In this document: positions 1 through 38,824 of the stretch, one piece after another | Layout of the letters: the number at the start of each line of letters is the position of its first letter | Position numbering within the stretch: position 1 is the stretch's first letter | Position numbers and translations under genes: made by a program | The notes under the pieces: generated by a model | What the model saw: the letters and a program-made list of their open reading frames with translations, nothing else | Told to the model about the DNA's origin: nothing | The model's database searches: none | Origin: a bacterium | GTDB lineage: Bacteria > Chloroflexota > Dormibacteria > Aeolococcales > Bog-877 | Reading direction: 5' to 3' | DNA: 38,824 nucleotides | Assembly (NCBI GenBank): GCA_021809895.1 | Contig: JAJZJU010000009.1 | Location: 1 to 38,824, forward strand

Positions 1-207
1 CTTCGGGCCCAGGGCCTCCGTCAGCTCCGCCTCCCAGAGCTCCCGGTGGTGATGCACGAGCATCGGGGCTGGGAGGACACCGAGGAGGACGAACGCGATC
101 GGCTCTCCCGGCTCAACTTCCGCCGCTTCTACGAGCGCTGGCACCACCGCCCCGACCTCCTAGTGGCCAGCGAGCGCGCTGCTCCTTCCAGCCGACCAGA
201 TGCCTAG
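1..207 (+). CDS. C-terminal end of an unidentified protein (partial)
   Basis: An open frame enters from the left edge in frame 1 and stops at TAG 205-207, leaving 68 C-terminal residues. The tail is acidic then basic, with an N-F-R-R-F-x-E-R-W segment after an Asp/Glu-rich stretch. Tails of this general form (His, acidic linker, N-x3-F-x2-RW) occur at the end of some family 2 glycosyltransferases, but this is a weak resemblance and the family is not established. It converges on the DsrE-like gene, with 53 bases between the two stops and no clear terminator. Confidence 0.45.
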   Translation, partial: LRAQGLRQLRLPELPVVMHEHRGWEDTEEDERDRLSRLNFRRFYERWHHRPDLLVASERAAPSSRPDA

Positions 208-260
208 CTGGCGAATCAACCGCTGGGGCTGCTCCCGGACAGGGCGCCGTCACTGCCTGC

Positions 261-728
261 TCAGGTGAAAATGATCTGGCCTCCGGCTGCCTTCTCGTAG
301 AACTCCCCTACGGTGATGATCTCTTGGGCTTGGTCGATCAGATCAGCCTTGGTGAGGTGGAACAAGTCCACCGACGCCTTGCAGGCGAACAGGCCAGCGC
401 CGGTGTCCGAGATCATCTCGATGAACTCAGGGATTGAAGGGATGTCCAGTGCCGCAATGTTCTTTTCCATGTACCGAGTCATGAGACTGGCCATGCCGGG
501 CAACCCAGCGGCCCAGGTGGCAATGTGCAGGCCGGGATTTCCTACCGTGGCCAGTTTGATGTGTTCGTGGTACTTGCGGTTGATCGCGTCAAGTCCGAAG
601 AAGGTGAAGAACAGGTTGGTCTCGATACCCTCGGCTCTGGCCCCGTTGGCCATGATCAACCCCGGGTAGATCCCGTCGAGCGACCCCTTGGAGATGATCA
701 CAGAAACCTTCTCAATGCTGTCACTCAT
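261..728 (-). CDS. DsrE/DsrF-like sulfur-carrier protein
   Basis: This 155-residue soluble protein resembles the DsrE/DsrE2 family, whose members take a persulfide on a conserved cysteine and pass it to partners such as TusA or DsrC. The only cysteine is C116, in the segment G-L-F-A-C-K-A-S, which is where family members carry their acceptor cysteine. The N-terminus (V-S-V-I-I-S-K-G-S-L-D) fits the first strand of the fold. The ATG at 728 has a GAGGAG ribosome site. It is the last gene of a three-gene operon, 30 bases after the DsrC-like gene. Membership in the family is clear from the motif pattern; the sulfur partner is inferred from the neighbours. No catalytic enzyme domain is visible. 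Confidence 0.8.
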   Translation of the reverse strand: MSDSIEKVSVIISKGSLDGIYPGLIMANGARAEGIETNLFFTFFGLDAINRKYHEHIKLATVGNPGLHIATWAAGLPGMASLMTRYMEKNIAALDIPSIPEFIEMISDTGAGLFACKASVDLFHLTKADLIDQAQEIITVGEFYEKAAGGQIIFT

Positions 729-758
729 GGTGATGCTCCTCTACTGCACGCGCAGCGT

Positions 759-1076
759 TTAAATGCAACTGCGGGGTCGGGGAATCCCCGCGATCTTGGC
801 GGCCAGCTTGGCCGGCCCCTTGGGGAATAGCTCGTAAAGCTCCTTCACCGGGACGCCGGAGGTCTTGCCCAGCAGGCGCACGCTCGGCCCCTCTCCCTTC
901 TCCAGATACTCCTTGCGCATGAACTTAATCACCTGCCAGTGACGCTCAGTGAGCTCGGGGATCCCGGCCTCCTCGGCAACGGCCGGGGCCATGGCCTCGT
1001 TCCATTGCTCAGGATGGGCGAAGAAACCGTCCTCACCCACCTCGACTTCGGTACCCGCATAGCTTCGTTTCGACAT
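759..1076 (-). CDS. DsrC/TusE-like sulfur-trafficking protein, single C-terminal cysteine
   Basis: This 105-residue protein matches DsrC/TusE. It has an N-terminal acidic F-F-A-H-P-E-Q-W segment, a central helical part (E-R-H-W-Q-V-I-K-F-M-R) and a flexible C-terminal arm ending R-P-R-S-C-I. The penultimate C104 corresponds to the reactive CysA of the family. The second cysteine (CysB, roughly 11 residues upstream in sulfite-reductase-associated DsrC) is absent: the arm reads L-F-P-K-G-P-A-K instead. It is therefore like TusE/DsrC-like carriers that relay persulfide rather than the dissimilatory DsrC that forms a trisulfide. The ATG at 1076 is preceded by AAGGAGG. It lies 24 bases after the flavoprotein gene. 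No dsrAB or tusBCD genes occur in the window. Confidence 0.85.
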   Translation of the reverse strand: MSKRSYAGTEVEVGEDGFFAHPEQWNEAMAPAVAEEAGIPELTERHWQVIKFMRKEYLEKGEGPSVRLLGKTSGVPVKELYELFPKGPAKLAAKIAGIPRPRSCI

Positions 1077-1100
1077 CGCCCGAATCCTCCTTGCGTCCGG

Positions 1101-2351
1101 CTAGGACTGGTGCACCTTTCCGGCCTGAGGCATGTCCGAACTCACACCAGGGATGTTGCGACCGGGCAGCAGCGCGTGCCAGTAGAACCACTGAAACATC
1201 AGCTTGCCAAGATGGTTCAGCCGGGAGTCCTTGAGCAGAGGCAGCCCAACCTGGCTGGGGAAGTGGCCCGGCAGTGGCTCAGTTTCGTAGTTGAAGTCGA
1301 TCAGCAACGCCTTCCCGAAGCCGGTCTCGATGAAACAGTTGGCATGACCGTCGAAAGAGGCGCTCAATGGTTCACCAGACAGGAAGTGCTGGACGTTCTC
1401 GACCACAACCTCGCCTTGAAAGTGGGTTACGGAGCCCGCCTTAGACGCTGGCAGATTTGATGCGTCGCCGATCACGAATACGTTTCCCTTGGCCTTCGAC
1501 TGGAGCGTGTGCTCATCGGCGGGCACAAAGTTCAACTCGTCACCAAGGCCGGGCGAGGCGCCAACGTAGTCGGCTCCGCCATGGAGCGGAATCACCACTG
1601 CCAGATCGAAAGGGATCTCACGCCCGTCGAAGCTCACCAGGCGACCGTTCTGACCGTCGACCTGCCCCGTGTTGAACTCGGTGATGAGGTCGACGCCACG
1701 CTCCGCGAGCATCCCGGCGAGTCGCTTGGCGCTCACCGGCTTGGTGAAGGCGGCATCGAGCGGAGTCACATAGGAGAGTTGGACTTTGTCGCGGATGCCC
1801 CGCTCACGAAAGTACCAGTCGGCCAGGAAGCAGAATTCCAGGGGAGCCACGGGACACTTGATGGGCATGTCGATTGGGTTGACGACCACCCTGCCACCAC
1901 TAAAGGTAGCCAGCCCACCCTCCAACGCGGCGGCCCCCTCAGGGGTGTAGAAGGTGAACACCTTCTCCATCCAACCCTGTCCCGCCATGCCTTCAGTCTC
2001 CCCAGGCTGCAAGACTGCTCCGGTGGCGATCACCAAGAGATCGTAGGCAAGCTCCTGACCGTCGGCGAGAACGACGACATCGCGCGATGTGTCGACGCGC
2101 TCGATGGACCCAACCCGGTAGAGGATCCCCCTGTGCAGCTGTCGGCCCCGGGGTCGGATGATGTCCTCTGGATGGGTCAGCCCGAAGGGGACGAAGAGGA
2201 GACCTGGCTGGTACACGTGACAGTCGTCTTGGTCCACCACCGTGATGGTCGCCTGGGACTCCGCGTAAGCGTGCCGGAGCCTGTTCGCGGTCAGCGTGCC
2301 CCCAGTGCCTCCACCGAGAACTACGATCCGATGTGGAATTTCGCCATTCAT
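1101..2351 (-). CDS. Sulfide:quinone oxidoreductase-like FAD flavoprotein
   Basis: This 416-residue protein is of the sulfide:quinone oxidoreductase/flavocytochrome c sulfide dehydrogenase family, which oxidises sulfide to sulfur or persulfide and reduces quinone at the membrane. Seen: an FAD-binding G-G-G-T-G-G at 13-18; the H-V-Y-Q-P-G-L-L-F-V-P segment typical of SQR; an A-T-G motif; K-C-P-V-A-P with C166; C174; a second FAD motif ending G-D-A-S; and C339 in N-C-F-I-E-T-G. C166 and C339 are placed like the redox cysteine pair of SQR. I start at the ATG at 2351, which has AGGAGG 8 bases upstream, not at an in-frame codon 42 bases earlier. Other pyridine-disulfide-like flavoproteins share the fold, so the sulfide substrate rests on the cysteines and the sulfur-carrier neighbours. 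Confidence 0.82.
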   Translation of the reverse strand: MNGEIPHRIVVLGGGTGGTLTANRLRHAYAESQATITVVDQDDCHVYQPGLLFVPFGLTHPEDIIRPRGRQLHRGILYRVGSIERVDTSRDVVVLADGQELAYDLLVIATGAVLQPGETEGMAGQGWMEKVFTFYTPEGAAALEGGLATFSGGRVVVNPIDMPIKCPVAPLEFCFLADWYFRERGIRDKVQLSYVTPLDAAFTKPVSAKRLAGMLAERGVDLITEFNTGQVDGQNGRLVSFDGREIPFDLAVVIPLHGGADYVGASPGLGDELNFVPADEHTLQSKAKGNVFVIGDASNLPASKAGSVTHFQGEVVVENVQHFLSGEPLSASFDGHANCFIETGFGKALLIDFNYETEPLPGHFPSQVGLPLLKDSRLNHLGKLMFQWFYWHALLPGRNIPGVSSDMPQAGKVHQS

Positions 2352-2367
2352 CCTGGCCCTCCTAGTG

Positions 2368-2382
2368 GGTTGTACCACAACC
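2368..2382. promoter_or_regulatory. 15-bp inverted repeat upstream of the sulfur operon
   Basis: GGTTGT-ACC-ACAACC is a perfect 6-bp inverted repeat with a 3-bp spacer. It begins 17 bases upstream of the flavoprotein ATG, just outside its ribosome site. The position suits a repressor operator or a small 5'-UTR hairpin. A second short inverted repeat, AGGGT-GCGA-ACCCT, lies at 2406-2419. No convincing -10/-35 pair was found, and the regulator is unknown. Confidence 0.35.
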
Positions 2383-2538
2383 GGCCCCACCACGACCTAT
2401 CCTGAGGGTGCGAACCCTGCTGGCCATAGGCGATTTCCCCCTACCAACATCGACGATTCCACCTTCTTTGACCACTGCCAGCGGTCCCTTCGCACCTGGA
2501 TCAGTAAATAAAAAGCAGGAATTTCCACACAAGCGAAA

Positions 2539-2736
2539 CCAGACCTGTTGACATAGCGCCAGAGATGACGCAGTCGGGTATGGCCTCGATCGGGGTGGGC
2601 CTGATCGCGAGGAAACTGCTGGACGCCCCGCGAACCTTGCATGGCACGTCGCACGCTGGCGCTTGACTCGTCCCACTCGCAGGGTCCCATCTGAGCTCGC
2701 TCAGCTACGACCAGCCCCCTATGTCAACAGATCTGG
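2539..2736. repeat. 198-bp segment bounded by 18-bp inverted repeats (MITE-like)
   Basis: The left end 2539-2556 reads CCAGACCTGTTGACATAG. The right end 2719-2736 is its reverse complement with one mismatch (17 of 18). A nested perfect inverted repeat, AGCGCCAG at 2555-2562 and CTGGCGCT at 2656-2663, lies inside, and CTGAGC-TC-GCTCAG forms a further palindrome near the right end. The segment fills most of the gap between the sulfur operon and recO and ends 11 bases from the recO stop. No credible transposase is encoded. Short A-rich flanks (AAA on both sides) could be a target duplication but are too short to prove it. A miniature transposable element or a large RNA/DNA hairpin both fit. Confidence 0.5.
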
Positions 2737-2746
2737 AAAATGCAAA

Positions 2747-3511
2747 TTAAGAAGTTATTGCTGAGTCGGCACTTAGCTCCACTAGCACCCTGGCAGCCTT
2801 GATGGGGCGGTCGAGGTGGTGTTCCAGATGGGCGATCAGGATCGCTTGCAACTCGTCGCGAAGCTGCGGGCTCCACCGCAGCCGGAGCACTGTGGACTCG
2901 TCGGCAGCTGCTATCCGCCGGAGCACCCGCAGGGTGACGGCGCTGCATGAAAGTCCCTCAACGCCGGTTTCACACTGCCCCTGCACCACCCCACCCAGCG
3001 TGGGCACGAAGCGGCCATCCCGGTTTTCCAGTTCCCGACCGCAAGCGGCACAGATCGTGAGCTCCGGCTGGTACCCACCTGCCGCTGCCAGCGCGAATGC
3101 TGCCAGGGCCAGCGCCAAGCGCGGATCGGCGGCCGGCGACCCTATCCGGGCTGAGGCCTCGGCCAGGATCTCGTAGACCCGAGGCTCCGGGTGCCCCTCC
3201 TCGACAGTGGCGTCCACGAGCTCCGCCAGCACCGACGCACATGCCAGCCTGACCGGGTCGGCCGCCCCAGCGATGGGGCCGATGGGGCGGGCCTGGGCCA
3301 GCACCGCCAGGCTGCGACCGGGGATGAGCTGCAGCTGGCTGCGGGCGAGCAGGTCCATTCCGGCCGCGTTGCGGGCGCGCGCTCGGCGCAGGCCCTTGGC
3401 CATCACGCTCAGCTTGCCGTGGTCCTTGGTCAGGACCACCAGAATCCGATCGGCGTCCCCGAAGGCGCGGCGCCTGAGCACTATCCCCTCGTCGGAGAAG
3501 GGGGCGGCCAC
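2747..3511 (-). CDS. recO: DNA repair protein RecO
   Basis: RecO (254 residues) anneals SSB-coated single strands and helps load RecA in RecF-pathway repair. The N-terminal OB-fold is recognisable (E-G-I-V-L-R-R-R-A-F-G-D-A-D-R-I). The helical C-terminal domain carries a zinc-binding set C-A-A-C near 152-155 and further cysteines about 25-40 residues on. Length is typical. It starts 5 bases after the CNNM gene stop, so the two are probably co-transcribed. Confidence 0.92.
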   Translation of the reverse strand: MAAPFSDEGIVLRRRAFGDADRILVVLTKDHGKLSVMAKGLRRARARNAAGMDLLARSQLQLIPGRSLAVLAQARPIGPIAGAADPVRLACASVLAELVDATVEEGHPEPRVYEILAEASARIGSPAADPRLALALAAFALAAAGGYQPELTICAACGRELENRDGRFVPTLGGVVQGQCETGVEGLSCSAVTLRVLRRIAAADESTVLRLRWSPQLRDELQAILIAHLEHHLDRPIKAARVLVELSADSAITS

Positions 3512-3516
3512 CCAGA

Positions 3517-4848
3517 TCAGGTGGAGCCGCTCGGAGCTGGCGCCGCCCCGTCGATTGGAGTCGCCTCGCGCATCACCTCGAAGGGTTCGTTCCGGCTGAG
3601 ACGGACCGTCTGGATGGCCTGCCTATCGATGGACTCGACCGTGATGGTGAGGCCGTCCCCGGCGTCAACCTGCTCGCCCACCTGGGGAATCCGTCCCAGC
3701 AGCGAATAGACCAGACCCCCGATGGAGTCGAAGTCCTCTCCCTCCAGATGGAGCTGGAGCAGCTCGTTGACATCGTCCAGACTGGCTGACGCCGACAGCA
3801 GCGCCTCGTTGGCGGCGACCAGTTGGACCTCCTCCTGCTCCGCCAGGTCGTACTCATCCCGGATGGGGCCCACGATCTCCTCCAGGACGTCCTCGATGGT
3901 CACTAGGCCGGCGGTGCCCCCGTACTCATCCACCACCAGGACCAGGTGCACCTTCGCCAGCTGCATCTCCTGCAGCAGCTCTCCCAGGTGCTTGGCCTCA
4001 GGGACGAACATAGCGGTCCGGGCCAGCTCCCGCACCTCCGCCGGAGCGGGACCGGCGCCGGCGCGGGCGCGCAGGAGGTCCTTCGCGTAGACCACCCCCA
4101 CGATGTTGTCGACGGTCTCCTCATAAACCGGGATCCGGCTGTGACCGTGCTCCAGCACCACCTGGACCGCGTCCTCGAGAGAGGCGTCACTTGGCAGTGC
4201 GACCATCTGCACGCGGGGCACCATCACCTCCCTGACCGGCTTGTCGGTCATCTCAAGGACGCCGTGGATCATCTCCCGCTCCTCCTCCTCCACCACACCC
4301 TCGACCGAGCTGGCCGAGACCAGCGCCTTGAGCTCCTCCTCGGTCAGGAAGGGGATCCCCCGACCGCCCTCCCCGGGCAGCAGTCTGGTGATCCCTGAGG
4401 TGATCCAGCTCAGGACCGCGACCAGGGGACCGAGCGCGGTGGTGGCGAAGGCAACCCCGGGCGCGACCACCCGAGCCACCTCTTCGTTGTGCTGGAGGGC
4501 GTACGCCTTGGGCCCGATCTCGCAGAACAGCATCACCAGAACCGCCAGCGCCACCGCTGACCAGAAGCCAGCCCCGGTGCCGAAACGGCTGGCGGCGAGC
4601 AGGGTTGCCGAGGAGGAGGCGAGCATGAGAGCCAGGGTGTTGGTGACAAGGATCGCGCCCAGGTAGCCACCGGGGTCGGCGTGCAGCCGCTCGATCTGGG
4701 CCGCGCGCGGATCCCCCTCTTCGGCCCTGGCGCGCACACGAATCCGGTTGACCGACGTGAGCGACGTCTCAGCGGTCGCCGAGATCGCGGCCAGGAGGAG
4801 TGCCGCCGCCAAGACGACGATGAGCCAGACCGTCATCGCGGGCGGCAT
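3517..4848 (-). CDS. CNNM/CBS-domain membrane protein (HlyC/CorC family)
   Basis: This 443-residue membrane protein has a DUF21/CNNM transporter domain (about 1-190, three to four hydrophobic segments), a pair of CBS domains (about 205-335, including V-D-E-Y-G-G-T-A-G-L-V-T-I-E-D) and a C-terminal CorC_HlyC domain (about 345-425). CNNM/CorC proteins bind Mg2+-ATP and are linked to Mg2+ or other divalent-cation efflux; the old name hemolysin is misleading. Two ATGs are possible, residue 1 or residue 5; neither has a strong ribosome site. It stands 158 bases downstream of prs in the same orientation, so it may have its own promoter there, and it leads into recO. Confidence 0.9.
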   Translation of the reverse strand: MPPAMTVWLIVVLAAALLLAAISATAETSLTSVNRIRVRARAEEGDPRAAQIERLHADPGGYLGAILVTNTLALMLASSSATLLAASRFGTGAGFWSAVALAVLVMLFCEIGPKAYALQHNEEVARVVAPGVAFATTALGPLVAVLSWITSGITRLLPGEGGRGIPFLTEEELKALVSASSVEGVVEEEEREMIHGVLEMTDKPVREVMVPRVQMVALPSDASLEDAVQVVLEHGHSRIPVYEETVDNIVGVVYAKDLLRARAGAGPAPAEVRELARTAMFVPEAKHLGELLQEMQLAKVHLVLVVDEYGGTAGLVTIEDVLEEIVGPIRDEYDLAEQEEVQLVAANEALLSASASLDDVNELLQLHLEGEDFDSIGGLVYSLLGRIPQVGEQVDAGDGLTITVESIDRQAIQTVRLSRNEPFEVMREATPIDGAAPAPSGST

Positions 4849-5006
4849 CGTGGCCGGCGCGGATGGCGGAAGCGATCCGGGGCGACCAGGAGATCGCCGA
4901 AGCCGTATCCCGCGCGGCGGCTCAGGGCGCAGGGAAGCGGCCTGCGTATTCGACCTGCGGGTGAGCCAGAGCTCATCTTGGGCCCGAGTCTATCAGCCGC
5001 GCAATC

Positions 5007-5960
5007 TCATCGGAACAGGGCGGACACCGACCGCCCCTCGTGCACGCGCACGATGGCCTCGGCGATGAGCGGTGCCACTGACACCTGGGTGACCTTGGGG
5101 TTACGCGCCGCCTCCGCCGACAGCGGGATGGTGTCAGTGACCACCACCTCGTCAACAAAGGCATCGGTCAGACGCTGCAGGGATCCGGCGCTCAGGACCC
5201 CGTGGGTGGCTAGCACATCCACCGAGGTTGCCCCCTCCTGCTTGAGGGCGTTGGCCGCCCCCACCAGGGTCGAGGCGGTCGAGATGAGGTCGTCCACCAC
5301 CACGCAGGTGCTGCCCTCCACGTCACCGATGACGTTGAGTACCTCGATGTCGTCATCTCGGGGACGCCGCTTGTCGATGATGGCAAGTGGCGACTCCAAG
5401 AGCCTGGCTATGGCGCGGGCGCGGGCGGTCCCGCCCACGTCCGGCGACACCACCACGATGGGCTGGCGGCCGTGCCGGGCGCGGATGTGGGAGGCCAGGA
5501 TCTTGCTGGCGGTCAGGGCATCCACGGGTATGTCGAAGAACCCCTGGATGGCCTCGGCGTGGAGGTCGAGGACGATCATCCGCTCCGCCCCTGCCACCTG
5601 CAGGAAATTGGCCATCAGCTTGGCCGAGATGGGATCTCGGGCCCTGGTCTTCTTCTCCTTGCGCTGATATCCGTAGTAGGGGAGCACCGCGTTGATGCGG
5701 GCGGCGCTGGCACGGCGGAGGGCATCCAGGATCACGTACAGCTCCATGTAGTTGTCGTTCACCGGCGGACAGGTGGGCTGGATCACGAAGACGTCGTGAC
5801 CACGCACCGACTCGCCGATACGGACATCGAACTCCCCGTCGGCGAAGCGGGTTATCTCCATGGGGGCCAGCGACACCCCCACCTCCTCGGAGATCCGGCG
5901 ACCCAGCTCGGGGTTTGCTGTCCCGCAGAGCAGCATCAGCGGCCCATCTGCCCCCCTCAA
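5007..5960 (-). CDS. prs: Ribose-phosphate pyrophosphokinase (PRPP synthetase)
   Basis: This 317-residue cytosolic enzyme makes PRPP from ribose-5-phosphate and ATP for nucleotide, His and Trp synthesis. Seen: the N-terminal G-T-A-N-P-E-L, the F-A-D-G-E segment, the P-Y-Y-G-Y-Q-R-K-E-K-K flexible loop, the V-V-S-P-D-V-G-G motif and the PRPP-binding loop V-V-V-D-D-L-I-S-T-A-S-T. The TTG start at 5960 overlaps the glmU stop by 4 bases and has a GGAGGAGG run upstream inside glmU. An ATG 8 codons later would match the usual family N-terminus equally well. The pairing with glmU is common in bacteria. Confidence 0.95.
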   Translation of the reverse strand: MRGADGPLMLLCGTANPELGRRISEEVGVSLAPMEITRFADGEFDVRIGESVRGHDVFVIQPTCPPVNDNYMELYVILDALRRASAARINAVLPYYGYQRKEKKTRARDPISAKLMANFLQVAGAERMIVLDLHAEAIQGFFDIPVDALTASKILASHIRARHGRQPIVVVSPDVGGTARARAIARLLESPLAIIDKRRPRDDDIEVLNVIGDVEGSTCVVVDDLISTASTLVGAANALKQEGATSVDVLATHGVLSAGSLQRLTDAFVDEVVVTDTIPLSAEAARNPKVTQVSVAPLIAEAIVRVHEGRSVSALFR

Positions 5961-7360
5961 CCCTCCTCCTCCGCGGCAACTTCAGCAACCGGCCTGGCTC
6001 CCCGTCGGCGCCTGGCGACCCACCCCTCCAAATTGCGCTGAGGGACGCGAGCCACCGCCAGGGAGCCCGGCGGCACATCACCTGTCAAAACCGAGCCGGC
6101 GGCGGTGTACGCTCCTGCCCCAACGCGGATCGGCGCCACCAGGATGGTGTCGCTGCCCAAGCGTGCCCCGTCCTCGATGACGGTGTGGCGCTTGCCCAGG
6201 CCATCCCAGTTAGCGGTGATGCTGCCGGCCCCCACGTTCACGTCGTCTCCCAGCTCAGCGTCCCCCAGATAGCTCAGATGCGGCACCTGACTGCCCGCGC
6301 CGATCCGGCTGCGGACCACCTCGGTGAAGGTTCCAAGGTGGCTGCCAGGGCCGAGCACGGTGCCGGGCCGAACCCGGTTGTAGGGCCCCACATCCACTCC
6401 CCTCTCCAGCTTACAGCCGCGCAGGACACTGCGCCCCACCCGGCACCCATCAGCCAGCTCGCACGAGTCCAGCTCCGCGAATGGCCCCAGCTCGCAGTCC
6501 CGACCCACCACGGTCGCGCCCCGCAGCACCGTCCCGGGATGAAGCACCGAGTCCTGGCCAACCTCCACGTCGCAGTCGACCCAGGTCGACTCCGGGTCCA
6601 CGACCGTCACACCCTGCGCCATCAGGCGCCGCAGCGTGCGGCGTCGCCAGGCAGCCTCGGCTGCCGCCAGCTGGATGCGGTCGTTGACCTGCAGCGCCTC
6701 CACCGGATCCGGCGCCTCCACCAGCTCGGCGCCGCCCTCGATCCCGATCGGAACCCAGCTCAGATACAGCTCGGACTGGGCGTTGTCGCGGCTCAGCTGC
6801 GACAGGGCTGCCCAGAGCTGTGGCAGCCGGAAGAGGTAGGCGCCACAGTTGACCTCCGCGCGCCCCAAACGTGCAGGCTCGTCAGCTGCCTCCACGACCT
6901 GGACCAGACGGCCGGCGGCGTTGCGCTCGACCCTCCCATAGGACGACGGGTCATCGACGTCCGCCACCAGCATCGACGCGCCAGGGGCACCATTGCTGAA
7001 CGCCGCCAGCAGGGCGCGCAGGCTGCGCGACGTCAGCAGCGGCATGTCTGCGGCCAGGACCAGCGCCGCACCGGCACCGGTCAGCTCCTCTCGGGCGGCC
7101 AGGACGGCGTCCGCGGTGCCTTCAGGTTGGGGCTGGGTGACGATCACCGCCCGATCTCCGAGATAGGCGGTGAGGTCGGTGTCGCCACCTCCCACCACCA
7201 CGATCGGGGGCTGCGGCAGGACCTCGGCGACCGCCCGCAGCACGTGCTCGATCATGGGGACACCCGCCACCTGGTGGAGTGGTTTGGACCGCGAGGACAC
7301 CATTCTGGTCCCCCGACCGGCCGCCAGAATCACCGCGCGCACCAAAGTGCTGTCAGCCAC
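5957..7360 (-). CDS. glmU: Bifunctional UDP-GlcNAc pyrophosphorylase / GlcN-1-P acetyltransferase
   Basis: GlmU (467 residues) acetylates glucosamine-1-P and uridylates the product to UDP-GlcNAc, the precursor of peptidoglycan. The N-terminal nucleotidyltransferase shows L-A-A-G-R-G-T-R-M with K26 a few residues on. The C-terminal half is a left-handed beta-helix of hexapeptide repeats with the acetyltransferase core H-L-S-Y-L-G-D and V-N-V-G-A-G-S-I-T-A-N. That core has W where most family members have Y or F. The GTG at 7360 is preceded by a GAGGTGGAG ribosome site. It is the first gene of a glmU-prs unit with a good extended -10 upstream. Confidence 0.95.
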   Translation of the reverse strand: MADSTLVRAVILAAGRGTRMVSSRSKPLHQVAGVPMIEHVLRAVAEVLPQPPIVVVGGGDTDLTAYLGDRAVIVTQPQPEGTADAVLAAREELTGAGAALVLAADMPLLTSRSLRALLAAFSNGAPGASMLVADVDDPSSYGRVERNAAGRLVQVVEAADEPARLGRAEVNCGAYLFRLPQLWAALSQLSRDNAQSELYLSWVPIGIEGGAELVEAPDPVEALQVNDRIQLAAAEAAWRRRTLRRLMAQGVTVVDPESTWVDCDVEVGQDSVLHPGTVLRGATVVGRDCELGPFAELDSCELADGCRVGRSVLRGCKLERGVDVGPYNRVRPGTVLGPGSHLGTFTEVVRSRIGAGSQVPHLSYLGDAELGDDVNVGAGSITANWDGLGKRHTVIEDGARLGSDTILVAPIRVGAGAYTAAGSVLTGDVPPGSLAVARVPQRNLEGWVARRRRGARPVAEVAAEEEG

Positions 7361-7404
7361 TCTCCACCTCGCGGTCGGTCGCGCTCACCCGGACTCGGAG
7401 GGCG

Positions 7405-7414
7405 AGTATAGCAA
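7405..7414 (-). promoter_or_regulatory. Extended -10 promoter element of glmU
   Basis: On the minus strand the sequence is TTGCTATACT, an extended -10 (TGnTATACT) 45 bases upstream of the glmU GTG. No good -35 is present, which is normal for extended -10 promoters. The same ten bases recur upstream of rpsT. Confidence 0.45.
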
Positions 7415-7438
7415 TGGCCGATCGGCAAAGGCCCGGGC

Positions 7439-8446
7439 TCAGTGCGGCGGCCTGGGTGGCGGCGACTCCTTGAGGAAGCGATAGTGCTCTCGCCAGACCA
7501 GTCGCGGCAGGCCCAGCCATCGGGGCAGGTCCCGCAGCCCGGGGATGAACGGCACCAACACCAGCAAGGTGGACAGAAAGCCCATGATGAGGACCACCAT
7601 CAGGTCGGCGTTGGAGGCGGTCGAAACTAGCGGGATCTGGTACCAGAAGGTGAACAGCCACAGCCACGACTGGCCGGGGTACCTTCCGGTCTCGTTTGTC
7701 ATCCCCCACTGAGAGCTGGCCAGATGCTGGGCAGCGGCCAGGCCCGGAAAGTAGTTCCCATCGCCCAAGAACAGCAGCGGTCCCGTGTAGTTGGTGTCGT
7801 AGAAGTGGCCACTACGGACCAGCAGGGAGTCCAGGGCTCCCGACCTGGCATCCTGCAAGAGCGCCTGCATGATCACATTCAGGGGGCCATAGGCACCGGC
7901 GGGGACCGCCACCACCACCTGGTCTTTGACTCGGGCGTGCTCCAGCGCCGCGGCGTAGGCCGTGAGCCAGCCGCGACGCTGAGCCGCCAACGCCTGCCGG
8001 TAGCGGACCAGGGCTGCCGCCAGCGCGGGCCGACCCACGCTGGCCAAGGACAGAGGGCCGAGAACGTATGCCTGCGCGGCATCCACGGGCTGGTGGACCC
8101 CGGCCCACACCTGCGGCGCCAAGGGCCCCAGGGTCTGAACCGAGCCGCCGACGTCGCCGGAATCCCTTCCGTCAGCGTCGATGTTGTACGGGGGTCCGTA
8201 GTCCGCACTGATGGTGGTTCCCCGGAGCTCTCCAGTGGCCGTCCGCACGAAGTCAAGCGGCTGCGCGCGCGCCCAGCTCTGGACCGTGACGGGGGGCTGG
8301 TCCGGGGACGACAGCACCACAGACAGGATCAACACCACCACCAGCATCACACCGAGGACGACCGTGATCTCCTTGACCAGGTCGTAGGGGGAGGTAGGGA
8401 CCCCGCGGTAGTACTCCTCCTGGGTCAGTCTCTCTCGCCTGGCCAT
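7439..8446 (-). CDS. Divergent cytochrome b subunit IV-like protein with a very long loop
   Basis: This 335-residue protein is encoded directly after a b6-like cytochrome b, with a TGATG start/stop overlap. One hydrophobic helix lies at about 27-46, then a hydrophilic stretch of about 210 residues, then a helix near 283-303 and a basic tail. The segment after the loop (P-G-Q-S-W-L-W-L-F-T-F-W-Y-Q-I-P, 257-272) can be laid against the cytochrome b EF loop P-E-W-x-x-L-x-L segment. The catalytic PEWY glutamate is missing and the third C-terminal helix is absent. It is therefore probably a highly altered C-terminal half of cytochrome b. The role of the loop is unknown. Assignment rests on gene order and this weak alignment. 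Confidence 0.6.
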   Translation of the reverse strand: MARRERLTQEEYYRGVPTSPYDLVKEITVVLGVMLVVVLILSVVLSSPDQPPVTVQSWARAQPLDFVRTATGELRGTTISADYGPPYNIDADGRDSGDVGGSVQTLGPLAPQVWAGVHQPVDAAQAYVLGPLSLASVGRPALAAALVRYRQALAAQRRGWLTAYAAALEHARVKDQVVVAVPAGAYGPLNVIMQALLQDARSGALDSLLVRSGHFYDTNYTGPLLFLGDGNYFPGLAAAQHLASSQWGMTNETGRYPGQSWLWLFTFWYQIPLVSTASNADLMVVLIMGFLSTLLVLVPFIPGLRDLPRWLGLPRLVWREHYRFLKESPPPRPPH

Positions 8447-9090
8447 CAGGCCCGTTCCTCAGGGGGCTTGACCACACCGCGGCGCCTGACCAGGATCACG
8501 TGAAACCCGACCATGGCGGTCACCAGGGCCGGAAACAAGACGATGTGCAGACCGTACATCTGACCGAAGTTCAGCACGTTGAAGAAGGCGCCCGCCCCGG
8601 TCGCGTTGACGGCGTCCTTGGCGTTGACCGCGATCCACTGGGCGTCGAAGTTCTGCTGCGAGATGTAACCCGTGAAGGCAGTGACGATCGCGATCAGAAA
8701 GATCACCACCCCCACCATCCAGGTGGCGGCCCGGCCGTCACGCCAGCCCTGGGCGAAGTACTGGCCCCAGAGGTGCAGGACCATGAATATGAAGAACATC
8801 TGCACAGACCAGAAGTGGACGCTGTTCATGAAGAGGCCCTGAGGTGACACGTGCCACCACTGGGGGCCGAAGAAGGCGAGGATCACCCCACTGGCAACCA
8901 CCAGGACCAGCGACGCGATCGCAGCCACCCCGAAGATGTAGACCCAGGATCCGACGTAGGCGGGCTCCTGGTCGGGGAGCAGGTGCTCGATCGGCAGCTC
9001 CCGCTGGATCCGCCGGCGCAGAAACACCGTCCAGCTTTTGGAGGCCTGGTCCCCGCCATCACCCAGCGGCGGTGTCTGCTCAACGCTCAC
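8446..9090 (-). CDS. Cytochrome b6-like di-heme cytochrome b, N-terminal half
   Basis: This 214-residue protein has four predicted helices and binds two b hemes in a quinol-oxidising complex. H92 and H106 (13 residues between) in helix B and H182 and H197 (14 between) in helix D are the four heme ligands. The 14-residue spacing is the b6f/menaquinol type rather than the mitochondrial one. The cd-loop differs from the norm: where cytochrome b usually has L-P-W-D-Q after T-G-Y, this has S-Q-Q-N-F-D-A-Q-W. The start is GTG at 9090, overlapping the upstream 55-residue gene by 11 bases. No Rieske gene sits in this operon; the only one is at 24819-25340. Confidence 0.82.
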   Translation of the reverse strand: MSVEQTPPLGDGGDQASKSWTVFLRRRIQRELPIEHLLPDQEPAYVGSWVYIFGVAAIASLVLVVASGVILAFFGPQWWHVSPQGLFMNSVHFWSVQMFFIFMVLHLWGQYFAQGWRDGRAATWMVGVVIFLIAIVTAFTGYISQQNFDAQWIAVNAKDAVNATGAGAFFNVLNFGQMYGLHIVLFPALVTAMVGFHVILVRRRGVVKPPEERA

Positions 9091-9247
9091 GGTCCCGCTC
9101 CCGATAGCTCCGGCGGCGCCGGCTCCGGCCTGGGAAGGGCAGGAAGAGCGCCAGCACGAACAGCAGGATCATGAACAGGATCACGCCCAGATTGGGCAGG
9201 GAGATCAGGATGATGCCCCAGTGCAGATAGGGGGCCGGCTGATTCAT
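9080..9247 (-). CDS. Small single-helix membrane protein, likely subunit of the cytochrome b complex
   Basis: ATG 9247 opens a 55-residue frame ending at TGA 9080-9082. It starts M-N-Q-P-A-P-Y-L-H-W-G and has a hydrophobic region from about 11 to 38. It ends in an Arg-rich tail (R-S-R-R-R-R-S-Y-R-E-R-D-R-E-R), which predicts a cytoplasmic C-terminus. It overlaps the cytochrome b start by 11 bases, with a weak GAGG ribosome site. By position it resembles the tiny one-helix subunits (PetG/L/N type) of b6f complexes, but I see no sequence-level proof. Confidence 0.6.
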   Translation of the reverse strand: MNQPAPYLHWGIILISLPNLGVILFMILLFVLALFLPFPGRSRRRRSYRERDRER

Positions 9248-9404
9248 GGCGGCAACCTCGTGGCGCCCTGATGACCTACTGCCCGAAGACGGCGCTCACC
9301 TCGATTCTAGGCCGCTCGAGGCCGTGCACAACAGCGGACTTGCCATCCGGGCCATCGCCGCTCCCCCCTCCGGCCAGACGTCACCTCAAGGGCAGCCCGG
9401 CCGC

Positions 9405-9416
9405 TATTCTCGACAC
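9405..9416 (+). promoter_or_regulatory. Leaderless-type -10 box of the enoyl-CoA hydratase gene
   Basis: TATTCT (9405-9410) is followed by six bases and then the ATG at 9417. Transcription would begin at or next to the A of the start codon, giving a leaderless mRNA. No ribosome site precedes this ATG, which fits. The same layout appears before the cupredoxin and holA genes. Confidence 0.45.
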
Positions 9417-10226
9417 ATGACACAGATGGTCGCCTCGACAGGGGCCGGAGTTTTGGCAGAGTTCCTAGAGCCAGGGATTCTGCGCCTCACCCTGGACCGG
9501 CCCGAGCAGCGCAACGCCCTTACCAGAGAGCTGGCCGGCGAGCTGCGCAACCACCTGGCCAGGGCCAGCTCGGACCCAGGGGTGCGGGTCGTCATCGTGG
9601 CCGGCAACGGCACCTCCTTCTGCGCGGGCGCCGACCTAGGCGCCCTGACCCGGGATGCCACCACCCCGGCGGAGCGCCGCGCCTTGCTGGCGGAATACTA
9701 CCGGGCGTTCCTGGACCTGCGAGATCTGGCTGTGCCCACCATAGCTGCCGTCAACGGCCCCGCCATCGGGGCGGGGCTGAATCTGGCTCTGAGCTGTGAT
9801 CTGCGCCTGCTGGCCGAGGGAGCCCGTCTGGCGGCCCCCTTCTTGCGGCTGGGCATTCATCCGGGGGGTGGCTGCAGCTGGCTGCTCACCCGGATCGCCG
9901 GCACCGGCAGCGCTCGCGAGCTGCTGTTCAGGGGCCGTCCGATATCAGCTCAACGAGCCCTGGAGCTCGGGCTCGCCACCGCGGTGGTAGCCGCTGACGA
10001 GCTCAAGGAGGAGGCCGAGCGGTGGGCCAGGGATATCGCGGCCCTGCCCCAGCCGGTGGTCCGCGACCTCAAGCGCACGCTCAACCTGGCGGAGTCCGGA
10101 GCCAGCTTCGAGGCCACCCTGGCCTTCGAGACCGCCGCGCAGGGGGAGTCCATGGGTACCACAGATGCGGCTGAGGGATGGCTGGCCTTCAGAGAGCGCA
10201 GGGAGCCCAAGTTCAACGACCGTTAG
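9417..10226 (+). CDS. Enoyl-CoA hydratase/isomerase family protein
   Basis: This 269-residue crotonase-fold protein is likely involved in fatty-acid or branched-chain acyl-CoA breakdown. The core R-P-E-Q-R-N-A-L, the oxyanion-hole segment F-C-A-G-A-D-L, the N-G-P-A-I-G-A-G-L-N-L-A motif and the A-P-F-L-R-L-G-I-H-P-G-G segment are all present. In the second catalytic position the sequence reads H-P-G-G-G where classic hydratases have a Glu, so the exact reaction (hydratase, isomerase or other) cannot be called. The ATG at 9417 is chosen because of the adjacent -10 box. The 3' end overlaps the convergent nth gene by 4 bases. Confidence 0.87.
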   Translation: MTQMVASTGAGVLAEFLEPGILRLTLDRPEQRNALTRELAGELRNHLARASSDPGVRVVIVAGNGTSFCAGADLGALTRDATTPAERRALLAEYYRAFLDLRDLAVPTIAAVNGPAIGAGLNLALSCDLRLLAEGARLAAPFLRLGIHPGGGCSWLLTRIAGTGSARELLFRGRPISAQRALELGLATAVVAADELKEEAERWARDIAALPQPVVRDLKRTLNLAESGASFEATLAFETAAQGESMGTTDAAEGWLAFRERREPKFNDR

Positions 10227-10894
10227 TCAGCGCCGCGGTCCGCCGCGACGGTCGAGGAAGGGCACCAGCCCCGCATCCGACACCGGCCGCAGCGCGGCCG
10301 TCTGGCGAGACAGACCGCTCGCCCGTGAGCGATCAGGCGGAGGCTGAAGTCGGTCCACTCTAGAGGGGGCACCATCCGGCACAGCTCGCGCTCGATCCGG
10401 ACCGGATCCTTGGTTTTGACTATTCCCAGGAGGTTGGTGAGCCGGGTCACATGGGTGTCCACCGGGAAGCCGGGGATGCCAAACCCCACCCCGAGGATCA
10501 CGTTGGCGGTCTTGCGGCCGACTCCCGGCAGGCGGATCAGCTGCTCCATGGAGCTCGGCACCTCGCCTCCGAACTCCTCGACCAGGACCCGCCCCATTCC
10601 GATCAGGGAGCGCGCCTTGGCTCGGAAGAAGCCGGTGGAGTGGATGAGCTGCTCCAGCTCCAAGGGATCGATGGTCGCGTAGTCGGCCGCGGATCGGCAG
10701 CGGAGAAATAGCCCGGGGGTGACCTGGTTGACCCGTTCGTCGGTGGTCTGAGCGGACAGAATGGTCGCCACCAGCAACTCCAGAGGGTTGCTGTGAACCA
10801 GGGCACAGACGGCCGGGTACTGCTCCGCCAGCTGCGCCACCGCCGCCCGGGCCCTCTGTCGCGGAGTGTGCGGGTCGAGCGGGGCGGGGGTCAT
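10223..10894 (-). CDS. nth: Endonuclease III (base-excision repair glycosylase/lyase)
   Basis: This 223-residue enzyme removes oxidised pyrimidines. It has the helix-hairpin-helix L-P-G-V-G-R-K-T-A with catalytic K128, the catalytic D146 in V-D-T-H-V, and the C-terminal iron-sulfur loop C-x6-C-x2-C-x5-C. I start at the ATG at 10894, since GGAGG lies 9 bases upstream; an ATG three codons earlier would overlap that ribosome site. It converges with the hydratase gene (stop codons overlap) and diverges from the cupredoxin gene. Confidence 0.95.
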   Translation of the reverse strand: MTPAPLDPHTPRQRARAAVAQLAEQYPAVCALVHSNPLELLVATILSAQTTDERVNQVTPGLFLRCRSAADYATIDPLELEQLIHSTGFFRAKARSLIGMGRVLVEEFGGEVPSSMEQLIRLPGVGRKTANVILGVGFGIPGFPVDTHVTRLTNLLGIVKTKDPVRIERELCRMVPPLEWTDFSLRLIAHGRAVCLARRPRCGRCRMRGWCPSSTVAADRGAD

Positions 10895-10947
10895 CGATGG
10901 CATCCTCCAAAAACGGCTGGCACGGGCACCCTCATAGTTCAGCCCGG

Positions 10948-10959
10948 TATCCTGACATC
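10948..10959 (+). promoter_or_regulatory. Leaderless-type -10 box of the cupredoxin gene
   Basis: TATCCT (10948-10953), a six-base spacer, then ATG at 10960. No ribosome site is present. The spacing is identical to that before the enoyl-CoA hydratase gene. Confidence 0.45.
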
Positions 10960-11454
10960 ATGTCGGTCCACCTCCCTGCTGCGGCCACCAGGCGTTTGCC
11001 CGGGCCACGCTTGGCGGTGGGGCTGCTGGCGGTGGTGGTCACCTTCATGGTGGCAGGGTGCGGCGCGTTCGGCGACGTGGGCCAGCCCACCGCCGCCCAC
11101 ATCCTGACCGCACCAGGAAACCCGGTACAGCAGGCCAACAGCAAGCTCTCCCTGCAAGTGCTGCCCAAGCCTCCCGCCAACCCCGAATACAAGGTGATCA
11201 TCTATCACAACGTGAACACCGTGGGCGAGTTCGTCCCCGAGACCCTGACGGTCCCGGTGGGGTCCATCGTGGAGTGGGTCTGGACGGATCAATACGACCA
11301 GCACAATGTCTGGTGGGTCGATCAGCAGCTGATCAACTCCCCCACCAAGGGAGCCGGCTTCAAGTGGGCCGTCAAGTTCCTGGCCCCAGGTGTCTATGAC
11401 TACTACTGCACCCTGCATCCGGGAATGCTAGGACGTGTTGTCGTCACCGGCTAG
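10960..11454 (+). CDS. Blue-copper (plastocyanin/amicyanin-like) lipoprotein
   Basis: This 164-residue exported protein has a lipoprotein signal: basic N-region, hydrophobic 18-31, and lipobox V-A-G-C with C34 as the lipidated residue. The mature part is a cupredoxin. H115 (D-Q-H-N-V) and C150-x2-H153-x2-M156 supply a complete type 1 copper site in the amicyanin/plastocyanin arrangement. It should carry single electrons on the outer face of the membrane. With no c-type cytochrome in the window, it is a candidate acceptor for a cytochrome b complex, but that link is inference. The following lipoprotein gene overlaps its 3' end by 20 bases. Confidence 0.85.
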   Translation: MSVHLPAAATRRLPGPRLAVGLLAVVVTFMVAGCGAFGDVGQPTAAHILTAPGNPVQQANSKLSLQVLPKPPANPEYKVIIYHNVNTVGEFVPETLTVPVGSIVEWVWTDQYDQHNVWWVDQQLINSPTKGAGFKWAVKFLAPGVYDYYCTLHPGMLGRVVVTG

Positions 11455-11866
11455 GGTTCCCAAGCGGCTCCTGCCGCTGCTGGGAGCCATGCTGCTGGCA
11501 GGCAGCCTGCTGGCCGCCTGCGCCGCTCCCACCGCGGCCCCCCGAGCGGCGCTCCAGGACTTCCTGGTGGATGTCCATGCCCACTCGGTCGTCTACGCCT
11601 ACACGCTGCTGACCAACTCGGCTGAGGTCCGCACCCCCTTCACCCCCTTCTTCAACTGGGTCAAGGCCAGCAAAGCCAACTTCAAGATCGTCTCCATCCA
11701 CATGGTCAACGCAGGTGACGCTGAGGCGACCGTGGCCGTCAGCTCCCCGGGGGCGTCCACCAGAGACATTCATGTGCAGATGGTGGAGTCCGGCAATGCC
11801 GGCGACTGGCTGGTCAACGCGCCGTTCGTGACCCAAGGGACGCGCGCGGTGCAGCTGTTCCAGTAG
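11435..11866 (+). CDS. Lipoprotein, possibly NTF2-like fold
   Basis: This 143-residue protein has a signal peptide ending in lipobox L-A-A-C (about residue 29). The mature region of about 115 residues has a short helix followed by alternating strands (F-K-I-V-S-I-H-M-V, A-T-V-A-V-S-S, I-H-V-Q-M-V-E-S), the pattern of small NTF2-like domains. No catalytic motif is visible. The start is GTG 11435 or TTG 11438, both inside the 3' end of the cupredoxin gene, so the two lipoproteins are co-expressed and may work together. Confidence 0.65.
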   Translation: MLSSPARVPKRLLPLLGAMLLAGSLLAACAAPTAAPRAALQDFLVDVHAHSVVYAYTLLTNSAEVRTPFTPFFNWVKASKANFKIVSIHMVNAGDAEATVAVSSPGASTRDIHVQMVESGNAGDWLVNAPFVTQGTRAVQLFQ

Positions 11867-11940
11867 TCGACGCCCGACAATCTGTCGAGTATCGCGCCAG
11901 ATTATGGCAAGGGCTCCCCAGCGCAGTTCGGGGGGGATCG

Positions 11941-12429
11941 TCAAATGGCGGGAGAAGCCTCGGTTGGGCTGGCGGCGGCCGCCCGTAGTGTGTCGCCGGT
12001 CTGATCGAGGAAGTCCTTGATCGTGGCCTCGGCCAGCCGGTGAAGAGCGAATCGGTCGACCGTTTGCCCCACGGCCCCCAGGGGGGGCAGATAGTTGACG
12101 CTGATCACGAGCTGGGTGCGTCGTGCCCCCAGGGCCCCCAGTTCGAGCTCCCCTTCAAAAACTGGAAAGAGCGCCAGGGGGCCGGTGGCCGTCCAGGTCA
12201 TCGGCAGGACCGTGCGTCCGGGAGTGCGCAGGGGCGCACGAAAGCGCATCTCCACGCGCTTGCCGACCCGGTAGCGGCCGCGGCCGAATCCAATCTCCCC
12301 CTGCAGGAGCTCACCACGGTGGTTGGCTCGGGTCGCCAGCCCGGGCAGCCACGTTTCCGGAGCGTTCAGCAGCAGTGGCTCAATCGCCTCATAGGGCTCG
12401 GGCAGCTCGCAGTAGTAGCGCAGGAACAC
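11941..12429 (-). CDS. SRPBCC (START-like) superfamily protein
   Basis: A 162-residue soluble protein with the look of a helix-grip SRPBCC domain: an N-terminal strand, an early helix (Y-E-A-I-E-P-L-L-L-N-A-P-E-T-W), a run of strands and a long C-terminal helix (D-R-F-A-L-H-R-L-A-E-A-T-I-K-D-F-L-D). Such domains bind hydrophobic ligands, and no ligand can be named. It starts with GTG 10 bases after the histidine kinase stop, as the last gene of the operon that begins at 17479. Confidence 0.6.
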   Translation of the reverse strand: MFLRYYCELPEPYEAIEPLLLNAPETWLPGLATRANHRGELLQGEIGFGRGRYRVGKRVEMRFRAPLRTPGRTVLPMTWTATGPLALFPVFEGELELGALGARRTQLVISVNYLPPLGAVGQTVDRFALHRLAEATIKDFLDQTGDTLRAAAASPTEASPAI

Positions 12430-12439
12430 TTTGGCCCGA

Positions 12440-14053
12440 CTAATCCGGCACCATCAGGCCGTTGGCCGCCACCGCTGTCGCAGGCGGAGTTTCCGGGTAT
12501 GGGCGCGAGTAACCGACCGGATCGCTGGCCTCGGCAGGCGGCGCCGCCACCCTTGCGGGCCTGGCGCCGGCCGGGACGGCACCAGGAGCCGACCTCTGGA
12601 GGCGGGGCCGCCGGGCAGCCGCCACCGGCAGGGTGACGCGAATCGTGGTGCCGTGCCCGGGTGACGACGCGATGTCCAACCGTCCGTTGGCCAGGGCGAC
12701 CCGCTCCTGCATCCCGCGAAGCCCTATGCCAGCTGGTATTCCTCCCATCTCAAACCCAGCCCCGTCATCTCGTATGCGCGCACGCACGGTTCGCTTGGTG
12801 AAGGTCAAGTCGACCCGCACTCCGGTTGCACGTGCGTGGCGCTCCACATTGTGAAGCGCCTCCTGGAGGACCCGGTAGAGGTCGGTCTTCAGATCCCAAC
12901 TCAGATCCTGCTCAGAGCCAGTGACGTGCAGGACAGCAGGCGTCTCAGCGCGCTCCGCGAATCTCTCGACGAGTTGACGCAAAGATGCCACCAGACCGAG
13001 GTCGTCGAGGACAGGAGGCCGCAACCCGTCGGCCAGTTGACGCAACTGAACCACCACCTCCACCAACCCCTGCCGGACACTGTCGAGCTCGGCTCTTGAG
13101 CCGGCGGCGAGTTCGCCCCCATCGGAGATCAGCTCCAGCCGCCGCAGGAGGTAAATGAGAGTCTGGAGCGGCTCATCATGAATGTCCTGCCCGATTCGCC
13201 TGCGCTCCTGCTCCTGAACATGGAGTGCCTGGACCGCGTACCACTCGGCCAGCTGTTGGCGCCGAGCGGCCTCGGTCACGTCCTGAAAGATGATCTGCAA
13301 AAGCGGGCCGCCGCCGCTGTCGGTCACCAGGGTCGAGAGCGGTCGCAGGGTTCGCCTGGTGCCATCGAGCAAAACCACTGTGAACAGCCGCGGCGGGGTC
13401 TGTGTCAGCAGCCTCCGCGAGACGCCCGCACCGACCAGATCTGTCAGTTGGCGCCGACCAACGCGGGCGCCGAAGAGTTCCTTGGCGGCCGGATTAGCCT
13501 CTCGCAAGGCCCCGGAGCTGTCGGCCACCAGGGTCGGGGCCGAGCTGGCCTCGAAGAGCGCCCGGAAGCGTGCCTCAGCGGCACTGTGAGCGCTGATGGC
13601 GGCCTGGGCGCGTTGCCTGGCCATGGTCTCTCTCTCCACGCGCTGCCCAACCGCCACCGCCACCACGCAGATGAGCACGATCAGGGTTCCATCCGCCCAC
13701 ATGTCGGCTCGAGAATCGACCACGATCAGGTCAGGCAGCATCAGCGCGGTTCCCCAAGCGGCGCTGGCACATGCTCCCCCGATCCCAAACCTGAGGGCTG
13801 CGTAGACCACCGGCAGGAGGAAGAGGCCGATGGTGGGATAGTCGGGAGCTCCCAGAGGCAGTCTCACGGCACTGATGTCCAGCGCCAGGTGCCCCCCCAC
13901 CAGGGCCAGGATCAGCGCCTGGATGTACCAGAACCGACGGTCCCGCAGTGGGGGTCGAAGCACCTGTCCCAGGATCGCGGCCCAGTCTGTCGTGACCGCA
14001 TCGCGGCCAGTGTCTTGATCGGAACGGCCACCGCTGGCTCCGGCCCGATCCAT
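12440..14053 (-). CDS. Membrane PAS-domain sensor histidine kinase (HisKA_3/NarL-partner type)
   Basis: This 537-residue kinase has about four to five hydrophobic segments in residues 41-135, a short coiled linker, and a PAS domain at about 155-270 (F-R-A-L-F-E-A-S-S-A-P). A HisKA_3 dimerisation region follows with H292 in I-G-Q-D-I-H-D-E-P-L-Q, then an HATPase_c domain (N box near 390, D-D-G-A-G-F near 420). This type phosphorylates NarL/FixJ regulators. None is adjacent; the nearest is the DosR-like regulator at 19290. The ATG at 14053 overlaps the preceding stop (TGATG); an ATG at 14083 is an alternative. The C-terminal 60 residues are Ala/Pro-rich without a domain. Confidence 0.87.
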   Translation of the reverse strand: MDRAGASGGRSDQDTGRDAVTTDWAAILGQVLRPPLRDRRFWYIQALILALVGGHLALDISAVRLPLGAPDYPTIGLFLLPVVYAALRFGIGGACASAAWGTALMLPDLIVVDSRADMWADGTLIVLICVVAVAVGQRVERETMARQRAQAAISAHSAAEARFRALFEASSAPTLVADSSGALREANPAAKELFGARVGRRQLTDLVGAGVSRRLLTQTPPRLFTVVLLDGTRRTLRPLSTLVTDSGGGPLLQIIFQDVTEAARRQQLAEWYAVQALHVQEQERRRIGQDIHDEPLQTLIYLLRRLELISDGGELAAGSRAELDSVRQGLVEVVVQLRQLADGLRPPVLDDLGLVASLRQLVERFAERAETPAVLHVTGSEQDLSWDLKTDLYRVLQEALHNVERHARATGVRVDLTFTKRTVRARIRDDGAGFEMGGIPAGIGLRGMQERVALANGRLDIASSPGHGTTIRVTLPVAAARRPRLQRSAPGAVPAGARPARVAAPPAEASDPVGYSRPYPETPPATAVAANGLMVPD

Positions 14054-15882
14054 CACATACCGGTTTCGGTCCGTGGTCGACATGTGTCGAGGACCGCCTT
14101 CGCTGCCTCCCTGCCCTGGGCCATGGCCCCAACCACGGTCGACGGGCCCACCAGGGCGTCCCCCACCACCCAGATCCGGTCTCCTCTCGGGGCCTGAGCC
14201 GCATCCAGCCCTTGCGCCTCCTGCTGGCGCCAGAGCCAGGTCCACCAACTGGGCCGGAAGGCCATCTGGCGTGGATGCCGACGACGCAAAATTCGCCCCA
14301 TTCCCCTGTCGGCCGCCGGTGCCTCGGCCACCGCCAGAGTCACCTCCCGGGCAAGCGACAGGGACCCGACCGTACCTCCGGCCAGAATGCCGCTGGCGAG
14401 CCACCGACGCGGCGGGATCGCTCGCCTCAGATCGACCGGGGGCAGCGGTAGCTCGACCACCCCCCCCGCCACGTCAGAGGCCACCCGGTAGCCCAACGCC
14501 AGGACCACTCGGTTGACCGGAATTCTCTCCGACTCCCCCGGCAGTACCTGGGGGCGATCGCCGACCCGGCGCTGGCGGGTGCGCTGCAGCCACGCCGCGG
14601 AGACCCCGATGGAGTCGCCCTCCAGGCGCTGCACCGTGGTCGCGAAGCGCACCTCCACGCCCTCCTGACGGGCCTCCTCGAGCTCATCCGGGCGCACTCT
14701 GGTGAAGCGCTCGTCCATCCATTCCACCGCCACCGCGTCGGCGCCGAGCCGGCGCACGGTCCGCGCCACATCCATGGCGGTGTTGCCGCCGCCGATCACC
14801 AGGACGCGCGCCCCAGGTCCAATCTCGGGCAACAGTTCGCCGGCGAGCAGCACCCGCTTGGCCCGGTCGAGGAAGACGGTGGCGTCCTCGGTGCCAGGGA
14901 AGTCCATCCCCGGGATCGGAGGCACTATGGGGAGCGCCGCCCCATGGGCCAGGATCACGGCGTCATGGGCCTCCACCAGCTGCTCCAGCGACACGTCCCG
15001 GCCCAGCTCCGTGCCCGTCCGTAGGTCCAGCCCAGCCGCCAGCAGCGCATGGATGGGACGCTCCGCCACCTCGGTGGGCAGGGTGAAGTCCGGGATCCCC
15101 CAGCTCAGCACTCCCCCGGGATGCTCATCCTTTTCGAACATCGTCACCTTGACCCCTGCCTCAAGCAGTTTCCAAGCGGCGGCGCACCCGGCAGGACCAG
15201 AGCCGACCACGGCCACGGTCAGCCCCACCCCCGCGTTGGAACGCTGCTCCACCCCGGGGACTTGGGCCCGCTCGGTGATGAACCTCTCCAGATTGCCAAT
15301 GGAGACGGCCTGGCCCCCAGCCAGTGACCAGGAGCAGGCTCCTTCGCATTGGACTGTCTGGTCGCAGACCCGGCTGCAAATGTCCGGAAGCACGCTGGTC
15401 TCCCTCAGGATGGCGTGCGCTGCGACGAGATCACGGTCGATCACAGCCCCAATGAAGCCGCGGATGTCATTGTGAGCCGGGCACCCCTCCAGGCAGGTGG
15501 GATCCGGGCATTGCAAACAGCGCTTCGCCTCTGCCACCGCCTCGCGCCAACCGGAGAGTCCCCGCCGAACCTCACGGACGTTGCCAAGCAGAGCCCCCGG
15601 GTGAACCCTCGGCGGCTCCGCCCTGGGTGCCACCACCACTGGCCCGCTCACCCAGATGGCGGAGTAGGGGCAAACTCGTTGGCACTGGCGACACCCCACA
15701 CAGAGGCGCTCGTCGGCCTGGGCGATCCACCTCTCGGAGTCGAGGCGAAGCGCTCCGGTGGGGCACCGGATGACACATTCCTGACAGCCCACGCAGCGCT
15801 CAGAGTCCACATCCACGAAGGCGTGGTCCCCGCTGTCAGCTCCCGGCAGGACCAGCGCAGGGGTCGGCGACTGAGTCGTCAT
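14053..15882 (-). CDS. Ferredoxin-fused GltD-like NAD(P)H/FAD oxidoreductase
   Basis: This 609-residue protein begins with a two-cluster ferredoxin domain (C30-x2-C33-x2-C36-x3-C40 and C61-x2-C64-x2-C67-x3-C71). A second Cys-rich Fer4_20-type region follows (C122, C125, C130, C134 and more cysteines to about 175), as in glutamate synthase small subunit and dihydropyrimidine dehydrogenase. Then come an FAD-binding V-V-G-S-G-P-A-G near 225 and an NAD(P)-binding I-G-G-G-N-T-A-M-D near 365. It should pass electrons between NAD(P)H and low-potential iron-sulfur carriers. No glutamate synthase large subunit is nearby, so glutamate synthesis is unlikely. The ATG at 15882 has GGAG close by; a TTG three codons earlier is possible. 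The upstream polyferredoxin gene ends 46 bases before this start. Confidence 0.88.
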   Translation of the reverse strand: MTTQSPTPALVLPGADSGDHAFVDVDSERCVGCQECVIRCPTGALRLDSERWIAQADERLCVGCRQCQRVCPYSAIWVSGPVVVAPRAEPPRVHPGALLGNVREVRRGLSGWREAVAEAKRCLQCPDPTCLEGCPAHNDIRGFIGAVIDRDLVAAHAILRETSVLPDICSRVCDQTVQCEGACSWSLAGGQAVSIGNLERFITERAQVPGVEQRSNAGVGLTVAVVGSGPAGCAAAWKLLEAGVKVTMFEKDEHPGGVLSWGIPDFTLPTEVAERPIHALLAAGLDLRTGTELGRDVSLEQLVEAHDAVILAHGAALPIVPPIPGMDFPGTEDATVFLDRAKRVLLAGELLPEIGPGARVLVIGGGNTAMDVARTVRRLGADAVAVEWMDERFTRVRPDELEEARQEGVEVRFATTVQRLEGDSIGVSAAWLQRTRQRRVGDRPQVLPGESERIPVNRVVLALGYRVASDVAGGVVELPLPPVDLRRAIPPRRWLASGILAGGTVGSLSLAREVTLAVAEAPAADRGMGRILRRRHPRQMAFRPSWWTWLWRQQEAQGLDAAQAPRGDRIWVVGDALVGPSTVVGAMAQGREAAKAVLDTCRPRTETGM

Positions 15883-15928
15883 CAGCTCCAACCCCAGATC
15901 CGAATCAACCGGTCCTCGAGGGCGATCA

Positions 15929-17479
15929 TCATGGCGCTCCCCCCATGCTCACGTACAAGGCTGCCACCGCCAACCCGCTGAGGCAGACCGCTGCGAGGCT
16001 GACCGCCCGCAGCCTCCCCAGATGGGCGGTCAGCGGTCGCAGATCACGGCCCGAGATCTTCCAGGTGGCGTAGGCAGCTCCCAGGGTTCCAATCGCCGTC
16101 ACCACGACCTGGCTGATCACAACCCCTCTCGGGGACAGGATCTCAAAGTTGTAGAGGGAAGAATGGGCGGTCCCGAACAGGTTCCACCCGAATCCGAAGG
16201 GATCTGAAATCGCCGGGATGATGCGGGCCCCGTGATACCAGAAGCGGGGCAGCTGCCGGGACAGATAGTCGGACGCCATCAGCGGGATGAGGCCGTAGGC
16301 CATCGGCGCAAACCAGGCCGCGAATGAGCCCGCTCGGCCGGGAACTCGGCTGAGCCCTTTGACCATGGCCACGCTGCGCTTGGCCAGCATCTCCCGAGTG
16401 GCCCAGGCGTAGGCGCCCACCAACAGCGCCACCACCGCGATGATGGCGAGGTAATCCAAAGGATTGGGGTAGCCCGGGAACCCAGTGGTGCGGTTCAGCC
16501 AGCGGTCCAGGGGCTGGTAGAAGGGCAGCGCATTGACCTGTTGGAAGATCACCAGCCCGAAGAGGATTGCCACCGCCCAGGCCACATCGATACGGCGCCG
16601 CACCGGCGCGATCACCGAGGTCAGCGGCTTCTGGACGAAGACCCCCACGTTGTCATAGGGACAGTTCTTGATGCATTCCGTGCAGAGCCCGCACATCAGG
16701 TTTGAGCTGGCGCTGCCCGGCCACTCATACCAGGGGCACGGATAGCCGCGCTCACTTCCACGCATGCAGTCCTTGGTGGGGCAGGTGATGCAACGTTCGC
16801 GATCCCGCGTGCGCATCCCCGCCACCATCCCGGTGGAGCCCACGGTTCCGATCAGGGCCGTGAGGGGGCAGAGATATCTACAAAAAGTGCGCCGCTCGAA
16901 GATCAGGAATGTCACCAGCGCCGATCCGATGACGAAAAACACCAGAAAACTGGTGAATCGAGGATCACCGGGGCCGGCGATGTTGAAATACTCCTCGAAC
17001 CAGGTCAGGCCCAAGAACATGACCACAGAGGGAAGCAGCGCCCACTTGGTGAGCGCTCGGGGCCAGCGCAGGTTGAGCCCAATCGGGGTCGCGTTTCGCC
17101 TCCAGAACGTGTGCCGTTGCACCCACTCCCCGAGTCCCCCGAAGGGGCACATCACACACCAGCCCCGCCCGATTCCGACCATCAGCATGAAAACTGCGCA
17201 GAACCAGATGTACCAGGTGATCACGGTGGCGAAATTCCTGGTGGGAGCCACCAGGCCTGCCAGACCGGTCACGATCACCAACCAAAAGATGATCTGGTTG
17301 GGCAGGATCAGCATGAATTGGAAGGGCCGACTCTTCAGCGCCTTGGTGACCCACGGTTTCCGCGCGATGTCGAGATGTGGGTCGGTGGGACCGAAACGTT
17401 CCGCCTGCCCCTCGCGCGAGGCGGGCCGCAACTCACTGGGCAACTCCCTCACGGGCACTTCCCGAAGTGGCAATGCCAT
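15929..17479 (-). CDS. Polyferredoxin membrane protein (NapH/NosR/CcoG-like)
   Basis: This 516-residue integral membrane protein has about eight to nine hydrophobic segments and several cysteine groups: C108-x2-C111-P, C200-x3-C204-P, C230/C233/C238/C248, and a classic 4Fe-4S motif C263-x2-C266-x2-C269-x3-C273-P. The first two groups are like NapH/NosR-type membrane electron conduits, which move electrons between quinol and iron-sulfur partners. The C-terminal half adds four or five helices without cofactor motifs. The ATG at 17479 has AGGAG 9 bases upstream; an earlier in-frame start would overlap the regulatory region. It heads the operon with the ferredoxin oxidoreductase, PAS kinase and SRPBCC genes, and diverges from the DosS-like gene. 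Confidence 0.85.
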   Translation of the reverse strand: MALPLREVPVRELPSELRPASREGQAERFGPTDPHLDIARKPWVTKALKSRPFQFMLILPNQIIFWLVIVTGLAGLVAPTRNFATVITWYIWFCAVFMLMVGIGRGWCVMCPFGGLGEWVQRHTFWRRNATPIGLNLRWPRALTKWALLPSVVMFLGLTWFEEYFNIAGPGDPRFTSFLVFFVIGSALVTFLIFERRTFCRYLCPLTALIGTVGSTGMVAGMRTRDRERCITCPTKDCMRGSERGYPCPWYEWPGSASSNLMCGLCTECIKNCPYDNVGVFVQKPLTSVIAPVRRRIDVAWAVAILFGLVIFQQVNALPFYQPLDRWLNRTTGFPGYPNPLDYLAIIAVVALLVGAYAWATREMLAKRSVAMVKGLSRVPGRAGSFAAWFAPMAYGLIPLMASDYLSRQLPRFWYHGARIIPAISDPFGFGWNLFGTAHSSLYNFEILSPRGVVISQVVVTAIGTLGAAYATWKISGRDLRPLTAHLGRLRAVSLAAVCLSGLAVAALYVSMGGAP

Positions 17480-17559
17480 GCCTATGTTCTCCTGCTGGCC
17501 ATGGTGTCCTCCCGAGTGGTTATGACCCGAATCGTAGGTGGGACCACCCGCGGGTACCA

Positions 17560-17573
17560 GGGCCAAAGGTCCC
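17560..17573 (-). promoter_or_regulatory. DosR/DevR-like box for the polyferredoxin operon
   Basis: On the minus strand the sequence is GGGACCTTTGGCCC. It fits the DosR half-site pattern GGGAC...G(N)CCC known from mycobacteria. A possible -10, TACGAT (minus strand, 17536-17531), lies 23 bases downstream, which would put the box around -35 to -49, a typical position for DosR activation. The regulator gene next door keeps the DosR DNA-contact residues. Confidence 0.6.
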
Positions 17574-17582
17574 TTCTTTTTT

Positions 17583-17596
17583 GGGACCTTCGGCCC
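17583..17596 (+). promoter_or_regulatory. DosR/DevR-like box for the DosS-DosR-like genes
   Basis: The plus strand reads GGGACCTTCGGCCC, differing from the first box by one base (T to C) and facing the opposite way 9 bases from it. It lies 46-59 bases upstream of the likely kinase start, suggesting autoregulation. Between it and the start lies a very GC-rich inverted-repeat stretch that could fold and limit translation. Confidence 0.6.
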
Positions 17597-17641
17597 GCCG
17601 GCTCCGCCTCCGGGCGGGCCCCGGCGGGCCCGGTGGGCCAG

Positions 17642-19297
17642 GTGATAGATTTGCAGCCAGCACCGGTGACCAAGCCCATTCCCGATCGCCGCGACGCCCT
17701 CTTGGAGGCCGGTCTCGCCCTAGCCTCGGAGCTCTCCCTGTCGTCGGTGCTGACGCGGATCGTGGCGGTGGCGTGCGAGCTGACGTCGGCCCGCTATGGT
17801 GCGCTGGGAGTGGTGGGACGGCAGGGCACCCTGGTCGACTTCATCACTCACGGGCTCTCACTGGCTCAGCGGCGCCAGATCGGGGCTCTGCCATCGGGCA
17901 GGGGCATTCTGGGACTGCTCATCGAGGACCCACGGCCGGTGCGAGTGCCCAACATTTCCCAGGACCCTCGAGCGCTTGGTTTTCCCCCGCACCACCCGGC
18001 GATGACATCGTTTCTGGGCGCGCCGGTGATGGCGCGCGGGCGGGTGTTTGGCAACATCTACCTCACCGAGAAGGAGGGTGCCCCAGAGTTCTCCGCCGAC
18101 GATGAGTACACGCTCACGGTCCTGGCCAGCCAGGCGGGCGTCGCCATCGCCAACGCCTCCCTCTATGAGGAGGTGCTCTCCCGCGAGCGCTGGCTGGCGG
18201 CGGCCCAGACGATAACCGGCGCCACCATGGGCGGGGCCCAGATCGAGCAGATCCTGACCCTGGTAGCCGAGCGGGCCCGCCGCTTGCTCGACAGTGAGAG
18301 CGCCGTGGTCGCCCTGGCCTCGAGCGCTGATCACGACCCCCTCTTGCACATCGCGGCCGCCTCCGGGTTGGGCGCTGCGCGGCTACGGGGTCAGCCTCTG
18401 CTGCCTCTGGGCGGACCGGCCTACCAGGCGGCCCGGACCGGGCACCCGGTCCTGGCCCAGAGTGCGCCAGGCTTGGCGCAGCACCCAGGTCCCCGGGGAA
18501 GGACCGGCCGAAACCGGACAGCTGTCTTCGCCAGCCTGGTGGGGCGTGAGGGTAACCTCGGTGTCCTGGGCGTGGTCGGCCGCCCCCGACGGCCGCCCCC
18601 ATCCACGGAGGCCGTCCACATGGTTGAGAGCTTCGCCGCCCAGGCCGCCTTGTCCCTTGACTACGTCCGAACTCAAGGCGAGCTTCAGCGCCTGGCTCTG
18701 CTCGACGAGCGGGAGCGGATCGCCAAGGAACTCCACGATGGTGTGATCCAGTCTCTGTTCGCGGTGGGGATGGGACTGCAGGCGATCAGTCCCTCGGCCG
18801 AGCCCTCGGCGGTTGAGGGTCACATCGAAAGGGCGGTTGGGGAATTGGATCGCGTGATCATCGACCTGCGCAACTACATTTTCGCCCTGCGCCCTGGAAT
18901 CCTCGCGGGTCGGCAGCTGGGTGAAGCTGTCCGCCTGCTGGTCCTGGAGTTTGAAGCACGCTGCGCGATTGCCACCAGCACGCAGATCGATGATGCGGTC
19001 GCGGTCCGGCTCTCCAGGCGTGCTTCCGACCTGGTGCAACTCACCAGAGAGGCGCTGTCGAACATCAGCCGACACTCCAGGGCGCATGGCTGTCGCATCC
19101 GGCTGCGCCGATTCGGCGGGTGGGCGATCCTGACCGTCGAGGATGATGGGGTTGGCTTCCTGCCCGAAGAGGCTTCCCTCAAGGGACAGGGCCTGCGCAA
19201 CATGGAGGAGCGGGTGGCCACGCTCGGCGGCCGCATGTCCATCAAATCTGGACCACATCAAGGAACCCGCCTTGCGATGATAGTCCCCCTTGACTGA
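17642..19297 (+). CDS. DosS/DevS-like tandem GAF heme sensor histidine kinase
   Basis: This soluble kinase of about 551 residues has GAF-A (about 30-170), GAF-B (about 190-345), a HisKA_3 region with H365 (A-K-E-L-H-D-G-V-I-Q) and HATPase_c (about 460-551; D-D-G-V-G-F). In GAF-A the segment G-F-P-P-H-H-P-A-M-T-S-F-L-G matches the mycobacterial DosS segment that holds the heme ligand H149; the equivalent here is H118. It therefore probably binds heme and senses O2, NO or CO, or redox. The start is uncertain: GTG 17642 gives a DosS-like N-terminus but lacks a ribosome site. The regulator gene overlaps its stop. Confidence 0.88.
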   Translation: MIDLQPAPVTKPIPDRRDALLEAGLALASELSLSSVLTRIVAVACELTSARYGALGVVGRQGTLVDFITHGLSLAQRRQIGALPSGRGILGLLIEDPRPVRVPNISQDPRALGFPPHHPAMTSFLGAPVMARGRVFGNIYLTEKEGAPEFSADDEYTLTVLASQAGVAIANASLYEEVLSRERWLAAAQTITGATMGGAQIEQILTLVAERARRLLDSESAVVALASSADHDPLLHIAAASGLGAARLRGQPLLPLGGPAYQAARTGHPVLAQSAPGLAQHPGPRGRTGRNRTAVFASLVGREGNLGVLGVVGRPRRPPPSTEAVHMVESFAAQAALSLDYVRTQGELQRLALLDERERIAKELHDGVIQSLFAVGMGLQAISPSAEPSAVEGHIERAVGELDRVIIDLRNYIFALRPGILAGRQLGEAVRLLVLEFEARCAIATSTQIDDAVAVRLSRRASDLVQLTREALSNISRHSRAHGCRIRLRRFGGWAILTVEDDGVGFLPEEASLKGQGLRNMEERVATLGGRMSIKSGPHQGTRLAMIVPLD

Positions 19298-19973
19298 TTA
19301 CCCGGCCACCACCCCCAAGCATCTACGGATCATGCTCGTTGACGATCATGAGCTGGTTCGCAAAGGGCTGCGGGCGGTCCTGGATGGCGTCTCGGACTTT
19401 GAGGTTGTGGCGGAGGCCAGCGATCCCGTGAGCGCTGTTCGAGAAGCCGACAGGACCAGTCCTGATGTGGTGGTGATGGACGTCAGGCTCACCGGCGGCA
19501 GCGGTATCGAGGTAACCCGTGAAATCCGCGCTCAGCACCCGCAAACGCAGGTTCTGATGTTGACCTCGTTCGCGGACGACGAGGCGCTCTTCGCCTCCAT
19601 CATGGCCGGCGCCGCAGGCTATCTCTTGAAGCAAATCCGCGCCGATGGGATCGTCGAGGCTGTCCGCGCTATCGGTGCCGGCCAGAACCTCCTGGACCCG
19701 GTTGTGACCAAGGCGGTCCTGGATCAGTGGCGCGCGGCCCGGCATCTGCTCCGCGACGAAAGGCTGTCCCGCCTGTCCCACCAGGAGGAGCGCATCTTGA
19801 CCCTGGTCGCGGCCGGGCGCACCAACAAAGAGATCGGCACCGAGCTGCACCTCGCCGAAAAGACCGTTAAGAACTATGTGTCCAGCATCCTCTCCAAACT
19901 GGAGGTGGCCCGGCGAGCAGAGGCGGCCGCCTACCTTGCTCACCACGGGACGCTCCCACCACCCCAGGGATGA
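19290..19973 (+). CDS. DosR/DevR-like NarL/FixJ response regulator
   Basis: This 227-residue regulator has a receiver domain with D64 (V-M-D-V-R-L) as the phosphoacceptor and K114. The LuxR-type helix-turn-helix lies at about 160-205. The recognition helix L-A-E-K-T-V-K-N-Y-V-S is identical to DosR over this stretch as I recall it, including the residues that contact DNA (K191, K194, N195). The TTG start at 19290 overlaps the kinase stop by 8 bases; an ATG at 19332 would leave a very short N-terminus. It is the obvious partner of the DosS-like kinase and probably reads the two boxes at 17560-17596. Confidence 0.9.
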   Translation: MTDYPATTPKHLRIMLVDDHELVRKGLRAVLDGVSDFEVVAEASDPVSAVREADRTSPDVVVMDVRLTGGSGIEVTREIRAQHPQTQVLMLTSFADDEALFASIMAGAAGYLLKQIRADGIVEAVRAIGAGQNLLDPVVTKAVLDQWRAARHLLRDERLSRLSHQEERILTLVAAGRTNKEIGTELHLAEKTVKNYVSSILSKLEVARRAEAAAYLAHHGTLPPPQG

Positions 19974-20353
19974 CCAGGACCCGTATCGAGCAGTCGCCAT
20001 TTTGGCTGAAGGCAGCCGCCCTGGGCGCCACCCTCATTGGCGCCGCTCAGGCGCAAGTGGGCAGGCCCGGCGAATTGGGGAGGAAGACTCGGCCCGCTCC
20101 TTTCCTGGTGGCCGGCAGCCGGGCCCGGAAGCGATCCCGCTCAAGGCAGCCCCTAGGGGCAACTTCGGCCGAGACCCGGACCGAGGAGCTTGTTGAGAGC
20201 ACTATCAAAGGAGCTGAGGTGGGTGCCTCTCAGGCTAGCTCTGGTGGCAGCCGTTCCCGGGCCGGAGGGCCGGCAAACCGCGGCACGGGCGAGCTGCGCC
20301 GAGCCGCTGACGCAAGAGCGGACCGTGATCCGCCGGCACCCCGCGCCGCATGA
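19970..20353 (+). CDS. Hypothetical basic protein
   Basis: This 127-residue frame fits exactly between the regulator and the CLC gene, with ATGA overlaps at both ends. That is the main evidence that it is real. A short hydrophobic stretch (W-L-K-A-A-A-L-G-A-T-L-I-G-A-A) lies at about 12-26, followed by a low-complexity Arg/Ala/Gly-rich tail. Third-position GC is lower than in the neighbours, which argues against it. If it is not coding, the 376 bases hold nothing I recognise. No family can be named. Confidence 0.35.
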   Translation: MTRTRIEQSPFWLKAAALGATLIGAAQAQVGRPGELGRKTRPAPFLVAGSRARKRSRSRQPLGATSAETRTEELVESTIKGAEVGASQASSGGSRSRAGGPANRGTGELRRAADARADRDPPAPRAA

Positions 20354-21678
20354 GGGATCGGCGCTCCAGCGGCTCATCGGCGGCATCGGACCCGCGGGCG
20401 GAAGAGCAGGCCAACGTACCTGGCCGGCTGAGCGATCTGCCCCTGCTCTTCTGGGCCATGGCCGTGCTGACCGGGGTTGGTGCCGGGCTGGGCGCGATCC
20501 TGATGATGGCGGTGCTGCGGTTCGTCCAGCACCTGGCCCTGAACTACCACTCCGGCGAGTACTCGAAGGCCGCGGCGACTCACGGTTCGCTGCGCCTGGT
20601 GGTCGTGCTGGCGGTTGGAGGGATGGTCACCGGAGTCGGCCTTTGGCTCCTGCACCGCTCCAGCAAAGGAACTGGAGGAGAGCCAACCGAGGTCGTCTGG
20701 ACCCACCACGGCTCGATCTCGGTGGTGCGCACCCTGCTGAGCGGAGCGCTCTCGGAGGTGACGGTCGCCATGGGTGGCTCGATCGGGAGAGAGGCGGCTC
20801 CCCAGCGAGCCGGCGCCGCAGCCGGCGCCCTGTTGGGCCGCCACTCCCGGCTCACTCCTGAACAGCGCACCCTGCTGATCGCCTGCGGGGCCGGAGCTGG
20901 CCTGGCCGCCGTCTACAACGTGCCGCTTGCGGGAGCCCTGTTCACAATGGAGATCTACCTGGGATCGCTCACCCTCACAATGGTGGTCCCGGCCCTGCTC
21001 ACCTCGGGCATAGCGACGGCGGTCTCCTGGCTGACACTGCCCCAGCACGCGGTCTATTCCATCCCCGCACTGGCCGGACCGAACCTTGCCATCATGGTCT
21101 TCGCACTCGTGATCGGGCCCCTGGCCGGCCTGGCCTCAGCCGGCTACATCTACCTGATCGGGTGGGCCAGCGACCACCGTCCCCGCGGCCGCCTGTTGCT
21201 TCTCGAGCCGCTGTTGGTTTTCACCGCCCTCGGCCTGATCGCGCTCAGCTATCCACTGCTCCTGGGCAACGGGGTCGACCTGGCCCAATACGCGTTCACC
21301 GGAGGGGCCGGAATCCTGACCCTGCTGGCACTCACCGCTCTCAAGCCTATCGTGACCGCGGCCTGCCTGCGCAGCGGCGCCACAGGAGGTCTCTTCACCC
21401 CCACACTGAGCTTTGGCGCCGCCTTCGGTGCCCTGGCCGGCCACATCTTTCTGGTGCTCTGGCCGGGGCCGATGTCCGCCACCTACTCGCTGCTGGGGGC
21501 GGTGGCGCTGCTGGCGGCGGCGATCGAGGCTCCACTCACCGGCATCGCCATGCTGATCGAGCTGACCCACACCGTCACCCTGGTGGCCCCGATGGTCCTG
21601 GCCGCCGTGAGCGCCACCCTGGTGTCGCGCCGTTTTAATCTCAGATCGATCTACTCGGCGCGGCTGCCACCGCCATAG
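20350..21678 (+). CDS. CLC-family chloride channel/transporter
   Basis: This 442-residue CLC protein has about ten or more hydrophobic segments. The gating-glutamate motif G-S-I-G-R-E-A-A-P carries E148, and G-A-T-G-G-L-F-T-P-T-L is the second filter motif. The first filter motif is atypical (G-T-G-G-E-P instead of G-S-G-I-P). The position of the internal proton glutamate (E203 in E. coli ClC) appears to be Ile (F-T-M-E-I-Y), and the Tyr445 position appears to be Val (T-H-T-V-T-L). These changes hint at a channel or altered selectivity rather than a 2:1 Cl-/H+ antiporter, but the alignment is by eye. No C-terminal CBS domains are present. The start overlaps the preceding frame by ATGA. Confidence 0.9.
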   Translation: MRDRRSSGSSAASDPRAEEQANVPGRLSDLPLLFWAMAVLTGVGAGLGAILMMAVLRFVQHLALNYHSGEYSKAAATHGSLRLVVVLAVGGMVTGVGLWLLHRSSKGTGGEPTEVVWTHHGSISVVRTLLSGALSEVTVAMGGSIGREAAPQRAGAAAGALLGRHSRLTPEQRTLLIACGAGAGLAAVYNVPLAGALFTMEIYLGSLTLTMVVPALLTSGIATAVSWLTLPQHAVYSIPALAGPNLAIMVFALVIGPLAGLASAGYIYLIGWASDHRPRGRLLLLEPLLVFTALGLIALSYPLLLGNGVDLAQYAFTGGAGILTLLALTALKPIVTAACLRSGATGGLFTPTLSFGAAFGALAGHIFLVLWPGPMSATYSLLGAVALLAAAIEAPLTGIAMLIELTHTVTLVAPMVLAAVSATLVSRRFNLRSIYSARLPPP

Positions 21679-21733
21679 CGCTGCCCTGGGTGGGGATGGA
21701 TGGCTTGCCCTGAACCAAGCGGCGGGGACCGCG

Positions 21734-22204
21734 TCAGGCCCGAGAACCAGTCTCCGGGACTCCCCCGACCGGCTTGAGATTGCCGAAAATGTCCTGCTCG
21801 GCCTCCTCCCCTCCCCCGGCCAGTCCCCGTGGCGGCAGCTTGTCGGAGCCCTTCTCGGCCAGCCCCATCACGTGGTCGCTTATCCCCTCCTTGCGCAGCA
21901 CATTCCAGCCCTCCTCGAGGGAGAGGTCGTTCTGGACCACCACCAGGTCCCCTTCGGTGTGGACATCCCAGCCGATGTTCTCCAGCCTCCTCAGAACGTC
22001 GCTGACGATCGCTATACGCTCGTGGATGAGCTTTCCCGCCGCCGCCACCCTCACCGAAACCGGCAGGTTGGCCGGCGTGGGACGGTCGGGGAAACCGAAG
22101 GAGTGCATCTCCAAGTAGGTCTCCATGCCCCTGGATATCGGCTCCCTGGTCACCTCGGAGAACTCGTCAGCCGCCCTGCGGATCGGCCGGAAGATCAGCT
22201 TCAC
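21734..22204 (-). CDS. Conserved-looking soluble protein of the bc/bd operon, unknown function
   Basis: A 156-residue protein with no signal peptide, membrane helix or cysteine. It has a mixed alpha/beta pattern (V-S-V-R-V-A-A-A-G-K-L-I-H-E-R-I-A-I-V, then W-D-V-H-T-E-G-D-L-V-V-V) and a Gly/Glu-rich C-terminus. It starts with GTG overlapping the CydA-like stop by 4 bases (GTGA), so it is translated with the oxidase subunits. It may be an assembly factor or peripheral subunit, but nothing in the sequence shows this. I do not recognise the family. Confidence 0.7.
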   Translation of the reverse strand: MKLIFRPIRRAADEFSEVTREPISRGMETYLEMHSFGFPDRPTPANLPVSVRVAAAGKLIHERIAIVSDVLRRLENIGWDVHTEGDLVVVQNDLSLEEGWNVLRKEGISDHVMGLAEKGSDKLPPRGLAGGGEEAEQDIFGNLKPVGGVPETGSRA

Positions 22205-23601
22205 GGGTGGGTCTCGACGGGCAGGATCACGGACACGCCCGAGTTGCTGGCGGGGCCCTGCAACGCAGGCCCGGTCGAGCTGGGGGGCGAGTAGTTCTGC
22301 TGTTGATTGATCAGCATGTGGTTGGTGATCAGGAACGGCCCGCGACTGTTCTCCCGAATGAAGCCCATCAGGGCCATGATCAACGACACCGCCACGCCGA
22401 CCGCGATCAGGGAGATGGCCTGGCCCCGACCCGCGTCACCCCAGCGCAGCTTGCCCCGGCTGACGTACTTCAAATAGGTGGTGAGAGCCACGATGGTGAC
22501 CCCGGTGAAGGCGACCAGCGCGGTCAGCTTCCAGGGGATCATGGCGCCCCAGGGGATGAGCAGACCTCCCTGCCAGATGGGCACGTTGGCGTTGGCCGCG
22601 AAGACGCTCTCGTAGCTCCAGGCCAGCGAGGAGGGCGTGGAGATGAGCATCCAGGCCCCGAAGGAGAGCAGGGTACAGACGGCGAGCGCCGGCGAGCGAA
22701 ATCCGCTGGCCCTGACCCGTCGCCACAGATAGAAGATGCCCACGGTGAAGATCGCGCCCAGCAGGAACACCTGGAACAAGAAGGCGACACTGAGCCCTCC
22801 CAGCATCATGTCGTACCAGGAGGCGTAGGCGTGCAGCTGGATCTCCTTGGCGTACTCCCAACCCACCAAGGGCTGCGCGATCGTGAACCCGATCGCGTAG
22901 ATGAGGCCGTAGTGCCCCATCCAGTCGAGGTAGGGACGGACATCTGGGCGGTGTCCGCTGCGCAGCAAAAGCCGGATTCCGGCGGTCAGGGCGATGATCG
23001 CGCCCGCCCAGGCGATGTTGCCAACCATGCGGTGGATCTCGAGCGGGATCTCGGTCGGGTTCATCATGATCGCCGGGAGATTGAACGCGTTGCGAGGGGT
23101 CAGCATGTAGGAGGCGACCATGTTGATCAGCAGCATCTGCAGCTCGGCGTTGATGAAGAGCAGGACCTCGAGCCCCACTCGAAGCCCTCTGACGCGACCG
23201 AGCCGATCCCAGCGGGCGTAGAGGGGATACAGGCATATGATCTCGCCCACGAAGGCAGCCGCCTCCGCCACCAACGGCCAGAACAGAACCCTCTGGACGT
23301 CGATCCAGAAGTGCGCCCACAGCCCGAGGAACAGGATCATGACCGCGAAGATCGCCAACGATCCCCCGACCGCGAAGGTGGCACCGAGCGCTGTAACCAG
23401 ACCCTTTGAGAACCGGTCGTAGCGCTCGCTCTTGCGCTTCCAACCGACAAAGTCCGAGACCGCCAGGATGATGTAGCCGCCCTGCTGCCAGGCCGCGAAC
23501 TGGACATGGGTCAGCATCAGTAGCGCCACCAGAGCGGTGGCCACCCCGGTCGAGATCGGGACCTGGGTGAGCTGGGGTGTGGCGGCGGCTAAGAGTGGCA
23601 T
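22201..23601 (-). CDS. CydA-like cytochrome bd oxidase subunit I homologue
   Basis: This 466-residue protein with about nine hydrophobic segments resembles CydA. H32 in helix I (L-T-H-V-Q-F) sits where E. coli H19 does. E113 and E120 followed by A-R-W-D-R-L match the E107 region and G-W-D-R-L. H190 (L-E-I-H-R-M-V-G-N-I-A) matches H186. I-R-E-N-S-R-G-P (415-422) matches E-V-G-R-Q-P. The long Q-loop of classical CydA is missing, as in the divergent quinol oxidase groups found in Nitrospirota, Chloroflexota and archaea. It starts 1 base after the cytochrome b stop. No cydB or cydX is present; the partner is probably the second CydA-like protein. Confidence 0.82.
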   Translation of the reverse strand: MPLLAAATPQLTQVPISTGVATALVALLMLTHVQFAAWQQGGYIILAVSDFVGWKRKSERYDRFSKGLVTALGATFAVGGSLAIFAVMILFLGLWAHFWIDVQRVLFWPLVAEAAAFVGEIICLYPLYARWDRLGRVRGLRVGLEVLLFINAELQMLLINMVASYMLTPRNAFNLPAIMMNPTEIPLEIHRMVGNIAWAGAIIALTAGIRLLLRSGHRPDVRPYLDWMGHYGLIYAIGFTIAQPLVGWEYAKEIQLHAYASWYDMMLGGLSVAFLFQVFLLGAIFTVGIFYLWRRVRASGFRSPALAVCTLLSFGAWMLISTPSSLAWSYESVFAANANVPIWQGGLLIPWGAMIPWKLTALVAFTGVTIVALTTYLKYVSRGKLRWGDAGRGQAISLIAVGVAVSLIMALMGFIRENSRGPFLITNHMLINQQQNYSPPSSTGPALQGPASNSGVSVILPVETHP

Positions 23602-23602
23602 A

Positions 23603-24817
23603 TCAAAGGTTGAAGAGGCGGCCCACGGCCAGCATGGCCTCGAAGACGAGGAACAGGACCGTGAAGAGTCCGGGGACCATCACCTCCGGCCTCCGCCAGG
23701 GCTCCCGACCGGGGGTCCGGTCAAGGAAGGGTACCAGCATGAGAAGGGTGGTACCTATGCCGGGGACGACGAACACGCCGACTGGGATCATCCAGGCCTG
23801 CGGGAACTGGACCAGAAGCTGGTCCAGAGGCAGGAAGAACCACTCCGGAGTGGGCACGTAGTTGAGGGCGGCCGGGTTCGCCGCCCTCTCCAGCGGTGCC
23901 CCCACCACGATCGCCATCACGAAGATGATCAGGACCAGGGCGAAGCTCACCACCGCGTCCTTGAACACCTGGGAGGGGAAGAACTCGTCCAGGTCGACAG
24001 GTACCGCGTAGCCTGGATCGCTGGGCAGGGCGGGGTAGGGAGCCTCCGCGGCCGCCATCCGTCGGGAGCGCTCAACCTCGGTCTCCTCCTCCACCCCCTC
24101 GTAGTTCACCCAGGAGCCGTGCTCGCCGTGGCGCCGCAGCAGGATCAGGTGCAGCCCGATCATCGGCACCAGAAGTGCCGGTAGCAGCCAGATGTGGATG
24201 GCGAAGAAGCGGGTCAGGGTGGCCGGTCCCATCTGGGGACCGCCTCGCAGGATCTCCTCGATCTGGGTGCCGAAGAGCGGGAAGTAGCTGATCACGTGGG
24301 TCACCACGGTCGCCGTCCAGTAGGCCGCCTGGTCCCACGGCAGCATCGACCCGGTGATTCCCAAGCCAAGGACGAGCAGGAATAGCACCACCCCGATGAT
24401 CCAGTTGAGTTCCCTGGGCTTCTTGTAGGAGCCGCTGACAAAGGTGCGGACCATGTGCAGCCCGATCACGATGAAGAGGATGTAGGCGCCCCAGAGGTGC
24501 ATCCCCCTGACGATCGCGGCGAACTCGTCGTGGTGTTCGATGAAGTTGAGGCTCTCCCACGCCTCGGTGGTGGAGGGCACGTAGGTCCAGAGCAGGAACA
24601 TCCCGGTAACGATCTGCAGGATGATCACGATCAGGGTTGCGGACCCCAGCGAATACGCCCATGCACCGCGGCGTGGCACCGCCTCGTAAAGCAGCTGGTG
24701 CATGAGGTCGGTGACCCCCAGGCGCTCGTCCACCCAGCGATAGGTGGTGGCCATCAGCCCGGAAACCGGGCGCGTCAGCTTGGCCGCGATCGGACTCCGC
24801 TCCAACCCCTGGGCCAA
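23603..24817 (-). CDS. Full-length cytochrome b of a bc-type quinol complex
   Basis: This 404-residue protein fuses both halves of cytochrome b. Heme ligands are H107 and H121 (13 between) and H208 and H223 (14 between, b6f/menaquinol type). The Qo-site motifs L-P-W-D-Q and P-E-W-F (PEWY variant) are present. The C-terminal part has three helices. I choose the TTG at 24817, just past the Rieske stop, because GAGGGG lies about 7 bases upstream; the first ATG is at 24754. It stands between the Rieske gene and a CydA-like gene, so quinol oxidation here is probably coupled to a bd-like oxidase. Confidence 0.93.
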   Translation of the reverse strand: MAQGLERSPIAAKLTRPVSGLMATTYRWVDERLGVTDLMHQLLYEAVPRRGAWAYSLGSATLIVIILQIVTGMFLLWTYVPSTTEAWESLNFIEHHDEFAAIVRGMHLWGAYILFIVIGLHMVRTFVSGSYKKPRELNWIIGVVLFLLVLGLGITGSMLPWDQAAYWTATVVTHVISYFPLFGTQIEEILRGGPQMGPATLTRFFAIHIWLLPALLVPMIGLHLILLRRHGEHGSWVNYEGVEEETEVERSRRMAAAEAPYPALPSDPGYAVPVDLDEFFPSQVFKDAVVSFALVLIIFVMAIVVGAPLERAANPAALNYVPTPEWFFLPLDQLLVQFPQAWMIPVGVFVVPGIGTTLLMLVPFLDRTPGREPWRRPEVMVPGLFTVLFLVFEAMLAVGRLFNL

Positions 24818-24818
24818 C

Positions 24819-25340
24819 TCAGTTCCCCTCGGTGAGGACGTTGCGGACGTAGAGCGTGGTGCCGACCAGCTTGTGCTGGTAGCGGAAAAGCGGTTTCGGC
24901 GGCGGCCCGGCGATGTTGGTCCCTTCCATGCTGTACTCCCCGCCGTGGCAGGGGCAGAAAAAGACGTTGAGGTTGATGTCCCAGTGCACGTCGCACTGCA
25001 TGTGGGTGCACACATTTGAGAGCGTGATCAGCTGCACCTGGTTGGAGAGGTTCACCTTCACCACGTAGACGGTGCGAGGAACCGGCGGCACCTGCCAGGC
25101 GTCGCCTCCCTGGTTGAGCATCACCACGTAGGCGGTCGGGACCCCCACCGGCACGTGCTTGATGTCAGCCACCAGGACCCAGGGCTGTTTGAACTTGTAA
25201 AAGGCGGGACTCAAGATCGAGCCCACAATCGGCGCCGCGATCAGCAGGCCCGTCCCGGCCCCGGCCGCGTTGATCCCCATGATCATGAACTTGCGGCGGG
25301 ACATACGCCGCTTGGACCTCGGCAGCTGCGCCTCAGCCAT
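24819..25340 (-). CDS. Rieske 2Fe-2S protein
   Basis: This 173-residue protein has a twin-arginine-like N-terminus (M-S-R-R-K-F-M) and one membrane anchor (about 17-45), then the Rieske fold. Cluster ligands are C111-T-H113 and C129-P-C131-H132, with C116 and C131 forming the usual disulfide. The Pro loop G-P-P-P-K-P follows. The ATG at 25340 overlaps the upstream two-helix protein gene by 8 bases. It is the only Rieske gene in the window and could serve either cytochrome b complex. Confidence 0.95.
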   Translation of the reverse strand: MAEAQLPRSKRRMSRRKFMIMGINAAGAGTGLLIAAPIVGSILSPAFYKFKQPWVLVADIKHVPVGVPTAYVVMLNQGGDAWQVPPVPRTVYVVKVNLSNQVQLITLSNVCTHMQCDVHWDINLNVFFCPCHGGEYSMEGTNIAGPPPKPLFRYQHKLVGTTLYVRNVLTEGN

Positions 25341-25566
25341 TGCCCTGGACCACGATCAGGATCAGCAGGGAAAGGCATAGCCCCAAGAAGAAGACCATGG
25401 TGAAGGTGCTGGCACCGATCGTGAGCCAGGCTGACATGGGGTCCCCGACCGAGAAGAGTTGGCGAACCCGACGCATCGCCATGGTGAAACCCACGATGGT
25501 GATGGCGAAGAACCCGGTGATGATGATGCCGAGATACCAGGCCGACTCGAAGTACTGATAGCTCAC
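25333..25566 (-). CDS. Small two-helix membrane protein of the bc/bd operon
   Basis: This 77-residue protein has hydrophobic segments at about 10-30 and 45-73, separated by a basic loop (R-R-V-R-Q-L-F). The start is GTG, overlapping the CydA-like stop by 4 bases, and the end overlaps the Rieske start by 8, so translation is coupled on both sides. It is probably a structural subunit, by analogy to the small CydX/CydB-like or PetL-like partners. No motif names it. Confidence 0.72.
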   Translation of the reverse strand: MSYQYFESAWYLGIIITGFFAITIVGFTMAMRRVRQLFSVGDPMSAWLTIGASTFTMVFFLGLCLSLLILIVVQGNG

Positions 25567-26837
25567 GGCAGCACCCCAGGAGGAGCATCGAAGTTCTGAG
25601 CCGACTGATGCAGGCTGAGCAGGCAGGCGCTCTGGCCGGTGGTCTGGTCGATCCCACAGGGTAGCTTGGCGTTCTCCTTGATCACGCCCATGTAGATGGA
25701 GAGGATGGCGGCCGCCAATCCCACCACCACGATCCCCCGGCTGGCGGCCGGGCTGATCCGCAGAGTCAGTGCCCCAGCCTGCCGCAGAGAGCGGATGTAG
25801 AGAACCAGGTTCGCCGCCGTCGCCAGGAAGGCGATAAGGAGGGCGACGTAACGCAGCAGGACCACCTGTTGGGGGATCACCGATGCCGGCAGAGCGACTC
25901 CCGCCATCCCCAGCAGTGCTACCACGGTGAGGGTGGCGGCTGGGCCACTCTCGGCCACCTCCTGGTTGTGGCGCCAGAATACCCAGTTGGCTCCCAACAC
26001 CACGATCGCCAGCAGCACCACCTGGCCAACGAACATCGACCCCGAGCCGAAGATGAAGAGATTGTCGAAGGTCCCCGGAGCCGCAGTCTTGATGGTGTCA
26101 GCCAGCAGGAAGCCGGTGATCGGCTGGGCCATGAGGAAGATGGACCCAATCCCGAAATTGATCCTGGCTGCCCAGCGCTGATAGATGGCCTCGGCCTCGG
26201 TCTTGGCCCGGCGGCCCCGCCAGACGGCGACGGCCGCCAGGAACAGCGCCGCCCAGGAGAGGGTCGCTCCCGCGTAGTGGAAGAGGAGCGGCCAATAACT
26301 CGGAGAGAACATCGAGTGGGCCGCGTTGACGGCGGTGCCGGGGGTGAGCGCGTAGCTGTCCAGCTGGACGATCATGAAGAGAAACAGGAACTGGATGGCG
26401 GCGAAGATGAAGCCGACCGCCAGATGAAGTCGGGGGTTCATCTTGTCCCACCGGTAGACGTAGACCAGCAGAAGGGGAATCCCCACGAAAAAGCTGGCGA
26501 ACGCGATGGTCAAAGGCAGCAGCAGCAGGTTCAGCAGAGTGCCGATCAGGCGCCCATAGAGCCCGGTCAGGAGCACCACCGCGAAGACGGCCCAGGTGGC
26601 GCCGAAGCTGTACAGGTACAGGATCGCGTGGGCCAGGGTCTTCGAATAGCGCAGGCAGTGCTCGTCTCCCCCGCGGCGGCGGCCGGCCAGCTCCATGAAG
26701 GGCATGATCGCGGACGAGCCCAGGATGAAGCCCACGACCACGATGTGGATCAGGAATACTGCCCCGATCGCAATCTCGGCCCCGAGGGTGCCGAAGGGCA
26801 GTCGTGGTTGTGGCACCGGGAAAGCTGACAGCAGCAC
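25563..26837 (-). CDS. Second CydA-like membrane protein (CydA'-type)
   Basis: A protein of about 424 residues with eight or nine hydrophobic segments. CydA features remain: H31 in helix I (F-L-I-H-I-V-V-V-G-F), Y-R-W-D-K-M (like G-W-D-R-L), H177 (L-L-F-H-Y-A-G) and K-E-N-A-K-L-P near the end. The acidic residues that precede the W-D-R-L motif in catalytic CydA are replaced (I-A-F-A-S-F-F-V-G-I). It looks like a duplicated, partly degenerate CydA acting as structural partner, comparable to CydA' in described CydAA' oxidases. GTG 26837 gives a natural N-terminus; a TTG at 26876 is the alternative. It is the first gene of the operon. Confidence 0.75.
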   Translation of the reverse strand: MLLSAFPVPQPRLPFGTLGAEIAIGAVFLIHIVVVGFILGSSAIMPFMELAGRRRGGDEHCLRYSKTLAHAILYLYSFGATWAVFAVVLLTGLYGRLIGTLLNLLLLPLTIAFASFFVGIPLLLVYVYRWDKMNPRLHLAVGFIFAAIQFLFLFMIVQLDSYALTPGTAVNAAHSMFSPSYWPLLFHYAGATLSWAALFLAAVAVWRGRRAKTEAEAIYQRWAARINFGIGSIFLMAQPITGFLLADTIKTAAPGTFDNLFIFGSGSMFVGQVVLLAIVVLGANWVFWRHNQEVAESGPAATLTVVALLGMAGVALPASVIPQQVVLLRYVALLIAFLATAANLVLYIRSLRQAGALTLRISPAASRGIVVVGLAAAILSIYMGVIKENAKLPCGIDQTTGQSACLLSLHQSAQNFDAPPGVLP

Positions 26838-26905
26838 TGCGCCACCATGCTGACGGGATGAGACCCCCTCTGGCAACTTCCCATCGTGATCAACCGCTCC
26901 GCGAC

Positions 26906-26917
26906 GATAATCGCCTG
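26906..26917 (+). promoter_or_regulatory. Leaderless-type -10 box of holA
   Basis: GATAAT (26906-26911) is followed by six bases and the GTG at 26918. The match in spacing to two other genes in the window supports both the promoter and this start codon. Confidence 0.45.
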
Positions 26918-27934
26918 GTGCTTGAGCCCCTGGTCCTGCTTCACGGAGGCGACTCCTACCTGGTCGCTGCGGCCGCCCAGGAGCTCCGCGACCAGCTCTC
27001 CCAGGACCTGATTTGGGAACTGGGGCTGGAGGAGTTCAGGTCGACATCCGATCTCGAGGAGTTGGAGCGCAGCCTGGCCACCCCACCCTTCCTCGCAGTG
27101 CGACGGGTGGTGATGATCTGGGACCCGCCCCAGATCGTCGCTCCCAAAAAACCCGGAGCCGCGGGGGGCGCCGAGTCCAAGCGCAAGCGCGACGGCCAGG
27201 ACTCGAAGCTCCAGGGTCTTCTCGGGGTCCTAGCGGCCCGCGCCCCCACCACCGCGACCTGCTTGGTGGTCCGCCAGGTGCTGCCCGCCTCCTCGGCGGC
27301 GCTCAAGGGGGTCAGGGCGCTGGGAGGGGAGATCCGGCTCGTAGCCGCCCCCAGAGGGCAGGACGTGCCCCGCCACGTCGAGGCCAGGGCTCGAGCTCGG
27401 GGCCTCAAGCTTCCCGCCGCCGCGATCCATCTCCTCACCGACATCGCCAACCAGGACATGGGCTGGCTGGAGATGGAGCTGGACAAGCTTGCCCTCTACT
27501 CAGCCGACGGTCGCCCGATCACCGCCCAGGTGGCCCGCCTGCTGGTGCCGGCCGCCCCACCCCAGGAGCTCTACCGGCTGACCGACGCGGTCTTCAGCGA
27601 GCCGGCCACCCTGGGACGCCGCCTGGAGTCGCTCTGGAGTCGTCCCGACGTCCAGCCCCAGGTGGTGGTGGGTGCGCTGGCCAGGGTTCTGCGCGACCTC
27701 ATCTCCTACTCAGATCCCGGGGATCGCAGTGCCTGGGATGCGACCCCGAGCTGGCGAGCCCGCAGGCTCTCAGCTCAGAGCGCTCGAGCTGGAGCGACCC
27801 GCCTGCATCGCTGGCTGGTGGATCTGGCAGAGCTGGACTGGCTCACCAGAACGGGCCAGGTCGATGGGCGCGACGGCCTGGACCTGCTGCTGGCCGGGAT
27901 GGCCTGGGAGCTTCAGAGAGGAGAATCCGGCTGA
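26918..27934 (+). CDS. holA: DNA polymerase III delta subunit
   Basis: This clamp-loader subunit (338 residues from GTG 26918) opens the sliding clamp. The N-terminus L-V-L-L-H-G-G-D-S-Y-L-V is the typical HolA start. The AAA+-like domains follow without a functional Walker A, as expected, and the middle has D-M-G-W-L-E-M-E-L-D-K-L-A-L-Y. An insertion rich in Lys/Arg/Gly (about 85-110) is unusual. An ATG at 26858 is in frame but would crowd the divergent oxidase operon. It converges on rpsT, a common pairing. Confidence 0.9.
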   Translation: MLEPLVLLHGGDSYLVAAAAQELRDQLSQDLIWELGLEEFRSTSDLEELERSLATPPFLAVRRVVMIWDPPQIVAPKKPGAAGGAESKRKRDGQDSKLQGLLGVLAARAPTTATCLVVRQVLPASSAALKGVRALGGEIRLVAAPRGQDVPRHVEARARARGLKLPAAAIHLLTDIANQDMGWLEMELDKLALYSADGRPITAQVARLLVPAAPPQELYRLTDAVFSEPATLGRRLESLWSRPDVQPQVVVGALARVLRDLISYSDPGDRSAWDATPSWRARRLSAQSARAGATRLHRWLVDLAELDWLTRTGQVDGRDGLDLLLAGMAWELQRGESG

Positions 27935-27941
27935 GCCGGAT
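27925..27941. terminator. Palindrome at the holA/rpsT junction
   Basis: ATCCGGC-TGA-GCCGGAT is a perfect 7-bp stem whose loop is the holA stop codon, and its right edge touches the rpsT stop. It could act as a two-way transcription stop, but no T-run follows on either strand. Confidence 0.25.
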
Positions 27942-28378
27942 CAGCGACGCTCCTCGCCGCTGGACCCGGCCGTGCGCCGGGTTCTTGCCGCCGTCCGCTC
28001 GGTCTTGGTGCGGCTCTTGGCGGGAGCTGCCTTCTTCGTCGCCGCGGCGCTCTTGGGCGCCCTGGCAGCCACCTTGCGCTTCGGGGCTGCCTCCGCCGGT
28101 GGCGCAGCGTGCTCGGCGCTGACCTTGGCCGCCAGCTTCATCAGCCGCGACTTGCGGCGGCTGGCGTTGCGGGCGTGCAGAACCCCGTGCTCAGCTGCCT
28201 TGTCAAGCGCCGAGGTCGCGATTCTAACCAGATCCTCTGAACCTTCGGGCATTGGCTGCAGGACCGAGCGGCGAGCCTTGGCGACCGCCGTGCGCACCGC
28301 GGAGCGCACGCCGCGGTTCTGCTCGTGCTTGCGCTGAGATGAGCGAATGCGCTTGCGCGCAGAACTACTGTTGGCCAA
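27941..28378 (-). CDS. rpsT: Ribosomal protein S20 with a long basic tail
   Basis: The first 85 or so residues are S20 of the small ribosomal subunit (A-N-S-S-S-A-R-K-R-I-R, then H-A-R-N-A-S-R-R-K-S-R-L-M). The start is TTG 28378, with GAGGAG just upstream. At 145 residues it is about 55-60 longer than usual. The extra C-terminus is Ala/Pro/Lys/Arg-rich (A-P-K-R-K-V-A-A-R-A-P-K-S-A-A-A) like histone H1 or HU tails. The extension is in frame with high-GC codons and looks genuine. Confidence 0.93.
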   Translation of the reverse strand: MANSSSARKRIRSSQRKHEQNRGVRSAVRTAVAKARRSVLQPMPEGSEDLVRIATSALDKAAEHGVLHARNASRRKSRLMKLAAKVSAEHAAPPAEAAPKRKVAARAPKSAAATKKAAPAKSRTKTERTAARTRRTAGSSGEERR

Positions 28379-28449
28379 TTTCTCCTCGCCGTGGGATGGC
28401 GCCCAAAGCACCAGCTGTCACCCTGACCATTGAGTCAGGCAGAAGTGGC

Positions 28450-28459
28450 AGTATAGCAA
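28450..28459 (-). promoter_or_regulatory. Extended -10 promoter element of rpsT
   Basis: The minus strand reads TTGCTATACT, the same ten bases as at the glmU promoter, 72 bases upstream of the rpsT start. On the plus strand the region also holds TTGAGT (28430) and TATAGC (28452) with a 16-base spacer, a second possible promoter for ispE. Confidence 0.4.
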
Positions 28460-28488
28460 GCGGACCAGTGGGGCGCCCCCGCCCTCGG

Positions 28489-28501
28489 TAGAGTGGGACT
28501 G
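28489..28501 (+). promoter_or_regulatory. Leaderless-type -10 box of ispE
   Basis: TAGAGT (28489-28494) and seven bases precede the GTG at 28502. The TAnnnT pattern and spacing resemble the boxes at 9405 and 10948, but the hexamer is weaker. Confidence 0.3.
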
Positions 28502-29383
28502 GTGTTCCGCCTCTGCCGTGCTCCAGCCAAGCTGAACCTGGTGTTGGAACTGACCGGTCGGCGACCAGATGGCTATCACCTGCTTTCGGCAGTCTCGCAG
28601 ACCGTGAAATGGAGTGACCTGGTGGGAGTCGAGCTGGGTGCCTCCACCGCCCTCGGCGACTGCCGCCTCCTGGTGGCGGGGCCGCACTCGAACGAGGTTC
28701 CCCACGACCGTCACAACATCGTGCTGCGAGCCATCGAGCTTCTGCGGGGCGCCGGTAGAGGGCTTCCAATCTCCAAGGTGGTGCTGGAGAAGCGAATCCC
28801 CACCAAGAGCGGCCTGGGAGGCGGGTCCGCGGACGCGGCCGCCCTCTTGCGGCTTGCCAGCGAAGCCTCACCTGACCCAGAGCTCCTGGAGCTGGCGCTG
28901 AGATGCGGGGCCGACGTGCCCTTCGCCCTGCGCGGAGGAGCGGCTCACATAGGCGGAGTGGGCGAACATCTCCGTCCCCTACCCAGTCTGGCCGAGGGAG
29001 TGTTCCTTGTGGCCATGCTCGCTGAGGTATCCACGGCCGCCGCATATCAGTCGGTGCTACCGGAGGACTTCAGCGCGGGAGAGAGGGCCGCCTCGGTGGC
29101 CGAAGCCCTGAGCCATGCCAGGCTCCCAGATCCAGAGCTTTTGGGCAGCTCTCTATTGCCTGCCGCGCTGCGGGTCACTCCTGGTCTGGCGGACAGGCTG
29201 GAACGGTTGAGAGCCCTGACTCCCGGCCTCCAATGGGCCATGACCGGCAGCGGAGGAGCCTTCTTCAGTCTGGTGGCGGACCCGGGCCGGGCACTGGGGG
29301 CGCTTGCGGAGATCTCCACTCGATGCCCAGACCTGCCCGTCAGGGCGGTGGTTCCAGAGCCGGAGTGGCTGGGCGGAAACTGA
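28502..29383 (+). CDS. ispE: 4-diphosphocytidyl-2-C-methyl-D-erythritol kinase
   Basis: This GHMP kinase (293 residues) of the MEP isoprenoid pathway shows R-A-P-A-K-L-N-L-V-L-E-L near the N-terminus, R-R-P-D-G-Y-H-L-L, the ATP-binding P-T-K-S-G-L-G-G-G-S-A-D-A-A and a C-terminal M-T-G-S-G-G-A-F-F. GTG 28502 matches the usual family start; GTG 28493 is three codons earlier. It overlaps murT by 19 bases. The pathway supplies the polyprenyl carrier of the lipid II modified by the next two genes. Confidence 0.93.
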   Translation: MFRLCRAPAKLNLVLELTGRRPDGYHLLSAVSQTVKWSDLVGVELGASTALGDCRLLVAGPHSNEVPHDRHNIVLRAIELLRGAGRGLPISKVVLEKRIPTKSGLGGGSADAAALLRLASEASPDPELLELALRCGADVPFALRGGAAHIGGVGEHLRPLPSLAEGVFLVAMLAEVSTAAAYQSVLPEDFSAGERAASVAEALSHARLPDPELLGSSLLPAALRVTPGLADRLERLRALTPGLQWAMTGSGGAFFSLVADPGRALGALAEISTRCPDLPVRAVVPEPEWLGGN

Positions 29384-30783
29384 GACTGAGGGCGGCGGTT
29401 GTCCTGGGCAAGGCAACCGGCGGGATGTCCCGCCGCCTCCGCCTGGGGGGTGGCACCACCCTGCCCGGAGATGTCGCTCGGTGGGTCGACCCTGGGGTCC
29501 TGCGGGCGATGGCCGGGTCGGTCAGGGCGGGCACGGTGCTGGTGACCGGAACCAACGGCAAGACCTCCACCGCCGCCCTCCTCCGAACCATCCTGGCGGA
29601 GTCCGGAAAGGTGGTGGGAGGCAATCCCAGCGGGTCGAACCTCATCTTCGGGTTGACAGCAGCCGCCCTTACTCTGTCCGACAGCCAAGGAAGGATCGAC
29701 CGGGACTGGCTGGTGCTCGAGGTGGATGAGCTCAGCGCGCCCCAAGCGGTGGCGGAGATCCGCCCCCAAGGGCTGGTGGTGCTGAACGCGTTCCGGGACC
29801 AGCTCGACCGTTCCTTCGAGGTTGACCAGATCGCCGAGCGCCTCGCCACAGCCACGTCCACCCTGCCCGATGGCGGCTTCTGGGTGGGCAACGCCGATGA
29901 CCCCAGAGTCGCGGCCATGGCCGGGGAGACGACCGCCGCCGGCACCCGGCGGATTCTCTTCGGACTCAGCGCCGGCGGCAGGGACCATCTCCCGGCGGTG
30001 TCCGACGCCAGCGGCTGCCCCAGATGTCGAGGCGAGATGGAGTTCCGAGTTGTGTTCTATGCCCACTGCGGCCTCTACAAGTGCCCCCACTGCGGCTTCC
30101 AACGCCCCCAGCCTCAGGTGGTGGCCAGCCAGGTCAATCTCGCGGGCCTCGACTCGGTTGAGCTGACCCTGAGCGGGTCAGAGGACGGGTCAGAGGGATG
30201 GAGCGTGCCCGCGCGAGTGCGCCTCGGAGGCTTGTTCAGCGCCGCCAACGTGGCGGCGGCGGCCGCCGCCGCCAGCGCCATGGGGGTGAGCCCACACCAG
30301 ATCGCCTCCGGGATTTCCGCCTTCGAGCCCGCCTTCGGACGGTTCCAGGTCATGCCATGGAAGGGGGTGCCCATCCGCCTCATGCTGGCCAAGAACCCGG
30401 CCGGTTTGGAGGAGAACCTCACCGCGGCTTTGGAGCTGGACCGGAGCCCGGTGATCGCCATCGGCCTCAATGACCTGATCGCCGACGGCCGCGACGTCTC
30501 CTGGATCTGGGATGTGGAGATGGAAAGGCTGCGCGAGTCCCGCCCGGTGACCCTGGTCGTCTGCGGGCGCCGAGCACACGAGCTCGCTCTCCGCCTGGCC
30601 TACGCCGGGGTCCCTCAGGACAGGGTCGTGGTTCTGCAGAGCGCTCGAGCAGCGCTCGACGCGGTGGCGGCGATGGCGTCTCCTCTGATCCCGGTGCCGG
30701 CGCTGATGACCTACACCGCCATGCTGGAGTGGCACCAACTGCTGGGCGGCGGCGGCGGTGGCGGCAAGGGAGGACGGGCATGA
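29365..30783 (+). CDS. murT: Lipid II isoglutaminyl synthase, Mur-ligase subunit
   Basis: MurT (472 residues) works with GatD to amidate D-Glu in lipid II. Seen: the N-terminal helix and G-G-G-T-T-L-P-G, the P-loop G-T-N-G-K-T-S-T (62-69), a zinc ribbon with C-P-R-C and C-P-H-C (about 215-245), K-N-P-A-G, and the C-terminal N-D-L-I-A-D-G-R-D-V-S-W-I-W-D carrying the Asp that completes the amidotransferase triad. It starts with GTG inside the ispE 3' end. The C-terminus has a Gly run. The stop overlaps gatD by ATGA. Confidence 0.94.
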   Translation: MAGRKLRLRAAVVLGKATGGMSRRLRLGGGTTLPGDVARWVDPGVLRAMAGSVRAGTVLVTGTNGKTSTAALLRTILAESGKVVGGNPSGSNLIFGLTAAALTLSDSQGRIDRDWLVLEVDELSAPQAVAEIRPQGLVVLNAFRDQLDRSFEVDQIAERLATATSTLPDGGFWVGNADDPRVAAMAGETTAAGTRRILFGLSAGGRDHLPAVSDASGCPRCRGEMEFRVVFYAHCGLYKCPHCGFQRPQPQVVASQVNLAGLDSVELTLSGSEDGSEGWSVPARVRLGGLFSAANVAAAAAAASAMGVSPHQIASGISAFEPAFGRFQVMPWKGVPIRLMLAKNPAGLEENLTAALELDRSPVIAIGLNDLIADGRDVSWIWDVEMERLRESRPVTLVVCGRRAHELALRLAYAGVPQDRVVVLQSARAALDAVAAMASPLIPVPALMTYTAMLEWHQLLGGGGGGGKGGRA

Positions 30784-31580
30784 TCCCGGTCCAGCTGCGC
30801 TTGGGTCACCTCTACCCCAGGGAGATGAACCTGTACGGCGACCGGGGGAACATCCTGGCCCTGGTCCGCCGAGCCCAGCGTCGCGGAATCAGCCTGGAAG
30901 TTGTCGAAATCGGCCTGGGAGACAGCTCGACCAGCCTGCTTTCCTCCTGCTCAGGCTTCTTCATGGGGGGTGGACAGGACCTCGACCAGGGGAATGTGGC
31001 CGAGGATCTGATCTCCCGCAAGGGCCCCGGCCTGGTGGCGGCGGTGTCCGCCGGGAAGCCGCTGCTGGCGGTCTGCGCCGGCTTTCAGCTGCTGGGCACC
31101 CACTACCTGACCGCAGCCGGGACCAGGATTCCCGGCCTGGGGCTGCTGCCTCTCCACACCGAGGCAGGCAGGCGGCGTTTGGTCGGGAACCTGATGGTGG
31201 CGACCGATCCCGCCCTGGGTCTCAGGGACCCCATCCTGGTGGGCTTTGAGAATCACAGCGGCCGCACCATCCTGCACCAGGGACTGCGCCCTCTGGGCAG
31301 GGTCATGCACGGTGGCGGCAACGATGGGGACAGCGGCCAGGAGGGAGCCTGGCAGGGAAGCGTGGTCGCTACCTACCTGCACGGCCCTCTGCTGCCCAAG
31401 AACCCCAGCCTGTCCGACTGGTGGCTTCGGACCGCGGCCGGCGGCCATCCGCTGGAGAATCTCGACGACTCCCTGGAGGATGCTGCCAGGAAGGAGGCGA
31501 TGGCTCTGGGCGCCCGCCCCACCAGGATGTCGAGGTGGCGCCTCCTGGGCCGGGGACTGGTGGTCAGAAAAGGGAGCTGA
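30780..31580 (+). CDS. gatD: Lipid II isoglutaminyl synthase, glutamine amidotransferase subunit
   Basis: GatD (266 residues) is a CobB/CobQ-like amidotransferase that feeds ammonia to MurT. The nucleophile is C99 in L-A-V-C-A-G-F-Q, and H201 lies in Y-L-H-G-P-L-L-P-K-N-P. The N-terminus H-L-Y-P-R-E-M-N-L-Y-G-D-R-G-N is characteristic. Its 3' end overlaps the convergent lipoprotein gene by 17 bases. Confidence 0.95.
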   Translation: MIPVQLRLGHLYPREMNLYGDRGNILALVRRAQRRGISLEVVEIGLGDSSTSLLSSCSGFFMGGGQDLDQGNVAEDLISRKGPGLVAAVSAGKPLLAVCAGFQLLGTHYLTAAGTRIPGLGLLPLHTEAGRRRLVGNLMVATDPALGLRDPILVGFENHSGRTILHQGLRPLGRVMHGGGNDGDSGQEGAWQGSVVATYLHGPLLPKNPSLSDWWLRTAAGGHPLENLDDSLEDAARKEAMALGARPTRMSRWRLLGRGLVVRKGS

Positions 31581-32511
31581 GGGCGGGAGGGGTCCGGGTA
31601 GGCAGCGGACCAGGGACCACATCGCTGGGCTTGGTGATGGCGAACTGCGAGCCATAGCCAGAGAAGGTGACGGTGAGGTCGAACCTGAGCGCCAGACTCC
31701 CCTTGGCACTCGGGATCGCGGCTGAACCCAGCAGGCCCAGGGCGGCCAGGTTGAAACTCATCGCGCCCCGGACCGACTCCTGCACCGGTCGCTTGGTCGC
31801 CTTGGAGATGTAGGAGTCGATGGTCGCCGGGCCGAAGTTGAGCAGTGGGGCCAACGCCTGGAGCTCAGCCCCCGACCGGCCTGCCGGGCCCGCCCCCAGC
31901 CCCTTGGTCAGGATCTGGTCCAGCCCAGCCCCGGATATCCGAGCCTGCAGATGGTCGACCGACACCCCGTCGACCACGGTTGCAGGAAGGTGGGAGACGG
32001 CGGTGGCGCCGCCGGCCAACTGTGCCAGCGATCTGAGTGGTTGGGGGAGACTGCCCGACAGGGAAGCCGGCTTCTTCGCCGACGAAGCGGCCGGGACCAG
32101 ATGCCAACTGGTGCCATTGTCACTGGCGTACTCAACACCGCCGACCTCGATCACGTCCACGACGGCCGGCAGCAAAGGAGAAAAGCGGTAGGTGGTCGCA
32201 AAGGCGGTCGGGCTCTGGAACTCCACCGAACCCGCCACGGTGGAGGAGTTGAGCTGCTGCTGCAGCTGGGTCAACTGCTTCAGGCTGGAGCTGGGGAGGC
32301 CGCTGACGCCCGTCAGGCTGAGCCTGACCGAGCCCGTCAGGTTGGCCCTGAAGCTGGTAGCCAGGGCTGACCGGGTGGCGGCATCGAGAGCCCTGCTGGC
32401 GACCGCCCTGTCGCTGTGGCTGGCCGGCGTCGCGCCGCAGCCGGCCAGCGCGGCAACCGCCAAAGCCGCGACCGCCGTGCCCCCCAGCTTGGCACCGATC
32501 ACACAATCCAT
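31564..32511 (-). CDS. Exported lipoprotein, LppX/LprG-like
   Basis: This 315-residue protein has a lipoprotein signal (A-A-L-A-G-C, cysteine about residue 25). The mature part is Ser/Leu/Gly-rich and strand-rich, with phrases such as V-A-G-S-V-E-F-Q-S-P and Y-I-S-K-A-T-K-R-P-V-Q-E. These resemble the LppX/LprAFG and related families that bind lipids on the outer face. No exact family is certain. A GTG at 32502, three codons after the ATG, is a possible start. Confidence 0.65.
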   Translation of the reverse strand: MDCVIGAKLGGTAVAALAVAALAGCGATPASHSDRAVASRALDAATRSALATSFRANLTGSVRLSLTGVSGLPSSSLKQLTQLQQQLNSSTVAGSVEFQSPTAFATTYRFSPLLPAVVDVIEVGGVEYASDNGTSWHLVPAASSAKKPASLSGSLPQPLRSLAQLAGGATAVSHLPATVVDGVSVDHLQARISGAGLDQILTKGLGAGPAGRSGAELQALAPLLNFGPATIDSYISKATKRPVQESVRGAMSFNLAALGLLGSAAIPSAKGSLALRFDLTVTFSGYGSQFAITKPSDVVPGPLPTRTPPALSSLF

Positions 32512-32593
32512 CGTACCCGCCGTGCCAACTGAAGAGGCTCCACCAATTCGACACCCAGCTTCAGCGCTCCTTCATCGGGACGCGGCAGCGTAG

Positions 32594-32606
32594 TAGCGTA
32601 GGGGCG
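32594..32606 (+). promoter_or_regulatory. Possible leaderless-type -10 box of ppk1
   Basis: TAGCGT (32594-32599) and seven bases precede the GTG at 32607. A GGGG run in the spacer could also act as a ribosome site, so this is the weakest of the set. Confidence 0.25.
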
Positions 32607-34766
32607 GTGGCGGAGCAGCACGCGCGCACGGTCAAGCGGAGGCGCCAGCACCCGCACGCCATCGCAGCGGCGGCGGAGGACTCCCAGGACCCCCTGCAAG
32701 ATCCCTCCTGCTACATCAACCGGGAGCTGAGCTGGCTCGACTTCAACGCTCGGGTGCTGGCCGAAGCCAGGGACCCGCGGGTGCCGGTCCTGGAGCGGAT
32801 GCGATTTCTGGCCATCACCGCCAACAATCTGGACGAGTTCTACATGATCCGGGTGGCGTCCCTCAAGCGCCAGCAACAGGAGCACTTCGAAGCCACCCAC
32901 CCTGATCGCATGACCGCCACCGACCAGCTGCGGGCAGTCGCCGAGCGGAGTCGGAAACTGGTGGACGGCCAGCTGGCCTGCCTCGGCGGTGAGCTGGTGC
33001 CGGCGCTCCAGGAGCAGGGCGTGAGGGTGGTGCTCGGCCAGGACGGCCTGAGCCGGGAGGAGCAGAGAATCTGCAGCGACTTCTTCGAGCGCCAGATCTA
33101 TCCCCTGCTGACCCCGTTGGCGATCGACCCCGCCCACCCCTTCCCCTACCTCAGCAACCTCTCCCTGTCGATCGCGGTGATCCTGGCCGCGCCTGGAGAG
33201 CGCACCCCCAGGGTCGCCCGGGTCAAGGTGCCATCATCGCTGCCGCGCTTCTACCGGGCCGGCACCAGGGGCCCGTTCATCCCCGTCGAGCGGATCATCT
33301 CGGAGCGGCTGAAGCGGCTCTTCCCGGGCATGAAGATAGTGGGCCACGGGGTCTTCCGGGTGACCAGGGACGCCGACTTCGACGTGGATGAGGACGAGCC
33401 CGACCTGCTTTCGGCGATCGAGGAGGAGCTCAGGGGGCGACGGTTCGGCGCCGTGGTCAGAGTGGAGACCGTCGGCCACCTTTCCCCGGAGCTGAGCAAC
33501 ATGCTGGAGACGGAGTTGGGGATAGCGGCCGACGAGTTCCAGGCCGTCGATGGGCCCCTGGACCTCACCGGGCTGTTCGGGGTGGCGGATGCCCTGGACC
33601 GGCCCGACCTCGCCTACCCTGTGTTCAGCGGGACCACGCCACCCCGGCTCATCAGCGTTCAGGACCAGGAGCCGGACTTCTTCGCCGTCATCAGGCGCGG
33701 GGACATCCTGGTCCAGCACCCCTACGACTCCTTCGCCGCCACCACCGAGCGCTTCATCGAGCAGGCGGCCCGAGACCCCCGGGTCGTGGCCATCAAGCAG
33801 ACCCTCTACCGCACCAGCGGCGACACCCCCTTGATCGGAGCTCTCACCAGAGCGGCTGAGGACGGCAAACAGGTGGTGGTGCTGGTGGAGTTGAAGGCAC
33901 GCTTCGACGAGCAGAACAACATCCGCTGGGCCCGGCAGCTGGAGCAGGTCGGGGCCCACGTGGCCTACGGGGTGCCCGGGCTGAAGACCCACGCCAAGCT
34001 GGTGTTGGTGGTGCGCCAGGAGGAGAACGGGGTGCGTTACTACGCCCACATCGGCACCGGCAATTACAACGCCGCCACCGCCCGCACCTACACCGACTTC
34101 GGCCTTTTCACCACCCGCAGCGAGGTGACCGAGGAGGTGGCCGACCTCTTCAACTACCTCACCGGCTACTCTCGTAAGCGCGACTACCAGGGCCTCTGGG
34201 TGGCCCCCATCAACGCCATCGAGAAGCTGGAGGATCTGCTGGAGCGCGAGCTGGAACACCTCCGCGCCGGCCGCCCCGCCGGGGTGCTGATCAAGGTCAA
34301 CGGGATCACCGACGGCAGGGCCATTCGCGCCGTCTACAACGCCGCCCGCCAGGGGCTTCAGTTCCGGCTGCTGGTGCGGGGAATCTGCTCGCTGCGCCCG
34401 GGAGTCGCGGGACTCAGCGAGTCGGTCCAGGTGCGCAGCGTGATCGGACGCTTCCTGGAGCACGGGCGGGTCTTCACCTTCGCAAATGGTGGCGACCCCG
34501 AGGCCTACCTGGGTTCGGCCGACCTGATGGGCCGCAACCTCTACCGCCGGGTCGAGTGCGTGGTGCCTGTCAGCGATCACCAGACGCGCCAGGAGGTGCT
34601 CGAGGTGATGGAGCTCATGTGGCAGGACCGGCGGCAGAGCTGGCAGCTCAACCACGATGGATCCTGGTCCCGGGTGGACCCGCATTCCCCAGAGGCGGGG
34701 ATCCAGGAGCTCCTGATCGCACGTGCCAAGTCGCGACCGATGGGTTGGGACCTCCGCCGACAGTAG
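32607..34766 (+). CDS. ppk1: Polyphosphate kinase 1
   Basis: PPK1 (719 residues) reversibly makes polyphosphate from ATP. The N domain begins Y-I-N-R-E-L-S-W-L-D-F-N-A-R-V-L. The head domain and two phospholipase-D-like domains follow, with I-K-Q-T-L-Y-R-T-S-G-D-T, the autophosphorylated His in G-L-K-T-H-A-K-L, and H-I-G-T-G-N-Y-N. Length is normal. It is followed 11 bases on by the flavoprotein gene. Confidence 0.96.
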   Translation: MAEQHARTVKRRRQHPHAIAAAAEDSQDPLQDPSCYINRELSWLDFNARVLAEARDPRVPVLERMRFLAITANNLDEFYMIRVASLKRQQQEHFEATHPDRMTATDQLRAVAERSRKLVDGQLACLGGELVPALQEQGVRVVLGQDGLSREEQRICSDFFERQIYPLLTPLAIDPAHPFPYLSNLSLSIAVILAAPGERTPRVARVKVPSSLPRFYRAGTRGPFIPVERIISERLKRLFPGMKIVGHGVFRVTRDADFDVDEDEPDLLSAIEEELRGRRFGAVVRVETVGHLSPELSNMLETELGIAADEFQAVDGPLDLTGLFGVADALDRPDLAYPVFSGTTPPRLISVQDQEPDFFAVIRRGDILVQHPYDSFAATTERFIEQAARDPRVVAIKQTLYRTSGDTPLIGALTRAAEDGKQVVVLVELKARFDEQNNIRWARQLEQVGAHVAYGVPGLKTHAKLVLVVRQEENGVRYYAHIGTGNYNAATARTYTDFGLFTTRSEVTEEVADLFNYLTGYSRKRDYQGLWVAPINAIEKLEDLLERELEHLRAGRPAGVLIKVNGITDGRAIRAVYNAARQGLQFRLLVRGICSLRPGVAGLSESVQVRSVIGRFLEHGRVFTFANGGDPEAYLGSADLMGRNLYRRVECVVPVSDHQTRQEVLEVMELMWQDRRQSWQLNHDGSWSRVDPHSPEAGIQELLIARAKSRPMGWDLRRQ

Positions 34767-34777
34767 ACAAAGGTGCA

Positions 34778-35194
34778 ATGGATGTGGATGTGAGAGAGGC
34801 GCTCGAGTTCCTGCGCGACCACCACCGGGGAGTGCTGGCAACCTACCGCCGAGACGGAAGGGTTCAGATGTCGCCGGTGGTTGCCGCGGTCGACGACTCC
34901 TCCCGGGTCGTGATCAGCACCAGAGAGCAGGCGGTCAAGACCAAGAACCTTCGCCGCGATCCCAGGGCGGCCCTGGTGGTCTTCACCGATCAGTTCTACG
35001 GTCCCTGGGCGATGCTGTGGGGGGAGGCGGAGGTCGTATCACTGCCGCAGGCAATGCCGCTGCTCGTCGACTACTACCGCCTTGTCTCCGGCGAGCACCC
35101 AGACTGGGATGAGTATCGAAAGGCGATGGCCGCCGAGCAAAGGGTGCTGGTCCGGCTTGCGGTCACGGAGTCCGGCCCCAGGAAATCCGGATGA
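34778..35194 (+). CDS. PPOX-class flavin/F420-dependent oxidoreductase
   Basis: This 138-residue split-barrel protein binds FMN or F420. R-D-G-R-V-Q-M-S-P-V-V and V-V-I-S-T-R-E-Q-A-V-K-T-K-N-L-R-R-D-P-R are typical of the family. The cofactor and substrate cannot be told. The ATG at 34778 has AGGTG upstream. The stop overlaps rpiA by ATGA. Confidence 0.85.
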   Translation: MDVDVREALEFLRDHHRGVLATYRRDGRVQMSPVVAAVDDSSRVVISTREQAVKTKNLRRDPRAALVVFTDQFYGPWAMLWGEAEVVSLPQAMPLLVDYYRLVSGEHPDWDEYRKAMAAEQRVLVRLAVTESGPRKSG

Positions 35195-35907
35195 CCTCTA
35201 CAGCAGCCGACTTCCAGGCGGCCATCTCAAGAGTCGGCAGCTTTGCCGCCGGGCTGATCCGACCGGGGATGCGGCTGGGGCTCGGGACCGGCCGCACCGC
35301 CAGCGCGTTTCTCGACGCCCTAGAGCCGAGGCTTGCCGAGGACCTACGACTCTCCGCGGTCTGCACCTCCAAGCGGACCGAGGAGCGCGCCCGAGCCATG
35401 GGGATTGTCATCCTTGACTCGACCGAGGAGCCACTCGATCTCGATATCGACGGGGCTGATGAGATCGACCCCCAGTTGAATCTGATCAAGGGAGCGGGTG
35501 GCGCCATGGTGCGGGAGAAGATGGTGGCTGAGCGCAGCCGACGCTTCTGGGTGGTCGCGGACTCCCAGAAGCTGGTGGATCGCCTGGGAGAGCGCCGGCC
35601 GCTGCCCCTCGAGGTCCTGCCGTTCGATTGGAGGGGAACCTCCGCCACGGTGCGCGCGATCAGCGGTGGCGAGCTCAGCCTGCGCGGAGGCGACGACCCC
35701 TTCGTCACCGACAACGGCAACTACATCTGCGACCTCAGCCTTCCGGCCGGCATTGTTCATCCCACTCGCCTGGCGCGTCAGCTGGAGGAGATACCCGGGG
35801 TCCTGGGCCATGGGTTGTTTCTCGGCACGGCCACGGCCGCCATCGTCTGGAACGGCCAAGAGGTGGCGGTCAAGGGCGACCTGGATGCATTGCGCGAAGG
35901 CATCTGA
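35191..35907 (+). CDS. rpiA: Ribose-5-phosphate isomerase A
   Basis: RpiA (238 residues) converts ribulose-5-P and ribose-5-P. It has G-L-G-T-G-R-T-A, the catalytic D-I-D-G-A-D-E-I-D, K-G-A-G-G-A-M-V-R-E-K and V-T-D-N-G-N-Y-I. The usual Ser of GLGTGSTA is Arg here. It starts within an ATGA overlap. Confidence 0.94.
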   Translation: MTSTAADFQAAISRVGSFAAGLIRPGMRLGLGTGRTASAFLDALEPRLAEDLRLSAVCTSKRTEERARAMGIVILDSTEEPLDLDIDGADEIDPQLNLIKGAGGAMVREKMVAERSRRFWVVADSQKLVDRLGERRPLPLEVLPFDWRGTSATVRAISGGELSLRGGDDPFVTDNGNYICDLSLPAGIVHPTRLARQLEEIPGVLGHGLFLGTATAAIVWNGQEVAVKGDLDALREGI

Positions 35908-35926
35908 GCCGGACCTCATGCCGGGA

Positions 35927-36439
35927 TCAGGAGCTTCGGCCCCGCCTGCGGTTGAGTCCAATGATGAGCCCCAACGGGATCACCACCCCCACGAAGCCAG
36001 TGACAACCGCGATCCCGTTGGGAAGGTTCTTGGGATTGGACATGCCCACATACGAGAAGAGGGCCGACAGAACCGCCACCACGATGACGATCACGATCGC
36101 GGCCACCAGCACCAGGTTCTCGTGTTCAACCCGGCTCCCCCAGAACTCGGGCCAGCGGTTTCGAATGTAACGATAGACGTTGATCGCGGTCAGGCTGTTG
36201 AGGATGAGGGCGCTGATGAGGGCACTGACCGCGACCCCCCAGCGAAACGCCCCCAGCTGCGAGATGACCCAGGCTGAGAAGTTGACCAGCAGGAGCCCGA
36301 CGGGCGTCGCCAGGCCGATCACGGGCAGGATGCACGAGCGCCAGTCCTCGGGGAGCGGAACGAAGATCCCGTTCTGGACCGCGCTGCCGCCACGCCGCAG
36401 CCGGCTCACGCGGCCCCTCGCCTTTCCGTCGCTTCTCAC
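35927..36439 (-). CDS. Small four-helix membrane protein, unknown
   Basis: This 170-residue protein has hydrophobic segments at about 37-55, 65-85, 105-128 and 140-163, with basic ends. No motif is recognised. The start is GTG 36439, with an AAGGTAG stretch upstream. It converges on rpiA and diverges from the protease gene, 98 bases away. Confidence 0.6.
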   Translation of the reverse strand: MRSDGKARGRVSRLRRGGSAVQNGIFVPLPEDWRSCILPVIGLATPVGLLLVNFSAWVISQLGAFRWGVAVSALISALILNSLTAINVYRYIRNRWPEFWGSRVEHENLVLVAAIVIVIVVAVLSALFSYVGMSNPKNLPNGIAVVTGFVGVVIPLGLIIGLNRRRGRSS

Positions 36440-36537
36440 CTTCTACCTTGCACCTTGCCCACCTGTTACGGCATTGTGGCCGTGGGCGGGCCACCGGGTT
36501 TGCTGCCCAGCACTCCAGGCATGATGGCAGGAGGGGC

Positions 36538-37716
36538 ATGGACCTAGTCGACCTCGTAATCATCGTGGCCCTCTGCTACGCGGCGGTGGTGGGCTATCGG
36601 CGTGGCCTGACCTACTCACTCTTCTCCCTGATGGGGCTGGTGGTGGGGCTGGTGATCGGGTCCTGGCTGGCGGCCACGATCCCACCCCTGTTCCATCAGT
36701 ACACGGCCACCATCAGGTCGGTGATCGCGATCGGACTGGTCCTGGCCCTGGCCTTCCTGGGGGATGCGCTGGGGGGACTGCTCGGAGCCAGGCTGCGAAT
36801 CACCACCCTGCGCAGCCACCTTGGCCCCGTCGACTCGCTTGCGGGCACCGCCTGGGGACTGCTGGTGGTGCTGGCCGTCAGCTGGTTTCTGGGACTGGTG
36901 TTCGACCAGGGACCGGTCCAACCAATCGCCGCCCAGATCCAGGCTTCCACCATTCTGCGCACCCTTGACCGTGACCTGCCGCAGGGCCCCGCCTGGCTGG
37001 GCTACCTCCAGCACGTCTTCAGCGCCGTGCCGTTCCCTGAGGTCTTCGCCAACCTGGTGCCCCCACTTCCGGGACCGGTCGCGCTCCCGGGCAACCTCAG
37101 CGGCGATGCAGCCGTCCGTCGCGACGTGGCCGAGACCGTCAAGGTGGTGAGTGTCGGCTGTGGCGGGCTCATCGAGGGAAGTGGCTTCCCGGTCGGCAAG
37201 GACCTGGTCCTGACCAACGCCCATGTGGTGGCGGGCGGCCACGGGACCCAGGTGCAGATCCCCGGGCGAATCGGCTCCCTGCCGGCTCGGGTCGTCTTCT
37301 TCGACCCTCACACCGACCTCGCCCTGCTGCTGGTACCCGGGCTCAACCTGACGCCCCTCACCTTCTCCAACAGCGGGGCCCGGGGCACCCAGGGGGCCGT
37401 GATCGGCTATCCGGGCGGGGGTGCCGAGCAGGTCGTGCCCGGGGCCATCCGAGGTCAGATCCAGGCGGTGGGACGGGACATCTACTCCCAGGGACTGGTC
37501 AGCCGCCAGATCTACATCCTCCAGGCGAGCGTCATCCCGGGCAACTCCGGGGGCCCGTTCGTCAACCTCCAAGGACAGGTGCTGGGGGTGGTCTTCGCCA
37601 AGTCCCTGGTCACCAGTGACGAGGGCTACGCCCTCACCGCCAGCGAGATCGCGCCCGACCTGGCCAGAGGCGAGCGTGACACGGCCCCGGTGTCGACCCA
37701 GGGCTGCGTCCAGTAG
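36538..37716 (+). CDS. MarP-like membrane serine protease
   Basis: This 392-residue protein has an N-terminal CvpA-type domain (about four helices, 1-125) and a periplasmic trypsin-like domain. The triad is H229 (T-N-A-H-V-V), D260 (D-P-H-T-D-L-A-L) and S337 (P-G-N-S-G-G-P). C208 and C390 lie where the structural disulfide of mycobacterial MarP is found. MarP is needed for acid and oxidative stress survival in M. tuberculosis; the same role here is inference. No PDZ domain is present. The ATG at 36538 has GAGGGG upstream. Confidence 0.88.
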   Translation: MDLVDLVIIVALCYAAVVGYRRGLTYSLFSLMGLVVGLVIGSWLAATIPPLFHQYTATIRSVIAIGLVLALAFLGDALGGLLGARLRITTLRSHLGPVDSLAGTAWGLLVVLAVSWFLGLVFDQGPVQPIAAQIQASTILRTLDRDLPQGPAWLGYLQHVFSAVPFPEVFANLVPPLPGPVALPGNLSGDAAVRRDVAETVKVVSVGCGGLIEGSGFPVGKDLVLTNAHVVAGGHGTQVQIPGRIGSLPARVVFFDPHTDLALLLVPGLNLTPLTFSNSGARGTQGAVIGYPGGGAEQVVPGAIRGQIQAVGRDIYSQGLVSRQIYILQASVIPGNSGGPFVNLQGQVLGVVFAKSLVTSDEGYALTASEIAPDLARGERDTAPVSTQGCVQ

Positions 37717-38237
37717 CCGGCCCGAGCTCCCCTCAACCGGCTCACAGATCAGGCGGCGGCCGCGGACCTGGATCGGTGGGTAAGCGGCACGAACGTCTGG
37801 CGGGAGAGTGTTGGAGGCGTTGGGGAACGCCATGTGTCATAGGTCAGCTTCACCGCCAGCCCCCTCTGTCGCGACCGCCTGTATTGGGCCGCAAATCAAG
37901 GGAATCTCGGCTCGTCGCCTTTGAGCGCTGAGGAGCAACCGCGGCTGGTGGAGCGAGAGTGGCTGCACCCCACCTCGGCGAGCCGAAGATCGGCGGCGCC
38001 CGCTTGCTGGCTCGTGCCGAAAGTTCTCCACCACGCCCACCACTCCGTCGCCGACCTTGGGGCACCTGAGCGCCCGCCTGAGATCGCGGCGAGGTTGCCT
38101 GATGGCTGGGCACAGCCGAGCGCATTCTCAGGCCTGCCTCAGGTGTCGCCCAAGGCTGCGGGATAGCATCGGAGAGCAGAAGACCTATGAGGGGTCGGGC
38201 GCAGAAGTCGCTATCAACACTGGAGGAGTCACCTAAC
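37717..38237. other. Intergenic region without a recognisable gene
   Basis: Open frames here (for example 37850-38377 on the minus strand) have irregular codon use, no ribosome site and no family resemblance. No tRNA T-loop, CRISPR or transposon end was found. A TAGCAT at about 38164 may be the -10 of the secreted-protein gene, leaving a leader of about 65 bases. Confidence 0.5.
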
Positions 38238-38684
38238 ATGCGCAAGCTACACGCGACGGCTCTGGCGGTCGCCGGGGGAGTCGCAGTGGCCGCGATCGGG
38301 GGCGCGGTCGGGGTGTCCGCGGCCACGCCCGCTGCCCCCACGCCATCGAGCAAGCCCACGAAGGCCACCACCTCCAAGGCTCACCGCCATTGCCCACCTT
38401 CGAAGGTGACCGGCTCCCTGGTATCCGACACCAGCACCGGCGGCTCAGCGGGCCACGGGACGATCGTGATCGAGCAGCCCGATGGGAAGCGTCTGACCCT
38501 GGACCTCACCGCTCACACCAAGGTGATGAAGTTCAATGGGCATGGCGTTCCCCCCACTCTGGAGAGCCTCAGCTCGATATCGAGTTCGACGTCCACGTCG
38601 CCCGGGGACGTCTTGGTCGTGACCGGGCGGCATCTCTACGGGAAGAAGCCCTTGGTCGGACACATCCTCGACTTGGGCAAGTAG
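38238..38684 (+). CDS. Small secreted protein, unknown
   Basis: This 148-residue protein has a Sec signal peptide (K-L-H-A-T-A-L-A-V-A-G-G-V-A, cleavage likely after the A-A-T-P region near 30). A Pro/Thr/Ser/Lys linker follows, then a domain of about 95 residues with strand-like stretches (G-T-I-V-I-E-Q-P-D-G-K-R-L-T-L-D-L and G-D-V-L-V-V-T-G-R). That domain could be an OB-like or DUF5666-type beta domain. GGAGGAG lies about 9 bases upstream of the ATG. Confidence 0.7.
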   Translation: MRKLHATALAVAGGVAVAAIGGAVGVSAATPAAPTPSSKPTKATTSKAHRHCPPSKVTGSLVSDTSTGGSAGHGTIVIEQPDGKRLTLDLTAHTKVMKFNGHGVPPTLESLSSISSSTSTSPGDVLVVTGRHLYGKKPLVGHILDLGK

Positions 38685-38732
38685 CCCATTGACCTGAGGG
38701 TTGGCAGCAGCTGGCGGAGAAGTGTGCGGTAG

Positions 38733-38746
38733 TGCCCATAAGGGCA
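38733..38746. repeat. Short hairpin downstream of the secreted-protein gene
   Basis: TGCCC-ATAA-GGGCA forms a 5-bp stem with a 4-base loop, 48 bases after the stop codon. No T-run follows, so a terminator role is only possible. Confidence 0.2.
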
Positions 38747-38824
38747 GTTGAGTGAATCGGGAAGAGGTTGGCAAGTGGGACTGGTGGGTCAGGCTATGGG
38801 TGACTTCTGTTGAGCGCGCCCTGC

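What the first reader, a model, noticed from the sequence alone, without database searches (positions are those of the whole stretch)
7439..9247. Second, highly divergent cytochrome b complex with a 210-residue loop and no PEWY
Seen: an intact four-histidine b6-like subunit followed by a protein in which the PEWY position reads P-G-Q-S. The EF loop has grown from about 25 to about 210 residues, the last helix is missing, and the L-P-W-D-Q Qo motif of the b6 half is also replaced. A complex with hemes but without standard Qo residues may not do Q-cycle bifurcation; it may transfer electrons across the membrane or use another donor. No Rieske gene is in this operon.
Basis: partly seen in the sequence, partly recalled or inferred. 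Interest (0 to 1): 0.66.

Follow-up and report, generated by a model that had tools for sequence, protein, structure and literature searches.

The report
Rieske-free cytochrome b complex of acidophiles
Three overlapping genes encode a conserved membrane electron carrier related to half of the respiratory cytochrome bc complex; it has kept the heme-binding part, has replaced the outer quinol-splitting part with an unrecognised folded domain, and recurs in (mostly acid-loving) bacteria of three phyla without any assigned function.

Summary
At 9247-7439 (minus strand) three overlapping genes encode P3 (55 aa, one TM helix), P1 (214 aa, b6-like: four heme histidines and four heme-packing glycines intact) and P2 (335 aa: TM helices resembling E and F, about 210 residues between them, no helix G, no PEWY glutamate). 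P1 also lacks LPWDQ.

This is not a local oddity. P1-P2 is conserved in all 80 loci fetched from Dormibacterota/Chloroflexota, Actinomycetota and Bacillota, with P3 in 76. All three proteins are one polypeptide in six actinobacterial loci, so they form one complex. A Rieske motif lies nearby in only 2 of 89 loci. The P1 clade separates from canonical cytochrome b with 100/100 support. P2 matches nothing in Pfam, NCBIfam or the PDB; its outer loop is predicted as a confident helical domain. A complete Alicyclobacillus genome carries copies but no detectable canonical bc complex.

Best reading: a Rieske-free di-heme transmembrane complex exchanging electrons with the quinone pool inside and an unknown partner, or a remodelled site, outside. 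Partner, direction and p-side chemistry are unproven. In Alicyclobacillales rusticyanin-like proteins occur only beside it (15/29 versus 0/30), but not in other phyla.

The parts
9080..9247 (-). P3, 55-aa single-TM subunit; predicted N-out, Arg-rich C-terminus inside
   Evidence: homologue just upstream of P1 in 76 of 80 loci; fused to P1 in L072 and L074, and to P1-P2 in six actinobacterial loci.
8446..9090 (-). P1, 214-aa cytochrome b6-like subunit; heme His 92/106 and 182/197; SQQNFDAQ in place of LPWDQ; no Cys
   Evidence: Pfam PF13631 6e-13 and PF00033 9e-12; PDB best match cytochrome b6 1q90_B, E 8e-17 with the family profile; conservation; tree.
7439..8446 (-). P2, 335-aa subunit: TM helix E-like (23-45), extracytoplasmic domain (about 50-245), EF-like helix (260-270), TM helix F-like (280-300), no helix G
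   Evidence: AF2 model m8e7324e2645f, pLDDT 80, domain core above 90; 31 invariant positions in 68 sequences; no Pfam, NCBIfam, PDB-sequence or PDB-fold match; weak profile match to canonical cytochrome b helices E-F once the domain is cut out.
7676..8300 (-). P2 insert, about 210 residues between helix E and the PGQSW segment, with conserved YGPPYN and QWGxxNETGxYPGQxWLW motifs
   Evidence: mostly helical, pLDDT 94-98 in the core of the fused homologue; no structural match.

Best explanation
P3-P1-P2 is one membrane complex: a Rieske-free, di-heme relative of the b6/subunit-IV core of bc complexes. Shown from sequence: the heme scaffold of P1 is intact, the outer (p-side) quinol-oxidation and Rieske-docking signatures are gone, and P2 carries a large insert, predicted to fold into a domain on the outer face. 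Inferred: electrons exchange with the quinone pool at the inner (n-side) heme, cross the membrane through the two b hemes, and are given to or taken from a partner or substrate at the outer face under the new domain, without bifurcation. Which way electrons flow and who the outer partner is remain open; the partner is probably not encoded in the locus.
For: Intact four His and four Gly, invariant across the family. Loss of nearly all canonical p-side invariants (LPxDQ, GxxTLxR; shortened A-B and C-D loops) and of the PEWY Glu. Fusions and gene order show one complex, with topology that puts the insert outside. Insert is predicted with confidence as a folded domain. Rieske in 2 of 89 neighbourhoods; no conserved cytochrome c or other redox neighbour. 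Present in genomes with no detectable canonical bc complex (17 of 29 positives in the order of A. ferrooxydans, including the complete chromosome of Alicyclobacillus sp. ALC3), so it does not need that complex. Separate deep clade, 100/100.
Against: No cofactor, quinone site or activity was measured. The n-side loop of P1 has also diverged (the canonical RxxxxGxxKxPRE is only partly kept), so inner-side quinone exchange is inferred. The Cys that carries heme c_n in b6f is absent. P2 homology to subunit IV is only moderately supported (not significant; P = 1.7e-4 after cutting out the insert, and one reversed control reached 7e-4). Relative placement of P1 and P2 in the AF2 model is poor (large rmsd).
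Confidence: 0.5

Rival explanations
1. It still oxidises quinol at the outer side, with replaced residues (the conserved NETGxYPGQxWLW and QQNFDxQW segments forming a new Qo-like pocket), as a quinol:quinone or quinol:acceptor enzyme, possibly borrowing the Rieske protein encoded elsewhere.
For: The replacement motifs are themselves strongly conserved, as an active site would be; a Trp and an aromatic-Asp-x-Gln trace remain at the old Qo positions. The window genome does encode a Rieske protein with its canonical cytochrome b.
Against: No Rieske in the operons; Rieske-docking C-D loop shortened and rewritten; the Glu of NETG is not conserved in all subtypes (NHDE in B, KERG in C, NELW in D); many positive genomes lack a detectable canonical bc complex.
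Confidence: 0.2
2. Iron-linked enzyme: passes electrons between the quinone pool and Fe(II)/Fe(III) or a blue-copper carrier at the acidic outer face (ferric reduction, or uphill quinone reduction during iron oxidation).
For: Named positive organisms include Alicyclobacillus ferrooxydans, A. tolerans, Ferroacidibacillus and Acidiferrimicrobium; A. tolerans and Acidiferrimicrobium australe are listed as ferric-iron reducers and iron oxidisers in PMC8790237. In Alicyclobacillales strong rusticyanin-like hits occur in 15 of 29 positive and 0 of 30 negative genomes (Fisher 2e-6).
Against: The association is not corrected for shared ancestry. It is weak in the window's relatives (3 of 46 positive genomes, none in the window genome) and absent in Actinomycetota (0 of 10). 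A. ferrooxydans itself gave no strong hit. Most hosts are not known iron oxidisers.
Confidence: 0.2
3. It has no catalytic electron-transfer role: a redox or potential sensor, or an assembly/stability factor derived from cytochrome b.
For: No redox gene is conserved beside it; histidine kinases and response regulators recur near it in part of the Dormibacterota/Chloroflexota loci; kdp genes (K+ uptake) lie nearby in three Alicyclobacillus loci.
Against: The full heme scaffold is invariant over great divergence, which a non-redox role would not need; regulators are not conserved neighbours across phyla.
Confidence: 0.08
4. Degenerate, non-functional cytochrome b paralogue.
For: Loss of the canonical motifs.
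Against: 31 invariant positions in P2 and 56 in P1 across three phyla, conserved operon, up to six profile matches per genome in Alicyclobacillales.
Confidence: 0.02

Closest known systems
Cytochrome b6f / menaquinol:cytochrome c (b6c) complexes: cytochrome b6 plus subunit IV
   Same: Four-helix di-heme b6 fold, b6-type His spacing of 14/15, split into a b6 half and an E-F half, small single-TM subunit present.
   Different: No Rieske or cytochrome f/c in the operon, no LPWDQ, no PEWY Glu, helix G missing, about 210-residue insert, no heme c_n Cys in P1.
Cytochrome bc1/bcc cytochrome b (QcrB), including the window's own at 23603-25015
   Same: Foldseek of the fused model finds QcrB/cytochrome b first.
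   Different: Separate clade 100/100; 28% identity to the window's own cytochrome b over 166 residues; Qo residues lost.
ExtP, b-type cytochrome of selenite/tellurite reduction operons (NCBIfam NF040969)
   Same: Best NCBIfam score for P1 (57 bits), a b6-like protein by NCBI's name.
   Different: Far below the equivalog cut-off of 290 bits; no P2-like partner tested for it here.
Cytochrome b561-type and superoxide-oxidase-like di-heme proteins
   Same: Rieske-free di-heme transmembrane electron carriers; works-like analogy only (own knowledge).
   Different: P1 of the window matches the cytochrome b6 family, not PF01292; a type B homologue scores on PF01292 only below its cut-off.

Membership tests
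Rieske/cytochrome b (bc1, b6f) complexes | Cytochrome b with four heme-ligating His in helices B and D | tested here: met
   Invariant His 92/106 and 182/197.
Rieske/cytochrome b (bc1, b6f) complexes | PEWY-type Qo motif | tested here: not met
   No Glu in any register; PGQSWLW.
Rieske/cytochrome b (bc1, b6f) complexes | LPWDQ-type motif in the C-D loop | tested here: not met
   SQQNFDAQ; canonical L, P, D, Q, Y lost at those columns.
Rieske/cytochrome b (bc1, b6f) complexes | Rieske iron-sulfur subunit | tested here: not met
   Not in the operon; motif in 2 of 89 neighbourhoods. A Rieske encoded elsewhere cannot be excluded as partner.
Rieske/cytochrome b (bc1, b6f) complexes | c-type cytochrome or equivalent high-potential subunit | tested here: not met
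   No conserved CxxCH protein beside the cassette.
Cytochrome b6 / Cytochrome_B N-terminal family (PF00033, PF13631) | P1 above the curated score | tested here: met
   45.7 against 27.2 bits and 49.5 against 27 bits.
Cytochrome b C-terminal / subunit IV (PF00032, TIGR01156) | P2 matches the family profile | tested here: not met
   No PF00032 match in 68 members; a single TIGR01156 match at 0.039.
Cytochrome b C-terminal / subunit IV (PF00032, TIGR01156) | Collinear homology of helices E, EF, F by profile-profile comparison | tested here: inconclusive
   P = 1.7e-4 over 84 columns with the insert removed, but a reversed control reaches 7e-4, and it is not significant with the insert.
ExtP (NF040969) | Equivalog score cut-off of 290 bits | tested here: not met
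   57 bits for the window protein.
Rieske/cytochrome b (bc1, b6f) complexes | Bifurcated quinol oxidation (Q cycle) | not testable with these tools
   Needs biochemistry.

The most novel reading that the evidence does not exclude
An undescribed class of bioenergetic complex: a Rieske-free, non-bifurcating cytochrome b enzyme with its own folded outer domain, exchanging electrons between the quinone pool and an external partner, spread mainly among acidophiles of three phyla and able to exist without a canonical bc complex.
Probability: 0.4. Interest if true: 0.85.

Novelty: new variant of a known kind. Interest (0 to 1): 0.68.

Why it matters
Cytochrome b is known almost entirely as the heart of Q-cycle complexes working with a Rieske protein. 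A conserved lineage that kept both heme sites but discarded the quinol-splitting site shows the fold re-used for something else, and gives a natural test of which parts of the Qo site are needed for bifurcation. It is also a concrete candidate for an unassigned electron route in acidophiles, where partners for iron oxidation and ferric-iron reduction are still debated, and P2 is an unrecognised protein family with an apparently new domain.

Tried and rejected
Locus-encoded partner: neighbours cluster only among close relatives (glmU, prs, enoyl-CoA hydratase), so none is a credible dedicated partner; the cupredoxin lipoprotein at 10897 is shared near the cassette only in three near relatives. 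Dependence on the canonical bc complex: 12/29 versus 12/30 genomes, no association. Rusticyanin as a universal partner: holds only in Alicyclobacillales. P2 against PDB sequences and folds: nothing. Full-length P2 against subunit IV: not significant. Plasmid records (searched with a type B P2): none. Literature searches found no description of this cassette; the library holds open-licence papers only, so earlier mention elsewhere is possible.

Full report
OBSERVATION. The three minus-strand ORFs are real and overlap by 11 bases (P3/P1) and 1 base (P1/P2), as in a translationally coupled operon. P1 is a cytochrome b6-family protein by Pfam, and its family profile finds cytochrome b6 of b6f complexes first in the PDB (1q90, E 8e-17). 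P2 has no convincing Pfam, NCBIfam or PDB match, alone or as a family. The exact residues at the PEWY position depend on register: PGQS by position, [QA][SV]WL or WLWL by alignment.

SPREAD. A genome-collection scan with P1 returned 80 loci: Dormibacterota and Chloroflexota MAGs, Actinomycetota (Solirubrobacterales, Acidimicrobiaceae, Conexibacter, Trebonia, Acidiferrimicrobium) and Bacillota (Alicyclobacillus, Ferroacidibacillus). P2 follows P1 in all 80 and P3 precedes it in 76. In six actinobacterial loci P3, P1 and P2 are one ORF, and in two others P3-P1 are fused; this is the strongest evidence that they form one complex. By P2 profile the family is in 42 of 301 sampled genomes of the window's phylum, 10 of 296 of the phylum of Trebonia, 29 of 59 of the order of A. 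ferrooxydans and 3 of 249 of its phylum. The link to acid habitats is a reading of organism and sample names (own knowledge), not a statistical test.

WIDER FAMILY. Genomes with the cassette also hold more divergent copies, each followed by a P2-like gene: type B (LSRGDFFSQW; several copies in Alicyclobacillus), type C (LARGDWESQF) and type D (MMTNWDSQW; second copy in Trebonia). Types A-D form one side of a 100/100 branch against canonical cytochrome b of the same organisms and b6; the long branches of C and D make their exact place unsure.

ANATOMY. Columns invariant in nine canonical proteins were compared with the new family. The heme scaffold (four His, paired Gly) is kept, while the canonical p-side signatures (LPxDQxxY, GxxTLxR, parts of the A-B loop) are lost and both p-side loops of P1 are shorter. 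The inner side is partly kept (Arg, Trp, Gly of the B-C segment) and partly changed. P2 is predicted with two TM helices, an EF-like amphipathic helix, and an extracytoplasmic helical domain of high confidence (pLDDT 94-98 in the core of the fused homologue). Foldseek of the fused model returns cytochrome b of bc complexes; P2 alone returns nothing. With the insert cut out, P2 aligns collinearly to canonical helices E-EF-F (P = 1.7e-4), but a reversed control came close (7e-4), so descent from subunit IV is likely rather than proven. Topology from the fusions and the Arg-rich P3 tail puts the insert outside (inference).

CONTEXT. No Rieske (2 of 89 loci), no conserved cytochrome c and no conserved redox neighbour. 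Bacillota type A loci add a fourth small gene of about 75-85 aa after P2. In the order of A. ferrooxydans the cassette is independent of the canonical bc complex (12/29 against 12/30), and 17 positive genomes, including the complete ALC3 chromosome, have no PF00032 match; some of the others are drafts. Rusticyanin-like proteins are confined to cassette-positive genomes there (15/29 against 0/30), but the test ignores ancestry and the pattern does not hold in Dormibacterota relatives (3 of 46 positives) or Actinomycetota (0 of 10).

MECHANISM. Shown from sequence: conserved gene set and fusions, intact heme scaffold, rewritten p-side, no locus-encoded Rieske. Predicted: folded outer domain. Inferred: inner-side quinone exchange, transmembrane electron transfer, an outer partner or substrate, no bifurcation. 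Main rivals are a remodelled outer quinol site and an iron-linked enzyme; both fit much of the evidence and the latter may be a special case of the main reading.

VERDICT. Function remains inferred.

Noticed in passing
window 22201-26876: The canonical cytochrome b (23603-25015) and Rieske (24819-25340) sit between two membrane proteins, of which 25563-26876 matches cytochrome bd oxidase subunit I (5.7e-14) and 22201-23601 has no Pfam match but looks like a similar polytopic protein; an unusual bc/bd-like cluster.
   Followed up: partly
L107, L156, L161: kdp potassium-uptake genes lie within about 8 kb of cassettes (type A and type B) in Alicyclobacillus mengziensis (two loci) and A. ferrooxydans. 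Possible link to the inside-positive membrane potential of acidophiles; the numbers are small.
   Followed up: partly
G018-G025 relatives (L113-L120): Canonical subunit-IV-like proteins of the sister family f2 carry KAPWYF instead of PEWF, so the Qo motif varies even among canonical complexes of this class.
   Followed up: no
window 10897-11454 and 11435-11866: A plastocyanin/azurin-family cupredoxin lipoprotein next to a second small lipoprotein-like gene; this pair is near the cassette only in three close relatives.
   Followed up: partly
L096 and L102: Two cassettes of different subtype on opposite strands within about 5 kb in Bacillota MAGs.
   Followed up: no
L157 (Alicyclobacillus sp. 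ALC3, type C): The type C copy keeps the Cys that carries heme c_n in b6f (YCMGG), lost in A, B and D, and lies near thioredoxin-like, CsoR-like and multicopper-oxidase-like genes (gene names by eye).
   Followed up: no

Follow-up and report, generated by a model that had tools for sequence, protein, structure and literature searches.

A conserved Dormibacterota gene unit linking a CydA pair to a Rieske/cytochrome b module: a candidate quinol:O2 oxidoreductase without cytochrome c

Within the cytochrome bd superfamily, the OR-N and OR-C families comprise CydAA′ enzymes (Murali et al. 2021, as cited in PMC10839748 and PMC12342949), and for the OR-N enzymes cytochrome c is the presumed electron donor (PMC10839748). 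In Nitrospirales, CydAA′ genes of type OR-N5 lie downstream of alternative complex III (PMC12342949). Genes for complex III, bd-like oxidases and several cytochromes c occupy one expressed region in Nitrospira moscoviensis, and a III–IV supercomplex has been suggested there (PMC6606698). The usual answer to what feeds CydA-like proteins that have no quinol site is an assumed cytochrome c. Here we describe an operon in which a CydA pair is fixed to Rieske and cytochrome b genes in a lineage apparently without cytochrome c, which makes the donor question directly testable.

The window, by which we mean the whole analysed stretch of 38,824 nucleotides (contig JAJZJU010000009.1), belongs to a Dormibacterota (Chloroflexota) genome of 2.5 Mb that is 86% complete. 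Six minus-strand open reading frames running from 26837 to 21734 encode a CydA-like protein, a two-helix protein, a Rieske protein, a cytochrome b, a second CydA-like protein and a soluble protein (Table 1). CydA1 and TM2 overlap by 4 bases, as do CydA2 and the soluble protein gene, and TM2 overlaps the Rieske gene by 8 bases; single-base gaps separate Rieske from cytochrome b and cytochrome b from CydA2. These coordinates agree exactly with the original prediction of six genes in this order and on this strand, with gaps of at most 1 base and overlaps of up to 8. CydA2, TM2 and the soluble protein gave no Pfam match above cut-off, and no canonical CydA was found in the source genome (86% complete), which holds no other PF01654 match.

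Table 1. Genes of the operon and other genes discussed in the window.
Feature	Coordinates	Strand	Details
CydA-like protein 1 (CydA1)	25563..26837	-	424 aa from GTG 26837; 437 aa from TTG 26876; Pfam Cyt_bd_oxida_I 5e-14
Two-helix protein (TM2)	25333..25566	-	77 aa; two hydrophobic stretches
Rieske iron-sulfur protein	24819..25340	-	173 aa; Pfam Rieske 1.7e-8
Cytochrome b, full-length	23603..24817	-	404 aa from TTG 24817; Pfam Cytochrome_B 5e-47
CydA-like protein 2 (CydA2)	22201..23601	-	466 aa; presumed catalytic subunit
Soluble protein	21734..22204	-	156 aa; accessory
Membrane protein with Fer4_5 (4Fe-4S) domains	15929..17566	-	adjoins the next gene
Pyridine-nucleotide oxidoreductase-like	14053..15891
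Cupredoxin lipoprotein	10897..11454	+	plastocyanin/azurin-type; lipoprotein-like start
Second cytochrome b, divergent, half-length	8446..9090	-	214 aa; in 17/18 genomes of the window's family
Protein without Pfam family	7439..8446	-	335 aa; right after the half-length cytochrome b
Sulfide:quinone oxidoreductase-like flavoprotein	1101..2393	-	assigned by eye
DsrE-like protein	261..728	-	assigned by eye

On its predicted structure, CydA2 is a member of CydA despite the absent Pfam family. All ten PDB matches of the model (pLDDT 80) with E ≤ 0.001 in Foldseek are CydA chains (probability 1.00), and a profile built from CydA2 relatives finds Geobacillus CydA (5doq_A) at 5e-15. The CydA1 model (pLDDT 86) likewise folds best as CydA in Foldseek. 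TM-scores of the CydA-like models against CydA chains range from 0.45 to 0.68, indicating that the CydA fold is shared without close resemblance.

Active-site residues were compared by aligning 26 CydA1 and 26 CydA2 sequences to E. coli CydA. An equivalent of H19 is present in every sequence of both sets, and one of H186 in all 26 CydA2 and 25 of the 26 CydA1 sequences. E445 and R448 equivalents are each found in 25/26 CydA2 sequences; E445 is kept in 19/26 CydA1 sequences and missing in seven, and CydA1 has R or K at 448. Equivalents of E99 and E107 occur in CydA2 only, where the position of the window's E120 is Glu in 18/26 and Gln in 7/26. The corresponding residues of the window's CydA2 are H32 (H19), E113 (E99, an equivalence that depends on a one-residue alignment shift set by eye), E120 (E107), H190 (H186), E417 (E445) and R420 (R448), with K358 at the R391 position. 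In the window's CydA1, equivalents of H19, H186 and E445 are present, and E99/E107, M393 and the Q-loop are missing. The alignment thus bears out the earlier observation that E113 and E120 are kept in CydA2 and that the acidic pair is absent from CydA1. The superfamily features, namely the CydA fold with H19, H186, E445 and R448, are present most completely in CydA2, which looks like the catalytic member of the pair.

K252 and E257 fall in a gap in all 26 CydA1 and all 26 CydA2 sequences, and neither set has a Met at 393. Both models carry two extra helices at the place of the E. coli Q-loop, and the ninth helix is absent. Since K252/E257, M393 and the Q-loop are all missing, the known quinol site is absent from both paralogs, and judging from these alignments neither should oxidise quinol directly. 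The operon has no CydB, with a further CydA paralog as the other subunit, and a canonical CydAB is ruled out by the missing quinol-site residues together with this gene content.

The Rieske and cytochrome b proteins show the sequence features expected of a Rieske/cytochrome b (bc) module. Both Rieske boxes (CTHMQC and CPCHGG in the window) are intact in 42/42 Rieske sequences. The window's cytochrome b has four haem histidines with a b6-like spacing of 13/14 and a PEWF Qo motif; PEW[FY] is found in 45 of 49 cytochrome b sequences, at least one of the remainder being a contig-end fragment and L028 and L074 truly lacking the motif. The operon's cytochrome b is present in 18/18 genomes of the window's family, and in 17 of these the only other cytochrome b is the divergent, half-length one, so that the operon holds the family's sole recognisable complex III. 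As for a cytochrome c1 or equivalent c-type subunit, no CxxCH protein was found within the class operon. Cytochrome b ends on the membrane side opposite the CydA N-terminus. TM2 occupies the same position in all complete class loci. The soluble protein is accessory: its gene adjoins the core in two families, the window's and its sister family, and was not found adjoining it in a third. We considered that it might be a decayed cytochrome c and rejected the idea, as it has no conserved His or Cys and no family match.

In a scan covering 84,980 species genomes, 43 loci were found, nearly all from Candidatus Dormiibacterota, Chloroflexi or metagenome-assembled genomes labelled just bacterium, Aeolococcus and Amunia included; the hosts are uncultured bacteria of soil and acid mines. 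The order CydA1-TM2-Rieske-cytochrome b-CydA2 was found in all 30 class loci that hold both CydA genes, at protein identities as low as 33–40%, and in none of them does the five-gene core include a CxxCH protein. Separate regions from 20 class genomes, mostly the same contigs, gave the same order, and the two additional loci among them (L101 and L113) also have no c-type cytochrome inside. Cytochrome b adjoins every class CydA2 whose contig extends upstream. The CydA1 and CydA2 trees show matching groups within the class; a tree built from class, Nitrospira and other Chloroflexota rows separates class CydA1 and CydA2 into distinct clades, its deep forks being tentative. With the core order in 30/30 complete loci, its recurrence is far beyond chance, and the conclusion that the CydA-like genes are inseparable from those for Rieske and cytochrome b within the class is supported. 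The check first proposed was a search for the six-gene order across genomes; what recurs throughout the class is the five-gene core, as the sixth gene was not found beside it in the third family. CydA-like genes occurring mostly without Rieske/cytochrome b genes would have told against a joint complex, and the class shows the opposite.

Outside the class, CydA, Rieske, cytochrome b and CydA genes occur in matching order in other Chloroflexota families (G084, G223 and G081), and in a Rubrobacteraceae contig cytochrome b adjoins CydA2. The CydA2 stop in G081 lies in an overlap with a monohaem cytochrome c gene, and a similar gene lies ~1.2 kb downstream of CydA2 in G223; none was seen beside the G084 cluster. 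A c-type cytochrome gene in the cluster of relatives had also been named as evidence against the original prediction; the genes of G081 and G223 tell in part against it outside the class, whereas no class operon was seen to have one. Given their place at the cluster end in these two genomes, electrons may ancestrally have passed through a carrier. The likely history starts from a CydA/Rieske/cytochrome b/CydA unit to which a cytochrome c could be added; the class lacks this copy in the operon, and the window's family lost all cytochrome c. Single CydA-like genes are found in other Chloroflexota, in neighbourhoods that, judged by eye, are unlike the operon's (L034, L035, L116, L117 and L118). 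Radical-SAM-like genes lie near those of L034, L116 and L117, with a stress-protein-like gene also near that of L034, and small cupredoxin-like proteins are encoded near those of L116 and L118 (all by eye).

Cytochrome c and its assembly proteins were surveyed in a class sample of 61 genomes, 11 from the window's family and 50 others. PF13442 (CBB3-type cytochrome c) was found in 46/61 genomes, 0/11 in the window's family versus 46/50 in the others, and PF01578 (CcsA/CcmC/CcmF) in 48/61, again 0/11 versus 48/50. Among 18 genomes of the window's family, ResB was found in none and PF00034 in one, as a weak match (E 5e-5) in a 64%-complete genome. An assembly gap was rejected as the cause, as both PF13442 and PF01578 are absent from all 11 family genomes (84–93% complete) and present in most other class genomes; by the same comparison, the missing cytochrome c is most likely a lineage trait. 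The window's family thus appears to have neither c-type cytochromes nor their assembly machinery, and the predicted absence of a cytochrome c from the operon extends to the class loci and, apparently, to the family as a whole.

The family also retains a haem-copper oxidase. COX1 is present in all 11 of its members in the class sample, and the subunit II adjoining COX1 in G143 and G135 carries a CuA motif. The sulfocyanin SoxE was found in 7/7 sampled family genomes, and the cupredoxin lipoprotein of the window is a possible electron carrier. In this family a copper protein probably took over from cytochrome c as partner of the haem-copper oxidase. Since a CuA-type oxidase depends on a soluble donor, and sulfocyanin is available, the Rieske module probably serves another acceptor too. 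The window also encodes the flavoprotein and the DsrE-like protein listed in Table 1, which raises the possibility of sulfide oxidation into the quinone pool.

From sequence and predicted structure, we consider it probable, though well short of certain, that the product of the operon is a cytochrome-c-free quinol:O2 oxidoreductase in which the Rieske/cytochrome b module feeds the CydA pair directly or via a cupredoxin. With greater confidence, we think it likely that the two modules share one electron pathway to O2. The cytochrome b/Rieske module would oxidise quinol in a Q cycle at its Qo site, as suggested by the unbroken Rieske boxes, the four histidines for haem and the PEWF motif. The high-potential electron would then pass from the Rieske cluster to a periplasm-side haem of the CydA pair, a direction in keeping with the absence of the Q-loop, K252/E257 and M393, by which the pair could not take electrons from quinol. 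This hop might be direct, with the CydA pair in place of cytochrome c1, or proceed via a small copper protein. CydA2 would reduce O2 at a haem site that includes H19, E445, R448 and the proton-path equivalents E99/E107, and CydA1 would stand in for CydB, perhaps carrying relay haems. With a Q cycle coupled to a bd-type site, each electron would bring about twice as much charge separation as in a classical bd oxidase. The operon is a candidate for a bd-family oxidase of higher energy yield and would help to explain respiration without c-type cytochromes in these Dormibacterota. Direct transfer from Rieske to CydA within a stable complex is a tentative proposal, to which we give somewhat less than an even chance. 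More tentative still is the full form of the model, a bd-family O2 reductase fed by Rieske inside one complex with neither cytochrome c nor a copper carrier, such that Q cycle and bd-type O2 reduction constitute a single energy-conserving quinol oxidase.

The modules might instead be separate enzymes, the Rieske/cytochrome b module reducing sulfocyanin or the window's cupredoxin, which would feed the haem-copper oxidase as well as the CydA pair, much as cytochrome c does elsewhere. The copper proteins, the COX1 and CuA motif of the family and the cytochrome c genes beside the G081 and G223 clusters all fit this arrangement; however, within the class operon no gene for such a carrier was seen, and the strict coupling of overlapping genes suggests co-assembly. 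We regard it as a live alternative, though the less likely one. A further reading, in which the CydA pair is a membrane haem wire or an alternative quinone reductase on Rieske/cytochrome b, for instance in reverse electron flow, and the haem-copper oxidase is the sole terminal oxidase, draws on the retention of that oxidase in all sampled family genomes, on the catalytic acids lost from CydA1 and on a proposal of reverse flow for a single bd-like cluster in Nitrospira (PMC6606698). We judge it improbable, since CydA2 keeps H19, E99/E107, E445 and R448, residues tied in E. coli CydA to the oxygen site and proton supply. That ordinary quinol-oxidising bd oxidase genes adjoin complex III genes by chance would agree with the CydA fold and with the Pfam match of CydA1, but CydB is missing, the Q-loop, K252/E257 and M393 are found in none of the 26 loci, and the gene order is fixed at ~35% identity; the residue comparisons largely refute this reading, which seems to us highly improbable.

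Like the OR-N/OR-C CydAA′ enzymes, the operon has coupled CydA paralogs, no CydB and no quinol site, and in the alignment this Q-loop gap recurs in the Nitrospira locus L078. The OR-N literature assumes a cytochrome c donor; the class operon encodes none, and the window's family seems to have none either, bar the weak PF00034 match. Rieske/cytochrome b genes are clustered with CydA-like oxidase genes in Nitrospira moscoviensis as well, but that region has several c-type cytochromes, and the study does not describe the compact five-gene core (PMC6606698). In the Nitrospirales OR-N5 arrangement the CydA pair also lies beside a quinol-oxidising module, but one of an unrelated kind, alternative complex III (PMC12342949). 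A bc-like module ahead of a CydA pair is therefore not in itself a new idea, and to call it mechanistically new goes too far; the novelty lies in the cytochrome-c-free form. We did not find this class-wide five-gene form in the open-licence literature; Murali et al. 2021 may mention the neighbourhood. E. coli CydAB shares the CydA fold, H19, H186, E445 and R448 with the operon's proteins, and differs in having CydB, the Q-loop, M393 and the ninth helix, with no extra helix pair at the Q-loop place. The actinobacterial bcc-aa3 supercomplex and Sulfolobus SoxABCD and SoxM also wire Rieske/cytochrome b to an oxidase, the Sox systems without cytochrome c; these use haem-copper oxidases, whereas the operon has bd-family proteins instead. 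With apparently no c-type cytochromes or proteins for their assembly, but a CuA haem-copper oxidase and sulfocyanin, the window's family is a bacterial parallel to the cytochrome-c-free acidophilic archaea.
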